From: Rhodanobacter sp. A1T4
GTDB taxonomy: Bacteria; Pseudomonadota; Gammaproteobacteria; Xanthomonadales; Rhodanobacteraceae
Assembly (NCBI RefSeq): GCF_014207185.1
Contig: NZ_JACHCP010000004.1
Location: 310,001 to 374,000 of the forward strand
Length of the DNA: 64,000 bases
Direction of reading: 5' to 3'
Part shown: positions 1 to 64,000 of the stretch, piece after piece
Layout: every line of letters begins with the position of its first letter
Position numbering within the stretch: position 1 is the first letter of the stretch
The notes under the pieces: model-generated
The model's database searches: none
The model's input: only the letters and a program-made list of their open reading frames with translations
Told to the model about the DNA's origin: nothing
Translations under genes and position numbers: made by a program

Positions 1-109
1 CGACCACGACGTCCTCGGCGTGGGGTGCAATCATGCTGACGATCTGCGCGATGTACCGCTGGTCGTGCAGAAAGTGCTGGCCAAAACTTTTCTTGGGGCG
101 AGCGCTCAT
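1..109 (-). CDS. ksgA: Ribosomal RNA small subunit methyltransferase A, N-terminal part (runs off the window)
   Basis: This is the first 36 codons of the 16S rRNA (adenine-N6,N6)-dimethyltransferase, which dimethylates two adjacent adenines near the 3' end of 16S rRNA and acts as a late 30S checkpoint. The translation begins MSARPKKSFGQHFLHD; the KKxxGQHFL stretch is the N-terminal signature of KsgA/Dim1 just ahead of the SAM-binding fold. The ATG at 109 shares an ATGA overlap with the pdxA stop, and AGGA lies a few bases upstream, so it is translationally coupled to pdxA. The gene is the distal member of the lptD-surA-pdxA-ksgA operon, an order known from many Gammaproteobacteria. Confidence 0.93.
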   Translation of the reverse strand, partial: MSARPKKSFGQHFLHDQRYIAQIVSMIAPHAEDVVV

Positions 110-1164
110 GAGGTGGTTCCTGGCGGAGATTGCCCCTCACCTCGTTCCTCTCCCCGCCGGGGGGAGGATGGATGAGTGGCACGGCGCGCCACGAGCTCCA
201 ATGCCATCTGTGCTGCGGCAATCAGGCTGGCGGGGTCGGCTTTGCCGGTTCCCGCAAGATCCAGCGCGGTGCCGTGATCGACCGATGTGCGGATAAATGG
301 CAGGCCGAGCGTGAGGTTCACCGTCCGATCGAACGCCTCGCTCTTCAACACCGGCAATGCCTGATCGTGGTACATCGCCAGCACCGCGTCGTAGTGCTGA
401 CGTTGCGCTGGTACAAAGGCGGTGTCAGCCGGCAGTGGCCCAAGCAGGTGCATGCCTTCCGCGCGCAGTGCTTGCATGGTCGGGATGATCGTGTCGATTT
501 CCTCATGTCCCATATGGCCGGCTTCACCGGCATGCGGGTTGAGACCCAGCACCGCTATGCGTGGCGCGGCCAGGCCAAACTTTTCGCGGAGCTCCGCATG
601 CACGATACGCAGTGTGCGTGTCAGCCACGGCTCTGTGATAGCTGCCGATACCGCAGCCAGCGGCAGATGCGTGGTGACCAGGGCTACCCGAAGCTCGGGG
701 CTCGCCAGCATCATCACTACATCGGTACGCGTGCGTTCGGCGAAAAATTCGGTGTGACCACTGAAGCGGATGCCAGCGTCGTTGATGGATGACTTCTGCA
801 ACGGCGCAGTGACTACAGCGTCATAGCGGCCGGCCATGCAGCCATCGCTGGCTTCGGCCAGCGTGGCAAGCACGTGGCTTGCGTTGATTGGATCGGGATG
901 GCCGGGAATTTCCTGTGCGGCCAGCGGCACGTGTCTGACGCGCAGCGTTCCGGGCACTCGTTGGAATTCCGGGCTGCTGTCGTCGTTAACCAGTTCAATG
1001 GTGGTGCCGCAGCTTGCAGCGGCACGTTCGAGCAGGCTGCGGTCGGTAATCGCGATAAGGCTGGCGGGCAATGGGCTGGCGGCTAGCCTTATCAGCAGTT
1101 CCGGACCGATGCCGGCCGGCTCACCGGCCGTGATGGCGAGCCGCGGGAGTGGCGCCCCGTTCAA
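106..1164 (-). CDS. pdxA: 4-hydroxythreonine-4-phosphate dehydrogenase
   Basis: PdxA oxidises 4-phosphohydroxy-L-threonine with NAD; the product decarboxylates and is used with 1-deoxyxylulose 5-phosphate for pyridoxine phosphate synthesis in the cytoplasm. Visible family motifs are AITAGEPAGIGPEL at the N terminus, GHTEFFAERT, GLNPHAGE and MYHDQALPVLK, which carry substrate and metal ligands. An in-frame TAA, the surA stop, lies 6 bases upstream, so the start must be inside this frame; the best fit to the family is a TTG at 1164, which is unusual. The protein is 352 residues against about 330 for the family. The extra roughly 23 C-terminal residues (from about residue 330) are Arg/Glu/Gly/Pro-rich and are encoded by a GC-rich palindromic repeat. 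Confidence 0.95.
   Translation of the reverse strand: MNGAPLPRLAITAGEPAGIGPELLIRLAASPLPASLIAITDRSLLERAAASCGTTIELVNDDSSPEFQRVPGTLRVRHVPLAAQEIPGHPDPINASHVLATLAEASDGCMAGRYDAVVTAPLQKSSINDAGIRFSGHTEFFAERTRTDVVMMLASPELRVALVTTHLPLAAVSAAITEPWLTRTLRIVHAELREKFGLAAPRIAVLGLNPHAGEAGHMGHEEIDTIIPTMQALRAEGMHLLGPLPADTAFVPAQRQHYDAVLAMYHDQALPVLKSEAFDRTVNLTLGLPFIRTSVDHGTALDLAGTGKADPASLIAAAQMALELVARRATHPSSPRRGEERGEGQSPPGTTS
147..167. repeat. GC-rich palindromic element inside the 3' end of pdxA
   Basis: The stretch reads as an imperfect C-run/G-run inverted repeat (CCTCTCCCCG followed by CCGGGGGGAGG). Similar CTCTCCCC/GGGGAGAG elements are familiar as intergenic repeats in Xanthomonadales genomes; that comparison is from memory. 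Here it lies within the coding frame and supplies the odd C-terminal tail of PdxA. Confidence 0.5.
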
Positions 1165-1170
1165 CGTGGC

Positions 1171-2523
1171 TTACGGGCTAGTGCTGGTCGCGGATGCCTG
1201 ATCGTCCGCTGAGCGCAGTTCGGGCACCAGGATGTTGATATAGGCACCGGCGCGCATCTGACGCAGATAGTCGTCATACGCCTGATCGGACTTGCGGTTG
1301 CCGATGGCTTGGCGCGCGTTGTTGCGGGCGATTTCATCGGTGAGATCGCTCTGGCGTGTGCCGAGTCGCTGCAAGATGTCCCAACCGGCTTCGGTCTGGA
1401 ACGGCTGCGATACCTGGTTGTCCTTCAGCGCGTCGATCTGCTGGGCGATGCTCGAACCCCAATCCTGCTGCTTGAACCAGCCCATGTCGCCACCGGCGTT
1501 CGCTGTGGTCGGGTCGGCCGAGTCCTTCTTCGCTGCGGCGGCGAAGTCCTCATGTTTGTTGACGATGCGGTTATAGATGTCTTGCGCCTTCTGCTGCGCT
1601 TGTTCGGGAGTGATCAGCTCGCTCGGTTTGATCAGGATCTGGCGCGCGTGATATTCGGTCACGACCTGGCGGCTGGGCTCGCGCTGGCCGATCAGCTTGA
1701 TGATGTTGAAGCCGGTCGGGCCGCGCAGGGCCGGACTCACGTCGCCAGGTTTCATCGCCGTAACGGTGTCGGTAAACGCCGGCGGAATAGCGTCCATGCG
1801 GCGCCAGCCCAGATCGCCGCCTTCCAGCGCATCGGAGGCATCGGAAAAGCGGATCGCTGCCGCGTTGAAATCCATGCCACCCTTGAGCGCGGCAACGGCC
1901 TGCTCGGCTTTCGCCTGGGTTGCCTGGATGGCGGCAGCGTCGGCGCCGCTCGGCGTGCTGATCTGGATATGCGCCAGATGCACTTCGCCAGCCTTGTAGG
2001 TCGGGCTGCTGAGCAGGTTGGTGACCTCACTGTCGGTGACCGAGACGGAATCCTGGATCACGCTCTGGTGCAGACGCTGAATGGTGATCTGGTCGGCCAA
2101 TTGCTGGCGAAACGCCGCAAAGCTGCCGCCGTCGTGTTCCACCGCAGCGCGTAGCTGATCGGCGGTCATCTTGTTCTGTTGTGCTACGCCGTTGACGGCT
2201 TGATCGACGTCGGCATCGGACACGTGGATGCCTTGATCATCTGCCTTCTGAATCTGCAGCCGATTCAGGATCAGGCGATCGAGCACCTGCTGCTGAAGCA
2301 CGTTCGCCGGCGGCAACTGGCCAGGCTGGCTGGCGTACTGCTGCTGTACTGAACGTGTGGCTTCGTTCAGTTCGCTCTGCAGGATAACGTCGTCGTTGAC
2401 TACAGCAACAATACGGTCGATCGCTTGATTGGCCGGCGCTGCAGTCGCACCGGGGAGCAGTTGGGCGTGCACGGGAAGCGCGATCGCGAGCGCCAGCAGG
2501 AAAAATGCAGTGGGTTGCTTCAT
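1171..2523 (-). CDS. surA: Periplasmic peptidyl-prolyl isomerase/chaperone SurA
   Basis: SurA escorts unfolded outer-membrane proteins, including LptD, across the periplasm to the BAM complex. The 450 residues start with a cleavable signal peptide (about residues 1-20, ending HAQ). A SurA N-terminal chaperone domain follows (IVAVVNDDVILQSEL at about 38-52), then two parvulin domains at about 180-280 and 290-390, each with a GGDLGW or GGDMGW signature and a C-terminal return segment. The ATG at 2523 directly precedes the signal peptide. The gene sits 51 bases after lptD, its best-known client, and 6 bases before pdxA, so the three are almost certainly cotranscribed. Confidence 0.96.
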   Translation of the reverse strand: MKQPTAFFLLALAIALPVHAQLLPGATAAPANQAIDRIVAVVNDDVILQSELNEATRSVQQQYASQPGQLPPANVLQQQVLDRLILNRLQIQKADDQGIHVSDADVDQAVNGVAQQNKMTADQLRAAVEHDGGSFAAFRQQLADQITIQRLHQSVIQDSVSVTDSEVTNLLSSPTYKAGEVHLAHIQISTPSGADAAAIQATQAKAEQAVAALKGGMDFNAAAIRFSDASDALEGGDLGWRRMDAIPPAFTDTVTAMKPGDVSPALRGPTGFNIIKLIGQREPSRQVVTEYHARQILIKPSELITPEQAQQKAQDIYNRIVNKHEDFAAAAKKDSADPTTANAGGDMGWFKQQDWGSSIAQQIDALKDNQVSQPFQTEAGWDILQRLGTRQSDLTDEIARNNARQAIGNRKSDQAYDDYLRQMRAGAYINILVPELRSADDQASATSTSP

Positions 2524-2574
2524 TATTGAAAAGCCTAGGTCGCCAAAAGTGAATGCAGAAGGGGCGAATGCAAA

Positions 2575-5082
2575 TTATTGATAGCCGAGAATATCACGGC
2601 GCAACGTGGGATCGATTTGGCCACCGGTTGAGCCCAGTCCCTTGAAGACCACTTCAAACATGATGGCGTTGTCGCGAAGGTTGGTATTACTGGCCGTGGG
2701 CACGGCAACGGTGCCGTAATAGGTCTGGTTTACGTAGTTGCGATCGACCAGTCTCAGTGTCACGCAGCAGCTGTCGTATTCGACGCCAGCCAGGGCTTCC
2801 ACCGTTCCGGTCGCCGTATTTTCGAGGCCCTTGATTGGTTCCTCGTAACTCCAAGAGCCGATCAGGCGCCAATACGCGGATATCGGGTAGGTCGCCGATA
2901 CGCTGTATTGATCCAACAGGCCGCGGCGATAGTGATACGAGAAATTCAGCACGCCATCGTTGCCTAAGCGGTGCTGTAATTCAAAGGCGGCCATGTCGGT
3001 TTGATGCGTATTCGGGCTCCACTGATAAGCGGTGTTGACGCGCCAACGATCGTTGAGCTGCATGTCAAACTGCGCAACGTAATCGGAACCGTGGAAGTTT
3101 GTTGAGGGGGTAAGTGTGTTGGCTCCGGTGGGTATCTGCACGAGCTGCGGGGTGAAATACCGGATCTGGCCGAAACTGGCGGAAATCCTCTCCACGCCGT
3201 TCTCATCGAGCAGGCGGGTGGTCAGCGCGCCGGTGAGGTTGTTCGCGTTCATCTGCCGATCGTCGCCGGCATACTGGTTCGGGGTGAAGAGCTGGTAGTA
3301 GTCGAACGAGGTTAGCGAGGTGTCGAATAGCGGCAGATCATCCTGGTTGCGGTACGGCACATACAGATAATACGCGCGCGGCTCCAGCGTCTGTGTGTAG
3401 TTGGTGCCGAACAGCGAGATGCTGCGGTCAAATACCAGGCCGCTATCCAGACTGACGATCGGCATCGAGCGGGTGGGCGTTTTGTCGGTAAAAGGTGTAG
3501 TTTGACCGCTAGTCAGTAGACCGGAGTAGCCGTAATTCTGGTAATCACCGCTGAGATCGTAGGCTGTATAGCGATATGCCAGCTTCGGTCGAACGAACCA
3601 GGCTGAGTTACCCAAGTCCGCCTGAATGTACGGGTAGAGGTCGAGGCGCTCGCCTTCCACAAAGTCGGCTTTGTGGAAATCGTCGAACTCGTTGTTCGCG
3701 CCGAATTCCAGCCAGCGGGAGATCGGTATGTTCAAGTTGAGTATCAGGTATGGCAACTTGTCGTATGGATTGACCGCATCGGTAGCGAACGGATTGGTGT
3801 TCTGATAGATGAGTCCGCCGAACTGCGCGTTCCACCACGTTCCGCCACCGACAATGGCTGCGTTGGAAGCCAGGGTATAGATCACCGTATGCGACAAGGC
3901 GTTGCCGAAATCGTAAAGATAGGCGTTATCGGACGCGTGGTTGTAGGAACCCACGAAGGTCCAGCTGTCCCATAAATGCGTCGTATCGGTGTAGTCGATC
4001 AGGTAGCGCGACTGGCCGGTGGTATTGGTTGTGCCATCGCTCTCGCCGGTGTCGTTGGGTACGTACTCGACATTGAGTTGACCGTGGCTGGCTTGGTTGC
4101 CGGATGTGAGATAGCGGAACTCACCGGCCAGCAACTCTCCGCGCGAGGCGTAGTAGCGCGGATCCAGGGTGGCGTCGTAATTTGGCGCCAGATTGAAGTA
4201 GTACGGCGTGCTGATTTCGAAGCCGGAGCGACTGGTATTTCCCAGCTTCGGGTTGAGGAAGCCGCTCTTGCGCCGGTGGTCGATCGGAAAGGTGAAATAG
4301 GGCAGGTAGATAAATGGCATCTTGCCGACCCGCATGGTCGCGTTGCGCGCGGTGCCGACACCGGTGTCCTTGTTCATTGTGATCGACTTGCCGCGGAACT
4401 CCCAGATGTGGTGGCCGAGGTCACAAGTCGAATAGGTCGCCATCGAATAGCGCGTGTGCAGGTCGTCCAACATCTGGCCCTGCTTGGCCACGCCGTTGCC
4501 GCGCTCATCGAGCATCTGGTAGTGCACGTTATCGGCGATGCCGCGGCTGTCGTTGCTGTTGCCGCGGATGTGGGTGCCGGCAATCAGCTGGCTCGCCTCC
4601 TGATAGCGGACGTTGCCGCGGGCATCGTAGTCGGTGGTGTCGTTGTTATAGTCGACCGTGTCGGCCTGCATTTTCTGGTCGGCGCGTTGCAGTATCACGT
4701 TGCCGGACAGATGGAAGATCGTCTGGTTGGAGCTGTCGACGTGATCGGATTTGACGTAGGCCGGGCTGGTATTGCGCAGCGACGGATCCTTGCCCAGTGC
4801 TGGGTCATAGAAATCCAGCAGCGCGTTGGGCCGGCATATCGCATAGTTATAAGGACGTGGCGCGCAGTGAAACGTGCCCAATGGACACACTTGTTCCGAT
4901 CCGTCCAGGGACGACTTTGGGCGGACCTGACCGGTAGCTTCGGCCTGGTTGCCGATCAGGGCGAGCGCGGCGGCGACGGCCAGAAGGCGGCGCGGTGGGA
5001 GCTTATGCGTCACAGTCAAAATCTGTCGGCTATGAGAGTTCGTTAAGCTAACAGAAAGACCGAGTGTAAGGCAGGCATACAT
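2575..5082 (-). CDS. lptD: LPS-assembly outer-membrane protein LptD
   Basis: LptD is the 26-strand outer-membrane barrel that, with LptE, inserts lipopolysaccharide into the outer leaflet. It has an N-terminal jellyroll (OstA-like) domain, roughly residues 100-250, and a long barrel rich in aromatic strands that ends near residue 835. The conserved cysteine pattern is present: Cys in the N-terminal region, Cys in TYSTCDLGHH and the adjacent Cys pair in YDSCCVTL, matching the residues that form the essential inter-domain disulfides in E. coli. The start is uncertain. ATG at 5082 gives 835 residues, but GTG at 5013 begins MTHKLPPRRLLAVAAALAL, a textbook signal peptide, and may be the true start (812 residues). 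First gene of the lptD-surA-pdxA-ksgA operon. Confidence 0.95.
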   Translation of the reverse strand: MYACLTLGLSVSLTNSHSRQILTVTHKLPPRRLLAVAAALALIGNQAEATGQVRPKSSLDGSEQVCPLGTFHCAPRPYNYAICRPNALLDFYDPALGKDPSLRNTSPAYVKSDHVDSSNQTIFHLSGNVILQRADQKMQADTVDYNNDTTDYDARGNVRYQEASQLIAGTHIRGNSNDSRGIADNVHYQMLDERGNGVAKQGQMLDDLHTRYSMATYSTCDLGHHIWEFRGKSITMNKDTGVGTARNATMRVGKMPFIYLPYFTFPIDHRRKSGFLNPKLGNTSRSGFEISTPYYFNLAPNYDATLDPRYYASRGELLAGEFRYLTSGNQASHGQLNVEYVPNDTGESDGTTNTTGQSRYLIDYTDTTHLWDSWTFVGSYNHASDNAYLYDFGNALSHTVIYTLASNAAIVGGGTWWNAQFGGLIYQNTNPFATDAVNPYDKLPYLILNLNIPISRWLEFGANNEFDDFHKADFVEGERLDLYPYIQADLGNSAWFVRPKLAYRYTAYDLSGDYQNYGYSGLLTSGQTTPFTDKTPTRSMPIVSLDSGLVFDRSISLFGTNYTQTLEPRAYYLYVPYRNQDDLPLFDTSLTSFDYYQLFTPNQYAGDDRQMNANNLTGALTTRLLDENGVERISASFGQIRYFTPQLVQIPTGANTLTPSTNFHGSDYVAQFDMQLNDRWRVNTAYQWSPNTHQTDMAAFELQHRLGNDGVLNFSYHYRRGLLDQYSVSATYPISAYWRLIGSWSYEEPIKGLENTATGTVEALAGVEYDSCCVTLRLVDRNYVNQTYYGTVAVPTASNTNLRDNAIMFEVVFKGLGSTGGQIDPTLRRDILGYQ

Positions 5083-5114
5083 TTACCCGACGCTCGTGCA
5101 ATTCAGCTGCCATA

Positions 5115-5138
5115 CCCCAGTTCCGCAAGGAATTGGGG
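5115..5138. other. Inverted repeat between two minus-strand genes
   Basis: CCCCAGTTCC and GGAATTGGGG form a 10-base-pair stem (one G-T pair) around a GCAA loop in the 124-base gap between the deacetylase-like gene and lptD. No T-run follows on the minus strand, so it is not a clear terminator; it may be a processing or attenuation hairpin. Confidence 0.3.
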
Positions 5139-5206
5139 CGAAAACGGGTTTCTGCGCTGTGTAAGCCGGGTCAGCGGGTCAGGTCGCTGATCGTCAGAGT
5201 CGGCGG

Positions 5207-6130
5207 CTAGTCCATCAATGCAGCGACATGCGCCGAAGCACTGGCCGCCAGCGCTGCCAGGTCGTAGCCGCCTTCGAGTGTTGAGACCAGCTTGCCGGCG
5301 GCATGCTTGTGGGCCAGCGCCACCAGGCGCTCGGTGATCCATGCATAGTCATCCTGGCCGAGCCGGATATCGGCCAGCGGGTCGTTGCTGTGGGCATCGA
5401 AGCCGGCCGAAACCAGCACCAGCTGAGGCTTGAACGCATTCAGCCGTGGCAACAGCATGCCGTCCCACAGTTCGCGGAATTCGTGCGAGCCATCGCCAGG
5501 TGATAGCGTGCCGTTGACGATATTGCCCACCCCGTGCTCGCTTTCGAAGCCGGTACCCGGATACAGCGGCGACTGGTGGCTGGAAACAAACAGCACGCGC
5601 TTGTCCTGCTCGAAGATCGCCTGCGTACCGTTGCCGTGATGCACGTCGAAATCCGCGATCGCCACGCGCTTGAGACCGTAGGTCGACATGGCATGCGCGG
5701 CGGCGACCGCGATGCTGTTGAACAGGCAGAAGCCCATCGCCTGATCGCGTGTCGCGTGATGGCCCGGAGGCCGCACGGCGCAGAATGCGCGCTGTCCGTC
5801 AGCCCCGTTCATTACAGCATCCACCGCGGCGACCACTGCGCCGGCAGCGCGCAAGGCGGCGTCAAGCGAGCCGGGCGACATCACGGTGTCCTCGTCAAGC
5901 CGCTGCGTACCTTCCCGTGGTGCGCTGGCAAAAATGCGATCGACGTACTCGGCGCTGTGCGCCCGCAGCAGCTGTTCGCGTGTGGCCAGTGGTGCCTCGA
6001 TCCGGTCCAATGCCGCGTAACGATCGAGGTCCAGCGCGTGCAGCACTGCCGACAGACGCGCCGGGCGTTCGGCGTGGCCGACGCCGGGATCGTGTTGCAG
6101 GCAGGCGGAATGGGTATAGAGCTGAAGCAT
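5207..6130 (-). CDS. HDAC-family zinc deacylase (acetoin-utilisation/class II type)
   Basis: This 307-residue protein belongs to the histone deacetylase superfamily, bacterial members of which remove acetyl or other acyl groups from polyamines, proteins or small amides. The catalytic core is complete: tandem His at about 124-125 (RPPGHHATRDQAMGF), zinc ligands Asp162 and His164 in ADFDVHHGNGT, third ligand Asp245 in SAGFDAH, and a C-terminal EGGYDL with the transition-state Tyr. It is cytoplasmic, with no signal peptide. It lies just downstream of the cobalamin adenosyltransferase gene on the same strand (21-base gap), but no functional link is evident. The natural substrate cannot be read from the sequence. 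Confidence 0.9.
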   Translation of the reverse strand: MLQLYTHSACLQHDPGVGHAERPARLSAVLHALDLDRYAALDRIEAPLATREQLLRAHSAEYVDRIFASAPREGTQRLDEDTVMSPGSLDAALRAAGAVVAAVDAVMNGADGQRAFCAVRPPGHHATRDQAMGFCLFNSIAVAAAHAMSTYGLKRVAIADFDVHHGNGTQAIFEQDKRVLFVSSHQSPLYPGTGFESEHGVGNIVNGTLSPGDGSHEFRELWDGMLLPRLNAFKPQLVLVSAGFDAHSNDPLADIRLGQDDYAWITERLVALAHKHAAGKLVSTLEGGYDLAALAASASAHVAALMD

Positions 6131-6151
6131 AGTCAGGTTGTCGGGCGGCGG

Positions 6152-6724
6152 CTAATTCGTGGCGTTGGGTTTGCGGCGGCGCTCGTGCTGCCAGAGCACT
6201 TCACCATGGCCGCTGGCGCGGGCCAGCACGCGGCAAAGCACGAACAGCAGATCGGACAGCCGGTTGAGATAACGCGAAGCCTGCGGACGAACGTCTTCGA
6301 CGTGCGATAGCGCCACCACGTCACGTTCGGCACGCCGGCAGACCGTGCGGGCCAGATGGCAAGTTGCCGCCGCCATGCCACCACCGGGCAGGATGAAATC
6401 TTTCAGCGGCGGCAGCGGCTCGTTGAAGCCGTCGAGCACGGTTTCCAGCCGGTCGATATCGGCGTCGTCGATCATCGCCATGCCGGGAATGCACAGCTCG
6501 CCGCCCAGATCGAACAGCTCGTGCTGCACCTGGGTCAGCGTTTCGCGTATGGCGTCGTTAACGCCTTCGCTCGCCAGCACCATGCCGATCGTACTGTTGA
6601 GTTCGTCCACCGTGCCATACGCGGTTACGCGCAGGGAGTCTTTCTGTACCCGCGAGCCATCGCCCAGGCCCGTGCTGCCGTCATCGCCGGTGCGGGTGTA
6701 GATCTTCGAAAGGCGATTGCCCAC
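6152..6724 (-). CDS. Corrinoid adenosyltransferase, PduO/MMAB type
   Basis: The enzyme transfers the 5'-deoxyadenosyl group of ATP to reduced cob(I)alamin to make adenosylcobalamin. The N terminus RLSKIYTRTGDDGSTGLGDG is the ATP-binding signature of PduO-type enzymes, and the C-terminal RTVCRRAERD plus YLNRLSDLLFVL helix carries the conserved Arg and Asp residues. A longer open frame exists, but GTG at 6724 gives VGNRLSKIY, fits the family length (190 residues) and follows the upstream stop by one base. The neighbour upstream is a predicted BtuM-type B12 transporter, so uptake and activation of cobalamin appear to be coupled. Confidence 0.92.
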   Translation of the reverse strand: MGNRLSKIYTRTGDDGSTGLGDGSRVQKDSLRVTAYGTVDELNSTIGMVLASEGVNDAIRETLTQVQHELFDLGGELCIPGMAMIDDADIDRLETVLDGFNEPLPPLKDFILPGGGMAAATCHLARTVCRRAERDVVALSHVEDVRPQASRYLNRLSDLLFVLCRVLARASGHGEVLWQHERRRKPNATN

Positions 6725-6725
6725 G

Positions 6726-7331
6726 TCAGTGAGGCTGGCCGCTGTGCTGACGCGCACGAGACAGCTGCACCGCCAGTACGTGCATGATCGCGCCCAGCCC
6801 GACCCATATGGCCGTGGTTTCCAGGAACGGCAGATACCAGTCGCCGAGATTCTCGGCCCATCCGCTGAAGTTGCGCGTTGCCGTCGGCACGCTGGCGCTG
6901 AGCCAGAAGAAGCTGCCGTTCGAAATGAGGTAGCACACGGTCACGCTGACCAGCAGGGCCAGCACGGCCATGCCCAGCGTGGACAGGCTCAGACCACGCT
7001 GATACTTGGCCAGCAAGCTGCCGCCCAGCCACAGGCTGAAATATGAGGGAATCAGGAACCAGTACGCCACCGACACGCAGTAATGGCTCCAGAAATCCAG
7101 CCCCTGGTTGGTGATCACCACATAGTCGACCAGCACCGCCTCGACCATCAGCAGCGGGAATGCCCAGCGCGCCGAACCACGCAGCCAGAAGCCGGCCAGG
7201 AAGAACACGCCCCACGAGGCGTCAGGCAGTGCATCAAAATGATGCAGGAACGAATGGTGGATGCGGGTGAGCGCCATCCCCAGGGCAAGTACGAGCAAAA
7301 TGCCCAGGCGTTGGGTGAGCGTCTTGGCCAT
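6726..7331 (-). CDS. btuM: Probable vitamin B12 transporter of the BtuM family
   Basis: A 201-residue integral membrane protein with about six hydrophobic segments (roughly 9-27, 40-60, 62-76, 84-106, 114-135, 165-190). It carries ASWGVFFLAGFWLRG near residue 38 and a single membrane Cys at position 85 in SHYCVSVAYW. BtuM of Thiobacillus denitrificans is a small solitary S-component-like B12 transporter with a conserved membrane cysteine (about residue 80) that ligates cobalt and removes cyanide, and its gene often lies beside an adenosyltransferase gene. Size, topology, Cys position and the adjacent adenosyltransferase all fit, but family membership rests on memory of the motif. GGAG precedes the ATG at 7331. 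No B12-riboswitch box was seen upstream. Confidence 0.62.
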   Translation of the reverse strand: MAKTLTQRLGILLVLALGMALTRIHHSFLHHFDALPDASWGVFFLAGFWLRGSARWAFPLLMVEAVLVDYVVITNQGLDFWSHYCVSVAYWFLIPSYFSLWLGGSLLAKYQRGLSLSTLGMAVLALLVSVTVCYLISNGSFFWLSASVPTATRNFSGWAENLGDWYLPFLETTAIWVGLGAIMHVLAVQLSRARQHSGQPH

Positions 7332-7467
7332 GCGGAACTCCGTGGGATCGCCAGATAGAGGCAGGTTTATACAGGCCGCTAGTCTAGCCCACCGGCTGCT
7401 CTATGGCCGCAGTCATACGGCCGGTATCAAATACGGCGTGTTTCATTTCAGCGGGTATCATCGCAGC

Positions 7468-8715
7468 ATGAATCTACCTGCGCCTTCCTCTTCTTCAGGC
7501 CGAAACAGTGTGCTGATCGTCGGCGGTGGCCTGGTTGGCGCCAGCCTGGCGATTGCACTGGACGCGGCGGGCATTGCCGCCACCCTGGTTGAGGCCGCCG
7601 CGCCTCGCACCGACGAGCAGCCCAGCTATGACGAACGCAACCTCGCCCTGGCGCGGGCCACGGTCAATGGCCTCGATGCGATCGGCGTGTGGAAGCATGC
7701 TTCGACCCACGCCACTCCGATCAAACATATCCACGTCAGCCGAACCGGCGAATTCGGTAGCGCGCGCATCGACGCGGACCGCCACGGTGTTGACGCACTG
7801 GGCTGGACTCTGCCGGCCCGTGAGCTCGGCAGCGCGCTGCTGCGTCGGCTGGGCGAATGTACCCGATTGACCCGGCTCGCACCGGCCAGCCTGGTCGCGC
7901 TTGAGCCGCAGGCCGATGGCTGGCGTGCAGAAATCAAGACGCCCGAAGGCACGCGAAGTATCGGTACGTCACTGCTCGTCGGCGCCGACGGCACGGATTC
8001 CTTCGTGCGTAGCCAGCTTGGCATCGAGGCCGAGCAGCACGATTACGAGCAGACGCTATTTGTCTGCACCATTACGCCGGAGCGTGAGCATCGTAACCGC
8101 GCCTACGAGCGATTTGCCGACGATGGCCCGGTGGCGCTACTGCCGCTAACCGAGCGCCGCTGCGGGCTGGTTCTTACAGTACCCGCCGAGGAGGCCGATG
8201 CCATCACCGCGCTCGACGATGCCGGCTTTGTCGAATTCGCCCAGCGACGCTTTGGCTGGCGACTGGGTCGATTCAGCCGGCCTGGCAAACGCTATCCGTA
8301 TGCGATTCGCGCCGTTACCGCGAAATCCTTGACCGCGCCACGTGCTGTGCTGGTGGGCAATGCAGCGCAGACGGTGCATCCGATCGGTGCGCAGGGATTC
8401 AATCTTGGGTTGCGCGATGCACTGACGCTGGCCGAGCTGGTGGCGGCGTCTTCCCATTCGGGCATGGCCGATCCGGGCGTGGCCGATGTGCTGGCCAATT
8501 ACGCGTCGCGTCGCGCGCCAGATCGCGAGGGCACCATCGCCATGAGCCATGGCCTGGTGCGTCTGGCCTGCCTGCCGCAGCCGCTGCTGGCGCCATTGCG
8601 TTCGCTGGCCCTGCTGGCTTTTGACCGTGTGCCGCCGCTGTGCAATGCGATGGCCAGACGAGGCATGGGCTTTCGCGGCGAACCGCCGCTCGCCGTGCTG
8701 GAACCACTGCCATGA
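7468..8715 (+). CDS. ubiH: 2-octaprenyl-6-methoxyphenol hydroxylase-type FAD monooxygenase
   Basis: A flavin monooxygenase of ubiquinone biosynthesis that hydroxylates the quinone ring (C1 position for UbiH). The three FAD signatures are present: VLIVGGGLVGASLA near residue 13, VGADGTDSFVR in the middle and VGNAAQTVHPIGAQGFNLGL in the C-terminal third. The protein is 415 residues from ATG 7468; the open frame continues upstream but without family similarity. Its stop overlaps the ATG of the next paralogous hydroxylase (ATGA at 8712-8715), the usual ubiH-ubiI/visC arrangement. Assignment as UbiH rather than another paralogue rests on being the first gene of the pair. Confidence 0.88.
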   Translation: MNLPAPSSSSGRNSVLIVGGGLVGASLAIALDAAGIAATLVEAAAPRTDEQPSYDERNLALARATVNGLDAIGVWKHASTHATPIKHIHVSRTGEFGSARIDADRHGVDALGWTLPARELGSALLRRLGECTRLTRLAPASLVALEPQADGWRAEIKTPEGTRSIGTSLLVGADGTDSFVRSQLGIEAEQHDYEQTLFVCTITPEREHRNRAYERFADDGPVALLPLTERRCGLVLTVPAEEADAITALDDAGFVEFAQRRFGWRLGRFSRPGKRYPYAIRAVTAKSLTAPRAVLVGNAAQTVHPIGAQGFNLGLRDALTLAELVAASSHSGMADPGVADVLANYASRRAPDREGTIAMSHGLVRLACLPQPLLAPLRSLALLAFDRVPPLCNAMARRGMGFRGEPPLAVLEPLP

Positions 8716-9974
8716 GTTCATCCGCACAGGATATTCCGTCGCGCCGTCGTCCGCCGGCACTCGACGTGGCGGTGGTTGGCGGCGGCATGGTCGGCGCAGC
8801 CGCTGCGCTGGCGCTGGCCCGCGCCGGTTTTGCTACAGCCTTGGTAGAGGCCCGTGCTCCGCAGCCGTGGCAAGTGCAGGACGAAGTCGATCTGCGAGTT
8901 GTCGGTCTCGCGCCGTCCTCAATAAAGTTGTTGGATGATCTGGACGTCTGGACGTCCATCCGAGAAGCACGCTCCAGCCCCTATGCGCGCATGCACGTAT
9001 GGGATGCCGAAAGCGGTGCGTCGATCTCCTTCGATTCGGCCAGCGAAGGTCGCCAGCAACTGGGCTATATCGTCGAAAATAATCTGGTGCAGTGGACGTT
9101 GTGGCAGGCGCTTGAGGCTGCTGGTGGCCGCTCCAGCACATCCTGTGCTCGCGGCACTGGCACATCCATGTGCGGTGTACAACGCTTGTGTCCCGCGCAC
9201 GTGCGGGCGTTCGAAGCGCGCGAGGATCGCATCCAGCTTGAACTCGGCGACGGCCAATCGCTGACCGCGGGTTTGCTGGTGGCCGCCGATGGTGCGGCCT
9301 CACCACTGCGAACGCTGGCCGGTATTGCCACGCGCGGTCACGACTACGCTCAGAGCGCCGTCGTCGCGCATCTGCAGACCGAACGGCCGCATCAAGGCAC
9401 GGCATGGCAGCGTTTTCTCACTACCGGCCCGCTGGCTTTGCTGCCGCTGGCCGACGGGCGCAGCTCGCTGGTCTGGTCATTGCCCGAAAACGAAGCACAA
9501 CGTGTGCTGGCGCTGGACGATCATGCCTTCATGGACGAACTGGGCATGGCCAGCGACTTCCGCCTGGGACGGATCGCCGCAACCACGCCGCGGGCGGCGT
9601 TTCCGCTGAAGCTGCAACTGGCCGACCGTTATCAAGCCGACCGTTTTGTGCTGTTGGGTGACGCTGCGCACGCCGTGCATCCGCTGGCAGGACAGGGCGT
9701 CAACCTCGGTCTGCGCGATGTCGCCGAGCTGCGCGATACGCTGGTCGCCGCGCGCACGGCTGGCCGTGATATTGGTGCCGAACATGTGCTGCGTCGTTAC
9801 GCACGTCGTCGGCGCAGCGCCGATACGCTGGATGCATTCGGCTTTGACGCGTTGGCGCGTATCTACGCTTGGGAGTCTTCGCCACTGGTGGCTGCACGCG
9901 CTATAGGCGTACGACTGCTGGATCGTCTGTCTCCGCTCAAGCGGCGTATTGCTGATCACGCGGCAGGTATTTGA
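8712..9974 (+). CDS. ubiI: UbiI/VisC/UbiF-type ubiquinone biosynthesis hydroxylase
   Basis: This second FAD-dependent hydroxylase (420 residues) is a paralogue of the preceding gene. It has AVVGGGMVGAAAALALA at about 17-33, LVAADGAASPLR and LLGDAAHAVHPLAGQGVNLG. The LAGQGVNLGLRD version of the last motif is typical of UbiI/VisC and UbiF members, which hydroxylate C5 or C6 of the octaprenylphenol ring. A segment around residues 135-160 is Ser/Cys/Gly-rich and looks less conserved than the rest. ATGA overlap with ubiH indicates coupled translation. The choice between UbiI and UbiF cannot be settled from sequence alone. Confidence 0.85.
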   Translation: MSSSAQDIPSRRRPPALDVAVVGGGMVGAAAALALARAGFATALVEARAPQPWQVQDEVDLRVVGLAPSSIKLLDDLDVWTSIREARSSPYARMHVWDAESGASISFDSASEGRQQLGYIVENNLVQWTLWQALEAAGGRSSTSCARGTGTSMCGVQRLCPAHVRAFEAREDRIQLELGDGQSLTAGLLVAADGAASPLRTLAGIATRGHDYAQSAVVAHLQTERPHQGTAWQRFLTTGPLALLPLADGRSSLVWSLPENEAQRVLALDDHAFMDELGMASDFRLGRIAATTPRAAFPLKLQLADRYQADRFVLLGDAAHAVHPLAGQGVNLGLRDVAELRDTLVAARTAGRDIGAEHVLRRYARRRRSADTLDAFGFDALARIYAWESSPLVAARAIGVRLLDRLSPLKRRIADHAAGI

Positions 9975-10035
9975 TCGGCGCGTCTCACCCGTTCGTTTTT
10001 TTCAGTTTCTTCAACCAACGCACGAGGATTCTGCC

Positions 10036-10830
10036 ATGCGATTCGTCCGACTTTGCTGTGCGCTTGTTCTTTGTACCGTCGCCATGGCGACGCAGGCCAG
10101 GATGGTCAACAAACCGGTGGAGTGGACGCAGGACGGCACCCGCTTCCACAGCGTGCTGGTGTATGACGATGCGGTCAAAACCAAGCGTCCTGGGCTGGTG
10201 ATGGTGCCGAACTGGTACGGCATAAACGATATGGCGGTGCAGAAGGCTGAGATGATTGCCGGCAAGGATTACGTGATTCTGCTGACCGACATGTACGGCG
10301 CCAATGTTCGCCCAACGCAGGGTAATGCCGATCAGGCCATGGCCGCCGTGAAACCGCTCTATGGCGACCGTACGTTGATGCGCAAGCGCATCAACGAAGC
10401 CCTGTCGCAACTGAAGGCGCAGGCGGGCAGTGCGCCGATCGATCTCGACAATCTGGCTGCTATCGGTTTCTGTTTCGGTGGCTCGGCGGTGCTCGATCTG
10501 GCGCGCAGCGGCGCTGATGTCAAAGCGGTGGTGTCATTCCATGGTGGTCTTGCGACCGACAACCCTGCGCTGGGCAAAAACATCAAGGCACGCGTGCTGG
10601 CGATGAACGGCGCAGACGACAAAAGCACGATGCCGGATGCCGATAAGTTCATGGATGAGATGCGCGGCAGCCCGGCGGACTGGCAGTTCGTGGTGATCGG
10701 TCACGCCGTGCATTGCTTCACTGAAAAAGGCGAGAACTCACCCGGCTGTCGCTACGACGAAAAAGTGGCCCAACGCAGCTATCGCCTGATGCACGATTGG
10801 CTGCACGAGTCTTTTGCGAACAAGCCCTGA
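10036..10830 (+). CDS. Secreted dienelactone hydrolase family protein
   Basis: A 264-residue alpha/beta hydrolase with an N-terminal signal peptide (about residues 1-21, ending TQA), hence probably periplasmic. The dienelactone-hydrolase nucleophile is a cysteine within GFCFGG (Cys146), with an Asp in NGADDKSTMP and His in GHAVHCFTE completing the triad. Typical DLH members open cyclic ester dienelactones, but the exported members common in Gammaproteobacteria have no settled substrate. The ATG at 10036 is chosen because it starts the signal peptide and has a GAGGA-like site ahead. It follows ubiI by 61 bases and may be cotranscribed. Confidence 0.87.
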   Translation: MRFVRLCCALVLCTVAMATQARMVNKPVEWTQDGTRFHSVLVYDDAVKTKRPGLVMVPNWYGINDMAVQKAEMIAGKDYVILLTDMYGANVRPTQGNADQAMAAVKPLYGDRTLMRKRINEALSQLKAQAGSAPIDLDNLAAIGFCFGGSAVLDLARSGADVKAVVSFHGGLATDNPALGKNIKARVLAMNGADDKSTMPDADKFMDEMRGSPADWQFVVIGHAVHCFTEKGENSPGCRYDEKVAQRSYRLMHDWLHESFANKP

Positions 10831-10938
10831 TCGCAGCGCTCTGATCGGGTCATGTCCTGTTCGGATCATGCTTTTCTCGGCGTGTGAACGCGTCCCGCTC
10901 ATCCCATCGGCCAATGCGTCGATTTTTCGGAATCATTG

Positions 10939-12147
10939 ATGAAAGCCAGCAAAGGCGTGGTACGGGTGCAAGATCGCGCAGCGGTGCTACGCGCGCTACA
11001 GAACGCCAAGATGGCAGCGTCTGCCCACGCGTATGTGCGCGGTGCCACCGTGCGATTCTACGAATGGCTGGAAGCGAACCATAGCTGGTCGATTCCGAAG
11101 GGTCCGGCCATCTGGATCTGCGGCGACTGCCATCTTGGCAATCTCGGCCCTATCGCTGATACGGAAGGCCACGTGCAGGTGCAGATCCGCGATCTGGATC
11201 AGACCGTGATCGGCAATCCTGCGCATGATCTGATCCGCCTCGGCCTGTCGCTGGCCACCGCCGCCCGTGGCTCGGATCTGCCGGGCATCACCACGGTGCG
11301 GATGATCGAGACGCTGATGGAAGGTTACGAATCCGCCTTCCCCGAGAACGACGAGCCGCATCCGGAAAAACCGAAGGCGGTAAAGCTGGTGATGAAGAAG
11401 GCGATGAAGCGCACCTGGAAACAGCTGGCGCGGGAGCGCATCGTCGATACCGATCCGGTCATTCCGCTGGGCAAGCGCTTCTGGCCGCTGGCGCGAGAAG
11501 AGCGCAAGGCGATCGAATCGCTGTTCAGCGCGCCTGCGCTGGCCGAGCTGGTCACGCAGATCAACAGTCGCGCCGATACGCAGCGTATCAAGGTCGTCGA
11601 CGCGGCTTACTGGCGTAAGGGTTGCAGTTCGCTGGGCCGGCTGCGCTATGCCGTGCTGCTGGATGTCGATGGCGGCAACGTCAATGGCGAGGATCTTTGC
11701 CTGATCGACATCAAGGAAGCGAGCAAGGCTGCCGCACCGCATGCGAACGGTGCGGTGATGCCGCGTGATCAGGCGCGACGGGTGGTGGAGGGTGCACGGC
11801 ATCTTTCGCCGGCCCTGGGCGACCGCATGCGCAGCGCGACGCTGCTCGACAAGCCGGTCATCATTCGCGAACTGCTGCCGCAGGATCTGAAGTTGGAGAT
11901 CAAGCAGCTGGATCGAGAGGAGGCGATCAAGGTCGCGCGATTCCTGGCCAGCGTCGTTGGCCACGCGCACTGTCGGCAGATGGATGCAAAGACACGAGGC
12001 GCGTGGCGCAAGGAGCTGCAGCGCAACCGCTCGAAGACGCTTGATGCGCCGTCGTGGCTATGGTCGAGCGTGGTAGACTTGGTCGCCGAGCACGAGCGCG
12101 GTTACCTGGAGCATTGCCGTAAGTACGTGCTGCTGGATCAGGGCTGA
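10939..12147 (+). CDS. DUF2252 family protein
   Basis: The protein (402 residues) belongs to the uncharacterised DUF2252 family, distantly related to aminoglycoside-phosphotransferase/kinase-like folds. Family features are the IWICGDCHLGNLG motif (about residue 60), which resembles a kinase-like catalytic loop, followed by IRDLDQTVIGNPAHDL, where the Asp could bind metal. Further on are GCSSLGRLRYAVLL and LIDIKEASKAAAP. No signal peptide or membrane segment is visible. It lies 108 bases after the dienelactone-hydrolase-like gene on the same strand. I do not assign a reaction. Confidence 0.85.
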   Translation: MKASKGVVRVQDRAAVLRALQNAKMAASAHAYVRGATVRFYEWLEANHSWSIPKGPAIWICGDCHLGNLGPIADTEGHVQVQIRDLDQTVIGNPAHDLIRLGLSLATAARGSDLPGITTVRMIETLMEGYESAFPENDEPHPEKPKAVKLVMKKAMKRTWKQLARERIVDTDPVIPLGKRFWPLAREERKAIESLFSAPALAELVTQINSRADTQRIKVVDAAYWRKGCSSLGRLRYAVLLDVDGGNVNGEDLCLIDIKEASKAAAPHANGAVMPRDQARRVVEGARHLSPALGDRMRSATLLDKPVIIRELLPQDLKLEIKQLDREEAIKVARFLASVVGHAHCRQMDAKTRGAWRKELQRNRSKTLDAPSWLWSSVVDLVAEHERGYLEHCRKYVLLDQG

Positions 12148-12228
12148 CCGGAAGAGAAAGAGCAGGGCACGCGGACAAAGACAGCGGCAAAGAGCAGCGG
12201 CTAAGCTGGATGCGCCCAGTTCCCCGCT

Positions 12229-13230
12229 TTAGTGTGTCCGTTCGACCGCATACGCAGCCAGCGTCAGCAATGCGTCGCGATGGATTGAATCCGGTAGCGC
12301 GTCCAGCGCGGCGCAGGCGGCATCTGAATGAAACACCGCTCGCTGATGCGTGCGCTCAAGCGCGCCAGAGTCGCGTATTGCCGCAATGATGCGATCCAGT
12401 GAATCCAGGCCGCCGTGTTCGATGGCGTGACGCAGTGATTGCGCCTGTTCCGGACTCGATTTTTCGAGCGCGTAGATCACCGGTAGTGTCGGCTTGCCTT
12501 CGGCCAGATCATCGCCGATGTTCTTGCCCAGTGTGTCGGCGTCTGACACATAGTCCAGCAGGTCATCGGCAATCTGGAACGCATAGCCCAGCTGCATGCC
12601 GTACTCGCGCAAGGCCGCGATCTGGCTTTCCGGCAGGCCGCCGAGAATGCCGCCCAATTCCGTAGCGGCGGCAAACAGTACGGCGGTTTTGCGCTCGATC
12701 ACAGTCAGGTAAGACGCTTCGCTGACATCTGCATTGCCGATGTTCAGCAGTTGCAGCACCTCACCCTCGGCGATGGTGTTGGTGGTGTCGGCAAGGATGC
12801 GCATGATGCGCATGTCGTCCAGTTCCACCATCAACTGGAACGAGCGCGAATAGAGAAAGTCGCCGACCAGCACGCTGGCCGCATTGCCCCACAGCGCGTT
12901 GGCCGTCTTGCGACCGCGACGAAGGTCGGATTCGTCGACCACATCGTCGTGCAGCAGGGTCGAGGTGTGGATGAACTCGATGATGGCCGCCAGCTTGGTA
13001 TGTTGGTCGCCGCGGTAGCCGGCTGCACCGGCGGCCAGTACGTGCAGCATCGGTCGCAGCCGTTTGCCGCCGCTGGCGATGATGTGATCGGCGATCTGGT
13101 TGATCAGCACCACATCGGACGACAGCCGCTGGCGGATCAACGCGTCGACGCGCTGCATATCTGAGGCTGCCAGATCGCGCACCTGGGTGAAATCGGCGGG
13201 GCGGCTGGCGTGGGCTGGCATCGAGTTCAT
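12229..13230 (-). CDS. ispB: All-trans polyprenyl (octaprenyl) diphosphate synthase
   Basis: The enzyme elongates farnesyl diphosphate with isopentenyl diphosphate to make the C40 side chain of ubiquinone. Both aspartate-rich motifs are visible: the first as LLHDDVVDESDLRRG and the second as QIADDLLDYVSD, with GGKRLRPM binding IPP ahead of them. The ATG at 13230 yields 333 residues, close to E. coli IspB (323); a 16-residue N-terminal extension is also open. The gene diverges from the kdp locus. Together with ubiH/ubiI it makes this stretch a ubiquinone neighbourhood. Chain length (octaprenyl or other) is inferred from family resemblance. Confidence 0.92.
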   Translation of the reverse strand: MNSMPAHASRPADFTQVRDLAASDMQRVDALIRQRLSSDVVLINQIADHIIASGGKRLRPMLHVLAAGAAGYRGDQHTKLAAIIEFIHTSTLLHDDVVDESDLRRGRKTANALWGNAASVLVGDFLYSRSFQLMVELDDMRIMRILADTTNTIAEGEVLQLLNIGNADVSEASYLTVIERKTAVLFAAATELGGILGGLPESQIAALREYGMQLGYAFQIADDLLDYVSDADTLGKNIGDDLAEGKPTLPVIYALEKSSPEQAQSLRHAIEHGGLDSLDRIIAAIRDSGALERTHQRAVFHSDAACAALDALPDSIHRDALLTLAAYAVERTH

Positions 13231-13342
13231 GAAGGCTTCAAATCGGCGTGATCGGCGATTATAGGGGCGAGAGCTCATTTACGCCGTGACATGAGGTCGC
13301 GAGTATATGTCGTGCCCCGTGCCGCAGGGTCTTGCGAAGAAA

Positions 13343-13361
13343 TTTACGCGTTGTTTACGCG
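13343..13361 (+). promoter_or_regulatory. Candidate KdpE binding site upstream of the kdp operon
   Basis: Two identical 8-mers, TTTACGCG and TTTACGCG, are separated by TTG, giving an 11-base period. OmpR/PhoB-type regulators such as KdpE bind tandem direct repeats with this spacing, and the E. coli kdp site as I recall it has TTTA-C type repeats 11 bases apart. The site is 94 bases before the first small gene of the locus and inside the ispB-kdp divergent region. Confidence 0.6.
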
Positions 13362-13436
13362 TGGGAGCCGAATCGCTACCCCTTTGTTATGCGGCAATTC
13401 CTACAGTGCGCACCTTACTTTACCGAGTCTGCGCCG

Positions 13437-13529
13437 ATGGATTTCGTCTATCTCCTGCTTTTGATTGTGCTTTGCGCGGCCACGCTGGGTCTCCTGCTGA
13501 TCTGCGATCGCCTCAGCCCGCGCAAATAG
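13437..13529 (+). CDS. 30-residue membrane peptide ahead of kdpF
   Basis: MDFVYLLLLIVLCAATLGLL begins a one-helix peptide ending CDRLSPRK. It is the same length as KdpF and, like it, is a single hydrophobic helix with a short basic cytosolic end, but the tail (CDRLSPRK) is not the KPEWFE end of KdpF. Similar short frames ending in a CDRL-like motif precede kdp genes in other bacteria as far as I recall. It lies 87 bases before kdpF and downstream of the candidate KdpE box, so it is likely the first gene of the transcript. A role in stabilising or regulating the pump is a guess. Confidence 0.6.
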   Translation: MDFVYLLLLIVLCAATLGLLLICDRLSPRK

Positions 13530-13616
13530 CTTGATCGCCGGTCAACTCCGGACTGAATCCGCCGTTTCGCCGCATCCGAGGCGGCTTTCTCCAGCAACGT
13601 TATTGAGTCTTATCTC

Positions 13617-13709
13617 ATGAATGTCCTTTATGTCCTCGCCGGGCTGATCGCTGTGGCGCTGACCGGCTACCTCTGCGTGGCACTTCTCAAGCCGGAGTGG
13701 TTCGAATGA
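13617..13709 (+). CDS. kdpF: K+-transporting ATPase small subunit KdpF
   Basis: A 30-residue single-helix membrane peptide reading MNVLYVLAGLIAVALTGYLC and ending KPEWFE, the canonical KdpF form. KdpF stabilises the KdpFABC complex at the KdpA-KdpB interface. The gene overlaps kdpA by four bases (ATGA, 13706-13709), which fixes both the frame and the kdpA start. Confidence 0.9.
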   Translation: MNVLYVLAGLIAVALTGYLCVALLKPEWFE

Positions 13710-15508
13710 CCACGAATGACTTTGTCCAGATCGGATTTTTCCTGGTCATCCTGTTGCTGCTGGTCAAGCCGCTCGGCGGATACATGGCCAACGTGTTCTC
13801 CGATACGCCTAATCGCGTCACGCGCTTTGGTGGCGGTGTTGAGCGCTTGATCTATCGACTGTGCGGCATCCGCCAGGACGAGGACATGGGCTGGAAGCGC
13901 TATGCGCTGGCGCTGCTGATCTTCAACATCCTTGGCCTGCTGGTGGTTTACGCACTGCAGCGTCTGCAGCAATGGCTGCCGCTCAACCCGCAGCACTTTC
14001 CGGCGGTAACGCCAGATTCCGCGCTCAACACTGCGATCAGTTTTGCCAGCAATACCAACTGGCAGGGCTACGGCGGCGAGTCGACAATGAGCTACCTCAC
14101 CCAGATGCTGGGTCTGGCAGTGCAGAACTTTCTGTCGGCCGCGACTGGTATCGCGGTACTCATTGCGATCATTCGTGGCTTCAGTCGTCGCAGTGCGCAG
14201 GGCCTGGGCAATTTCTGGGTCGACATGACGCGCAGCACGCTGTACGTGCTGATGCCGCTGTCGCTGCTGCTGACCATGCTGCTGGTATCGCAGGGGGTGG
14301 TGCAGAACTTCAAGTCGTATGTGGATGTGCCGGTCGTGCAAACCACGACGGTAAGCGAGCCGGTGCTGGACGCCTCGGGTGCCGCGGTCAAGGACAAGGC
14401 CGGCAATCCGGTGATGAAGCCGACCGACGTTTCCACGCAGACCCTGCCGATGGGGCCGGCGGCTTCGCAGATCGCGATCAAGCAGCTGGGTACCAACGGT
14501 GGCGGTTTTTTCAACGTCAACTCGGCGCACCCCTACGAGAACCCCACCCCGTTCAGCAATTTCCTGGAGCTGCTGTCAATTTTGCTGATTCCCGCGGCGC
14601 TCTGCTACACGTTTGGTGAGCTGGTGAAAGACAAGCGGCAGGGCTGGGCGCTGCTGGCGGTGATGTTGGTGATCTTCGTGCCGCTATTGATCGCCTGTAC
14701 CTCGGCCGAGCAAGCGGGCAACCCCGCGTTCAACGTGCTGCATGTCGACCAGACCGCGTCCGCGCTGCAGGCCGGCGGCAATATGGAAGGCAAGGAGACG
14801 CGTTTCGGCATCGTCAACTCCACGCTGTGGGCGACGGCAACCACGGCAGCGTCGAACGGCTCGGTCAATGCAATGCATGACTCGTTCACTCCGCTCGGCG
14901 GCCTGATCCCGATGTGGCTGATGCAGCTGGGCGAAGTGATCTTTGGCGGCGTCGGTTGCGGCCTCTACGGCATGCTGGCTTTCGCGGTGGTGGCGGTATT
15001 CATTGCCGGATTGATGGTAGGTCGCACGCCGGAGTATCTCGGCAAGAAGATCGAAGCCTATGAAATGAAGATGGCCAGCCTCGCGGTGCTGCTGCCGTGT
15101 GCCTTGGTGGTAATCGGTACGGCGATTGCGGTGACGGTGCCGGCCGGGTTTGCTGGTGTGGCCAATCCGGGCGCGCACGGCTTCAGCGAAATGCTCTACG
15201 CGCTGAGTTCGGCGTCCAACAACAACGGCAGCGCTTTCGGTGGCCTCACCGTCAACACGCCGTTCTGGAATGTGCTGCTGGGTATCTGCATGTTCCTCGC
15301 CCGCTTCCCTCTGATCATCGCGATGCTGGCGATGGGCGGTGCGCTGGCAGCCAAGCGTCACGTACCGAACTCGGCCGGCACACTGCCGACGCATACGCCG
15401 CTGTTCGTCACGCTGCTGGCCTGCGTGGTGATCGTGATCGGCGCACTGACCTTTCTGCCGGCCCTGGCCCTGGGGCCGATCGCCGAATACCTGATGTCTG
15501 TCCACTGA
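13706..15508 (+). CDS. kdpA: K+-transporting ATPase subunit A (potassium channel-like)
   Basis: KdpA binds and translocates K+ in the KdpFABC pump and is a relative of the Trk/Ktr superfamily. The 600-residue protein has about ten membrane helices. Selectivity-filter-like loops are visible at [10 protein letters not shown] (about residue 115), GTNGGGFFN (about 265), a third near [14 protein letters not shown] and a fourth around [13 protein letters not shown] (about 505). A start in ATGA overlap with kdpF is preferred over the slightly earlier GTG. The gene heads the pump module and is followed 47 bases later by kdpB. Confidence 0.97.
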
Positions 15509-15555
15509 CGCATGCGTCATTAAATCCTGACATTGATTCATTCTGGACACTGAAT

Positions 15556-17643
15556 ATGACTTCGCACACTGAAACGATGGGCAACCCACCTGTCGGCAAT
15601 TTCAACCGCACGCTGGTCGTTGCAGCGCTCGGCGATTCCTTCCGCAAGCTGTCGCCGCGGCTGCAGTTCCGCAATCCGGTGATGTTCGTGGTATTCGTCT
15701 GCAGCGTGCTGACCACGTTGCTCTGGGTGCAGGCGCTGGCCGGTCACGGTGAAGCGCCGACGGCCTTCATTTTCTGGGTCAGCCTGTGGCTGTGGTTCAC
15801 CCTGTTGTTCGCCAACTTTGCAGAAGCGCTGGCCGAAGGCCGCGGCAAGGCCCAGGCCGATGCCTTGCGCAGCTCACGCAAGGACGTGATCGCCAAGAAG
15901 CTTGCCAGCGCCGATCGTAATGCGGAGATCGTCTTCACACCATCGAACGAGCTGCGTACCGGCCATCACGTATTGGTGGAAGCGGGCGAGGCGATTCCCG
16001 GCGACGGTGAAGTGGTCATTGGCGCGGCCAGCGTCGACGAGAGCGCGATCACCGGCGAATCCGCGCCGGTGATCCGCGAATCCGGCGGCGATCGCAGCGC
16101 GGTCACCGGCGGCACCAAGGTGCTGTCCGACTGGGTGGTGGTGCGTATCACCAGCAACCCGGGCGAAAGCTTTCTCGATCGCATGATCGCGATGGTGGAG
16201 GGCTCCAAGCGCCGCAAGACGCCGAACGAAATCGCGCTGACGATTTTGTTGGCCAAGTTCACGCTGATCTTTTTACTGGCCTGCGCCACGCTGCTGCCGT
16301 ATTCGCTCTACAGCGTCAAAGCCGCCGGGCTCGGCCATCCGATCACGCTGACTGTGCTGATTGCACTGTTGGTCTGCCTGATTCCCACCACGATCGGCGC
16401 GTTGCTGTCGGCGATCGGCATCGCCGGCATGGATCGGATGATCCGCGCCAACGTGATCGCCACCTCAGGCCGTGCGGTGGAAGCTGCCGGCGATGTCGAT
16501 GTGTTGCTGCTGGACAAGACCGGCACCATCACGCTGGGCAACCGTCAGGCCGTGCAGTTTCATCCGGCGCCAGGGATTGCCGACCACATCGTTGCCGAGG
16601 CGGCGCAGCTGGCTTCGCTGGCCGACGAAACGCCGGAAGGCCGCAGTGTGATCGTGCTGGCCAGAGAGAAGCATGGCCTGAGCGAGCCCGAGCTGGCCGA
16701 AGGTGAAGCGCAGTTTGTGCCGTTCACTGCGCAAACCCGCATGAGCGGTGTCGACATCGGTTCGCGGCAGATCCGCAAGGGTGCACTCGATGCCGTGGAA
16801 AAGCATTTGGAAGCGCAGAGCAGCCACCTGCCGCCGTTGGTCAAACGCATGGCCGAAGACATCGCCCGTCGCGGCGCCACGCCGCTGATCGTCACTGAAG
16901 GCGCACGTGCGCTCGGCGTGATCGAGCTGAAGGACATCGTCAAGATCGGCATCAAGGAGCGTTTTGCCGAGATGCGCAAGATGGGCATCAAGACCATCAT
17001 GATCACCGGTGACAACCCGCTCACCGCGGCGGCCATTGCGGCCGAGGCCGGCGTCGATGATTTCCTCGCCGAAGCCACGCCGGAAGCGAAGCTGAAACTG
17101 ATTCGCGACATGCAGGCGGAGAACCGCCTGGTCGCGATGTGTGGCGACGGTACCAACGACGCCCCTGCGCTGGCGCAGGCCGATGTGGCGGTGGCGATGA
17201 ATACCGGTACGCAAGCGGCCAAGGAAGCCGGCAACATGGTCGACCTGGATTCCAACCCGACCAAGTTGATCGAGGTGGTGGCCATCGGCAAGCAGATGCT
17301 GATCACCCGCGGCGCGCTGACCACGTTCTCGATCTCCAACGATATCGCCAAGTACTTCGCGATCATTCCGGCCGCGTTTGCCACCACCTATCCAGCACTG
17401 AATGCGCTCAACGTGATGCACCTTGCCACACCGCAGAGCGCCATTCTGTCGGCGGTGATCTTCAATGCGCTGATCATCATCTTCTTGATTCCGCTGGCGC
17501 TGAAGGGTGTGAAGTACCGCGCGCTGGGAGCGGGTGCGCTGCTGCGTCGCAATCTGCTGGTGTACGGCCTGGGTGGCATCGTGGTGCCTTTCATCGGCAT
17601 CAAGATCATCGACATGTTGCTCGTTGTGTTCGGGATGGCCTGA
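15556..17643 (+). CDS. kdpB: K+-transporting P-type ATPase subunit B
   Basis: KdpB is the ATP-hydrolysing subunit of the Kdp pump. Hallmarks of P-type ATPases are present in order: the actuator-domain [11 protein letters not shown] (TGES), the phosphorylation site [10 protein letters not shown] with Asp320, KGA in the nucleotide-binding domain, [20 protein letters not shown], and the hinge motif [15 protein letters not shown]. The protein is 695 residues with the usual seven helices. The ATG at 15556 is close after kdpA. The gene is followed not by kdpC but by a small protein and a porin, an unusual interruption of the kdpABC order. Confidence 0.97.
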
Positions 17644-17722
17644 TTGAAATCGGCCTGATTACGTCTCTGCCTTCGTGCCGACGTTGACCGGCATGCAGGC
17701 CTACTTCTCTGGAGTCTGTGAT

Positions 17723-17932
17723 ATGCAAACCCTGAAGCTTTCCGTCTCGCTACCCGATGCCACTCATCCCGATATGGAGCTGCGCCTGTCGGCCAATGAT
17801 TCGGACTGCGAAGTCGTCATCGCGCTGCCCACGGGTACACGCGTCGATCTGGTCAAACCCACGGTCGTCAGCGTCAACCCGCTCAGCGCGGTCAACGACG
17901 AATACGAGCTCGGCGGTTACGCCGGTATCTGA
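17723..17932 (+). CDS. Small hypothetical protein within the kdp operon
   Basis: A 69-residue protein starting MQTLKLSVSLPDATHPDMEL, preceded by GGAG at a good distance, 79 bases after kdpB and 83 before the porin. It has no signal peptide or membrane helix. It is rich in Val, Asp and Thr, alternates polar and hydrophobic residues as in a small beta structure, and ends ELGGYAGI. I do not recognise a family. Its position inside the operon suggests a role linked to the pump or porin. Confidence 0.65.
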   Translation: MQTLKLSVSLPDATHPDMELRLSANDSDCEVVIALPTGTRVDLVKPTVVSVNPLSAVNDEYELGGYAGI

Positions 17933-18015
17933 CATCACAAAAATATTTCTTCCACTACTTCTTTCACCACCAGTCTGGTCCGGCACGGGCCACAGTTGCA
18001 GGGGCTTTTACTTTT

Positions 18016-19512
18016 ATGCAGTACAAGAAACTTATTTCCAGTGCGATTCTCGTTGCGATGATGCCAGTTGGTCAGGCGATGGCTACGGTCGACGCCTCGT
18101 CAGGCGCAGCGCTCACTCCGGATTCGCAGTCGGCTATGTCCGCTCCGGCGACGGCCAAGGTATCCAGCAGCGATTGCTCGGTCGGCTTTTTGAGCCGTTT
18201 TGCGGCCGCCTATCGCGAGGACGCGGAGCCGGCCGATCCGAATGCGCCCGCCACGCCGCGTCGCGCCATGCTGGCACCGCTCGACTCACCGCCTTTCCCC
18301 AACTCCGAATGGCAGCTGGGTGGGGTCGACGCGCCGATCGGTGTGCCGGATACGAACTCGCAGTACCCGTTGGAAAAAGCGCTGTCCTGCACCGCCGTCG
18401 GCCAGTGGATGAAAAACAACCGCATCGAGGTATTTGGCTGGATCAACCCGTCGGCCAATGCCAGTACCTCCAACACGAGCAATTATCCGCTGTCGTACGC
18501 CACGCGGCCGAACCGCCTGGAATTCAATCAGTGGGTGCTGAATATCGAGCGTGTGCCCGACACGGTACAGACCGATCATGTCGACTGGGGCTTCGACATC
18601 TCCAACCTGTACGGCTACGACTACCACTTCACCACGATGAAGGGCGTTTTCAGCAATCAGCTGTTGAACAATCCGGCCGGCGCCAACGAGCCGCTGTCCG
18701 GCAAGATCTACGGCGACGATCCGATGCTCTTCTACTACGACCTGTATATCCCTTCGGTCGCACAGGGCATGGAGATACGTTTCGGTCGCTGGCTGTCGCT
18801 GCCGGACATCGAGGCGCAGTTTTCGCCGCAGAACTATCTCGTCACGCACTCGATTCTCTACACCGTCGATCCGTACACCCAGATGGGTGTGATGACGACG
18901 ACCAAGCTCAACAACCAGTGGACGGTGCAGCTTGGCATCAACGGCAGCAACGACACGGCGATCTGGAATTCCGCCGCGCGGCCGTCGCTTCAGGCCTGTG
19001 TGCGCTGGGTTTCCAAAAGCAACGACGACATGCTTTATCCATGCGTCAACAACTTCAACGAGTCCGACTACAACTATAACAACGTGCAGATGTACGTGAT
19101 GACCTGGGGTCATCGCTTCAGCCAGAATTTCCACATGCTCACCGAGTCGTACTACATGTACGGGCGCAACGTGCCCGGCTTTGGTCCGGGCGAGACGCCA
19201 GGAATCACAGGATCGTCGCCGCTGCCGGGCAAGGCAGCCGAATACGGCATCGTCAATTATCTGAACTTTGAACTGAGCCCCAGCAACATGCTGTCGTTCC
19301 GCAACGAGTTCTACAACGACCAGAAGGGTCAGCGCACCGGTTTCGCCACCCGCTATACCAGCCACACGGTGGGCATTACCCATTGGGTGTCACAGGACCT
19401 GGAGATCCGCCCGGAGCTTCGCTACGAGCACTCCTACGATCTTCCGGCCTATGACGAAGGCAAAAAGAGCAGCCAGACCGTGGCGTTGCTCGACGCCATC
19501 CTCCACTACTGA
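18016..19512 (+). CDS. Outer-membrane beta-barrel porin (BBP2/OmpL-like) in the kdp operon
   Basis: A 498-residue exported protein with a signal peptide (about 1-23, ending AMA). A barrel pattern of alternating aromatic strands follows, with segments such as [47 protein letters not shown] and [20 protein letters not shown]. These resemble the putative beta-barrel porin-2 family (OmpL-like). The C terminus ends LLDAILHY, an aromatic end typical of barrels. It lies between kdpB and kdpC (9 bases before kdpC), so it is very probably expressed with the pump under potassium limitation. Selectivity for K+ is an inference from position. Confidence 0.83.
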
Positions 19513-19520
19513 GAAACATC

Positions 19521-20102
19521 ATGGGCAAATTACTGCGTCAATCCATCATGATGCTGCTGTTGATGACGGTCATCACCGGTGTCGCGTATCCACTGGTCGC
19601 TACCGGGCTGGCTCAGGTGATTTTTCCTGGGCAGGCCAACGGCAGTCTGATCGTCAAGGACGGCAAGCCGATCGGTTCCACGCTGATCGGTCAGTCGTTC
19701 ACCGATGCTAGGTACTTCTGGGGTCGTCCGTCGGCCACGACGCCGAATCCGAACAATGCGGCATCGTCATCCGGTTCCAACACCGGTCCGACCAATCCGG
19801 CGCTGGTCGATGCGGTCAAGCAGCGTATCGATGCGCTGCACGCGGTCGATCCGACGAACAACGCGCCGGTGCCGGTCGATCTGGTCACGGCTTCGGCCAG
19901 CGGTCTGGATCCGGAAATCTCACCAGCGGCGGCACAGTATCAGGTGGCGCGCGTGGCGCAGGCACGCAAGCTGAGTGCGTCGCAGGTGCAGGCTCTGGTT
20001 AGTGAATACACCAGCGGCCGCACGCTGGGCATCCTCGGCGAACCCCGCGTCAACGTGCTCAAACTCAACTTGGCACTGGATGCGCCGCAACACGGAAGCT
20101 GA
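19521..20102 (+). CDS. kdpC: K+-transporting ATPase subunit C
   Basis: KdpC is the single-span periplasmic subunit of the KdpFABC pump, proposed to improve its K+ affinity or assembly. The 193-residue protein has an N-terminal membrane helix (about 8-32) with [17 protein letters not shown], then the family signature YFWGRPSAT and the conserved [17 protein letters not shown]. It starts 9 bases after the porin stop, so porin and kdpC are probably translated from one message. A strong hairpin follows at 20151. Confidence 0.96.
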
Positions 20103-20150
20103 TGCTATTGGGCGATGGGATTAGTGTGGCAAGCACTTGGGGAGGTTGCA

Positions 20151-20182
20151 GAGCGGAAGCCGGATTCTCGGCTTCCGCTCTG
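20151..20182 (+). terminator. Perfect hairpin between kdpC and kdpD
   Basis: AGAGCGGAAGCCG and CGGCTTCCGCTCT form a perfect 13-base-pair stem around a 6-base loop, followed by GCCGTTTTG. The T-run is short, so termination may be partial. It lies in the 219-base gap that separates the pump genes from the kdpDE regulators and may lower or uncouple regulator expression. Confidence 0.7.
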
Positions 20183-20321
20183 CCGTTTTGTGTTGTGGTC
20201 ACGAGTTCTATAGCCCTCGTTTTATGACGCACGCACTGGCATGCTTGATAGCGCAGACCACTGCCTGGCTGTGCGGACACCTGGATGTTTTACGGGACGC
20301 CCTTGACCGGAGTTGCGCCGC

Positions 20322-23003
20322 ATGACCGAATCTTCCCGTGAAGCCCGTGCCGATGCGCTGCTCAACACCGCGCATGAAGAGCACAACCGCCGGCTGAAGA
20401 TTTTTCTCGGTGCCGCACCAGGCGTGGGTAAAACCTACGCGATGCTTTCCGCCGCGCGCGAGCTGAAGCGGCAAGGTGTTGACGTCGTGGTCGGTCTGGT
20501 TGAAACGCACGGCCGTGCTGAAACCGCCGCGTTGTTGGAAGGCATGGAAGTGCTGCCGCGTCGGCCGGTACGCTACGAGTCGTTCAACGGCGGCGATCGC
20601 GAGTTCAGCGAATTCGATCTCGACGCTGCGCTCGCGCGCAAGCCAACCGTGCTGCTGGTCGATGAGTTGGCCCATCGCAATCTGCCGGGCGGCCGCCACG
20701 AGCGGCGTTGGCAGGATATCGCCGAATTGCTGGATGCCGGCATCGAGGTCTACACCGCGCTCAACGTGCAGCATCTGGAAAGCCTCAACGACCAGGTGCA
20801 ACGCATCACCGGCATCACCGTGCGCGAGACCGTGCCCGATGCGTTTCTCGATCACGCACGCGACATCGTGCTGATCGATCTGCCGCCGCGCGAGCTGATC
20901 GCACGGTTGAAGCAGGGCAAGGTCTACGTGCCGGAAACCGCGGCCGCTGCGTTGAACGCGTTCTTTTCGCCGACCAACTTGGCCGCGTTGCGCGAGCTGG
21001 CGGTAGGCACCATCGCCGATCACGTCGACAGCGATCTGCGCGAACACATGTTGGCGCGCGGCAGCGCCATGACGGTACGTCGGCGCGTGCTGGCCGCGAT
21101 CGATGGTCACGCGCAAAGTGATTATCTGGTGCGCGTGGCGCGGCGCATTGCCGAGCGTCGTGGTGCGCCGTGGAGCGTTGCGTATGTCGACACGGGCGCC
21201 CGGCTCGATCCGGTGCGTCGTGAGCAGCGCGATGCGGCCATGCGGCTGGCACGCCGGCTCGGCGGTGAAACCATCATTCTGCGCGGCCACTCGATCGCCG
21301 ACGAATTGCTGGCGCACGCCGATCGCGAAGGCGTTGGCCAGATCATCCTGGGCCGCACGCGCGAACGGCTGATCGCGCGTATGCTGGGTCGCTCGCTGAC
21401 GCAGATGCTGCTGCGTCGCGGCGCCCACATGGAGTTGACCATCATCGCCACGCCGGCCGAACGGGCCAAGGCGCGCCGACGGCTGAGATTGCCACGTGAT
21501 CGCGGCAGCCGCAGCGAATACGTCTACGCCACGCTGGCCACGTTGGTGGCTTTCGGGTTGGCCTTCATTGCCGACCGTTATCTCTCCGTCGCCAATCTGT
21601 CGTTGATCTTCCTCACCGCCGTGCTGGTAGTGGCCGTTCGAACGCGCATGACCGTAGCCGTCTATACGGCCATTTTATGTTTTATCGGCTACAACTTTTT
21701 CTTTGCGCCACCGCGTTACACGCTGGAAATTGCCAATTTTGACGACGTGCTGGCAGTTACGCTGTTCCTGGTTGCGGCCCTGGTCTGTAGCCGACTGGCT
21801 ACGCGGCTCGCGAGTCAGGTGGAATCGCTGCGGGCGTCACACGCGCAGACCCGCGCGCTGCTGACGCTGGGTCAGCAGCTGAGTACCAGCACCGACGCCG
21901 ACGGCATTCGTGCTGCCGGTAGCAGGGCGCTAGCGCGCGCGTTGCACTGCGACGCGTCGATGTTGGCGCGTGACGCCGATCAGGTGCTTCAAGTGGTCGC
22001 CAGTGAGCCGACTGATCGCGTATTTACTGCGCAGGACTTGGCCGCCGCCGACTGGAGCGATCGCCACGGAGAGCAGGCCGGTCGTTTCACTGACACTTTG
22101 AACGCTGCGCCATGCTGGATCCTTCCGCTGGGCAGCGATACCCGTCCGCTGGGCGCCATTGGATTGCGTTTTGATCCGGCAGAGGGCGAGCCCGATGCCG
22201 ACCGGCGTAGCCTGGCGCTGGCGATGGCGCAGGATATCGGTCAGGCGCTGGAACGCGCGCGTTTGTCCGACGAACTGGAGGGCGCGCGTGTGCAGGGCGA
22301 AACCGAGCGCCTGCGCAACGCATTGCTGTCTTCCGTCTCGCACGATCTGCGTTCGCCGCTGGCTTCGATGATAGGGGCCGCCGGCACGCTGATCAGCTAC
22401 GAAGCCAAACTGCCACAGGCTGAGCGGACCGAGCTGCTGCAATCGATTCTCGGCGAAGGCCAGCGGCTGGATCGCTATATCCAGAATCTGCTCGACATGA
22501 CCCGGCTTGGCCACGGTACGCTCAAGCTCAGCCGCGACTGGACCGATAGCAGCGAGATCATCGCGGCCGCTGTCACGCGACTGCGTAAATTGTTTCCCGA
22601 TCTCCGCGTGGAGACGGTGGCGCCACAAGAGCCGATTCTCCTCTACGTGCATCCGGCGCTGATCGAGCAGGCGCTATTCAACATTCTGGAAAACGCCGCG
22701 CGCTTCTCACCGGCCGACGAAGCCGTGCGCGTTACGGTACAGAGCAAGGAGGAGCGTCTGCTGATCGACGTCAGCGATCGCGGCCCCGGCATTCCCGAAG
22801 CCGAGCGTGCGCAAATCTTCGACATGTTCTATTCCGTCTCGCGCGGGGACCGCGCGCCGCAAGGCACCGGCCTCGGCCTGGCCATCTGCCGTGGCATGAT
22901 CGGCGCGCACGGCGGCAGCGTCGAGGCCTTGCCAGGTGACGGCATCGGTACCACCATCCGCATCAGCCTGCCGTTGCCGGCGCCACCCGGCTCTGATCCG
23001 TGA
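20322..23003 (+). CDS. kdpD: Sensor histidine kinase KdpD
   Basis: KdpD senses K+ limitation/ionic stress and phosphorylates KdpE. The 893 residues follow the full architecture. There is an N-terminal KdpD domain with Walker A GAAPGVGKTYAM (about 30-41) and VDELAHRNLPGGRH, then a universal-stress-like domain (about 250-375). Four membrane helices (DUF4118, about 400-490) and a GAF-like region (about 520-640) follow. Last come HisKA with His674 in SVSHDLRSPLASM and an ATPase domain with NILENAARFS, DRGPGIP and GTGLGLAICRGM. The phospho-accepting His is at nearly the same position as in E. coli KdpD. The ATG at 20322 is the third codon after a short upstream open stretch. Confidence 0.96.
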   Translation: MTESSREARADALLNTAHEEHNRRLKIFLGAAPGVGKTYAMLSAARELKRQGVDVVVGLVETHGRAETAALLEGMEVLPRRPVRYESFNGGDREFSEFDLDAALARKPTVLLVDELAHRNLPGGRHERRWQDIAELLDAGIEVYTALNVQHLESLNDQVQRITGITVRETVPDAFLDHARDIVLIDLPPRELIARLKQGKVYVPETAAAALNAFFSPTNLAALRELAVGTIADHVDSDLREHMLARGSAMTVRRRVLAAIDGHAQSDYLVRVARRIAERRGAPWSVAYVDTGARLDPVRREQRDAAMRLARRLGGETIILRGHSIADELLAHADREGVGQIILGRTRERLIARMLGRSLTQMLLRRGAHMELTIIATPAERAKARRRLRLPRDRGSRSEYVYATLATLVAFGLAFIADRYLSVANLSLIFLTAVLVVAVRTRMTVAVYTAILCFIGYNFFFAPPRYTLEIANFDDVLAVTLFLVAALVCSRLATRLASQVESLRASHAQTRALLTLGQQLSTSTDADGIRAAGSRALARALHCDASMLARDADQVLQVVASEPTDRVFTAQDLAAADWSDRHGEQAGRFTDTLNAAPCWILPLGSDTRPLGAIGLRFDPAEGEPDADRRSLALAMAQDIGQALERARLSDELEGARVQGETERLRNALLSSVSHDLRSPLASMIGAAGTLISYEAKLPQAERTELLQSILGEGQRLDRYIQNLLDMTRLGHGTLKLSRDWTDSSEIIAAAVTRLRKLFPDLRVETVAPQEPILLYVHPALIEQALFNILENAARFSPADEAVRVTVQSKEERLLIDVSDRGPGIPEAERAQIFDMFYSVSRGDRAPQGTGLGLAICRGMIGAHGGSVEALPGDGIGTTIRISLPLPAPPGSDP

Positions 23004-23080
23004 TCATGTGATCGTAATGCGTGATGCATGATGCCGGTTTCGGGCTGCACCATCCTGACCTTCAACACGATGAAACCTTC

Positions 23081-23776
23081 ATGACCTCGGCTTCCCCACG
23101 CATTCTGGTGATCGACGACGAGGCGCAGATCCGGCGCTTTCTCGACATTGGCCTGCGGGCAGAAGGCTACGAGGTGTTTCTGGCCGCCAACGCGGCGGAC
23201 GGCCTGGCGCTTGCGGTGACGCAATCGCCCGATCTGGTCATTCTCGACATCGGCCTGCCCGATCGCGAAGGCCACGACGTGCTGGCCGAGCTGCGCCAGT
23301 GGACACAGGTGCCGGTGATGATGCTGACCGTGCGCGATGCCGAAAGCGAAAAAGTACGTGCGCTCGATGGTGGCGCCAATGACTATGTCACCAAGCCCTT
23401 CGGCATCCAGGAGCTGATGGCCCGATTGCGCGTACTGCTGCGCAGCCGCCCCGGCGAGCCGGCGACCCAGCAGCGCTACGACGATGGTCATCTGGTCATC
23501 GATCTGGCCCGGCGAGAGGTGCATCTCGACGGCGTCCTGCTGTCGCTCACTCGCAAGGAATACGCCGTGCTCGCCATGCTGCTGCACCACGCTGGCCGTG
23601 TCGTCACCCAGCAACAGGTATTACGCGAACTCTGGGGTGCCACTCATGTGCAGGACACTCATTACCTGCGCATCGTGCTCGGTAAGCTCCGCCAAAAACT
23701 CGGCGACGATGCAACCACACCGCGCTGGCTGAAAACCGAGCCCGGAGTAGGTTATCGGTTTCTTGGAGCGGGTTGA
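23081..23776 (+). CDS. kdpE: Response regulator KdpE
   Basis: An OmpR/PhoB-family regulator of 231 residues that activates kdp transcription when phosphorylated by KdpD. The receiver domain has the acidic pair Asp12-Asp13, phospho-acceptor Asp56 in LVILDIGLPDREG, Thr in MLTVRDAE and Lys in YVTKPFG. A winged-helix DNA-binding domain occupies about 130-228, with LTRKEYAVLAML and VGYRFL. The ATG at 23081 matches the family N terminus. It is 77 bases downstream of kdpD. The tandem repeat at 13343-13361 is its probable target. Confidence 0.96.
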   Translation: MTSASPRILVIDDEAQIRRFLDIGLRAEGYEVFLAANAADGLALAVTQSPDLVILDIGLPDREGHDVLAELRQWTQVPVMMLTVRDAESEKVRALDGGANDYVTKPFGIQELMARLRVLLRSRPGEPATQQRYDDGHLVIDLARREVHLDGVLLSLTRKEYAVLAMLLHHAGRVVTQQQVLRELWGATHVQDTHYLRIVLGKLRQKLGDDATTPRWLKTEPGVGYRFLGAG

Positions 23777-23778
23777 AT

Positions 23779-23824
23779 GGAGTGTCCGCTTTCGGTCGCC
23801 GTCAGAAGCGGACTCCGCGTTTTG
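23779..23824 (+). terminator. Rho-independent terminator of kdpDE
   Basis: GGAGTGTCCGCTT and AAGCGGACTCC pair through an 11-base stem with a 2-base bulge and are followed by GCGTTTTGCG. It lies immediately after the kdpE stop. Confidence 0.65.
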
Positions 23825-23906
23825 CGTTGATCTGGCAGATGGGATTAGCTTGATCAACATCGACCCATTCATGAACTTCGTTTTTGAAACGTCAACATGC
23901 CACTGT

Positions 23907-24089
23907 CTAGCGAGGCGGGCGCAGCATAGAGTCGCGTAGCGCGGCCTCGTGCAGCACTTCGTCCAGGCAAGCCGTTTCTTCAGTGTCTAATTCGCTGTGT
24001 CCGGGGCGATGCATGCCTGTCGGTGAATTGACGGCTTCAGAAGTCGCCGCGTTATTGGAGTCAGAGTTCACAGCGCCCGTTGCGCTCAT
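23907..24089 (-). CDS. Small hypothetical protein
   Basis: A 60-residue frame starting MSATGAVNSDSNNAATSEAV and ending SMLRPPR, with AAAGGAAC placed correctly before the ATG at 24089. It is hydrophilic, rich in Ser, Asn, Ala and Glu, with a predicted C-terminal amphipathic stretch (DTEETACLDEVLHEAALRD) and one Cys. It has no recognised family. It lies alone between kdpE and a convergent-upstream protease-like gene; the remaining bases from 24090 to 24360 hold nothing I recognise. Confidence 0.45.
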   Translation of the reverse strand: MSATGAVNSDSNNAATSEAVNSPTGMHRPGHSELDTEETACLDEVLHEAALRDSMLRPPR

Positions 24090-24360
24090 GGCAGTTCCTT
24101 TGGGGTTTGGATTGTTGTCCGGCAAGAATGTATGGCACAAGTCGATCAGTTTCTAGAGGAGGCCAATAGATGGTGTCTGCCTTGGGTGCGGTCACTACAA
24201 GCATGCCGTCGAGTCGCCCCGGCTGCAACGATCGTTTGCGGCAAGAAGCGGTTCCTGGCGGCTACCCATTGTCGGCAATGACAACCTTCACATACTCAGA
24301 TGGGCTTTGGGCAGTACGCTTTGGGGAGAGATAGGTGTCCCCCTTGAATAGGTCACTGTG

Positions 24361-25599
24361 ATGAAGCCCCTGGACTGCCCTGCAGATCGTAAGCACTTCC
24401 AGCCTATGAGCCTTCTCATCTGTCTTGTCGGGTTGTTGCTAACCAGCAGTGCAGTTTCCACGCCGGTCACTGATAAACCGACATTGATTCGATCTGTGCC
24501 GGCTCATGCAGCAAGCTTTAAGGATGGTGTGTCGTCGACGGGATGGATCGACTTCAACTTCGCAGATGGCAGAAGCATTTTGGTTCCGGCGAAGGTTAAC
24601 GGCCAGAGTGTATGGGTCAAGCTCATTGACGGCGATGAAACCTCTTACATCGACAAGGATTTTGCGGCTTCCATTGGATTTCAACCGCCCACTGCGACCA
24701 AAACATTTGGTGATGTCAATGTGCAGGTTCAGCTGGGTGAACTCACTCTGCGGCGTGTCAAGACATCGACCGCAGACCTGGGCGCCAAACGTACCGACCC
24801 TTTGTTTGCTCCGTTTATCCTGAGTGACGACTTGTTCAATCAAGTGGTGGTCGACATTGATTTCGCGCATCACCGGGTGGCTTTTCAAGATCCCCATGCC
24901 GCGATCAAACTGCCAAGCGGTGCAGTGGAAATTCCACTCATCCGGTACCTGGATGCACGAACGGTCCCCATCTCGGTCGAGGGCGCGGCGCCCGTACCGT
25001 TTGAATGGTTCCTGGGCGACCCGGCCCCCATCACGGTGTATCAGCCTTACTATGAAACGCACAAACTGTTGCAGAACAGACCTACCTCCATAAGGCTTGG
25101 TGGTGGCCTCAACGGTCAGCATCCGCAAGAACCCGTCGCGACTTTGAGTCGTGTCCAGTTTGCCGGCGTAAGTTTCAATCAGGTGCCGAGCGTGTTCCCA
25201 TCCAACACGGTGCGTGGGAGCGGCTCCCCTCTCGTCTCGGGCAATATTGGCCTGGAGTTGCTCGCCCGGTTTCGGTTGATCGTCGACTATCCCCACGATC
25301 GCCTTTATGCGGTGCCCAACATCGATACCGAAAGCGTGCCGTTCGCCAAGGATCGGTTAGGCCTGTACCTGAGCAAACAAGGCACCACTTTTGTGGTGGA
25401 TTTCGTTTCTCCAGACAGTCCGGCGCAGACAGCCGGTTTTAAAGCCGGCGAACGGATTGCCATGATCGATCAAAAGGCAGCGGCGGCCTGGACTCAGGCC
25501 GAGCTTACCAATCTGCGGTTTGCCACCAAGGAGACCACGATCGTGTTCACCATGGAAAGCGGCGGCATTCGGCAAGTCAAAGCGAAAGACTATTTCTGA
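24361..25599 (+). CDS. Retropepsin-like aspartic protease fold with PDZ domain, catalytic motif degenerate
   Basis: The protein has two retropepsin-like halves (about 55-150 and 190-315) and a C-terminal PDZ domain (about 325-410, with VDFVSPDSPAQTAGFKAGER). This resembles exported aspartyl-protease/PDZ proteins common in Proteobacteria. In those proteins each half carries a D-T-G or D-S-G triad; here the equivalent sites read KLIDGDETSYID and EWFLGDPAPITVY, so neither half has a normal catalytic triad. A hydrophobic leader (MSLLICLVGLLLTSSAVS) begins at ATG 24406, which could be the true start and points to export. Upstream is an alternative ATG at 24361. Probably a non-catalytic binding protein. 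Confidence 0.65.
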   Translation: MKPLDCPADRKHFQPMSLLICLVGLLLTSSAVSTPVTDKPTLIRSVPAHAASFKDGVSSTGWIDFNFADGRSILVPAKVNGQSVWVKLIDGDETSYIDKDFAASIGFQPPTATKTFGDVNVQVQLGELTLRRVKTSTADLGAKRTDPLFAPFILSDDLFNQVVVDIDFAHHRVAFQDPHAAIKLPSGAVEIPLIRYLDARTVPISVEGAAPVPFEWFLGDPAPITVYQPYYETHKLLQNRPTSIRLGGGLNGQHPQEPVATLSRVQFAGVSFNQVPSVFPSNTVRGSGSPLVSGNIGLELLARFRLIVDYPHDRLYAVPNIDTESVPFAKDRLGLYLSKQGTTFVVDFVSPDSPAQTAGFKAGERIAMIDQKAAAAWTQAELTNLRFATKETTIVFTMESGGIRQVKAKDYF

Positions 25600-25657
25600 C
25601 GAACGCTCAAATTACATGGCTTGCCGATACTTCGGCGGCATCGCGATGCCCTGCAGC

Positions 25658-27109
25658 TCAGAGTTTGCTCGCTGAATTCAGGCCTTCCCGATGTTGTGCG
25701 CCCCATTCGTTACGTCGGAGCAGGAAGTACAACCAGCCGAGCGTCGCGCCGCCATGACGCATCAGCTGAAATGAGAACGGCTCGACTATCGAGGCGAGTA
25801 GCGCCATGCCAAAGCTCGAGCTGGTGCGGTCACCACTCCAACGCCGGTATAGATGCAGCGACCAGGATTGAAACGCCAGATCGATGGCGATCTTGGCGAG
25901 GATGATCGCCAGCACAGGCAGCACGATCGTGAACCGACCGCCAAACAGGAAGGCGAGCAGCAGGCCGAACGCAGCCAGTCCGTAGAGCGGCTGCACGGTA
26001 TCGAACGCCTTGACCGGCAGCATCAGCGTGCCGAGCGTGCCGTAGCGTCGGTTGCCAATCATGCTGCGATACCAGTATTGCGTCTGCAGGAACCCGGCGA
26101 ACCAACGCCGCCGCTGCCGCAGAAAACTGCCCAGCGTACTCGGTGCGTCGGTGCGCGCCTTCGCGGTACCGATGACGCGTACGTCCCAGCCCAAGTCCCG
26201 ATCGAACGAATAGCGGCGTACTCGGTGAATCAGCTCGTAATCCTCGACCAGACATTCCGGATCGAAGCCGCCCACCGCCAACACGGCGTCGCGCCGGAAG
26301 CAGGCGAAAGCGCCAGAGATCAGCAGCAGGCTATGTGCGCGCATCCAGGCGTAGCGGGAAACGAAATTTCGTATGTACTCATAGGTCTGGAACCACTGGA
26401 AGAAACGGCCACTTAGCGTCTGGCTGCAGACCGGCGACAATAACCCGGCCGCTACAACCATCTGTGGCAACACAGCGAACGCATGGGACATCGCGGCACA
26501 GGCTTCCGGCTCGAGCAGCGTGTCCGCATCAACCGTCATCACTGTCTCGGTCGTCATTACGAGCATCGCTGCGTTCAGGGCGCGCGCCTTGCCGCCATGC
26601 GGCAGGCGCAACCAGCGCAGTACGGGGTGGGAGGGGCTCGGTTCACTAAGCTTGCCTTCGCCAGGATCGACCAGGCCGTAGCGGCTCGCGAGCAACGCCG
26701 CCGTGCCATCTGTTGAACCATCGTCGGCGATGACAATTTGCGCTGGCAGGCTGGTCTGAGTGAGCAGCGCATTGAGCGTGATCGGCAGTACAGCCGCTTC
26801 GTTATGCGCGGCGACGATCACGCCGAGCGTCGGCGGTGGGCGGCTGGCCGCAACATGCGGCAACGGCTTCATCAGCGACAAAGATTTCCATGCGACGAAG
26901 ATCAGCAGCAGGGTGTCATAGATTACATAAGCAATGCCGGTAGACCACGCGGCGACGCCATGCAGAAAGAATGCCCGCGCGAACAACACCAACCACAGCG
27001 CCATCACACCTCCGTGTATCAGCACGCTGATGGCCGGTGTGCGCACGGGCGAGATACGCGGCGAGGCAAGCGCCCGCGCGCGATCAAGAATAGAAAAGGG
27101 CGTGTCCAT
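25658..27109 (-). CDS. Membrane-bound family 2 glycosyltransferase
   Basis: A processive-type GT2 enzyme of 483 residues with N-terminal helices (about 30-75), a cytosolic catalytic domain and C-terminal helices (about 355-450). GT-A motifs are intact: IVAAHNEAAVLP, DDGSTDGTAALLAS, VDADTLLEP (metal-binding DxD), VEDYEL (ED with catalytic base) and QRRRWFAGF (QxxRW). This is the cellulose/chitin/hyaluronan/poly-GlcNAc synthase fold, but substrate is not deducible. The start at ATG 27109 is preferred because AAGGA lies five bases ahead; an upstream extension of 13 residues is possible. No polysaccharide-export genes adjoin it. Confidence 0.88.
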   Translation of the reverse strand: MDTPFSILDRARALASPRISPVRTPAISVLIHGGVMALWLVLFARAFFLHGVAAWSTGIAYVIYDTLLLIFVAWKSLSLMKPLPHVAASRPPPTLGVIVAAHNEAAVLPITLNALLTQTSLPAQIVIADDGSTDGTAALLASRYGLVDPGEGKLSEPSPSHPVLRWLRLPHGGKARALNAAMLVMTTETVMTVDADTLLEPEACAAMSHAFAVLPQMVVAAGLLSPVCSQTLSGRFFQWFQTYEYIRNFVSRYAWMRAHSLLLISGAFACFRRDAVLAVGGFDPECLVEDYELIHRVRRYSFDRDLGWDVRVIGTAKARTDAPSTLGSFLRQRRRWFAGFLQTQYWYRSMIGNRRYGTLGTLMLPVKAFDTVQPLYGLAAFGLLLAFLFGGRFTIVLPVLAIILAKIAIDLAFQSWSLHLYRRWSGDRTSSSFGMALLASIVEPFSFQLMRHGGATLGWLYFLLRRNEWGAQHREGLNSASKL

Positions 27110-27213
27110 CAACATCCTTAAAGAATCGATAGCAGTATTCGATGCCAACCGGCCATGTCGGCATCGGATGTCGCTGTTGCGTTATGACATATACGTCGGC
27201 CGCCATGCCGCGG

Positions 27214-27861
27214 TTACGGCAACATCCGTCCCAGCACCGCGTGGCGATCGATCCACTGATGCTTGAGCGCACCGGCGATGTGCAAAGCCAGCACCACATA
27301 AAGCGCATAGCCGCACCATGTATGCAGCGTGCCCAACTGGGTATGCAGTTGGTCCTTTAGCGCCGGATCGAGATGCATCAGAAAGCCAAGGCGCGGCCAA
27401 GGCACGAGCCCGAACAGATGCATCGGATGCGTCGCGGCGGCGCTCCACGCCGAATCATGCATCCAACCGGTCAGCGGCAGCGCGAAAATCAGCACGTAGA
27501 GCGCGATATGTGCCGCATGCGCGGCCGTTTTCTCCCAGCCGGGAAACACAGCAGGTAGCGGCGGCGGCCGATGTGTGAATCGCCACAAGACGCGCGCGAT
27601 GGCGAGCCCAAGCACGGTGATGCCGATGGACTTGTGTGTATCGATGACAAAGCGCGCATCGGTATCCGAAAGCACCGACGTTGGCAGCAATGCGGCACTC
27701 AGCCCCAGGGCGATATTGGCAAGGATCAATAGCGCAATCGACCAGTGCAACAGCATCGCGACACGCGTGTATTTCAACGAATCATCGGCGACGGTGGTTG
27801 CCGAAGGAGGCAGCACATGCCGCGCGCGGGGAGAAGTTTGAATAGGTGGCGAGGTTTTCAC
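27214..27861 (-). CDS. Cytochrome b561 family protein
   Basis: A 215-residue di-haem membrane cytochrome of the bacterial b561 (CybB) family, which passes electrons in the inner membrane, for example from quinol. Four helices are visible, with the haem His residues in AMLLHWSIALL, IDTHKSIGITVLGLAIARVLWR, AHAAHIALYVLIFALPLTGW and LHTWCGYALYVVLALHIAGALKH. The start is a GTG at 27861 with a 35-residue polar N-terminal extension rich in Pro, Ser and Arg; no strong ribosome-binding site is visible, so the start is uncertain. It lies 104 bases upstream of the glycosyltransferase. Confidence 0.9.
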   Translation of the reverse strand: MKTSPPIQTSPRARHVLPPSATTVADDSLKYTRVAMLLHWSIALLILANIALGLSAALLPTSVLSDTDARFVIDTHKSIGITVLGLAIARVLWRFTHRPPPLPAVFPGWEKTAAHAAHIALYVLIFALPLTGWMHDSAWSAAATHPMHLFGLVPWPRLGFLMHLDPALKDQLHTQLGTLHTWCGYALYVVLALHIAGALKHQWIDRHAVLGRMLP

Positions 27862-28041
27862 GACGATCTGCTGTGAGAGGGCAATGGCTGATCAGATCAG
27901 CGTGGGATTGGCTGTCCGGATATTGGGAGGCGGTCAGTGCAAAATGGGGGGGCGTCGTGACGCACCAACATTAAACGTCTCGGGCTGACTCGCTTGTTAC
28001 GACTTGTAAGTTCAAACGTCGCTATCTGGAGTGGGTTGACA

Positions 28042-29085
28042 TTAGCGAGCGTAAGGCATTCGATCTCGCGAGATGGCGAGCACCTGATCAACGGCATCGA
28101 TGACTGCTTGCGGGCGATCCAGCTGAATGAAGTGCCCCGTGTTCGGGACTAACTCGTTGACGCCGCGTGTCGACATGGCGGCAACTTCATTATGCATTTG
28201 TTCCCAAATCAGGGTGCGCTGATTTCTTATCTCCTGGGTCTCATCCTTTCCCTTGGGGAACGGCGTATGCGTCATGACTATGATCGGCATATCACCGAAA
28301 CTGCGGCGGGTTGCCCGGGTCTCGTCCGCGCTCTTGTAAAAGATATTTTCCTTCTCGGATAAGACTGCACTTTGCCATCCAGGTGTCGTGCTGATCCGGA
28401 TTTTCACGTCATTGATGGCTTGGCTCATGTATGGGTCGGGGTCAGGGATGCATGTTTTATAGGCCGGCGTGCCTTTGATGAACCCTTCCTTTGCTTCGTC
28501 GACGCAGAGCCGCGCTTGCTTTAGCGATGCCTCCCATTGTGCGTATCCATTCCAATTGTCGCTATCAATTTTCCACGAGCGCTGGGACTGGTCTTCGTGT
28601 GACGGATCGATCAACACAAGTCCAACCACCTCCGTGGGGTAGCGATCAGCAAAAACGCGCACGTTCATTCCGGCAGATGAGTGGCCAACCAGAATGTAGG
28701 GAGGCGCAATATGTGCTGCTTGGAGCAGGCGGTGAAGATCATCGGCAATGTTTAGCGTTGTACCCGGATGATCCGTAGGGTCGCTAAAGCCGAGTCCCGC
28801 GCGGTCGTAAGAGCAAGTCCGCGTTTTCTTCGCTAGACGAGGTTGCACCAGGCCCCAGGTGCTAGTCGATTCGCCAAGGCCAGCGTCGAAAATGATAGTC
28901 GGCGAACCTGATCCTCGACAGTAAAGATTCAAGCGTCGCCCATGGTCCACGTCGACGAGATGCTGGGGTTTTGTATAGACAGGATCGGTAACCAAGGGAC
29001 TCTTGGGTGCCTCTTGAGCATGTGCTTGGCTCGCGATAGCCAAGCACAGCAAAGAGACTATCGTTGCGACGTAACGATTACTCAT
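28042..29085 (-). CDS. Exported alpha/beta hydrolase
   Basis: A 347-residue hydrolase with a signal peptide (about 1-23, ending AHA) and a good AGGGGA site before the ATG. The nucleophile elbow is LVGHSSAGMN (Ser136), in which the last position of the usual G-x-S-x-G is Ala. An oxyanion-type motif DAGLGESTSTW lies at about 67, and the catalytic His is in PNTGHFIQLDRP near residue 320. These place it with esterase/lipase-like hydrolases of the AB hydrolase-1 group. Substrate unknown. It stands apart from its neighbours, with 180 bases downstream free of recognisable features. Confidence 0.86.
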   Translation of the reverse strand: MSNRYVATIVSLLCLAIASQAHAQEAPKSPLVTDPVYTKPQHLVDVDHGRRLNLYCRGSGSPTIIFDAGLGESTSTWGLVQPRLAKKTRTCSYDRAGLGFSDPTDHPGTTLNIADDLHRLLQAAHIAPPYILVGHSSAGMNVRVFADRYPTEVVGLVLIDPSHEDQSQRSWKIDSDNWNGYAQWEASLKQARLCVDEAKEGFIKGTPAYKTCIPDPDPYMSQAINDVKIRISTTPGWQSAVLSEKENIFYKSADETRATRRSFGDMPIIVMTHTPFPKGKDETQEIRNQRTLIWEQMHNEVAAMSTRGVNELVPNTGHFIQLDRPQAVIDAVDQVLAISRDRMPYAR

Positions 29086-29220
29086 ACTTCCCCTGGCTAG
29101 CTATGCCGCTGATTGATGCCGGAGTGTGCCACGTGCGGAGATTTGGTTGGGCCCACTGCCTGCGGGTCAGCGAGCAGTTTTCGGCCGCCTGCTCAGGCGC
29201 TGATGCCCTCAATCGCTCGT

Positions 29221-30771
29221 CTATACCAGTGTCGCGCCTGATTCGACTATAGCGCCAGATCTTCCGGGCTTTGCGAGTAATGCGAACACCACGAGCGACG
29301 ATATAAGGGTGATTGCCACAAGCAGATGGAGAAGTGTTTTGAACGCCTCTCCGTATTGCGTGACCATGATCGCGCGGCTGATACCGGGTAGCTGCAGAAC
29401 GGCATGCGCAAGATTGCCTGACGACAGGCTTGCGCTCGCCTCGCTGATCGGTGTGCCGATGCGCGCGTTTTCGTCTGTCAATAGTTGACTGAGCCTGGAT
29501 TGCGTCAATGCAGCGAGGACGGCAGTGACGATGGCCAGCGCGATGCCCTCTCCCGCAACCCGGGTAGTGCTGAAAATGCCGGTCGCCATGCCCGCGCGAT
29601 CTTTCGGCACTACGCTTACCGATAGTCCATCCATCAGACCCCAGGGTAATCCGGTGCCGCATCCAATCATCAGCATCGGCAACACGAGTGCGCTTCCTGT
29701 CTCGCGAATGCCGACGCGGCCAAGCAGATAAAGCCCCGCCGCTGCGATAAGCAGTCCGGTGCCGGAAAGTACACCGGGGGAAAGCCAGCGGGTGAGCCAC
29801 GAGGCGAGTGATGGAACGACCAGCATCGGTGCCGACAAAGCAAGCATGAGTATGCCGGCGTCTATTTCACTGAGGCCGTTCACGCCAATAAATCGAAGTG
29901 GCAGCAGCACGAGCAGCACGATGTAGCAGTAGCAGGTGCCAATCGGAAGAATTTGCACGCCGATAAATCGCGGATAGCGGAATAGCGCCAGATCAAGCAT
30001 TGGCCGTTTTACCCGACGCTCGACGATCACGAAGAGCGCCGCAAAAATGGCTGAAGCGATCAGCAGGCTCAGTACGATGGCGCTGTTCCAACGATGATCG
30101 GTTGCTTCAACGATGCCACTGGTAAGCAAAACCAAGGTCATGGTGAAAGTGGTCGCGCCCGGAAGGTCGAGCCCTGAAGCTTGCGGATCACGCGATTCGT
30201 GCATGCGCGGTACGCCGAAAAGGAGTGCCGCTATCGCCACCGCGGAGATAAACAGAAAGATCGAACGCCATCCCCAATGCTCGATAAGAAAACCCGCGAG
30301 TAGCGGGCCAAAGGCCAGCCCTGTGCCGAAACTCGTGCCGAGCATGCTGAAGGCACGTGTGCGGGCTTGACCTTCAAACACTTGAGCAAGCGCTGCCGAT
30401 CCTCCCGAAAGTGCCGCCGCCGCGGCTAGGCCTTGCAGTGCACGTAGTACGTCAATCCAGAATACCGACGGAGCGGCGGCCAGCATCAGCGATAGCAGCG
30501 CAAATGCGCCCACGCCAGTGGCAAAAAGCCTCTTTCGCCCATAGGCGTCAGCCAAGGCGCCGGCAGCCATCAACGAGCTGCCAAAGGCCAGCATGAAAGC
30601 GTTGGTAATCCAGATCAGGCTGGTGGTGCTTCCGCCGAGCTGTCTCCCGATGATGGGTGTGGCCACTGCGCCGGCTGAAAAACTCAGCGGCAGAATCAGG
30701 GCAGCCAGGCAGATGGCAGCGAGAATAAGCAGCGAAGCTTTCTGCGAAAGATTGTTCGGTTGACTGGACAT
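29221..30771 (-). CDS. MFS drug-efflux transporter, 14-helix DHA2 type
   Basis: A 516-residue major facilitator with about 14 hydrophobic helices, as in EmrB/QacA-type proton-driven drug exporters. Features include the loop 2-3 motif GALADAYGRKRLFATG (motif A), motif C-like GTGLAFGPLLAGFLIEHWGW in helix 5, and a large central segment ending with an Arg/Lys stretch (VERRVKRPML). The ATG at 30771 is chosen because the upstream extension is not conserved-looking. It is transcribed divergently from a LysR regulator 112 bases away, the classic layout of a regulated efflux pump. Substrate cannot be told. Confidence 0.9.
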   Translation of the reverse strand: MSSQPNNLSQKASLLILAAICLAALILPLSFSAGAVATPIIGRQLGGSTTSLIWITNAFMLAFGSSLMAAGALADAYGRKRLFATGVGAFALLSLMLAAAPSVFWIDVLRALQGLAAAAALSGGSAALAQVFEGQARTRAFSMLGTSFGTGLAFGPLLAGFLIEHWGWRSIFLFISAVAIAALLFGVPRMHESRDPQASGLDLPGATTFTMTLVLLTSGIVEATDHRWNSAIVLSLLIASAIFAALFVIVERRVKRPMLDLALFRYPRFIGVQILPIGTCYCYIVLLVLLPLRFIGVNGLSEIDAGILMLALSAPMLVVPSLASWLTRWLSPGVLSGTGLLIAAAGLYLLGRVGIRETGSALVLPMLMIGCGTGLPWGLMDGLSVSVVPKDRAGMATGIFSTTRVAGEGIALAIVTAVLAALTQSRLSQLLTDENARIGTPISEASASLSSGNLAHAVLQLPGISRAIMVTQYGEAFKTLLHLLVAITLISSLVVFALLAKPGRSGAIVESGATLV

Positions 30772-30883
30772 GGCGATATTCCGGACTGTGGAAAGACGGC
30801 GGTGATTGATCACCTGGCAGCCATTGCCATGCTATAGATGCACTAATGATCAATAATCAGCTCAAATTTCCGAGTACTACGGA

Positions 30884-31792
30884 ATGAAACGCTCGAATAA
30901 ACCAATCGAAAGCCTCGGCCGCGTTACCGCCTTTGTGCAGACCGCCGAGAGCCTCAGCTTTGTGGGTGCGAGTCGGATATTGGGTGTTTCGGCGTCTGCC
31001 GTCGGCAAGACCGTCGCCAGACTGGAACAGACGCTGGGTGTGCGACTGTTCCAGCGCAGCACGAGAACCGTCCGGCTCACGACCGAGGGCGAGCTTTTCT
31101 ACGAGCGCTGCCGCAAGGTGCTCGATGATTTGCATGATGCCGAGGCGATGCTCTTGCAGTCGTCCGAGCAACCGCGGGGACGACTGCGCGTGAGTTTGCC
31201 GACCATCGGCTATCGCTTCCTGGTGCCTCATCTCGCCGAATTTCATCGGCTCTATCCGGAGATCGAGCTCGACCTCGACTTCAGCGACCGGCTGGTCGAC
31301 ATCATCGATGATGGTTTTGACGCTGTGATCCGCAGTGGCGACCTGGCGGATTCGCGATTGATGTCCAAACGACTGGGACCATTCCACTTCGTGCTTTGCG
31401 CGGCTCCGCATTACATTGCGAAACACGGCACGCCAAAAAATATCGTGGACTTGGGCGACCACTCCTGCTTGCAGTTCCGTTTCCCGACTAGCGGAAAAAT
31501 TCGAGGTTGGCCATTTCCGGATGAAACGCGATCACCGCAGCGAAGTCAGTCGTCGTTGCTCACTTGCAGCAATATGGAGGCGATTCGTGCACTGGCGATC
31601 GAAGGTCTTGGCCTGGGTTACATGCCGGACTTTCTCGCCAGCGATGCGATCGAGGAAGGGCTGCTTGAGCGCATTCCGCTGGAGCTGCCAAAAGACGAAG
31701 GGCAATTCTCGGTACTCTGGCCGTCAAGCCATCAGCTGTCGCCAAAGATCCGAGTGTTCGTCGACTTTGTATCGTCCCGCCTTTTCAAATAG
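30884..31792 (+). CDS. LysR-family transcriptional regulator
   Basis: A 302-residue regulator with an N-terminal winged helix (TAFVQTAESLSFVGASRILG, then SASAVGKTVARLE and LFQRSTRTVRLTTEG) and a periplasmic-binding-like effector domain from about residue 95. This is the CrgA/YhjC-like subgroup with short inducer domain. It is transcribed away from the DHA2 exporter; the 112-base gap holds AT-rich stretches with T-N11-A type half-sites (for example near the ATGATCAATAATCAG at about 30845). Its 3' end overlaps the convergent MFS gene by 8 bases. Likely controls the exporter; inducer unknown. Confidence 0.92.
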   Translation: MKRSNKPIESLGRVTAFVQTAESLSFVGASRILGVSASAVGKTVARLEQTLGVRLFQRSTRTVRLTTEGELFYERCRKVLDDLHDAEAMLLQSSEQPRGRLRVSLPTIGYRFLVPHLAEFHRLYPEIELDLDFSDRLVDIIDDGFDAVIRSGDLADSRLMSKRLGPFHFVLCAAPHYIAKHGTPKNIVDLGDHSCLQFRFPTSGKIRGWPFPDETRSPQRSQSSLLTCSNMEAIRALAIEGLGLGYMPDFLASDAIEEGLLERIPLELPKDEGQFSVLWPSSHQLSPKIRVFVDFVSSRLFK

Positions 31793-33074
31793 CCCCGCTG
31801 ATTGACTCGCTCAGCGCTTCGCCGTTGTCGATGCTGAAGCGAATGCGTCTGCCATCCATCCGTACGCGCAATTGTCGGTATTTGGTGAGGTAACGAAGCC
31901 CGATAATGGCCGCCACCAGGCCAGCGGCGGCGCCGACGGCAAGCGCCCAGCGGGGGCCGAAGGTGTCTGCCACCCAGCCGACGATTGGCGCACCGATCGG
32001 TGTGCCACCGAGTGCGATCGCCATCACGATCGCCATGACGCGGCCACGCATCGCGGGATCGGTAGACAGTTGCACGGTGCTGATCACGGTGGTGGTGAAT
32101 GTTTGTGCGGATACGCCAATGATTACGAGGGCGCCGCCGAACAGCCAATAGGTTGGCATGACCGCAGCGACGGCCAGGCCCAGGCCGAAAACGGCCGAAG
32201 CGACAAAAACCAGCGCGACGTGCGCTTTGGCGCGCTGGGCGGCGAGCAGGGCGCCAGCGACTGAGCCGATCGCCATGATCGACGTCAGCAAACCGTATTC
32301 GCTGGCGCCCGCGTGAAACGCCGTGATCGACATGGTCGAAATATAGATCGGAAAGTTGAGACCGAATGTGCCGACAAACAACAGCATGAACAGCACGGAT
32401 TTCAGATCGGATCGATGCCAGACGTAGCGGAACCCTTCGACCAGACTCCCGCGCGTACGCACGGCCCTTGCGCCGCGATGAAGCTGGTCCACGCGAAGCA
32501 GGCACAGCGAAACAATTACCGCAGCGTAAGAGACAGCGTTGATCAGAAACACCCATCCCGTACCGACACCAGCGATCAGCAAGCCGGCGACGGCAGGGCC
32601 GATCATCCGTGCCGCGTTGAACGAAGTGGAGTTCAACCCCACCGCGTTCGACAAATCCGCTTCGCCCACCAGCTCGGAGACAAAGGTCTGCCGCGCCGGT
32701 GCATCAAACGCGGCCGCGCAGCCGAGCAGGAAAGCGAACACGTATACATGCCATAACTGCACCAGACCCGTGATGGTCAGAATGCCCAGGCCGAGTGCCA
32801 GCAAGCCCATCGTCGCCTGTGTCGTGAGCAGCAGCTTGCGTCGGTCGAGATGGTCGGCTGCAAAGCCGCTGAATGGAAGCATCAGCAGCTGTGGTCCGAA
32901 CTGCAAACCCATCACGATGCCGACAGCGGTCGCGTTGTGATGCGTTAACTGGGTCAGAACGATCCAGTCCTGCGCCGTGCGCTGCATCCATGTGCCCACA
33001 TTGGATACGATCGCACCGCTGGCCCAAAGCCGGTAATTGCGGTTGCGCAGCGAGCGGAAGGTGCCTGTTGTCAC
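31785..33074 (-). CDS. MFS transporter, DHA3/EntS-like
   Basis: A 429-residue twelve-helix major facilitator resembling the enterobactin exporter (EntS)/macrolide-efflux group. It begins with RNRNYRLWASGAIVSNVGTW and has motif A as DHLDRRKLLL, plus PARQTFVSELVGEADLSNAV, typical of this group. The start is GTG at 33074, three bases after the stop of the upstream membrane protein. It is the last gene of a three-gene run (isochorismatase-like hydrolase, small membrane protein, MFS) with a MarR gene upstream. It may export an aromatic or siderophore-like compound, but that is inference. Confidence 0.87.
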   Translation of the reverse strand: MTTGTFRSLRNRNYRLWASGAIVSNVGTWMQRTAQDWIVLTQLTHHNATAVGIVMGLQFGPQLLMLPFSGFAADHLDRRKLLLTTQATMGLLALGLGILTITGLVQLWHVYVFAFLLGCAAAFDAPARQTFVSELVGEADLSNAVGLNSTSFNAARMIGPAVAGLLIAGVGTGWVFLINAVSYAAVIVSLCLLRVDQLHRGARAVRTRGSLVEGFRYVWHRSDLKSVLFMLLFVGTFGLNFPIYISTMSITAFHAGASEYGLLTSIMAIGSVAGALLAAQRAKAHVALVFVASAVFGLGLAVAAVMPTYWLFGGALVIIGVSAQTFTTTVISTVQLSTDPAMRGRVMAIVMAIALGGTPIGAPIVGWVADTFGPRWALAVGAAAGLVAAIIGLRYLTKYRQLRVRMDGRRIRFSIDNGEALSESISGAI

Positions 33075-33077
33075 TCG

Positions 33078-33407
33078 TCATTTGCCCTTGGGCAGATTGC
33101 CGCCATGAAAGCGCCCGAAGCGGCGTGCCATCAGCACGCCCATCAGAATCATGCCCAGCCCCAAAGCCGCTGCGTGATCTGTAGCCCGCAAGTCAAAGTC
33201 ACCGACGCGCAAGAGAAGCAAGTAGCTGAAGATCAGATTCAGAAATCCCCACAGCACGTTGACTGTCGATGATGAGAGTCCTTCGCCGGGAGGCTTGGCG
33301 AATGGGCTCTGAAAGGGCCGGCCCATCATGCCGCTGACAAAATGCGGGACGGCATTGCTCAGAAAGGCACCGCCAAAAAACCATGCCAGGTAGTGAGTCC
33401 ATGCCAT
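33078..33407 (-). CDS. Small conserved membrane protein
   Basis: A 109-residue protein with about three hydrophobic segments (2-20, 47-68, 76-96). It contains SNAVPHFVSGMMGRPFQSP and a PPGEGLSSSTVNVLWG stretch that I recall as a conserved but uncharacterised bacterial family. It starts 2 bases after the isochorismatase-like gene and ends 3 bases before the MFS start, so the three are translationally linked. No function can be assigned. Confidence 0.7.
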   Translation of the reverse strand: MAWTHYLAWFFGGAFLSNAVPHFVSGMMGRPFQSPFAKPPGEGLSSSTVNVLWGFLNLIFSYLLLLRVGDFDLRATDHAAALGLGMILMGVLMARRFGRFHGGNLPKGK

Positions 33408-33409
33408 GA

Positions 33410-33970
33410 TCAGGCGCTCCTTGCCAGCAGATCGATGACATCCTGCGTGGAGCCGGTTTCCGCGATCCTCGGGAAAATACGGGTGATGCTGTGGGTGTGC
33501 TCGTCGAGGCTACGATCGGTCATCGCATCGCTAACCAGCGTGACGTTGAAGCCGTTCTCATACGCATGACGCGCGGTCGACTCGACGCCGGAACTGGTGG
33601 CAACGCCGACGATCACCACCTGCGTGACGCCTTGCTTCTTCAGGTATTCATCCAGGTCGGTACCGGTGAATGCGCCGCGGGTCTGCTTGGTCACCAGATG
33701 ATCCTGTGGTTGCTGATTGAGTTCGGGAATGAGGTCGGCCCAACCCGGGGGGAACTCACCGCGATGGCGCGACTGCTCCACGCGGCCCGGTGAAACACCC
33801 GTCACATTGACGAGCACCACCGGCAGGTCACGGTGGCGGAATGCCGCAAGCAGGGCGCAGGAGTGTTTGATGATGTCGCCGATCGGGTGCGCCGTGGGCA
33901 GGCCGACGATGCCTTTCTGCAGATCGATGACAATCAATGCGATGTTCTTGTCCAGCGTGGTGAGCGCCAT
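33410..33970 (-). CDS. Isochorismatase-like hydrolase
   Basis: A 186-residue cysteine-hydrolase-fold protein. The catalytic Asp is in ALIVIDLQKGIVG (Asp16), the Lys is in TKQTRGAFTGT, and the nucleophile loop reads VGVATSSGVESTARHAYENG. The position that is Cys in nicotinamidases and carbamoylsarcosine hydrolases is Gly here, as in true isochorismatases of the PhzD/EntB kind (from memory), so vinyl-ether hydrolysis is more likely than amide hydrolysis. GGAGAA precedes the ATG at 33970. It heads the hydrolase-membrane protein-MFS run downstream of marR. Confidence 0.87.
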   Translation of the reverse strand: MALTTLDKNIALIVIDLQKGIVGLPTAHPIGDIIKHSCALLAAFRHRDLPVVLVNVTGVSPGRVEQSRHRGEFPPGWADLIPELNQQPQDHLVTKQTRGAFTGTDLDEYLKKQGVTQVVIVGVATSSGVESTARHAYENGFNVTLVSDAMTDRSLDEHTHSITRIFPRIAETGSTQDVIDLLARSA

Positions 33971-34018
33971 GGGCTTCTCCGTTGGTGATCTTGCATACAT
34001 GACAAATGGGCGACGAAG

Positions 34019-34088
34019 GTTGGGCTGAGCGCAGCGATGCCCAATGTTTCGTGAGGCCGATGTTGGGCATCGCTGTGCTCAACCCAAC
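34019..34088. repeat. REP-like long inverted repeat
   Basis: Two 26-base arms, 34019-34044 (GTTGGGCTGAGCGCAGCGAT start) and 34063-34088, match as inverted repeats at 24 of 26 positions around an 18-base loop. The GTTGGG-TGAGCG-AGCGA-CCCAA core recurs at 50032-50180, so it is a dispersed element, located between marR and the isochorismatase-like gene. Confidence 0.75.
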
Positions 34089-34104
34089 TCACAGAGGCAT
34101 GGGC

Positions 34105-34557
34105 CTACGAATCGACGAAGCGTTTGAGTAGCTCGACCGCAGCGCCAAGCTTTTCCTGTTCCCTCGTTGAGAACTTGGTGCTGATGGCGCGGAATAGCCA
34201 ATCTTCCCGCGCAGCGCGACCGGCCTTGATCTCTTTTCGACAAGCAGCGGTGAGTGATAGAAGGGTTTGTCGCCCGTCGGTCGGATGCGGCGCGCTGCTT
34301 ATATGTCCGGCTGCTTGCAGGGCGGATACCGTGGCACCCATGGATTGCGGGCGCACGCCATCGGCCTTGGCCAGCGCTGTTACCGTCGCCGAGCCGTCGC
34401 GCTCCAGATGAAGCAATACCGACTTTTGCGATGCGGTGAGATCGCTCGAGTGGGCTTGTTCGCGCAGTCGACGAATGAGCTGGCCGATCAGCACGCGCAG
34501 TTCTCCGGCTATCGCCAGCGCGCGGGCGCTATCGGGATCGCTGTGTTGATCGTTCAT
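34105..34557 (-). CDS. MarR-family transcriptional regulator
   Basis: A 150-residue winged-helix regulator. The DNA-binding region spans about 45-105, with SDLTASQKSVLLHLERDGS, TVTALAKADGVRPQSMGATV as recognition helix and the wing HPTDGRQTLLSLT (DxR signature). Helices at both ends would form the dimer interface. A perfect 10-base inverted repeat 26 bases upstream of its start (34583-34607) is the likely self-operator. Downstream on the same strand are the hydrolase-membrane protein-MFS genes, which it may repress, with a REP-like hairpin between. Confidence 0.92.
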   Translation of the reverse strand: MNDQHSDPDSARALAIAGELRVLIGQLIRRLREQAHSSDLTASQKSVLLHLERDGSATVTALAKADGVRPQSMGATVSALQAAGHISSAPHPTDGRQTLLSLTAACRKEIKAGRAAREDWLFRAISTKFSTREQEKLGAAVELLKRFVDS

Positions 34558-34582
34558 GCAATGTCCATCATTTAGTAAGCAA

Positions 34583-34607
34583 AACTACTAAGGTAAACTT
34601 AGTAGTT
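34583..34607. promoter_or_regulatory. Probable MarR operator
   Basis: AACTACTAAG, five bases, then CTTAGTAGTT: a perfect 10-base-pair palindrome with a 5-base spacer, immediately upstream of the marR start. Size and symmetry are typical of MarR-family operators. A further half-like TTTAGTAAG occurs at 34571-34579. Confidence 0.7.
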
Positions 34608-34894
34608 GAATAATCGGCTTCCGGTACACGACTGTCAAGCTGCGCAGCGGCGTCCGCCTGCAAAGACGAAGAATCTTGATGGCGCCGGCGACTGCCTTGC
34701 ACGACGTTAGCTTGAGCTTGACTGGCCGCAATAACGGCGCCATGAGGCGTTTGCATCGCACGACGGCAGGGTGCCGACACGTCCACCTATGGGCGCTGGC
34801 TGGCGTAAGCAATTCGGAAATTCATGCGTGAACCGATGGATTTTCGACGATGGATGCTGCATCTGTGCCTATGAATCGATGATATGTCTGTGTT
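34608..34894. other. Intergenic stretch between marR and the galactonate regulator
   Basis: No gene is supported here. Short open frames run in several frames, one of 74 residues on the minus strand, but none has a ribosome-binding site or a recognisable motif. The promoter of the downstream operon should lie in its last 50 bases, which become AT-rich. Confidence 0.4.
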
Positions 34895-34919
34895 ACAAAT
34901 CTATTTGTCCTACAAATAG
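34895..34919. promoter_or_regulatory. Overlapping palindromes: probable GntR (DgoR-like) operator
   Basis: ACAAAT-CT-ATTTGT (34895-34908) and CTATTTGT-CCT-ACAAATAG (34901-34919) are perfect inverted repeats that share their central ATTTGT. They end 14 bases before the regulator start, where a bound repressor would block initiation. Confidence 0.65.
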
Positions 34920-34933
34920 AAAAGCCTATTGTC

Positions 34934-35644
34934 ATGACCGCAAACGAGCCGCAACTCAATATCCACCGGCAGGTCGTCGACCAACTTGGGAAGATGATCG
35001 TGGGCGGTTCGTTGGTGCCTGGTGATCTACTTTCCAGCGAAGAGCAGCTGGCCGAGCAGTTGGCGGTCAGCCGCTCCGCGCTACGTGAGGCAATGAAGGT
35101 TCTTGGTGCCAAGGGCCTGATCGAGAGCCGGCAGAAAACCGGCGCGCGCGTGCGCGAACGCCGGTTCTGGCATCAACTGGATGCCAAGGTGCTTGAGTGG
35201 CGATTCGCCACCATGCCGACCAAGGCATTTGTCGCCGAACTGATCGAGATGCGCGAGATCATTGAACCGGCGGCCGCGGCCGCCGCCGCAAAAAAACGCG
35301 ACCGCGACCAGCTTGAGGCCATCGGCACGGCTTATCAGGCGATGGCCGATGCCTCCGATCGCGACGCGTGGGCCAAGGCCGACGTGGAATTTCACAGTGC
35401 CGTACTGAACGCGGCGAATAATGAGCTGATGAGCTCATTATTCAACGTCGTGGCCACGGCCTTGCACAGTTTTTTTCAGCTGTCTGCGCGCGCCGCGGTT
35501 GATTTTAAGTATTCGCTGCCGCAGCATTTCAACGTGTACGACGCCATCCGCAAGCGCAGTGCACTGCAGGCTCGCGCGGCCATGCAGCGGCTGGTCGACG
35601 ATTCACGGCGCCATCTTCGTCAAAGCGGCGGAGCAGCGGCATGA
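34934..35644 (+). CDS. dgoR: GntR/FadR-family regulator of galactonate catabolism (DgoR-like)
   Basis: A 236-residue regulator with an N-terminal GntR winged helix (about 10-75; VDQLGKMIVGGSLVPGDLLS, then SEEQLAEQLAVSRSALREAM) and a C-terminal all-helical FCD effector domain. That domain has the metal-ligand pattern Asp/His as in VEFHSAVLNAANNELM. It is the first gene of the galactonate operon and overlaps dgoK by four bases (ATGA), so repressor and enzymes are made together. By analogy with E. coli DgoR it should be released by D-galactonate or a downstream product. The symbol rests on context. Confidence 0.85.
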   Translation: MTANEPQLNIHRQVVDQLGKMIVGGSLVPGDLLSSEEQLAEQLAVSRSALREAMKVLGAKGLIESRQKTGARVRERRFWHQLDAKVLEWRFATMPTKAFVAELIEMREIIEPAAAAAAAKKRDRDQLEAIGTAYQAMADASDRDAWAKADVEFHSAVLNAANNELMSSLFNVVATALHSFFQLSARAAVDFKYSLPQHFNVYDAIRKRSALQARAAMQRLVDDSRRHLRQSGGAAA

Positions 35645-36570
35645 GCGGCCTGATCGCACTGGACTGGGGTACATCGAGCCTCCGCGCCATGCGGATGGGC
35701 GAGGATGGTGTGATCCTGGAAACACGTCGCCAACCCTGGGGCATTCGCCAGCTTCCCGCGGGCGGCTTTGCCGTGGCTCTCGATGCGGTGACGCAGGGTT
35801 GGCCTTCGCTGGCACGCATCGCCTCCGGGATGATTGGCAGCCGCAGCGGGTGGCGGGAAGTGGCCTATCTCGATTTGCCCGCGGGTGCTGACCAACTGGC
35901 TGCTGCGTTGGATACCCGCGATGGCCTGACCATCGTGCCAGGCCTGCGCAATGCGCGTGGTCCTGATGTCATGCGCGGTGAGGAAACCCAGGTCATCGGT
36001 CTGATGGCGCTTCACAAAGCCGCAGCGGATGCGACCGTGCTACTGCCCGGCACCCACAGCAAATGGGTGTCGTTGCGCCAAGGCTCGGTGGTCGACTTCT
36101 GCACACTGATGACCGGCGAGCTCTTTGCGCTGCTGCGCGAGCATTCGATTCTTGGCGTCGGTGTCGATGCCAGTGTTACGGCGGGTGATGGTGACGCGTT
36201 CCTCGATGGCGTGCGACAGGCGCGCGACAGCGGAGCAGCGGGCGCATTCAGCCGCCTTTTCGCCACTCGCGCGCGCATGCTCGATGGTGCCTTGAAGCCC
36301 GCCTCGATTCCCGACTACCTCTCCGGCTTGCTGATCGGCGAAGAGTTCCGTTCCATGCAGGCTGACCAGCGCATGCGTAGCGACCAGCCGCTATGGCTGA
36401 TCGGCGATGCGGCTCTGTGCAATCGCTATCGATTGGCCGCTGCCGAATTTTCCATCGAGTTGGCGCCCGCCGTCGACGACACCGCCGCCGCTGGTTTGTG
36501 GTGGCTGGCACGTGCGGCCAACCTGCTTGATGTAACTACACCGATTTCTGCTTCCGGAGCTTCCTCATGA
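35641..36570 (+). CDS. dgoK: 2-dehydro-3-deoxygalactonokinase
   Basis: The enzyme phosphorylates 2-dehydro-3-deoxy-D-galactonate with ATP to the 6-phosphate. The 309-residue protein opens with IALDWGTSSLRAMRM, the phosphate-1 loop of the ASKHA fold as found in DgoK. It continues with GMIGSRSGW, VMRGEETQVIGLM and LLPGTHSKWV, all typical of DgoK. ATGA overlaps join it to the regulator before it and the aldolase after it. Confidence 0.93.
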   Translation: MSGLIALDWGTSSLRAMRMGEDGVILETRRQPWGIRQLPAGGFAVALDAVTQGWPSLARIASGMIGSRSGWREVAYLDLPAGADQLAAALDTRDGLTIVPGLRNARGPDVMRGEETQVIGLMALHKAAADATVLLPGTHSKWVSLRQGSVVDFCTLMTGELFALLREHSILGVGVDASVTAGDGDAFLDGVRQARDSGAAGAFSRLFATRARMLDGALKPASIPDYLSGLLIGEEFRSMQADQRMRSDQPLWLIGDAALCNRYRLAAAEFSIELAPAVDDTAAAGLWWLARAANLLDVTTPISASGASS

Positions 36571-37199
36571 TCGATACCTGGCTCGAACCACTGCCACTGG
36601 TGGCCATACTGCGTGGGCTTACGCCTGATGATGCCGTCGACATCGGCAACGCCGTGCTCGATGCGGGCTTTCGCATACTCGAGGTGCCGCTCAATTCGCC
36701 TGATCCAATGCGCAGCATTGGCTTGATGGCCGAAGCGTTCGGCCATCGCGCTTTGGTCGGTGCAGGCACTGTGCTGACCACAGCGCAGGTTGGCAAAGTC
36801 GTGGCGGCGGGTGGTCAGCTGATCGTCATGCCGCATGGCGATGTCGAGGTTATTGCCGAAGCCAAGCGTCACGGCCTGTTCTGCATTCCCGGTATCGCCA
36901 CGCCAACGGAAGCGTTTGCGGCCATCCATGCCGGCGCCGACGCGCTGAAGATCTTTGCTGCCGAACACATCAGTCCTGCCGTGGTAAAGGCGTGGCGCGC
37001 CGTCTTGCCGAAAGAACTGGCATTGCTACCGGTTGGCGGCATCACGCCGGAGAACATGGGGCCGTACGTTGCGGCCGGCGTGCGCGGCTTTGGTATCGGC
37101 TCGGCGCTTTATGCGCCCGGCCGTAGTGCAGCAGAAACCGGCGAGCGCGCGCGGAAGTTCGCTCAAGCCTGGACTGTGGCGAAGGAGCATGCCGGGTGA
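36567..37199 (+). CDS. dgoA: 2-dehydro-3-deoxy-6-phosphogalactonate aldolase
   Basis: A class I KDPG/KDPGal aldolase (210 residues) that cleaves 2-dehydro-3-deoxy-6-phosphogalactonate to pyruvate and glyceraldehyde 3-phosphate. The barrel shows [12 protein letters not shown] with the conserved Arg, [12 protein letters not shown] with the catalytic Glu, GAGTVL, and the Schiff-base Lys in [20 protein letters not shown] is the form seen in DgoA rather than in Eda. ATGA overlap with dgoK; its stop overlaps the GTG start of dgoD. Confidence 0.93.
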
Positions 37200-38344
37200 A
37201 AATCACCAGTCTGAAAACCTATCTGGTACCGCCGCGCTGGCTGTTCCTGAAAATCGAAACCGATAGCGGCATCGTCGGTTGGGGCGAACCGGTCGTTGAG
37301 GGTCGTGCACAGACCGTCGCCGCGGCTGTCGAGGAGTTGTCGGATTACCTGATCGGCAAGGACCCTGGCCGCATCGAGGATCTGTGGAGCGTGATGTATC
37401 GCGGCGGCTTTTATCGCGGCGGCCCGATCCTGATGAGTGCCATTGCTGGTATCGACCAGGCGTTGTGGGACATCAAGGGTAAGCATCTTGGTGTGCCGGT
37501 GCATACGCTGCTTGGTGGTCCGGTACGTGATCGCATTCGCGTGTATTCGTGGATTGGTGGCGACCGTCCGGCCGACACTGCGCGTGCGGCCAGCGATGCG
37601 GTGGGGCGCGGCTTCACCGCGGTCAAGATGAATGGCACCGAGGAAATGCAGTACATCGACTCGCACGACAAGGTCGACAAGATGCTGGCCAACGTCCAGG
37701 CGGTGCGCGATGCGGTCGGCCCGAATATCGGCCTTGGCGTGGATTTCCACGGCCGCGTGCACAAACCGATGGCAAAGGTGCTGATGCGCGAACTGGCGCC
37801 GTACAAGCTGATGTTCATCGAGGAGCCGGTGCTGTCTGAATACCTCGAATGCATCCCCGAGCTGGCCGCCATCTCGCCGGCACCGATTGCGTTGGGTGAA
37901 CGACTGTATTCGCGCTGGGATTTCAAGCGCGTGCTGGAGCGTGGCGGCGTCGACATCATCCAGCCCGATCCCTCGCACGCCGGCGGCATCACCGAAACCC
38001 GCAAGATCGCTGCAATGGCCGAAGCCTATGACGTGGCGCTGGCGCTGCATTGCCCCCTGGGCCCGATCGCGCTGGCCGCCAACCTGCAGATCGACGCGAT
38101 CTGCCACAACGCCTTCATCCAGGAGCAAAGCCTGGGCATTCACTACAACGCTGCCAACGACCTGCTCGACTACGTCACCGATCGCAGCGTATTCGCCTAC
38201 GAGAACGGCTACGTGACCATTCCTGGTGGTCCTGGCCTCGGCATCGAGGTCAATGAGGCCTATGTGATCGAGCGTGCCGAGGTCGGTCATCGCTGGCGCA
38301 ACCCGATCTGGCGCCAAGCCGACGGCAGCGTCGCGGAGTGGTGA
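37196..38344 (+). CDS. dgoD: D-galactonate dehydratase
   Basis: An enolase-superfamily (mandelate racemase subgroup) dehydratase converting D-galactonate to 2-dehydro-3-deoxygalactonate. At 382 residues it equals E. coli DgoD in length and resembles it throughout: [40 protein letters not shown], metal-ligand segments [19 protein letters not shown] and [12 protein letters not shown], the His base in SHAGGITE and [12 protein letters not shown], and the C-terminal VAEW. The GTG start at 37196 overlaps the aldolase stop and has GAAGGAG ahead. Confidence 0.96.
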
Positions 38345-38404
38345 GCATGCTTGCCGCACCAGCCCCTTTCAGTATCGGAGATGAACCATGATCAGAGCCG
38401 CATC

Positions 38405-39172
38405 ATGACGGCACGTTTTGCCAGCTATCCGAGTCTTGCCGATCGTGGGGTACTCATCACCGGTGGCGCCAGTGGCATCGGTGCTTCGTTTGTCGAGCAT
38501 TTTGCACGGCAGGGCGCGCGCGTTGGCTTTATCGATGTCGACGACAAGTCGGCGACTGCACTGATTGAGTCACTGCCTGACGTGGCGCACAAGCCCGTGT
38601 TTGATCGCTGCGATATCACCCACCTCGATGAGCTGGCGCAGAGCATCGATACCTTGCGCACGGCGGTAGGTCCGTTCTCTGTTCTCATCAATAACGCGGC
38701 GAATGATGTGCGCCATGCGCTCGATGAAGTGGATGAGGCATTCTTCGAGCGCAATATCGCTGTCAATCTGCGCCATCAGGTGTTTGTCACGAAAGCGGTG
38801 ATTCCGGACATGAAGCAACTCGGCGGTGGCTCGATCATCTGCATGGGTTCCATCAGCTGGATCAGAAAAAATGCCGCTTTCCCGCTGTATGCGATGGCCA
38901 AGGCCGGCGTGCGCGGCTTCGTCAACGGCATGGCGCGCGAACTCGGCGCGCAGCACATTCGTATCAACTGCCTGGTGCCTGGCTGGGTGATCACGGAGAA
39001 GCAGCGAAAGCTTTGGCTCGATGCGGAGGGTGAAGCCTCGATCAAACGCATGCAGTGTTTGCGTGGGTACCTGGAACCTTCAGATTTGGCGCGCGCTGCG
39101 CTTTTTCTCGCGGCCGACGACAGCCGCATGTGCACCGGTCAGGATTTCATCGTCGACGGTGGCTGGGTATGA
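38405..39172 (+). CDS. SDR-family sugar dehydrogenase, probable D-galactose 1-dehydrogenase
   Basis: A 255-residue short-chain dehydrogenase. The Rossmann motif is LITGGASGIGASF, with the acidic residue of an NAD-type pocket in GFIDVDDKS, then NNAANDVRH. The catalytic set is Ser in MGSISW and Tyr-x3-Lys in LYAMAKAG. In this operon the missing first step is oxidation of D-galactose to galactonolactone, so galactose dehydrogenase is the likely role; L-arabinose or D-fucose could also be substrates. It starts 60 bases after dgoD (an in-frame ATG at 38381 is possible) and overlaps the lactonase gene by four bases. Confidence 0.87.
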   Translation: MTARFASYPSLADRGVLITGGASGIGASFVEHFARQGARVGFIDVDDKSATALIESLPDVAHKPVFDRCDITHLDELAQSIDTLRTAVGPFSVLINNAANDVRHALDEVDEAFFERNIAVNLRHQVFVTKAVIPDMKQLGGGSIICMGSISWIRKNAAFPLYAMAKAGVRGFVNGMARELGAQHIRINCLVPGWVITEKQRKLWLDAEGEASIKRMQCLRGYLEPSDLARAALFLAADDSRMCTGQDFIVDGGWV

Positions 39173-40068
39173 ACACGTCGACCTCCATTGCACACGCGGT
39201 GTCGCACGAGCTGGGCGAAGGCGTGCTGTGGGACGATCGCCTGCAGGCTGTGTGGTGGACCGATATTGGCGGTCGCAAGCTGTGGCGTCTGCATCCGGAT
39301 GATGGTCGCGTCCTGCATTGGGACATGCCCGAGCGCCTCGCTTCGTTTGCGTTATGCGAGGCCGATGGCTGGCTGCTGCTGGCGCTGGCATCGCGGCTGG
39401 CATTCTTTCATCCCGAAACCTTGGAACTGATCGAGCTGCATTCGGTGGAAAAGGATCTGCCGACGCGCAGCAACGACGGCGTTTGCGATCGCCAAGGGCG
39501 CTTCGTCTTCGGTACCTTGCATGAGCCGAAGCAAGGTGCCAAGCACGCGGTCGGCGGCTTTTATCGGCTCAACCATGATCTGACTTTGGAGCGCCTGGCA
39601 CTGCCAGATGTCGCCATCAGCAACAGCATCGCCTTCAGCCCATCCGGAGATCGCATGTACTTCTGCGATTCACCGACGCGGAAAATATTCTGTTGCGATT
39701 ACGGCGACACCACGCTCGGCGAGCCGCGTCTGTTCGTCGACCTCAACAACATGACAGGCGTGCCCGACGGCTCGACCGTTGATGCCGAAGGTGCACTGTG
39801 GAACGCACAGTGGGGAATGGGCCGCGTGGTGCGCTACCTGGCCGATGGCACCGAGGACCGCATCGTCGCCTTGCCGGCACGGCAGACGACCAAGCCGGCG
39901 TTCGGTGGCGCCTCGCTCGACACGCTCTTTGTCACCAGCGCCAGCGAAGACCTGACAGCTGAACAACTCGCCGGCGATCCGCAGGCCGGCTTTCTCTTCG
40001 CCTGCGACATCGGCATCACCGGCCTGCGCGAGTCGCGCTTTGCCAGTACACCGATTCGTGACGCATGA
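39169..40068 (+). CDS. SMP-30/gluconolactonase family lactonase, probable galactonolactonase
   Basis: A 299-residue six-bladed beta-propeller that opens aldonolactones to aldonic acids. The single metal site of the family is complete: Glu17 in LGEGVLWDD, Asn102 in RSNDGVCD, Asn152 in ISNSIAFSP and Asp200 in GVPDGSTVD. It overlaps the dehydrogenase stop by four bases (ATGA at 39169), so the lactone made by one enzyme is opened by the next. No signal peptide, so it is cytoplasmic. Close relatives act on L-arabinonolactone or gluconolactone as well. Confidence 0.9.
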   Translation: MNTSTSIAHAVSHELGEGVLWDDRLQAVWWTDIGGRKLWRLHPDDGRVLHWDMPERLASFALCEADGWLLLALASRLAFFHPETLELIELHSVEKDLPTRSNDGVCDRQGRFVFGTLHEPKQGAKHAVGGFYRLNHDLTLERLALPDVAISNSIAFSPSGDRMYFCDSPTRKIFCCDYGDTTLGEPRLFVDLNNMTGVPDGSTVDAEGALWNAQWGMGRVVRYLADGTEDRIVALPARQTTKPAFGGASLDTLFVTSASEDLTAEQLAGDPQAGFLFACDIGITGLRESRFASTPIRDA

Positions 40069-40138
40069 CGGCCGATGATATGCCGCACGACCATCAGGTT
40101 TTGTGTCTCCATCTGCTTTCCTCCGCAGGAACCAACCC

Positions 40139-41524
40139 ATGAATACTTCAGCGTCACCGCAAGCCGTAGCACGTACGGCGGTTATCTTTACCTGCATTCT
40201 GGCCGCACTCGCGGGCTTGATGTTCGGCCTCGACATCGGCGTCATTTCCGGTGCCACCCAGTTCATCCAGAAAGACTTTGCGATCAACGACAAGACAGTC
40301 GAGCATATTGTCAGCGCCATGATGTTTGGTGCGGCTCTCGGCGCACTCGGCGCGGCATGGATGTCGTCGGCGCTGGGTCGCAAGAAGTCGCTCATCATCG
40401 GCGCGATTCTTTTCGTCGTCGGTTCGCTGCTGTGCGGGTTTGCGTGGTCACCGATAACGCTGATCCTGGCGCGTGTCGTGCTCGGGCTGGCGATTGGCAT
40501 CGCCACTTTCACTGCACCGCTTTATCTGGCCGAAGTTGCGCCAGAGCACATCCGCGGCTCGATGATTTCGCTTTATCAGCTAATGATCACCATCGGCATC
40601 GTGGTAGCGTTTATCTCCGACCTGGCCTTCAGCAGCACCGGCAGCTGGCGCTGGATGCTCGGTATCATCGCAATCCCGGGTGTGCTGTTTCTGTTCGGCG
40701 TGTTCTTTTTGCCTGATAGTCCGCGCTGGCTGATGATGCGCGGTCGCAAGCCTGACGCCATCAAAGTGCTCAAGCGTTTGCGCGGCGACGATGGCGTCGT
40801 CAATCACGAAATCGCCGATATCGAGGAACAGCTGAAGCAGCCGCAGCTGGGCTGGCACCTGTTCAAGGAGAATTCCAACTTCCGCCGTTCGGTGGGTCTA
40901 GGCGTGCTGCTGCAGCTGATACAGCAGTTCACCGGCATAAACGTCGTGATGTATTACGCGCCGAAAATTTTCCAGACCATGGGTTATGACACCCATGCGC
41001 AGCTGTGGTTTACCGCCATTGTCGGTCTGACCAACGTGCTGGCCACCTTTATAGCCATCGGTCTGGTCGATCGCCTGGGCCGCAAGCCGATCCTCTATAC
41101 CGGTTTCGTGGTGATGGCGCTGGGCCTGGGCATCGTTGGCACCATGATGCATCTGGGTATCAACACCAAGGGCGAACAGTACTTCACCGTCGGCATGCTG
41201 CTGCTCTTCATCGTCGGCTTCGCGATGTCGGCCGGCCCGCTGATCTGGACGCTGTGCTCGGAAGTGCAGCCACTCAAGGGCCGCGACTTCGGTATCGGCG
41301 CGTCCACCTTCACCAACTGGGTGGGTAACTACATCGTAGGCCTGACCTTCCTCAGCCTGCTCAACGGCATCGGCAACGCCAATACGTTCTGGCTCTATGC
41401 CGGGCTCAACGTGATCTTCATCGGTCTCACTTTCTGGCTCGTCCCAGAGACAAAGGGCGTGACGCTGGAACAGATCGAAACCAAGCTGATGGCCGGCAAG
41501 CCACTGCGCGAGATTGGTCAATAA
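40139..41524 (+). CDS. Sugar:H+ symporter of the sugar porter family (GalP-like)
   Basis: A twelve-helix MFS sugar porter of 461 residues, near the length of E. coli GalP (464). Signature motifs are SALGRKKSLIIGA, PDSPRWLMMRGR, LQLIQQFTGINVVMYYAPKIF (first 20 residues quoted loosely; the QxxGxNxxxYY sugar-binding core), DRLGRKPILY and VPETKGVTLEQIE. The start at 40139 has GCAGGAA at the right distance. As the last gene of the operon it should bring D-galactose or a related sugar into the cell for the dehydrogenase. A strong terminator follows. Confidence 0.92.
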   Translation: MNTSASPQAVARTAVIFTCILAALAGLMFGLDIGVISGATQFIQKDFAINDKTVEHIVSAMMFGAALGALGAAWMSSALGRKKSLIIGAILFVVGSLLCGFAWSPITLILARVVLGLAIGIATFTAPLYLAEVAPEHIRGSMISLYQLMITIGIVVAFISDLAFSSTGSWRWMLGIIAIPGVLFLFGVFFLPDSPRWLMMRGRKPDAIKVLKRLRGDDGVVNHEIADIEEQLKQPQLGWHLFKENSNFRRSVGLGVLLQLIQQFTGINVVMYYAPKIFQTMGYDTHAQLWFTAIVGLTNVLATFIAIGLVDRLGRKPILYTGFVVMALGLGIVGTMMHLGINTKGEQYFTVGMLLLFIVGFAMSAGPLIWTLCSEVQPLKGRDFGIGASTFTNWVGNYIVGLTFLSLLNGIGNANTFWLYAGLNVIFIGLTFWLVPETKGVTLEQIETKLMAGKPLREIGQ

Positions 41525-41557
41525 AGATGAGTCAGTAAAGCAATAGGTGAAAAGAAG

Positions 41558-41585
41558 AACGCCGGCCTCGTGCCGGCGTTTTTAT
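41558..41585 (+). terminator. Rho-independent terminator of the galactose operon
   Basis: AACGCCGGC and GCCGGCGTT form a perfect 9-base-pair stem with a CTCGT loop followed by TTTTA, 33 bases after the transporter stop. Confidence 0.9.
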
Positions 41586-41615
41586 GGTTGCAATGCGCAT
41601 GCATGGCCAGCCTTG

Positions 41616-42089
41616 TCATGTCGCTAAAGCGAGTGCCTTCGGTACGTTGCTATCGATCCAATCGGTGATGAACACTTCGAGCGCCACGCGTTGTGGAACC
41701 TCGATACCTGCGTTCCGCACGAACGAGGCGGCAGCCTTGACTAAGGATTGCTTCGACAGACTGGACGCTTGTCGGGCGGCGGCCTGCTTCTGCCGAAGGT
41801 GGATCGTATGAGGGGACGGTTGCCCAGGCTTGGCAAACTTCTGGTAACGACGCAGCTCGTCGGCCGCCAGTTCCGTGTCGAATGAGGCCTGCAACATGGC
41901 CTTTCGGGCTTTGAGCAGATGGATAAGGTCATCCGCAGCTTTCGTCAGTGCCCCGGTCCCATCCGAAGCCAACAGAATGCGGGCAAGGGGCGGTGGCAAC
42001 GACGCGCCTTCGACCAAGGGAGTGGATGCGCCGAGAAGCTCCAGATGATTGAGGAAGTCTGCCTGGAGAAAGGGTTTCTGCGTTGCCAT
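41616..42089 (-). CDS. Hypothetical protein
   Basis: A 157-residue soluble protein beginning MATQKPFLQADFLNHLELLG. It is predicted mostly helical and has a Lys/Gln/Ala-rich central part (KQAAARQASSLSKQSLVKAA) that could be a coiled coil or nucleic-acid-facing helix. No family recognised. It begins one base after the stop of the FMN-binding protein, so the two form an operon. Starting at 42089 is preferred because of this junction. Confidence 0.6.
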   Translation of the reverse strand: MATQKPFLQADFLNHLELLGASTPLVEGASLPPPLARILLASDGTGALTKAADDLIHLLKARKAMLQASFDTELAADELRRYQKFAKPGQPSPHTIHLRQKQAAARQASSLSKQSLVKAAASFVRNAGIEVPQRVALEVFITDWIDSNVPKALALAT

Positions 42090-42090
42090 G

Positions 42091-42774
42091 CTACCGAAGA
42101 CGCCCGGAAGCAATTAACGCAGCCAGCGGTTCGGGCAGTTTGATTGAATCAGGCACCTCGGGTGCCCTCTGACTTTCGGCCAGAGTAGTGCGTGCAGGTA
42201 TGACGCCCGCCCAGACGGGAACATGCGATTCGTCGGCGTCTGATGGAGGGCCAGTACGGGCTTTTACCGTTGCCTCATCGATGTCCATCCACAGCACGGA
42301 AGTTGCTCTCAGCTCCTTTTCTGTCACCGGTCGCAAGGTATCCCAGCGCCCCGGGAAAAGGCCGTCCATGAAATCTCTGAGTGTTTCCGCCCGTTCTTCG
42401 ATGCTCTCCACCACGCGTGCCGTGCCAAATAGCATGGCCGATCGGTAGTTGACCGCATGATTGAAGGCTGAGCGTGCCAATACATAGCCATCGACCATGC
42501 TGCAAGTCATGCAGGTCCGTGTGCCATCGACTTGCCTCAGGAATCGACTCCCAACCGAGCCATGCCAATAGATGCGGTTGCCTTTCCTCCAATGCATGGT
42601 TGGCGTCACGAATGGCGCGCCGTCAATCACGTAGCCAATGTGACACAACGGAGCAGCGTCCACGACGGCATACACGTCCGAACGCAGGTAGCTTCCACGA
42701 TGTGGTTCGCGCCTGATTCTGCTTCGATCAGTCTTTGGAAAACTGATATCGCTATCCGATGCTGGTTTGGACAT
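42091..42774 (-). CDS. Pyridoxamine 5'-phosphate oxidase family (FMN split-barrel) protein
   Basis: A 227-residue protein of the flavin-binding split-barrel group. The opening RSRIRREPHRGSYLRSDVYA, then LCHIGYVIDGAPFVTPTMHW, YWHGSVGSRFLR and FNHAVNYRSAMLFGTARVVE, match a widespread PNPOx-like family related to nitroimidazole-resistance (NimA-like) proteins. It is probably an FMN-dependent reductase or binder, not the PdxH enzyme of B6 synthesis. Cytoplasmic. It is followed at once by a hypothetical gene on the same strand. Confidence 0.85.
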   Translation of the reverse strand: MSKPASDSDISFPKTDRSRIRREPHRGSYLRSDVYAVVDAAPLCHIGYVIDGAPFVTPTMHWRKGNRIYWHGSVGSRFLRQVDGTRTCMTCSMVDGYVLARSAFNHAVNYRSAMLFGTARVVESIEERAETLRDFMDGLFPGRWDTLRPVTEKELRATSVLWMDIDEATVKARTGPPSDADESHVPVWAGVIPARTTLAESQRAPEVPDSIKLPEPLAALIASGRLR

Positions 42775-43225
42775 GGACTGCCTTTTCTATTGATGACGCG
42801 TAGCTGGCCGAGCGGGCCCCAAGCATTCACGGCTACTTTCGCTTTTATCGAACACTCTGATATCCGGTTGACGAGTTCTATTCAGACAGCGCCCCCTTTC
42901 CTGATCCTTCCGTAGCTGAATGGCAGTGCCTGCTCGGCTCGAAAGGGGCATGACGAGCTTTCCGTGGGGTCGCCCGCGTAGTTCGTGAATACCCGCTCAG
43001 GTGATTGGTGTGCGCGCTCAAACCCGGTTGCCGGCATCGAGCTATTTCTCTCTTCCAGCCAGTGTGCAGGCTCTCCTTCAGGTTGCCGCTGCAAGCTAAT
43101 TGCCCGCTGATTTCTTCACGGCAACCCTTTGTGAGCGCTGATTTGCTCCGCCGATTTCAATTTTCGACTCCGAAGACGTCTTGGAAAGGACATAGGCATA
43201 ACACGGGTCAAATGCATTGAACGAG
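42775..43225. other. Gene-free stretch before virK
   Basis: About 450 bases without a supported gene. A 70-residue minus-strand frame (42882-43094) has no recognisable motif. The last 100 bases are AT-richer and should hold the promoter of the VirK-sigma factor genes; no clear Fur-box or sigma motif could be picked out by eye. Confidence 0.4.
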
Positions 43226-44389
43226 ATGAGCAAATTGCCCGGAACGGGAGCAGCCCAATTCGGGGGCATTTTTTCGGCTGGCCGCTTTTCGCAGTCACGA
43301 GCGCTGGAAGAGTCGCCAGCGTTTGAAGAAAGTCTCGGAAGCGCCCTCGGTCGACTCGGTAGATGGGTATTCAAACGATCAGGCGTGAGTTACTTCTCAG
43401 GCGTCTTCCATGCGATGGCATATCTGTTGCGTTCTTTGCGTGGCCGGTTCGACTGGCACGGCACCCCGCTGAAACGCGGATTGATTGCGACCAAATACAT
43501 CGTGCGTACGCTGAGCATGCCACGGCAGCATGTAAGCCACTTGAGCTTCATTTACGGCAATCGACGCCTGGATGGCTATCGATGCAGGGATCCGCGGTTG
43601 TTGGAGCGCCATTTCCATCGTTATATGCATGTGCAGTGGAACCGTCAGGCACGGCTGCAGAGCATTCGGCAGCATTACCGTTTTGCACTCACTGAGTTGC
43701 CAAGTCTGCTGTTCGAGGCAATTTACATTTACGGCAACGCGACACTCGGCTATTTGACCTTGAAAGACGGCAGCCAGCTCAAAATATGTCTGCAGCCACC
43801 GATTTTCCTCGGCTGCGAAGGCGAGTTGTGCCTGCAGCTCAGCGATGTTCGCGACCGTCCGCTCTATCGCATCGTGTTCAGCGTGATCGACGCTGATCCC
43901 ACCATCGCCATTGGCTGTTTACAGGGGCCGGACGGTGCAGAGGCGAAGGACACGGTTCGTGATCTGACGCGGAATATGTATGGCATGCGTCCCAAGCAGC
44001 TTATGCTTTCATTGGTCTATGCGTTTGCTCGACACCATGGAATAGAGCGCATAGTGGCGGTAGGTAACGCCGCGCATCCTCTGCGTCGTGCGCGAAGCGT
44101 TTTTCAGGCCGACTATGACGCATTCTGGCTGGAGCAAAAGGGTCATGATGGCGGGGATGGCTGGTTCGTACTGCCTGGCATGCCGATTCGTAAAACAGAG
44201 GCCGACGTCGCCAGTAACCATCGCTCGGCATTTCGTCGGCGCGAAGCGCTGCGGATAGAGGCCGAGCAGTTATTGACCGCAACGCTGGAGATTTTTCCCG
44301 TGCATCGTGTCAAGACCGTTCCAGCGTACGAGTTAGAATCGCTCGAATCGTCGCCATGTGATCGTCTGGAAGCCTCGTGGATACATTAG
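43226..44389 (+). CDS. VirK/YbjX (DUF535) family protein
   Basis: A 387-residue cytoplasmic protein of the DUF535 family. Typical features are HVSHLSFIYGNRRLDGYRC, the LRSLRGRFDWHG segment, EGELCLQLSDVRDRPLYRI with FSVIDADPTIAIGCLQGPDG, and the C-terminal RRREALRIEAEQLL. Relatives include VirK of Shigella and Salmonella (virulence, resistance to antimicrobial peptides) and YbjX; the biochemical activity is not established. It starts at ATG 43226 (a TTG nine bases earlier is possible). Its 3' end overlaps the FecI-type sigma-factor gene by 13 bases, an odd pairing. Confidence 0.83.
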   Translation: MSKLPGTGAAQFGGIFSAGRFSQSRALEESPAFEESLGSALGRLGRWVFKRSGVSYFSGVFHAMAYLLRSLRGRFDWHGTPLKRGLIATKYIVRTLSMPRQHVSHLSFIYGNRRLDGYRCRDPRLLERHFHRYMHVQWNRQARLQSIRQHYRFALTELPSLLFEAIYIYGNATLGYLTLKDGSQLKICLQPPIFLGCEGELCLQLSDVRDRPLYRIVFSVIDADPTIAIGCLQGPDGAEAKDTVRDLTRNMYGMRPKQLMLSLVYAFARHHGIERIVAVGNAAHPLRRARSVFQADYDAFWLEQKGHDGGDGWFVLPGMPIRKTEADVASNHRSAFRRREALRIEAEQLLTATLEIFPVHRVKTVPAYELESLESSPCDRLEASWIH

Positions 44390-44922
44390 GCAAGCCCACT
44401 GACTTGGACACATCGACTGAACAGGCCGCTCGCGTGGCGGCTTTGTTCCGCGAACACAATCGCGCGTTGATTGCCTTTTTGCAATGTCGGCTCAATTCGT
44501 TTTCCGACGCCCAGGAGATCGCCCAGGAGGCTTATGTGCGCATGCTCACATTGGAGCGTCCTGATGAGGTTGTTTCCCAACGTGCTTACTTATTCCGGAT
44601 CGCATCGAATCTTGCCCTGGACAGATTGCGCATGCGCAAGGTGCGAAACGATATGCCAATTGAACTGCCCGCCGATGAATTGCACCTTCCTCCCGTACCC
44701 GAGCGCCATGTAACGACAGGCGAGCAATGGCGGGAACTACGCAAAGCGCTTCGCGAGCTGCCAGCGAAAACCAGTCAGGCGTTTGTCATGCATGTAATCG
44801 AAGGGCGCGATTTCCACATCGTTGCGCAGGTGATGAAACTCAGCGAGCGCATGGTGCGCTATCACGTTACTAATGCATTGGCCCACTGTCGCGCGCGTGT
44901 CGACGAAATGGAGATACCGTGA
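44377..44922 (+). CDS. fecI: FecI-type ECF sigma factor
   Basis: A 181-residue extracytoplasmic-function sigma factor. Region 2 is visible as HNRALIAFLQCRLNSFSDAQ, AQEAYVRMLTLERP and RAYLFRIASNLALDRLRMRK; region 4 as LRELPAKTSQAFVMHVIEG, with the helix-turn-helix HIVAQVMKLSERMVRYHVTN. The AYLFRIASNLALD form is characteristic of FecI-like iron-starvation sigma factors. It starts at GTG 44377 inside the virK gene and overlaps the FecR gene. It should transcribe the downstream receptor when FecR signals. Confidence 0.92.
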   Translation: MDTLGKPTDLDTSTEQAARVAALFREHNRALIAFLQCRLNSFSDAQEIAQEAYVRMLTLERPDEVVSQRAYLFRIASNLALDRLRMRKVRNDMPIELPADELHLPPVPERHVTTGEQWRELRKALRELPAKTSQAFVMHVIEGRDFHIVAQVMKLSERMVRYHVTNALAHCRARVDEMEIP

Positions 44923-45926
44923 TGCCCGGAATTCCTGACGAAAAGACGCTGCATACCGCAGCCGACTGGTGGTTGCGCTTGCGCGATCACGATGGCTCCG
45001 ATGAAACGATAGAGCAGTGGCTGACGTGGACCCGGGCCGACCGCAGCCATATGGAAGCGTTCGAGCGGGTGACGGAACTGGGCGAACGACTTGGCACCAT
45101 CGACGCATTCACCCGGCGCCAGTGGATCGACGAGTTCGCGCCACCAGTGGTGGCCCGACGCTCGTGGTTACCGTTGGCCGCCGCGGCTGCCGCGGTAATC
45201 GCCTTGTTCGGTGGTTATGTCGCATGGAGTACCTTCAATGCATCCGTGACAACGGCGTCATATACGAGCGCGGTGGCACAGAATCGCACCATCAATCTGC
45301 CAGACGGCTCGACCGTGGCGATGGGAGGAGCGTCCATGTTGACCACACGGTTCACGCGGGGCGAGCGCCGTGTCGAACTCGGTGCCGGTGAGGCATTTTT
45401 CCAGGTGGCGCATAACGCCAAACAGCCGTTTATCGTGACGGTGGGCAATGTCAGTATTCGTGACATCGGTACCGCGTTCGATATTCGTCGCAGTGGGCAA
45501 CGGGTGACGATTGCGGTGACCGAAGGACGAGTGCAGATTTTCGACGGGAGCGGCACGGCCGACCATGACACCCATGGCCCGCACATGCTGGAGGCTGTGG
45601 CAGGCGAACGGGTGTCTTACGATCCGGATGCATCGGCGATGAGCATCAGTCCGGTGACGCCCGAGCAAGCGACGGCCTGGCGCAGCGATCGACTCGAATT
45701 CATCAACGAGCCGCTCGAAGTGGTGATCGCCAACGTCAATCGCTATAGCATCCATCCGGTACACATTGCCGATGCCGATCTGGAAGTGCTGACCTTTACC
45801 GGCACCATCAAGACCGACGCGATCGACCAATGGCTGGGGGCGCTGCCGCAGGTGTTTCCGTTACGTGTCAGCAGGGGCGCCGATCAGGTGATCCTTTCCA
45901 ATGCAGAACGCAGGCCCAGTCCCTAG
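44919..45926 (+). CDS. fecR: FecR-family anti-sigma/sigma regulator
   Basis: A single-span inner-membrane protein (about 335 residues) that relays the signal from the outer-membrane receptor to the sigma factor. A cytosolic DUF4880 domain (about 12-55, ADWWLRLRDHDGSDETIEQW) is followed by a membrane helix (about 82-103). The periplasmic FecR domain (about 115-220) contains INLPDGSTVAMGGAS and VTEGRVQIFDGSG, and a C-terminal secretin-like domain with LEVVIANVNRYS binds the receptor's signalling domain. Start is GTG 44919 or ATG 44922, overlapping the sigma-factor stop. Confidence 0.93.
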   Translation: MMPGIPDEKTLHTAADWWLRLRDHDGSDETIEQWLTWTRADRSHMEAFERVTELGERLGTIDAFTRRQWIDEFAPPVVARRSWLPLAAAAAAVIALFGGYVAWSTFNASVTTASYTSAVAQNRTINLPDGSTVAMGGASMLTTRFTRGERRVELGAGEAFFQVAHNAKQPFIVTVGNVSIRDIGTAFDIRRSGQRVTIAVTEGRVQIFDGSGTADHDTHGPHMLEAVAGERVSYDPDASAMSISPVTPEQATAWRSDRLEFINEPLEVVIANVNRYSIHPVHIADADLEVLTFTGTIKTDAIDQWLGALPQVFPLRVSRGADQVILSNAERRPSP

Positions 45927-46140
45927 GCTGCGGTTATCTGTTCCTGCTGGCAGACGTGGGTAAGTTAAAGGCGCATTTGATGGTTTCGGCGACCTTGCGC
46001 CCTGTAAAGGTCGCTCCCTACGGCCGCGTTTGGTCTCAGCTTGGCTTTAGGGCCTTGCTCTGGTGGGTCACATTCGTGCTGTCATCCGTCGTAGGGCATG
46101 GCAAACTGGCGGTTTTCGCTTAGGGAAGGAAGCGAAGGCC

Positions 46141-48537
46141 ATGGGTCGGATCGCACTCCTGATTGTCTGCGCATGTCTGTCGCTACCGGTGAACACTGTC
46201 GGTGCGGCGGAGACGCCTGCACGCGTGCGATCGACAGTCGCGCATACCGGGTTTGCCATTCCGTCGCAGTCGCTGGCTACCGCGTTGGTCGCGTTCGGTA
46301 AACAAGCCAACGTGCAGGTGCTTACGGCGAGTGAAACGATTGCCTCGCTGCGCTCGACGGGTATAAAAGGCATGTTCACCGTCGATGCCGCGCTCACGAC
46401 GCTTTTGCAAAATACGAACTTGAGCTACGCGTTCATCGATGCGGAAACCGTCGTTGTGAAGCCGGCGGTACCCACTTCGCCCAAAGGCGGGAAGGCAGCG
46501 AGTAGTGCTGTGGCGGCGCGCGTTAAATTGCTGGCGCCGGTAGATGCGACGGGATTGGCACACGACGAAGGTTATCTGGCCGACGTGACCAGCGCCGCCA
46601 CGCGTAGCGATGAAAGTCTGATCGATGTGCCGCAATCGATAAGTATCGTCACCCGCGATCTGATGGATTCGCAGCAGATCCGCACGGTGGCGGATGCGGT
46701 GCGTAACGTGGCGGGCGTGCAATCTCTCGATGGTTCTGACGGTTTGCCGCTTTTCCAGATACGCGGGTTCTACACCGGCAACGGCATGACCGACGGTATG
46801 TTCAACAGTATCGATGGATCGGGCGATTACCCGCCATTGATTGGGGTAGAGCGTGTCGAAGTAGTGAAGGGTCCTGAAGCCATTGTGGGCGACTCATCGT
46901 CCAATGACGACTTTGGCGGCTTGATCAACGTGGTGATGAAAAAGCCGCAGAGCACGCCGGTGCACGAACTGAGTTACACCGTGGGACGCTATGGCGATGT
47001 GCAGTTGGGCGTCGATCTGGCCGGGCCATTAGGCAACAACAATGGACTGACCTATCGACTGGTGTTGTCCGGTGAATACGCCGATCACACTGCGCAGGGT
47101 TATCACGGTCAGCGCAGTAGCTATGTGGCGCCCTCCATCGGATGGCAGGGCGATAGCACGAAGCTCATCGTCGGCGTCCAGCGCACAGTCAACCGCGTAC
47201 CCATTCCCGACCATACGATATTGCTCGATGACAGCGTGGGTTCCAGCTCGCCACCTGGCATTCTTCTAGGTAATCCGAGCGATCATTCCACGTTTCAGAC
47301 GAGTCGCTTTTACTACCTTTTCGAGCAGCAGCTCGGCAACGACTGGATGATCCGCAGTCGTGGTCAATATGTGCATCAGCGAACCAACCTGCAGACCTGG
47401 ATTCTGGACGATCCCACGCCGGATGGAGACGTCGATGCCACCGCGGAGTCCTATCGCTATGCCGATGCGTATTACACCCTGCAGAACGATATAACGGCGA
47501 CTTTCTATCAGGGCATGCTCACGCATAACGTCACGGTCGGCTTCGACTACTCGCGTTCGCGCGTTGGCAGCAGCGACTATGTTTTCAACGATGCCGGCAG
47601 CGGGCCATACAATATTTTCTCGTCGCCTAGTTTATTGCCCGTCCGGGCTGTGCTCGACCCCACCACGGATTTCTATCAGCCTGGAAGTGCCTGGTCGACC
47701 GATAGCGGTCTGTTCCTGCAAGATCAGATCACGGTAGGTCAGCATTGGGAGCTGCTGCTTGCTCTGCGACGCTCGGCGTACGAGCTTTCCACTTATGACG
47801 AGAACGACAATCCGTGGAACCTGCAAAAAGCACAGTGGGTACCCAACGCGGGATTGGTCTACAAGATGACACCCAATATCGCGTTCTACGGCAGCACAGC
47901 CAGTGGCTTCCAGCCTGACACGTTGTTGGGGAAAAACGGCCGGCCGCTAGCGCCTGCCATGTCGCGTCAGATCGAAGCAGGAGCCAAGTTCAATCTGTTT
48001 GACAATCGTGTCCGACTGACTGCGTCGTGGTATCGCATCATGCTGGATCGCAGCGTCGATCTGTTCTCGTTGGAGCCGCCTTATTTCGCGATTCCGGGCC
48101 CCGGTCAGACCAACCGGGGCGTGGAGATCGAATTCACCGGCCGCATTGCGCCAGGCATGGATATCACATCCAGTTACACCCAGGCCCGCGTTCTCAATCA
48201 CGACGGTACGCTGGCTACAGGCTCGCCTCGGCAGCGCTTCAATCTATGGGCCAGCTACCGTGTCCAGAGTGGTGTTTTGCAGGGGTGGGGCGCCGCAGCT
48301 GGTGTACTCGCGCGCAGCCGTAGCTTGGGGCAGACGACGGACGACGATACCTATTTCCATATTCCCGGACAGGCCAGCGTGGATGCCAACGTGTCTTACC
48401 AGGCACATCAATGGAGCATGACCTTGGGCGTCAAGAACCTGTTTGGTCGACGCTTGTACAGCGACGACTTTGACGAGACCTTCGTGCCTCTGCGTAACCG
48501 GCGCAGCCTGTTGCTGACTGGTACGTACGATTTCTAA
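46141..48537 (+). CDS. TonB-dependent transducer/siderophore receptor (FecA-like)
   Basis: A 798-residue outer-membrane receptor with a signal peptide (about 1-23). It has an N-terminal STN signalling domain (about 35-105; FAIPSQSLATALVAFGKQAN), a plug domain (about 165-290; VPQSISIVTRDLMDSQQIRT, then GVERVEVVKGPEAIVG) and a 22-strand barrel ending TGTYDF with a terminal Phe. The STN domain marks it as a transducer that signals through FecR. The predicted TonB box DESLIDVP is near residue 160. Ligand probably a ferric siderophore. It lies 214 bases after fecR, so a separate sigma-dependent promoter is likely. Confidence 0.93.
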   Translation: MGRIALLIVCACLSLPVNTVGAAETPARVRSTVAHTGFAIPSQSLATALVAFGKQANVQVLTASETIASLRSTGIKGMFTVDAALTTLLQNTNLSYAFIDAETVVVKPAVPTSPKGGKAASSAVAARVKLLAPVDATGLAHDEGYLADVTSAATRSDESLIDVPQSISIVTRDLMDSQQIRTVADAVRNVAGVQSLDGSDGLPLFQIRGFYTGNGMTDGMFNSIDGSGDYPPLIGVERVEVVKGPEAIVGDSSSNDDFGGLINVVMKKPQSTPVHELSYTVGRYGDVQLGVDLAGPLGNNNGLTYRLVLSGEYADHTAQGYHGQRSSYVAPSIGWQGDSTKLIVGVQRTVNRVPIPDHTILLDDSVGSSSPPGILLGNPSDHSTFQTSRFYYLFEQQLGNDWMIRSRGQYVHQRTNLQTWILDDPTPDGDVDATAESYRYADAYYTLQNDITATFYQGMLTHNVTVGFDYSRSRVGSSDYVFNDAGSGPYNIFSSPSLLPVRAVLDPTTDFYQPGSAWSTDSGLFLQDQITVGQHWELLLALRRSAYELSTYDENDNPWNLQKAQWVPNAGLVYKMTPNIAFYGSTASGFQPDTLLGKNGRPLAPAMSRQIEAGAKFNLFDNRVRLTASWYRIMLDRSVDLFSLEPPYFAIPGPGQTNRGVEIEFTGRIAPGMDITSSYTQARVLNHDGTLATGSPRQRFNLWASYRVQSGVLQGWGAAAGVLARSRSLGQTTDDDTYFHIPGQASVDANVSYQAHQWSMTLGVKNLFGRRLYSDDFDETFVPLRNRRSLLLTGTYDF

Positions 48538-49124
48538 TCACACATCCGAATCAGAATCGTCCAGCTCAATCGAGCAACTGGACTGTAACTATTTTGCTAT
48601 GTGCCTTCGTTAAAAGTGATTTGCCGGACATCCAAGAGCAGCTCGTGACGTTGCCAAGGCTATGCAGCGAAATTGGTGAAACGAATCGTCGACTCAGCTC
48701 AAAAAAGCAAGACGTACTTTTCGCGCATCAGCGGGATTTGTGAATTATCTGCTCGCATTCAAACCGGACGGCAGATTGGGCCACGCCTGGTTGATCGATG
48801 CCGTTCCCGATCCTGTGCTGGGCGAAACGTTGCGCACCTACGCGGAGAACATGACAGCCCCGCCAGTGCCAGGCGGTAGCGAAGCGGGGCTGCGTATGCG
48901 TGGATGCCCGTCATGTATGACGATGGCCGTTATCGGGCGTCATCTTCGCGTTAAGCAACAGGTTTCCAGCCCATAGCCTGCCCACAATACCGTTTTGAAG
49001 AAACATCAGGTCAAATTCGCTGTCTCAGCTGTACGCTGATACTGCTATCTAAGCCTTGTTCTTCTATGTCGGTGACCTAATTTCAACATAAACGACCTGC
49101 CTGGGTCGCGCATTGGAGATATAC
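48538..49124. other. Intergenic stretch after the receptor gene
   Basis: No confident gene. A 78-codon GTG frame (48740-48976) encodes a peptide with AFKPDGRLGHAWLIDAVPDP and a C-x2-C pair (GCPSCMTM); it has only a weak GGGA ahead. It could be a decayed fragment of a larger protein, but I cannot name it. The rest shows no motif. Confidence 0.35.
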
Positions 49125-49994
49125 GTGAAAAAGCTTTGGTTGACGGGACTATTGGTATTGCTGGTGAGCGCCACGGCTTTCGCCGCCGATGGTCCGAAGG
49201 AAGTCGAGGCGGCGCTGCAGCAAGGCAATTACACGCTGGCGGAGCAGGAGCTGCGCCAGGCGATCGTCGAGCATCCGGAAAGCGCCAAGGCGCACTATCT
49301 GCTGGCGCAGGTGCTGGCTCATCAGGGCAATATTGGCGATGCGCAGAAAGAGGCGGCTCAGGCCAAGCAGCTTGATCCGAAGATCAGTTTCACCAATCCG
49401 GCCCGCTTCGAGCACTTTCAGTCGGAGCTGAATCAGGCGCTTGCAGCGCCCACCAGCGTTCGGCCCACAGCCTCGACGCGAGCGGAGCCTTATGCCGCTG
49501 CCGAGCAGCCCGTGGCCGGGCAGCGTTCGAGTGGCAGCATCTGGCCCTGGGTGATCGGCGCCGTGATCGTCGTCCTGTTGTTTGGCTGGTTCCGTCGCCG
49601 CCAGCAGGGTGCGTTCAATAATCAGGGCTACAACCAGGGTTACGGTGCGCCCGGCCCGCAAAACCCGTATGGCAATGGACCGTATCCGCCGCCGGGTTAT
49701 CAGCAAGGACCGCAAGGCGGATCCGGTATCGGCGGCAGTTTGCTTGGTGGACTGGCCGGTGGCGTGCTTGGTGCGGCCGCCGTCAATGCCTACGAAAACC
49801 ATGAGCGTCGCGAGGAAGAAGAGCGTGGCGATTACCAGTCCGGCAATAACGCTGCATCCAACCCGCAGGATCAGGCATACGACGATTTGCGCCGCGATCC
49901 CATTGACACCGGCAACAACGACAATAGTTGGGACGATAACAGTGGCGGCGGCGACTCGTTCGACGGCGGTGGCGGTGACGATAGCTGGAGCTAG
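49125..49994 (+). CDS. Exported tetratricopeptide-repeat protein with Gly/Asp-rich tail
   Basis: A 289-residue protein starting at GTG 49125 (good GGAGAT site) with signal peptide MKKLWLTGLLVLLVSATAFA. Two TPR-like helical pairs (about 24-95; LQQGNYTLAEQELRQAIVEH, AKAHYLLAQVLAHQGNIGDA) follow, then a membrane helix (about 142-160). A Gln/Asn/Gly/Pro/Tyr-rich linker comes next, then a Gly-rich hydrophobic patch (GGSLLGGLAGGVLGAAAVNA) and an Asp/Gly-rich end (GGGGDDSWS). The layout suggests a membrane-anchored scaffold. No specific function assigned. Confidence 0.75.
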   Translation: MKKLWLTGLLVLLVSATAFAADGPKEVEAALQQGNYTLAEQELRQAIVEHPESAKAHYLLAQVLAHQGNIGDAQKEAAQAKQLDPKISFTNPARFEHFQSELNQALAAPTSVRPTASTRAEPYAAAEQPVAGQRSSGSIWPWVIGAVIVVLLFGWFRRRQQGAFNNQGYNQGYGAPGPQNPYGNGPYPPPGYQQGPQGGSGIGGSLLGGLAGGVLGAAAVNAYENHERREEEERGDYQSGNNAASNPQDQAYDDLRRDPIDTGNNDNSWDDNSGGGDSFDGGGGDDSWS

Positions 49995-50031
49995 TGCTGC
50001 GGTAGCTCACCCTCGAGCGACACCTCGCTGG

Positions 50032-50180
50032 AGTAGGTTGGGATGAGCGTAAGCGAATCCCAACATCATGGTTCCAAGTAACAAGTTATGCATCAATGAC
50101 GGGCTGCCTTCAGTAGCGCGTCATTGATGCATCGGTCGCCAGCATATCGTTGGGTATCGCTACGCTCCACCCAACCTACT
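50032..50180. repeat. Composite REP-like element with nested hairpins
   Basis: The outer arms at 50032-50064 (AGTAGGTTGGGATGAGCGTA start) and 50149-50180 are inverted copies of the GTTGGG-TGAGCG element also seen at 34019-34088. An inner perfect 14-base-pair stem pairs 50088-50101 with 50119-50132 (ATGCATCAATGACG). The element fills the gap between two convergent genes. Confidence 0.75.
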
Positions 50181-50186
50181 TTGAAA

Positions 50187-50990
50187 TCACGGAATCTTGC
50201 ACTGCCCATTCAGTGGCGCCTTGGCGGCGTTGTCGAGATCGGTGCGGCTGACGTCCTTGTTTTTCGACGGATCAAACAGGATTTTCGCGTCGACGTTTTT
50301 GCCATCGCTGCTGCGGATATTGGCGATGCCGCTGAAGCTCAGCAGCTCGTGGGTTTTGGCATCGTAGGCAACATCGAGGTGTGGCAAGGCGAAGCCGATC
50401 ATGCTGTCCAGGCTGAGCCGGTACTGGCGCGCGGCGTGGCCGTCGATCTGGGTATCGCCCTGGCGTTTGACCCTGAAGCTGAGCGTGCCTAGCCGACTGG
50501 GGAGAAGAAACGGCAAGGTGTCGCCGCTCTTGCCGAGCGTGTCCCAGTGCGTGCGGATATAGGCGTCGAAGCCAGCATCGATCACCGGCATGGGTGAGGT
50601 ATCCAATGCCGCGGTGCGCTCGGCGGCATTTTTGTCGTTGCGCACGAAGATCACGCGTTTGCCGCCACTGCTGCGCACGCCTTCCCGGTAGCCGGTACGG
50701 GCATCATCCAGCTCGAAATCGGGCGCCTGGGGGCTGTCATCGTCGTGGAGTGTCTTGCGGGCGAACGGCTTTCCATCCGGGCAGCGATACAGCACCAACC
50801 GCGACGGGTTGCCGCCGTCGTCGTAGATCCAGTGGGATTCGGTGTACATCAGGTGGCCATCTGAGGCGGATGCCTTGCCTTCGACGTAGCGAACGGAGTC
50901 GGAATCTGTGGGTGCGCCAGCTGCAGCGGCGACCGTGGCGGCCAGGCCAAGTGTCAGGCCAAACGCACAAGCGTGGCCATGGACGGTCAT
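50187..50990 (-). CDS. Exported hypothetical protein
   Basis: A 267-residue protein with a signal peptide (about 1-24, MTVHGHACAFGLTLGLAATV, ending AAA) and no later membrane helix, so periplasmic. The body is beta-rich. It has a YVEGKASASDGHLMYTESHW opening typical of a family of uncharacterised exported proteins in Xanthomonadales, and a single Cys pair (YRCPDGK and the C-terminal QCKIP) that may form a disulfide. GGGAGAAAACCC precedes ATG 50990. It converges on the TPR gene across a REP-like element. Confidence 0.7.
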   Translation of the reverse strand: MTVHGHACAFGLTLGLAATVAAAAGAPTDSDSVRYVEGKASASDGHLMYTESHWIYDDGGNPSRLVLYRCPDGKPFARKTLHDDDSPQAPDFELDDARTGYREGVRSSGGKRVIFVRNDKNAAERTAALDTSPMPVIDAGFDAYIRTHWDTLGKSGDTLPFLLPSRLGTLSFRVKRQGDTQIDGHAARQYRLSLDSMIGFALPHLDVAYDAKTHELLSFSGIANIRSSDGKNVDAKILFDPSKNKDVSRTDLDNAAKAPLNGQCKIP

Positions 50991-51240
50991 CGTCAAGGGT
51001 TTTCTCCCGTAGCGGTGGGGTTTGCCGCGGGCGGGCAGGCATCGCCCGATGCGAAGAGTCACAACGCTTAATTACGGGTCGATACGACCGATGGATGCAG
51101 CGGCTTGGCATCCTGAATGCCGAAACGGTCGCGGGCGGCTATGATGGGAGGCCGTCGGGCGCGCGGAAATCGTGTGCGGCCGGCAATTATTGACAGCGGT
51201 CGATGTTTCGGCATTGGCCACGCACAGTGAGGTTAGTGAT

Positions 51241-51747
51241 ATGGCACGTGGCGTCAACAAAGTCATTCTGGTCGGCAATCTCGGCGGAGATCCGGAAATG
51301 CGCCACACCGGTAGCGGTACGGCGATCACCACGATCAACATTGCCACGTCCGAGTCGTGGACCGACAAGCAGTCGGGCGAAAAGCAGGAGCGCACCGAGT
51401 GGCACCGGGTGAAGCTGTTCGGCCGACTGGCCGAGATCGCCGGTGATTATTTGAAGAAAGGCCGTCAGGTTTATATCGAAGGTTCGCTGCGCACCGACAA
51501 GTACACCGACAAAGCCGGCGTCGAGCGCTACAGCACTGACGTGATCGCCAGCGAAATGCAGATGCTTGGCGGCCAGGAAGGCGGTGGTGGTGGTGGCGGT
51601 CAGCGTGAGCGTCCGCAGAGCTCCGGCGGTCAACGCAGCAGTGGTGGTGGCCAGTCACGCGGCAACGACGACTACAACCAGCGAGCGCCAGCGCCGTCGG
51701 CACCGGCCGGAAACAGCAGCTTCGATGATGACGATATCCCGTTCTAA
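51241..51747 (+). CDS. ssb: Single-stranded DNA-binding protein
   Basis: SSB coats single-stranded DNA in replication, repair and recombination and recruits partners through its acidic tip. The 168 residues comprise an OB fold (1-110: [60 protein letters not shown]), a Gly/Gln/Arg-rich disordered linker (about 113-155) and the conserved tip DDDDIPF. The ATG at 51241 has GAGG ahead. A terminator follows. A second, decayed copy of this gene lies at 63560-63781. Confidence 0.97.
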
Positions 51748-51782
51748 AACGTACCTTAGATCAGAATTGTCGTTTTTCACCT

Positions 51783-51810
51783 AAAAACCCCCGAGAAATC
51801 GGGGGTTTTT
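51783..51810 (+). terminator. Rho-independent terminator of ssb
   Basis: AAAAACCCCCGA and TCGGGGGTTTTT form a perfect 12-base-pair stem with a GAAA tetraloop and built-in T-run, 36 bases after the ssb stop. By symmetry it could also stop minus-strand transcripts from the glycosylase gene. Confidence 0.93.
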
Positions 51811-51959
51811 GCTTTTCTGGAGTGGACATTTACCATCGCTTTTGGTGCCGATGGTTAGCTGTCGTCGAAGCGTGCCGATCACGGCTTCGATCAGCACCGT
51901 GAAATCGCGGATCGCTGCTCACAGGTCACCTGCCCTGCGCTCAGTACATGCTTCAAGAG

Positions 51960-52601
51960 TCAGTTTTGCTGCGCGATCGTACCTGATACATAACGGCTGC
52001 CAGGCACACTCCACCGCCATGGGAGATCCTTGCCTAGGCTGATGCCGATACGAGGTCCGCCTGTTAGATCTTTGGGGGGAGCCATGCCATCGTCGATGAC
52101 AGTAAAGCCATCATGGGTGCCAACCAGATCAATCCCATTTTGAACTCCGCTGATGCCCATCGCCTGAGTCAGGCGAGCTGGCCCGCGGCATAAATCACGA
52201 TCACGCGCTGTCCGTGGGCGCGCCGCGCGCATTTGCTCAAGCCCGCGCAAGGGTTCCAGCGCACGGATGAGCACACCGCTACCATCGCTCTCAGGGCCAC
52301 ACACGCAGTTACAGCACCAGTGCATGCCGTACGTGAAATAGACATACATGTGCCCCGGTGGTCCAAACATGATCGCATTTCGTGGCGTCTTTCCCCGGTA
52401 CGTATGCGCCGCTGGATCGATGGCGCCGACATAAGCCTCCACTTCCACAATGCGACCCGCCCGGCCATCCGCTGCTGCCAGGATCTTGTTGAGCAGCTGT
52501 GGTGCTACCGTGGGCGCGGTCCGATCAAAGAACGCACGGGACAAGGGGGTACCTGGCCAGATGATCGACGCAGTTTCTTTTTGAACCACCGAGCTCTCCA
52601 T
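51960..52601 (-). CDS. 3-methyladenine DNA glycosylase, AAG/MPG type
   Basis: A 213-residue glycosylase that excises alkylated purines such as 3-methyladenine and hypoxanthine. It shows LARAFF-like opening PLSRAFFDRTAPTVAPQLLN, the catalytic Glu in RIVEVEAYVG, DPAAHTYRGKTPRNAIMFGP with the His/Arg contacts, GHMYVYFTYGMHWCCNCV with the intercalating Tyr region, VLIRALEPL and GPARLTQAMGI. These are the signature blocks of the AAG family, which is distinct from AlkA/Tag. ATG 52601 chosen by family length. It converges on ssb and lies downstream of the mug-type gene. Confidence 0.94.
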   Translation of the reverse strand: MESSVVQKETASIIWPGTPLSRAFFDRTAPTVAPQLLNKILAAADGRAGRIVEVEAYVGAIDPAAHTYRGKTPRNAIMFGPPGHMYVYFTYGMHWCCNCVCGPESDGSGVLIRALEPLRGLEQMRAARPRTARDRDLCRGPARLTQAMGISGVQNGIDLVGTHDGFTVIDDGMAPPKDLTGGPRIGISLGKDLPWRWSVPGSRYVSGTIAQQN

Positions 52602-52682
52602 ACGCGTTGTCCGACCATGCATACCGTATCTTGCTGGAATGCGCCGGCTTGCCAAAGCGTACCGGTGCACTCGTTCGGCGCT

Positions 52683-53231
52683 TTACCGGGTCACTGGCTT
52701 TACGAAGTCATCGCCATTGGAAGTGGCAACCGCTGTTAGACAAAGTTGACGGTACGCTTCGACCAGACGGTCGAGACCGAACGCACGATTTCTCCCGCTA
52801 GGGTTGGGCAGAACCCAAATTAAAGCGCCTTCCATGCGAGTTGGTTGCAATCCCCAGGCGATGTCTCGTTGACCTGAAAGCCCGGAGTACGCCGCCTTAC
52901 CTAGAAAGGCGACGAAGTGTGGCGCATGGCGTGCAATCTTCCGCTCGAATTCGGCAGCGGCAGCGATGAATTCCTCTGGCGAAAGCTGATCTGCACGCGC
53001 CGTCGGCCGTTTCACTACCGACGTCACACCGCAGCCGTATCTGAGTATCGCGTGGTCTTCCTGCGGCTGTAGTTCCTCAGGGGTAAAGCCAGCCAGATGG
53101 ATAACCCGCCAGAAGCGATTACTTCTACCAGCGAAATGGTGTCCTGTTGCGGCTGCCGTCATTCCAGGGTTGATTCCGCAGAACAGCACCTTGAGGCCTG
53201 CGGCAATGATATCCGGGATCTCGTCAGTCAT
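52683..53231 (-). CDS. mug: G/U mismatch-specific DNA glycosylase
   Basis: A 182-residue member of the uracil-DNA glycosylase superfamily (Mug/TDG), removing uracil or ethenocytosine opposite guanine. Motif 1 is LFCGINPGMTAAATGHHFAG, with the catalytic Asn in GINPG, and motif 2 is VLPNPSGRNR. The middle (NRFWRVIHLAGFTPEELQPQ and LRYGCGVTSVVKRPT) follows E. coli Mug closely. ATG 53231 has GAGG ahead. Same strand as the AAG glycosylase, 81 bases apart, so the two form a base-excision-repair pair next to ssb. Confidence 0.94.
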   Translation of the reverse strand: MTDEIPDIIAAGLKVLFCGINPGMTAAATGHHFAGRSNRFWRVIHLAGFTPEELQPQEDHAILRYGCGVTSVVKRPTARADQLSPEEFIAAAAEFERKIARHAPHFVAFLGKAAYSGLSGQRDIAWGLQPTRMEGALIWVLPNPSGRNRAFGLDRLVEAYRQLCLTAVATSNGDDFVKPVTR

Positions 53232-53321
53232 CGTAGGCCTCGCAAACTCGGGCAGGCGTCGAGCTCGATCCGAAAAGGAGCCGATATTCCCTTCGGGGAG
53301 ATAGATCAAATCGACCGGTCA

Positions 53322-53948
53322 TCAGCAGATCACGCTCACCGCTTTCTGTGCGAGCTTCCTTAGGTCGTTGTGGGAGGCGCCGGCGCGAGCGCGGATGGCC
53401 AGGGTATGCATCGTCGCCGAGGCGAGCAGGGCGAGGGCTTTGAGGTCAGCGTCCTGTTTCAATTCTCCGGCGGCACGCGCCAGTTTGAAGTGCGCCTCGA
53501 AGTTGGCATCGAGCGTACGAAACCCCTCCGCAACAATGCGTTGGATCTCCGGGTCGCCGGGCGCCTCGGTAATGGCGGTGCCGACCACGAAACATCCAAG
53601 CGCCTGATCGTCGTTAGAGAAATAAATTGACAGTGATGCGTCGTAGATCCTCATCAACGTCGCGGCCAAGCTCCCGCCACTGTCGAATGCTTTACGCATC
53701 GACTCAAATTTGAATTCCCAGTAGCGGCTTAGCGCCTTGACATAGATTTCGTGCTTATCGCCGAACGCCGCACGAAGGCTCGGCCGGTTCATGCCGGTCG
53801 CAGCAGAAATGTCGTCGAGCGAGGTGCCCGAATAACCGGTCTTCCAGAATGTCGCCGCCGCCAGCCGGAGCGCAGTTTCCGGATCGTAGGCGCGTGGCCG
53901 CCCTCGGGGCTTTTTCTCGGTCTCGTCCTTTTTTGTTCCTGAGCGCAT
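53322..53948 (-). CDS. TetR/AcrR-family regulator
   Basis: A 208-residue repressor with a basic N-terminal arm (KKPRGRPRAYDPETALRLAA), a helix-turn-helix (YSGTSLDDISAATGMNRPSL) and the family-typical AAFGDKHEIYVKALSRY. The C-terminal ligand domain contains LGCFVVGTAITEAPGDPEIQ, seen in YcdC/AefR-like regulators of oxidoreductases. It is transcribed divergently from the aldo/keto reductase 275 bases away, which is the obvious target. Upstream AT-rich sequence around 53970-54000 holds the likely promoter. Confidence 0.93.
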   Translation of the reverse strand: MRSGTKKDETEKKPRGRPRAYDPETALRLAAATFWKTGYSGTSLDDISAATGMNRPSLRAAFGDKHEIYVKALSRYWEFKFESMRKAFDSGGSLAATLMRIYDASLSIYFSNDDQALGCFVVGTAITEAPGDPEIQRIVAEGFRTLDANFEAHFKLARAAGELKQDADLKALALLASATMHTLAIRARAGASHNDLRKLAQKAVSVIC

Positions 53949-54223
53949 AAAAATCTTGACCTCTCATCTTCGCCATGATTATTATTCGAACATGTACAAA
54001 ATTCAAGATGGTGGGAATTCGGGCGCGGGGCTGGTCGACCGATGATCTGGGCCGACGATCAGCAGGTAGTTCGGTAGAGGTCTGGTTTCAGTTGAGGTAA
54101 GAGGCCGCGTACGCGGCAGGAACCCGGTACGAGGTGGTCACGCGTACCTTTCATCCAGCATCTCGACGAGCTGCGCCACGCGTCGTCAGCACGGCAGATG
54201 GATTACGACAAGAGAGCACACAC

Positions 54224-55165
54224 ATGAATGCCTTTGAGCGTTTTCGTAATACAAGAATTCCACTGGCCCATGGGGTCGGAGCAATCCCTGCGGTCGGATT
54301 CGGTACGTTGATTCCAGATCGCATCGTGGCCAAGCAAGCCATCAAAGTCGCGTTGGAGGTCGGATTCCGACACCTCGATGGCGCGGAGGTCTACCGTAAC
54401 GAAGACGTGGTCGGCGATGCTATGCGAGAGGCTTTTGAAGCCGGGACGGTCAACCGAGAGGAGCTCTTCGTCACCACGAAGCTATGGAACAACAATCATC
54501 GTCCCGATCGAGTCAAAGCAGCCTTCGAAGCAAGCCTCCGTCGTCTTCAGCTCGACTACCTTGACTGCTATTTGATCCATACGCCCTTTGCCTTTCCGCC
54601 GGGCGACGAACAGCATCCGAGGAATGAACAGGATGAGCCGATCTATGACGCGGGGGTGACGCTGGTTGAGACGTGGCGGGCGATGGAGCGTCTCGTGGAT
54701 GAGGGAAGGTGCAGGGCCATCGGACTATCCGACATCACGCTGCCGAAGCTGAAAGAGATCGTCGCGGTGGCACGCATCAAGCCCGCCGTGGTGCAGGTCG
54801 AGTGCCATCCTTATCTTCCCGAGTGGGAGCTACTCGACTTTTGTCGGCAACATGGAATCGTGCTGCTTGCCTTCGCGCCATTGGGTCATGGCATGGAACC
54901 GAGAATAACGGACGACCCGGTGATCAAGGCCATCGCCCAACGTGTCGAGAAGACTCCGGCACAAGTGGCGCTGGCGTGGGCTGTGCAGCGCGGTACGGCA
55001 TTGCTCACCACGTCAACTAACCCCACGCATATCCGGGAGAATTTCGATATCTCCTTGCTGCCCGAAGACGCCATGCAGGAAATGCAAAATCGCATCACGA
55101 CGAGCATCCGATTGAACGCGGTGGTGGAGACCGGAGTGCCTGGATTTGTTCCGCGGCGCGGGTGA
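54224..55165 (+). CDS. Aldo/keto reductase
   Basis: A 313-residue NADPH-dependent carbonyl reductase with the AKR (beta/alpha)8 barrel. The catalytic tetrad is visible: Asp in FRHLDGAEVYRNED (with Tyr in the same stretch), Lys in LFVTTKLWNNNH and His in YLIHTPFAFP. Cofactor-binding segments include IGLSDITLPKL and the C-terminal TTSTNPTHIRENFD. Closest in style to aldehyde reductase/xylose-reductase-like AKRs. The ATG at 54224 has GAGAG ahead. Divergent TetR control suggests induction by a reactive aldehyde or ketone. Confidence 0.92.
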   Translation: MNAFERFRNTRIPLAHGVGAIPAVGFGTLIPDRIVAKQAIKVALEVGFRHLDGAEVYRNEDVVGDAMREAFEAGTVNREELFVTTKLWNNNHRPDRVKAAFEASLRRLQLDYLDCYLIHTPFAFPPGDEQHPRNEQDEPIYDAGVTLVETWRAMERLVDEGRCRAIGLSDITLPKLKEIVAVARIKPAVVQVECHPYLPEWELLDFCRQHGIVLLAFAPLGHGMEPRITDDPVIKAIAQRVEKTPAQVALAWAVQRGTALLTTSTNPTHIRENFDISLLPEDAMQEMQNRITTSIRLNAVVETGVPGFVPRRG

Positions 55166-55559
55166 ATGGGGTGAGATGGTGGGGTGCCGTGTGCTTCCGT
55201 AATGATCAGCGCAAGACAGTGCGCTACACCTAGAGCTACGGGTCTCCCTTATCTCTCTTGTGAATGCCGATATTCGATACAGAGAAGAACGAGTGCCTGA
55301 ATTTCAAGGAATACGTGAACGTGGTCAACTACTTGTTGAGGCACGAGCACAAATGATCATCGTTCGACACTTTGTTACAACTTATGCTTTACGAATAGAG
55401 ATCTGCGTATTGGCGTGGAGCCAGTCGAATAGCCCGAACCGAGCCGCGATGCTGCATTGAAGGTGTTCGGCGATAATGTTTTGTCAGTCATCAGAGTATG
55501 ACGTCGATTGCTCTGGCACGGCTGGACACAGGTTTAGAAAGCCAGCATGCGGTTTGGGG
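55166..55559. other. Gap between convergent reductase and TetR genes
   Basis: About 390 bases with lower GC than its surroundings. A 66-codon GTG frame (55260-55460) has no ribosome-binding site or motif. Nothing else recognised. Confidence 0.4.
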
Positions 55560-56198
55560 TCAGGCGGGCGACTGGAGTATTGCAGCAACGATGAGATGAG
55601 TTGCCTCAGCCGCGATTTTTTCCAGACTCTGTGGCTTGTCGCCCGGGGTGACTGAAGCGACAGCGAGTCCCCTGATCGCTCCAACAAGTGCAATTGCCGT
55701 CAAAGAGAAGTCTCGTTTCGGCGCTAGTTTGATTTTCGCCAAACGATTCGCTTCTTGCTTGATGAGCGAAGCGAACACGTTCAGAGCGGCCTGCCGATGA
55801 GCCTCCATAGCGGCGCTTACTCCCACTGATTCAATATGAGCGATGCGCGCCATACGTCTATCGGCCGTCATCGTCTTGAGATAGGCAGTGACACCTGCAC
55901 GGGCACGAGTCTTGAAATCCAAAGGGTCCGCCTTTGCTAAGGCGGACGCGGCGGCTTCAATCGCACGCACATTGATGTCGTCGTAAAGAGTGTGAAGTAA
56001 TTCTTCCTTGCTCCCGAACTCTTCATAGAAGTTTCGCGCAGAAATCCCAGCCATCGAGCAAAGCTGTTCTATGGAAGTGTTGCTATAGCCGTCACTGGCG
56101 AAGGCTTCCGTCGCCGCCTCGATCAGTTTGTCGCGGCGTTCAGTTCGGCGCTCGGCGGTCGTGCGACTCCGGTACCGACGGTTTTCTGCGTTATTCAC
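55560..56198 (-). CDS. TetR-family regulator
   Basis: A regulator of about 212 residues with an Arg-rich arm (RRYRSRTTAERRTERRDKLI), helix-turn-helix YSNTSIEQLCSMAGISARNF with YEEFGSKEELLHTLYDD, and a helical ligand domain. Start is uncertain: GTG 56198 is used here, while a TTG at 56240 adds 14 residues; neither has a good ribosome-binding site. It diverges from the secretory-lipase gene across about 500 bases and may control it. TTGGTA-N8-TACCAG-like symmetry at about 56267-56287 is a possible operator. Confidence 0.88.
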   Translation of the reverse strand: MNNAENRRYRSRTTAERRTERRDKLIEAATEAFASDGYSNTSIEQLCSMAGISARNFYEEFGSKEELLHTLYDDINVRAIEAAASALAKADPLDFKTRARAGVTAYLKTMTADRRMARIAHIESVGVSAAMEAHRQAALNVFASLIKQEANRLAKIKLAPKRDFSLTAIALVGAIRGLAVASVTPGDKPQSLEKIAAEATHLIVAAILQSPA

Positions 56199-56715
56199 CT
56201 TCAAAGGCGTGATCCATTTTTGTGGCAGTGCAGCTTGCAAAGCTACATCGTGAGCGTAACTTGCAAATTGGTATGGAGTCTTACCAGTTTAACGATGTCC
56301 AGTAGGCGGTCGTCCTGGGCATCGCATTGGTGAGTTCGGAGGGGCGTATGTATGACTGTTCGATTCGTGGCCATTTTAGCAGTAGCCCATGCGGTATCGA
56401 TTGCCTGTGGGCGACCGGCTGCCTGCGCAGTAACGGCTCCAACGACTGGAGCGGCCAGCCTTCTGTTGGATCCTTTGAGTCTCTCGCATGGTATGGGGGG
56501 TGCAGCCGATCATCTCGTCAGAATTTTCCTCTTTACAGAAATACCTCGATACAGCACCGCAGAAGTGGCTTAAGCCGCGTCGTTGTGTCGATGACACTTG
56601 TCGTGATGACGTCGGTCGTTGTGTCAGCCATTCGGTCGACTGCTCGCGGTAGAGGCTTGTGTGTCACCACACTGCAGTCTGGGGTTTTAATGCAAATGGC
56701 AATGGGAGTAGTGCG
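56199..56715. other. Long divergent region between TetR and the lipase gene
   Basis: About 500 bases. A 73-codon frame at 56352-56573 has a strong GGAGGGG site seven bases ahead and a signal-like N terminus (MTVRFVAILAVAHAVSIACG), but no family; it may be a small exported peptide or a relic. Otherwise promoter sequence for both flanking genes is expected; none is unambiguous. Confidence 0.35.
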
Positions 56716-58140
56716 ATGAAGAAAGCAAGCTTTATGGCAGGGGCACTGGCGTTGGTTTTCACCTTGACAGGTGCCATCACCAGTTCCGTCAGGGCGCAGA
56801 CTATTGTTCCGCCACCGAACCGCGATCCGTTCTATGTTCCACCGGCCGGTTACGCATCTTTGCCGAACGGGATGATACTCAGCGATCGCACGATCAATGC
56901 GGAATATCTGCTGCCGTTTCTATCTACAAATGTCACCAATCAGTTGGGCAGTGCAGGCGCGGCGCTCCTGCCCGCAATCAGCACATTGCAGAACCTGAAG
57001 ATCAATGCCTATCAGGTGCTGTACAAATCCACAGATTCCAATAACCAGCCGGTGGCCGAAGTGGTGACTATTCTGGTTCCTCAGGAAACGTGGAGCGGCA
57101 GTGGCACGCGTCCGTTGGTCGCCTTCGAGAGTGCCGAGGATTCAGTGTCGAACATATGCGAACCGTCGTATACCCTTCGTGCGGGACTACTGGGGCAACC
57201 AGCTAGCCAGGCATCGGGCAGCCAACTTGACATGTTACTTGGGTTGATTCCATTGACCGAAGGCTACGCGGTCGCGATTGCCGACTATGAAGGGCCGCAA
57301 TCGGAATGGCTCGCTGGTGCACAGGCGGGACATGCCGTGCTCGATGGTATCCGCGCAGCATTGCATTACGCGCCAGACGGATTGTCGTCTACGACACCGG
57401 TTGGTCTCTCTGGCTACTCGGGTGGTGGTGGGGCGGCGGGCTGGGCAGCAGCTTTGAGGCAGGTTTATGCGCCGGAGTTGAACATCGTTGGTGCAACGGT
57501 GGGTGCGGCGTCCAATTCCGATCTTAGCGTCGTGTATAAGGCCAACGATGGCACCCTGGAGGAGGGCATACTGCCGCAGGCAGTGGTCGGTCTGTCGCGT
57601 GCTTACCCCAATGCAGGGGTCGCGCAATATTTCAATGCCGCAGGCAATCAGTTGCTAGCGGCGGCGGCCAATCAGAACCAGTGCCTCATCACGCAGGCCA
57701 TCACCTTCGCTTTCGACGGACCACTTGAGAATTACACGATTAATCCGAGTGTCAATTTGGTGAATTCCCCGCCAGGCGGCATTCTTTTTCCTGTTAACAG
57801 CCTTGTCGATCAACCGCTCGTACCGGATATGCCGATCCTCAACTATAACGATGAGTTCGATGGATTCGTGCCGGTGACCGGAGATAACGAAGTCGCACTG
57901 AAGTACTGCAAGGCGGGCGCCAATGTGGAAGTGATGCGCACTTCGACACCGTTGCCGTTTTCAAATGGCACTCCGGTTGGCGTCGTCGTGCATGGGATCG
58001 CCGCGATCGAGGGTGCGTTGCCAGCACTGCATTATCTTACCAATCGGTTCAAGGGTTTGCCGCCGCGTAATGACTGCCCATACCCGGTCCTGTGGTCGGT
58101 GAACGACGGAATGCCTTACCAGGCGCTCAATACGCAGTGA
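56716..58140 (+). CDS. Secretory lipase family (LIP) protein
   Basis: A 474-residue exported esterase/lipase with a signal peptide (about 1-31, ending VRA). The nucleophile is Ser235 in LSGYSGGGGAAGWAA. DYEGPQSEWLAGAQAGHAVL with IRAALHYAP is characteristic of the secretory lipase family (PF03583) known from Candida lipases and actinobacterial enzymes. The acid is in YNDEFDGFVP and the His in VVVHGIAAIEG. GGGAG precedes the ATG. The phyletic pattern of the family and the neighbouring foreign-looking genes hint at acquisition by transfer. Confidence 0.87.
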   Translation: MKKASFMAGALALVFTLTGAITSSVRAQTIVPPPNRDPFYVPPAGYASLPNGMILSDRTINAEYLLPFLSTNVTNQLGSAGAALLPAISTLQNLKINAYQVLYKSTDSNNQPVAEVVTILVPQETWSGSGTRPLVAFESAEDSVSNICEPSYTLRAGLLGQPASQASGSQLDMLLGLIPLTEGYAVAIADYEGPQSEWLAGAQAGHAVLDGIRAALHYAPDGLSSTTPVGLSGYSGGGGAAGWAAALRQVYAPELNIVGATVGAASNSDLSVVYKANDGTLEEGILPQAVVGLSRAYPNAGVAQYFNAAGNQLLAAAANQNQCLITQAITFAFDGPLENYTINPSVNLVNSPPGGILFPVNSLVDQPLVPDMPILNYNDEFDGFVPVTGDNEVALKYCKAGANVEVMRTSTPLPFSNGTPVGVVVHGIAAIEGALPALHYLTNRFKGLPPRNDCPYPVLWSVNDGMPYQALNTQ

Positions 58141-58318
58141 TGGCGAAGCATTGATAGAGCCGTAGCCAGCTCGCCCTGCTCACAGTTGCTGTAATTGCTG
58201 CGGGCAGGGCGGTTATTGGTGTGCCAGTGTCGACTCCCCATAAACTCACGTTCGTTGCGTGGTCGATGATCGCGTACGTGGCATATCGGCGCATTGGCAA
58301 CTTTGTTTTATTTTCGGC

Positions 58319-58444
58319 GGCCTGAAGCCAGAGTGTAGTGTCCTCGTTCATCCACGCATCGCGGCGTTCGTTGCTACGGACGATCATCGGAAACCAGCTG
58401 TGGCCGATCTCGTGCTCAATCAGCGCATGAAGATCACTGCCCGA
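58319..58444 (-). pseudogene. Fragment of an M1-family metallopeptidase (zinc-binding core only)
   Basis: The minus strand encodes ALIEHEIGHSWFPMIVRSNE followed by RRDAWMNED, which is the HExxH zinc site and the following Trp/Pro/Met and SNERR-AWM-E stretch of M1 aminopeptidases. Similarity stops on both sides. No N-terminal domain lies upstream (the YjfF gene begins within 55 bases), and downstream the frame continues without M1 resemblance (to 58127). It is therefore a relic. The 3' end of an apparently intact M1 gene lies at 63868-64000. Confidence 0.8.
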
Positions 58445-58496
58445 CATCAGATAGCTATTCCTCTTTTCGGAGGCGCATGCCGAAGGAGCACCCGAT

Positions 58497-59495
58497 TTAC
58501 AGGCGCTGCGACCGTGAAAGTACCGTCTGGATAACGACGACAATCGCCAGGAATACACCGGAAACCACGGCCTGCACGGACGAGTTGAGTGAACCGACCT
58601 GATTGATCATGTTCTGGATGACGCTCAGCAGCAGCACGCCGGCGAGCGTTCCCACCAGGCTTCCGCGCCCACCGACAAGCAGCGTTCCGCCGATGACCAC
58701 CGCCGAGATTGCGCTGAGTTCGAGGCCGACTCCGACTATCGGCACTCCCGAGGACGAATATCCTGCGTTCAGCGCGCCTGCGACGCCGGCGCACAGCCCG
58801 CTCACGATGTACACGCTGAGCTTGACCCGCGCGACGGGAAGGCCCATGAATATCGATGCGCTTTCTGAACCGCCGACCGCGAAGATCGACTGGCCCGCGC
58901 GCGTTCGGCTGAGCGCCAGCGTGCCGAGGATCACGCCAACCAAGGCCACGATGACCGTCCAGTGGATGCCGAAAATACCGTCTTGACCGACGGCAGTGAA
59001 TGCTGGGTTCTTGATCAGCGGCGTCGTGGATCCGCCGTTGGTAACGGCAAGAACCAGCCCGCGCACGGCGAGCAATCCAGCCAGCGTCACGATGAAAGGT
59101 GCCATCTTTCCGTACGCGACGAGCAGCCCCTGAAACAGTCCGATCATGCCGCAGACGACGAGGGGAAGAACGACTGCGCCCACAATGCCCCAGCTCGAAC
59201 CATAGGCCGCGAGCACGCCACCGAGCGCGAACATCGAGCCGACCGAGAGATCGATGCCCCCGGTGAGAATGACGAAGGTCATTCCGACAGCGACGATCAG
59301 AGGAAAAGATGATTGCGTAAGAATGTTGCTGAGGTTGCTGAACGTCAGGAAGGTGGGAAAGGAGAAGGCACCAACCACGAGAAGAACGACGAGCGCCACC
59401 GCGGCGCCGTAGCTCTGCAGCACACTGGCGATGAGCTCCCGACGCGCCCGGTTGTCGACGGCTGGCTTGACGCTCTGTTCAATCGCGACGGTCAT
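58497..59495 (-). CDS. yjfF: Sugar ABC transporter permease, YjfF type
   Basis: A 332-residue inner-membrane permease of the ribose/galactofuranose (BPD_transp_2) family with 8-10 helices. Signature segments are TFVILTGGIDLSVGSMFALG, VVCGMIGLFQGLLVAYGKM and VVIGGTLLVGGRGSLVGTLAG. It is the last gene of the ytfQ-ytfR-ytfT-yjfF order, and its ATG overlaps the previous permease by four bases. With YtfT it should form a heterodimeric channel. It ends 50 bases from the M1 peptidase relic, marking the edge of the cassette. Confidence 0.92.
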   Translation of the reverse strand: MTVAIEQSVKPAVDNRARRELIASVLQSYGAAVALVVLLVVGAFSFPTFLTFSNLSNILTQSSFPLIVAVGMTFVILTGGIDLSVGSMFALGGVLAAYGSSWGIVGAVVLPLVVCGMIGLFQGLLVAYGKMAPFIVTLAGLLAVRGLVLAVTNGGSTTPLIKNPAFTAVGQDGIFGIHWTVIVALVGVILGTLALSRTRAGQSIFAVGGSESASIFMGLPVARVKLSVYIVSGLCAGVAGALNAGYSSSGVPIVGVGLELSAISAVVIGGTLLVGGRGSLVGTLAGVLLLSVIQNMINQVGSLNSSVQAVVSGVFLAIVVVIQTVLSRSQRL

Positions 59496-60460
59496 CGGAC
59501 GGCCAGCCTTCCACGTTGGATATAGACAGCGAAGAGGATGATGATGGCCTGGGCGATTTGCGAATAGGCATCCGGCACATTGTGCTGGTTCAGTGTGGCG
59601 CTGATGAACTGCAGCAGGGCGGCACCGGCGATCGTACCGATGACCTTCACCTGGCCGCCGGTCAGCGGGGTTCCACCGACGACGACAGCCGTAATCGCCG
59701 ACAGCTCAATCAAGTTGCCGAGCGTCGACGGCACGGATGCTCCGAGGCGCGCGGTGCCGATGATTCCGGCGATCGCTGCAAGCACAGCACAGAGTATGTA
59801 GACCATGAGAAGGATGCGCTTGACCGGTAAACCGGAGAGCTCTGCCGCCCGGCGGCTTCCACCGATCGCGATCAGCTGCTTGCCGAAGGTCGTGCGATTC
59901 ACCAGCACCGCGATCAGCAGAACGGCCACGACGGCAATGATCATGCTGCAGGGAATGCCGACGACAGTGCCGCGTCCGATCGCCAGGATTGTCGGATCCG
60001 TGATCGATACCAGTTGCTCATGGGCGATGAGCAGGGCGATTCCACGCCCGGTCACCATGAGCGAGAGCGTCGCGACGATGGGTTGCACACCGATGAAGGC
60101 CACGAGCGATCCGTTGATCACGCCGACGAGTCCGCCGACAACGATCGCGATCATCACCACCGGAATCAGCCCGTAGCCGATATAGAGCGGCATGACCGCC
60201 GCGGCAAGCGCCATCACGCCACCGACAGAAAGGTCGATGCCCTCGGTTCCGATGACGAGCGCCATGCCAAGCGCGACGATCAACGCGGGAACGACCTGCA
60301 CGAACTGGGTACGGAAATTTCCGATGTTGAAGAAGTTCGGTGTGAAGAAGAAGTTGTAGAGCAGCAGCACAATGATGGCGAGATAGACGCCGTAGGTTTG
60401 GAGGATGCCGAGCCCTACTCCGCGCGTTGGCAGCGAGACCGTCATGGTCTGTTCGGTCAT
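59492..60460 (-). CDS. ytfT: Sugar ABC transporter permease, YtfT type
   Basis: A 322-residue permease, paralogous to the next gene, with ALGMALVIGTEGIDLSVGGV, GGLVGVINGSLVAFIGVQP, TLSLMVTGRGIALLIAHEQL and VVVGGTPLTGGQVKVIGTIA. The GIDLSVG loop is the shared signature of this permease family. ATG overlaps the ATPase stop (60457-60460). Partner of the YjfF-type permease. Confidence 0.92.
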   Translation of the reverse strand: MTEQTMTVSLPTRGVGLGILQTYGVYLAIIVLLLYNFFFTPNFFNIGNFRTQFVQVVPALIVALGMALVIGTEGIDLSVGGVMALAAAVMPLYIGYGLIPVVMIAIVVGGLVGVINGSLVAFIGVQPIVATLSLMVTGRGIALLIAHEQLVSITDPTILAIGRGTVVGIPCSMIIAVVAVLLIAVLVNRTTFGKQLIAIGGSRRAAELSGLPVKRILLMVYILCAVLAAIAGIIGTARLGASVPSTLGNLIELSAITAVVVGGTPLTGGQVKVIGTIAGAALLQFISATLNQHNVPDAYSQIAQAIIILFAVYIQRGRLAVR

Positions 60461-62013
60461 TCGTTCACTCCGGCAAGAGCCGCAAGCAGATGCTCCTCGT
60501 CGACATCGGCGCCCTGCAGTTCGGTTTCAATGGATCCGTCGCGCAGAACGATGACGCGGCCCGAACCCTCGACCACTTCCTCGACCTCTGAGGAAACCAG
60601 CACGATCGCCAATCCCTCGCGTGCGAGTTCGTCGATGAGCGCCTGCACCTCGGCTTTTGCACCCACGTCGATGCCGCGGGTCGGTTCGTCCAGCAGAAGG
60701 ACCTTCGGGCGCATGGCGAGCCAGCGCGCGATCATCACCTTCTGCTGGTTGCCGCCGGAGAGTTCCGACACGATCTGGTCGGGTGAGGATGCCTTGATGT
60801 GCAACCTCTTCATGAAGACCTCGACCACGGCATCCTGATTGCGCCGTGAGGAAAATCCGGCGTGAGAGAGTCGCGGAAGGGCGGCAAGAACGATGTTGTC
60901 GCGAACGGAAAGGTTCGGAACGATCCCCTCGGCCTTGCGGTCTTCCGGAAGCATCACGATGCCGGCGCGGATGGCCGCCGGCACCGAGCCACTGCGTACG
61001 GGCTTGCCGTCCACGGTCACCCGGCCGCGATCGAGCTGCATCACACCGGCGATCGCCTTGAGGGTTTCGGATCGCCCGGAGCCGAGCAGACCGCCCAGTC
61101 CAACGACCTCACCCGGCCTGATCTGCATGTCCACACCGTCGATCTGATGCCTGCGACTGAGATCCTCCGCTACGAGAACCGGCGGCGCCGTACTTGCGTT
61201 GGTCGCGCTGAAAGCGGTGCTTCCGCTTCTCCTGACTTTCTCGACCGACCGGCCGAGCATGAGCGAAACAAGTTCAACTCGCGGTATGTCTGAGAGTTGG
61301 CCGACGCGCACGACTGCCCCGTCGCGCAGGATGACGATGCGCTCGGCGACGCGGTAGATCTCATCCATTCGGTGACTCACGTAGACGATCGCGATGCCTT
61401 GCTCCCGCAGCAGTGACACGACCGAGAAAAGTGTCTCGACCTCGCGCGCTTCGAGCGATGATGTCGGTTCGTCCATGATGACGATGCGCGCATTGATACT
61501 GACCGATCGGGCGAGGGCCACCATCTGCTGGACGCCGAGCGCGAGGCTGCGAAGCGGCTTGCGAACATCCACGTCGATGCCGTAGACGTCCAGCAGTCCG
61601 CGGGCGTCAGCGACCATCTTGGTGAAGTCGATGAGTCCGAAGCGGTTGCGCGGTTCGCGTCCGAGAAAAATATTCTGTGCGACCGACATCAGCGGAATCA
61701 GGTTGACTTCCTGGTAGATGGTCGAGATCCCGGCTCGCTGAGCATCGAGCGGGCGGGCGAACTTTGCGATCGATCCGCCAAGCAGCAACTCGCCCTCGTC
61801 CGGCTGGTAAACGCCGGTCAATACCTTGATCAGGGTGGATTTTCCAGCGCCGTTCTCGCCCATCAGTGCGAGACTTTCGCCCGGTCGCACCGCGAAGTCC
61901 ACGGAGCGCAGTGCGGTCACACCGGCAAAACGTTTCGTGACGCCACGCGCCTCGAGTACCGGTGCTTCGACTGAACCCGGTAACGGCGCCGTGGTCGGCG
62001 GCTCGATCGTCAC
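60457..62013 (-). CDS. ytfR: Sugar ABC transporter ATPase with two nucleotide-binding domains, YtfR type
   Basis: A 518-residue tandem ABC ATPase of the carbohydrate-uptake CUT2 class. The first domain is intact: Walker A GENGAGKSTL, Q-loop STIYQEVNL, signature LALGVQQMVALARS (a degenerate form usual in CUT2 N-domains), Walker B RIVIMDEPTSSLEAREVE and the switch His in VYVSHRMDEI. The second domain has a shortened Walker A region (LLGSGRSETLKAIAG), signature LSGGNQQKVMIARW and Walker B VLLLDEPTRGIDVGAK, as usual for the class. GTG start at 62013 with GAGAGG ahead. 63 bases downstream of the binding-protein gene. Confidence 0.93.
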   Translation of the reverse strand: MTIEPPTTAPLPGSVEAPVLEARGVTKRFAGVTALRSVDFAVRPGESLALMGENGAGKSTLIKVLTGVYQPDEGELLLGGSIAKFARPLDAQRAGISTIYQEVNLIPLMSVAQNIFLGREPRNRFGLIDFTKMVADARGLLDVYGIDVDVRKPLRSLALGVQQMVALARSVSINARIVIMDEPTSSLEAREVETLFSVVSLLREQGIAIVYVSHRMDEIYRVAERIVILRDGAVVRVGQLSDIPRVELVSLMLGRSVEKVRRSGSTAFSATNASTAPPVLVAEDLSRRHQIDGVDMQIRPGEVVGLGGLLGSGRSETLKAIAGVMQLDRGRVTVDGKPVRSGSVPAAIRAGIVMLPEDRKAEGIVPNLSVRDNIVLAALPRLSHAGFSSRRNQDAVVEVFMKRLHIKASSPDQIVSELSGGNQQKVMIARWLAMRPKVLLLDEPTRGIDVGAKAEVQALIDELAREGLAIVLVSSEVEEVVEGSGRVIVLRDGSIETELQGADVDEEHLLAALAGVNE

Positions 62014-62076
62014 GATGCTTGCCTCTCTTCACATCCAGTGGGCGCCGGACCAGCCGACGTCGCGCGCGCGTGGTTC

Positions 62077-63168
62077 TTAGAAGGCCGAATTCACGCTCTT
62101 GGCCGCGTTCGACGAATCGTATTGCGTGTCGTCAATAACGATGTTCTGACTGACAGGGGATCCAGAGAGAAACGTCTTGAGCGTGGCGAATGCGAGCGGT
62201 CCGAAACGCGGGTTGGATTCGATCACACCGTTGTAGGCCCCGGCGACGATTTGCGAGACGGCATTCCTGGTTCCGTCGACAGAATAGATCTGGATGTCCT
62301 TGCCTGGGCTCTTGCCGGCGGCGATGATCGCGGCTTGGGCTCCAAGACCCATCTCATCGTTCTCGGCGTAGATGACCGAAATTTCCGGGTGCGCCTGCAA
62401 CAGCTGCTCGGTCACTGACTGGGCGGTCGAGCGGTCGAAGTTGCCGGTTTGCTGCGCCACGATCTTGATCGCGGGTGCCTTCGCAGCCATCTCGTCGACA
62501 AAACCCTTCGTGCGGCCGGTCGTCACACCGTTACCGGAGGCCCCAAGCAGGATGCCGACATTGCCCTTGCCCTGGGTCCCGGTGATCAGCTGGTCTGCCG
62601 CGCGCTTGCCTTGCTCGACGAAGTCTGATCCGAGGAACGAAACATAGTCCTTGCACGCGGTGGCGTTCAACTGGCGATCGATAGTGAGCACCGGAATGTT
62701 CTTCGCGCGGGCGACAGAAAGCGCCGGCTCGAGTCCATCGGAATTGAGCGGCGCAACGATGAGAACCTGTGAACCCTGCGAAATCAGATCCTGGATGTCG
62801 GAGATTTGCTTGGACAACGTCGACTGCGCGTTGGTCTTGATAAAGCGCTTTACTCCGATCCTGGCGGCCTCGTCGGTAATCGACTTGGTTTCGGCGATGC
62901 GAAATGGGTTGTCTTCCTTCTCCGATTGCGAGAAACCGACGACCGCATCCTTCAGATCAATCTTTTGGCCGTGGTAATCAGAGAGGGAACAGGTCGGACC
63001 GCTCGAGGCCTTGACCGTCTGCTTGGTGTCTGCCGAGTCCGCCCCGGACCCGGACGCAGGCGTTCCGGTGTTCGTACAGCCAGTGAGGGAGAGCCCAACC
63101 GTGGCCATGAATGCCAGGGTTCCGATGATCGATGTGACCCGAGGGCCTTGAGTTGTGTTCTTCAACAT
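62077..63168 (-). CDS. ytfQ: Sugar-binding lipoprotein of the ABC transporter, YtfQ type
   Basis: A 363-residue type I periplasmic-binding protein of the ribose/galactofuranose group. The core shows VGFSQSEKEDNPFRIAETKS, LIVAPLNSDGLEPALSVARA, VLTIDRQLNATACKDYVSFL, ILLGASGNGVTTGRTKGFVD, VIYAENDEMGLGAQAAI and YSVDGTRNAV, close to YtfQ. The leader ends in a lipobox LSLTGC, followed by a Gly/Ser/Ala/Asp/Thr linker. Binding proteins anchored this way are usual in Gram-positive bacteria, whereas E. coli YtfQ is a soluble periplasmic protein. The residue after Cys is Thr, not the Asp inner-membrane retention signal. Likely ligand galactofuranose or a related sugar. Confidence 0.9.
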   Translation of the reverse strand: MLKNTTQGPRVTSIIGTLAFMATVGLSLTGCTNTGTPASGSGADSADTKQTVKASSGPTCSLSDYHGQKIDLKDAVVGFSQSEKEDNPFRIAETKSITDEAARIGVKRFIKTNAQSTLSKQISDIQDLISQGSQVLIVAPLNSDGLEPALSVARAKNIPVLTIDRQLNATACKDYVSFLGSDFVEQGKRAADQLITGTQGKGNVGILLGASGNGVTTGRTKGFVDEMAAKAPAIKIVAQQTGNFDRSTAQSVTEQLLQAHPEISVIYAENDEMGLGAQAAIIAAGKSPGKDIQIYSVDGTRNAVSQIVAGAYNGVIESNPRFGPLAFATLKTFLSGSPVSQNIVIDDTQYDSSNAAKSVNSAF

Positions 63169-63559
63169 AAGCTGTCCAACCTCATTATTAGAGATGTAGT
63201 TGCTTGTGAGACACGAACTTGCGCGGTGGTTGCAATAGTTCTCGATCCCACCATTCTCAATAAAACAACGCTTTAATTACACGAGTCACTTAAACCTTAG
63301 CGATTGGTTTCATTGCGCGTAATGTTCATTACCGAGTGTTGCTAAATGGTGTTCAAAAGTCTATTCGGTATTTTCGCAATATTCACATCCATGCCTATTC
63401 TGGACAACGCATCGATTTCGACTAAGGCCGCTCCGCATCCGTCACCAGGTGGATGATGCCGGTCGCTGGCACTGCCAGAATGACCGTTCGTGCCCCAACT
63501 TTGAATGTGATACGCGAGCGCGATGAGGCGATCAATGGATGCAGCCGTCTCGCGTTCAG
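63169..63559. other. AT-richer region upstream of the sugar transporter
   Basis: About 390 bases, visibly richer in A and T than the surrounding genes between 63230 and 63400. It should contain the ytfQ promoter; TTGAGA and CTATTG, read on the minus strand near 63260-63230, are possible -35/-10 elements. A minus-strand 89-codon frame (63342-63611) has no recognised similarity. Confidence 0.4.
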
Positions 63560-63781
63560 CACGGCGATCACCTCGATCAACAATTGCTACGTCCGAATCC
63601 TGGACGGACAAGCACGCCGAAAAGGTCGGCGTCGTACGTTACAGCACCGACGTGATCGCCAGCGAAATGCAGATGCTCGGTGGCATGGATGGCTGCGGTG
63701 ATGATTATGGTCAGCGCGCGCTCAGCCCAGTCGGCACCGGCCGGTAACGGCAGCTTTGATGACGACGATATTCTGTTTTAA
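63560..63781 (+). pseudogene. Decayed partial copy of ssb
   Basis: The segment matches intact ssb from about base 51319 to its stop. It has the start of the OB fold (ACGGCGATCACC region), ATSESWTDK, then the [16 protein letters not shown] stretch and the acidic tip ending DDDDILF before TAA. Differences are decisive: no start codon region, a one-base insertion near 63582, loss of about 130 bases of the OB fold, loss of most of the Gly-rich linker and a frame break by GGTAAC near 63744. It cannot make SSB. Confidence 0.9.
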
Positions 63782-63810
63782 TTCGAGTGCTTGATTCCTG
63801 CATGGATTGC

Positions 63811-63842
63811 AAAAAGAGCCCGCCGAAAGGCGGGCTCTTTTT
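63811..63842. terminator. Bidirectional rho-independent terminator
   Basis: AAAAAGAGCCCGCC and GGCGGGCTCTTTTT form a perfect 14-base-pair stem around GAAA. T-runs on both strands let it serve the ssb relic (plus) and the M1 peptidase gene (minus), whose stop is 26 bases away. Confidence 0.93.
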
Positions 63843-63867
63843 GTATCTGGTGAGGCTTCGCTCAGTT

Positions 63868-64000
63868 TTATTTCATCATGAGAACGTCGTTGCTTCGATT
63901 GCGATCTGGCAGCACGTGCTCGGGATCGATGGTGACGGATTTCACCTTGCGCGTGCCGGCGACGTGGACAACGTAGGTGCGGTGTTGCTGCCAGGTTTCC
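63868..64000 (-). CDS. M1-family metallopeptidase, C-terminal 43 residues (runs off the window)
   Basis: The minus strand ends a long gene with ETWQQHRTYVVHVAGTRKVK, then VTIDPEHVLPDRNRSND and a TAA at 63868. The DP-HV-PD-NRSN end is typical of the C-terminus of Xanthomonadales M1-family peptidases as I recall it. The body of the gene, including the zinc site, lies outside the window. A fragment carrying an M1 zinc site lies at 58319-58444. Confidence 0.6.
   Translation of the reverse strand, partial: ETWQQHRTYVVHVAGTRKVKSVTIDPEHVLPDRNRSNDVLMMK

Follow-up and report, generated by a model that had tools for sequence, protein, structure and literature searches.

The kdp locus of the soil bacterium Rhodanobacter sp. 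A1T4 raises the question of why a gene for an outer-membrane barrel should reside among the genes of an inner-membrane K+ pump. Kdp has been studied as an inner-membrane system, and the outer membrane has been treated as freely open to K+. To our knowledge, the known kdp operon, of the E. coli type, contains no outer-membrane gene. The 64-kb stretch of Rhodanobacter DNA analysed here (the window) shares all pump subunits and KdpD/KdpE with the E. coli-type kdpFABC(DE) system, but in the window a small protein and a barrel are encoded between kdpB and kdpC.

All six Kdp components were recognised by Pfam/NCBIfam models, and the order on the + strand is kdpF-kdpA-kdpB-69-aa ORF-BBP2 barrel-kdpC-kdpD-kdpE (Table 1). 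Thus, kdpB and kdpC are not contiguous in the window, while the order of the pump subunits is retained. The original prediction that the kdpFABC order is split by a small ORF and a BBP2-like barrel was confirmed, with every gene where it had been placed. The distance between the stop codon of the porin gene and the start codon of kdpC, which had been given as 9 bases, is 8 nt by our count.

Table 1. Features of the kdp region, in window coordinates.
Feature	Coordinates	Strand	Basis
30-aa single-span ORF, upstream of kdpF	13437..13529	+	translation; alignable in 14 compared relatives
kdpF	13617..13709	+	PF09604 E=2.7e-7; TIGR02115 over cut-off
kdpA	13706..15508	+	PF03814 E=2.6e-244; TIGR00680
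kdpB	15556..17643	+	TIGR01497, E=0
small conserved protein, 69 aa	17723..17932	+	beta-rich N-terminal block, variable linker, nearly invariant C-terminal tail
BBP2-family barrel, 498 aa	18016..19512	+	PF07642 E=5.1e-31; signal peptide, C-terminal aromatic
kdpC	19521..20102	+	PF02669 E=2.6e-79
terminator-like hairpin, 16 pairs then T-rich tail, after kdpC	20148..20183	+	
kdpD sensor kinase	20322..23003	+	PF02702 E=9.9e-90
kdpE response regulator	23081..23776	+	PF00072, PF00486; best NCBIfam PRK10529 KdpE, under cut-off

The barrel protein matches PF07642 with 108.6 bits (cut-off 26.2) over model positions 4-338 of 339. This family, BBP2 (putative beta-barrel porin-2, OmpL-like), is named only as a putative porin. 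The signal peptide, judged by eye, is a plain one, and the protein ends in a tyrosine; a C-terminal tyrosine or phenylalanine is present in 15 of 15 homologues. The structure model of the porin has a mean pLDDT of 48. When this low-confidence model was used in a Foldseek search, porins were the best matches, with TM by query below 0.4 among the 50 matches listed, and a search of solved structures returned no relative for the porin.

The porin is likely to be cotranscribed with the kdp genes, judging from the common strand, the short gaps and the strong terminator-like hairpin that is present only after kdpC. This hairpin has by far the longest stem of the six terminator-like sites in the kdp region, a number that is not above chance (7.8 in shuffled sequences), and the terminator scan of the window region listed none between kdpB and kdpC. 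A sigma-70 promoter scan of the kdp region did not result in the identification of a promoter.

Conservation of this arrangement was analysed in 100 related genomes, including that of the window. This porin is encoded in 15 of them, and in all 15 its gene is located beside kdpC, between kdpB and kdpC. KdpC was detected in 45 of the 100 genomes, which together contain 46 kdp loci. In 18 other loci, the kdpB-kdpC slot holds a different protein of about 265 residues. Two of these 18 proteins were tested and are TorF/Gcw_chp putative porins (PF09694, E 1e-37 and 1e-41; TIGR02001), and a profile built from TorF recovered all 18. TorF therefore occupies the same slot in sister species, and other kdp operons contain it as well, without any detectable similarity to BBP2: profile-profile comparison of the two families revealed no relation beyond the signal peptide (probability 1%). 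The search of solved structures gave no relative for TorF either.

One locus, that of Dyella tabacisoli L4-6 (L057, which is the same as L179), has both barrels in tandem in the slot. In three loci, TorF is encoded upstream of kdpA (L086, L089 and L090), in two kdpB and kdpC are contiguous (L079 and L082), L088 contains a decayed barrel remnant, and neither TorF nor BBP2 was found in the stretches examined of L091-L095. Locus L070 escaped assessment, its contig starting 324 bases upstream of kdpC. A barrel is thus present in 36 of the 45 assessable loci, 33 of these in the kdpB-kdpC slot, and within the window's family the slot is occupied in 33 of 39 assessable loci. Locus L087 (genome G004) has a divergent kdp type with the order kdpA-kdpC-kdpB, in which kdpB is not followed by the small ORF and BBP2; its TorF gene, which immediately follows kdpE in the opposite orientation, was left out of the barrel count. 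Four more of the 100 genomes contain a BBP2 match over the cut-off away from kdp (G010, G015, G037 and, weakly, G052), and in G010, G015 and G037 a clear BBP2 protein is present and KdpC is not.

We also scanned named genomes with the porin alignment and analysed the best 80 of 186 relatives, some of which come from the same genomes as the near sample. Among these best 80, the porin adjoins kdp genes in 66, in three layouts, and the kdp-linked porins span Rhodanobacteraceae, Xanthomonas and Acidobacteriota. The porin gene directly precedes kdpA in seven of the 66 (four Xanthomonas, Acidipila, Bryocella and one MAG labelled Rhodanobacteraceae), and three have the layout kdpA-kdpC-kdpB-small ORF-porin. 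The Rhodanobacter loci L164, L171 and L173 have the order kdpA-kdpC-kdpB, with kdpB followed by the small ORF and the BBP2 porin. In the remaining layout, found in 56 of the 66 kdp-linked loci among the best 80 of 186, the porin is located directly before kdpC, and in 12 of the 15 near loci having this porin the gap to kdpC is only 7-11 nt. Such positions would fit a barrel docked to KdpC at the periplasmic domain of that subunit, the two making up a conduit across the envelope; this would explain both the adjacency to kdpC and a translational coupling. We consider docking very unlikely, as other layouts have the barrel before kdpA, after kdpB or after kdpC, and the interchangeability of two unrelated families is contrary to a specific interface.

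No kdp gene was present in the DNA examined around the porin in 13 of the best 80 of 186 relatives, two of which sit on contigs shorter than 5 kb (L222 and L229); one further relative (L206), whose contig ends just after the porin gene, was not judged. Three of these 14 relatives that are not kdp-linked are second copies, since D. psychrodurans, D. acidisoli and D. choica also have a kdp-linked copy. In L228, a MAG labelled Granulicella, the BBP2 relative is immediately followed by a similar-looking second ORF (2734-4206), and no kdp gene was found. A search of plasmids yielded one distant porin, located in a nif region away from kdp.

TorF was also found at kdp in Pseudomonadota outside the window's family. 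KdpC was detected in 108 of 299 Pseudomonadota genomes. One kdp locus was taken from each of 60 other Pseudomonadota genera, and TorF is encoded inside or directly beside kdp in seven of these (L100, L102, L105, L113, L133, L136 and L152); in the other 53, neither BBP2 nor TorF is present in the stretches examined, which extend little beyond kdpA and can miss upstream barrels. Judged by coordinates, TorF is encoded at kdp in at least 11 of the 105 Pseudomonadota kdp genomes that do not belong to the window's family (G088, G143, G180, G183, G209, G220, G252, G266, G295, G333 and G389), compared with less than one genome expected by chance, a rough estimate that assumes about one TorF copy per genome.

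For Acidobacteriota, the phylum of Bryocella elongata, 149 genomes were sampled, of which 49 encode KdpC and 44 BBP2. In 11 of the 49 kdp genomes (10 of 48 once the genome at the centre of the sample is excluded), BBP2 shares the strand of kdpC and is located 4 to 5 kb upstream of it, which places it immediately before kdpA. This count leaves out G524, whose BBP2 gene immediately follows kdpC in the opposite orientation. Inspection of 20 of the 49 loci, chosen by the room available on the contig, revealed BBP2 directly upstream of kdpA in seven and TorF between kdpC and kdpD in one. Three others of the 20 (L292, L296 and L302) contain unnamed barrel-like ORFs directly upstream of kdpA, whose C-termini are GYNFN- or GINFN-like. 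These ORFs matched no Pfam family over the cut-off and are perhaps a third barrel family at kdp.

How often the barrels have been exchanged was estimated on a tree of 104 KdpB proteins, from which L052, L066 (too short), L070 and L087 were excluded. The barrel type switches between BBP2 and TorF at least 10 times on this tree, and 5 times when only branches with an SH-aLRT of 95 or more are kept; the loci were chosen partly for having BBP2, and the tree counts switches, not frequencies. Within the near group, there are 8 switches, or 3 with only strongly supported branches. A second tree was made of 43 TorF proteins, 26 linked to kdp and 17 not, hand-picked from the surveyed loci. A single clade for the kdp-linked TorF proteins was rejected (p-AU 6.5e-6), and hence recruitment has been repeated; linkage to kdp changes at least 10 times on this tree. 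In three genomes, the kdp-linked and the unlinked TorF pair up (G220, L102/L320; G389, L152/L321; G295, L325/L322), as expected if local barrels are drafted into kdp operons.

The genomic linkage between barrels and kdp is therefore strong: it is conserved and has arisen more than once. The survey of kdp operons that the original prediction had called for showed that it extends across genera and two phyla in several layouts, and the loss of association among relatives that would have spoken against the prediction was not seen; two unrelated barrel families have been recruited and swapped repeatedly. A rival account is that the linkage is neutral, the barrel genes having arrived in kdp operons and persisted through clonal descent with no functional tie to the pump. 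The linkage is indeed partly inherited within Rhodanobacteraceae, but barrels were recruited repeatedly and independently in two phyla, the barrel type has switched at least 10 times while the slot remained filled in 33 of the 39 assessable family loci, and dN/dS is low (0.04-0.24 for the porin in eight pairs), which makes neutral linkage hardly credible. Taken together, the linkage, the interchange of barrels in a retained slot and the recruitment in two phyla are best explained by a function that is shared with the pump.

We also wanted to know whether the 69-aa ORF upstream of the porin gene is conserved. The original prediction had called it an orphan, which is wrong: it belongs to a conserved family that is represented in 25 of the 39 kdp loci that could be assessed within the window's family, in 14 with BBP2 alone, in 10 with TorF and in one with both barrels. 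The window ORF itself gave no match at E 1 or below against Pfam and NCBIfam. The C-terminus of the family is nearly invariant (YxLGGYAGI; 24 of the 25 proteins are contained in alignment A2, L052 having been left out). Among 78 distinct ORFs selected by a profile of the N-terminal half only, YxLGGYxGI stands directly before the stop codon in 75, and the other three (L279, L281 and L283) differ by one residue; an earlier set of 70 sequences had been chosen by the tail pattern itself. The codons of the tail vary synonymously among the genes, and dN/dS is 0.07-0.40 in eight pairs. Over a wider set, matches at E 1 or below were obtained in 81 of 247 relatives, the weakest of which are probably due to chance. 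The N-terminal half has been replaced in some lineages (L199, L214, L221 and L223). In two of these, the Luteibacter loci L221 and L223, the small ORF is still located 5' of the porin gene with no kdp gene near, and has another N-terminal half and the same tail.

The model of the small protein (mean pLDDT 65) consists of three strands, a disordered linker and an unstructured tail, and only chance matches were obtained when solved structures were searched with it. A short GC-rich hairpin, noticed by eye, is often present between the small ORF and the ribosome-binding site of the barrel gene (17933-18015 in the window). We considered that the small ORF might act as an RNA element or leader peptide. 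This was rejected: in the window, the tail of the ORF plus the intergenic stretch folds no better than shuffled sequences (z 0.49), no match reached the gathering score in an Rfam search for an RNA element, and two stand-alone second copies, L266 (G044) and L267 (G029), have no kdp or BBP2/TorF match nearby. A trans-acting protein is more likely. Our guess is that the small protein probably assists the expression or assembly of the barrel from the cytoplasm, by means of its C-terminal tail.

The simplest function that barrel and pump could share is the supply of K+ to the periplasm. We regard it as fairly probable that the barrel is a KdpDE-induced outer-membrane channel feeding K+ to KdpFABC. 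On sensing a shortage of K+ or osmotic stress, KdpDE would bring about a kdpFAB-small ORF-porin-kdpC transcript from which the barrel would be translated, with translation of the porin coupled to that of kdpC. Its insertion would raise the K+ permeability of the outer membrane, and the periplasm could then supply KdpFABC at very low external K+. Co-transcription, control by KdpDE, insertion into the outer membrane and conduction of K+ by the barrel are all inferred here. The envelope-spanning K+ scavenging unit of the original prediction thus gains from the conserved and recurrent linkage, while an exclusive K+ role is contradicted to some extent by the 13 porin relatives of the best 80 that have no kdp gene near and by the 53 of 60 loci from other Pseudomonadota genera in which neither BBP2 nor TorF was found in the stretches examined. 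The same is true of the barrels beside kdp in genomes rich in general porins, and of net charge, which does not separate linked from unlinked barrels.

The main rival reading has the barrel conduct some other solute under osmotic stress. The barrel would then belong to the osmotic side of the kdp regulon, admitting osmolytes, counter-ions or other nutrients when turgor is lost, and would be co-regulated with the pump without serving K+. Kdp is osmotically induced in several bacteria. For Caulobacter, a link of Kdp with sigma-T is stated in PMC8552747. The existence of porin relatives outside kdp, and of barrels beside kdp even in genomes with many general porins, also fits an osmotic role. Nevertheless, several unrelated lineages have placed barrels among the pump genes or immediately next to them, which is more in line with a shared substrate, and no osmolyte transporter was noticed between kdp genes; we therefore consider the osmotic channel unlikely, though less so than docking on KdpC.

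K+ is small and crosses ordinary porins, which counts against a channel for K+ itself. The idea that kdp barrels occur only where general porins (PF13609, 16-strand) are missing was examined in 80 hand-chosen genomes, 36 that have a kdp barrel and 44 that do not, using this one general-porin family. Outside the window's order, five of the 10 barrel-bearing genomes have 8 to 20 PF13609 matches listed (G180, G220, G252, G266 and G333), and the other five have none among the matches listed; the window's own genome has a clear match (E 3e-25). Since kdp barrels are also present where 8-20 general porins are encoded, a shortage of pores does not explain them in general, and the idea was rejected as a general rule. 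The porin of the window has a net charge of -17, a value calculated from its sequence that fits a preference for cations. No difference in charge was found between the 66 kdp-linked BBP2 relatives and the 14 others (Mann-Whitney p 0.89), and a K+-specific charge signature was rejected.

Substrate-specific porins are encoded in uptake operons for sugars or phosphate, as are LamB, ScrY and OprP/OprO. These resemble the kdp barrels in that an outer-membrane channel is co-encoded with inner-membrane uptake, the difference being that theirs serve sugars or phosphate, whereas K+ is proposed here. No report of a barrel or porin in a kdp operon was found in the literature searched, which included few subscription journals. 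The accessible parts of PMC2700814, PMC8552747 and PMC3826726 describe no porin in a kdp operon, and the terms 'porin' and 'outer membrane' occur zero times in PMC8552747. The recurrent entry of unrelated channels into kdp operons suggests that an outer-membrane step, so far overlooked, is often required for K+ scavenging. We give about an even chance to the broader proposal that many Gram-negative lineages have a hidden outer-membrane stage of high-affinity K+ uptake, a KdpDE-induced K+ channel drawn many times from at least two unrelated barrel families and accompanied, in one family of bacteria, by a new small accessory protein with the nearly invariant tail YxLGGYAGI. If barrels entered kdp operons time and again because the outer membrane limits the K+ supply, the assumption of free permeability would be wrong for many soil bacteria. 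The proposal, if true, would also mean that two barrel families known to Pfam/NCBIfam only as putative porins or as being of unknown function have a role in physiology, and would provide a setting for studying an unannotated family of small proteins.

Finally, an alignment of the region upstream of kdpF in 14 relatives revealed no promoter motif; the 30-aa ORF was found there. In the window, this ORF encodes MDFVYLLLLIVLCAATLGLLLICDRLSPRK (MDFVYLL...DRLSPRK) directly 5' of kdpF, and its predicted single-span product is possibly a second small membrane subunit of Kdp.
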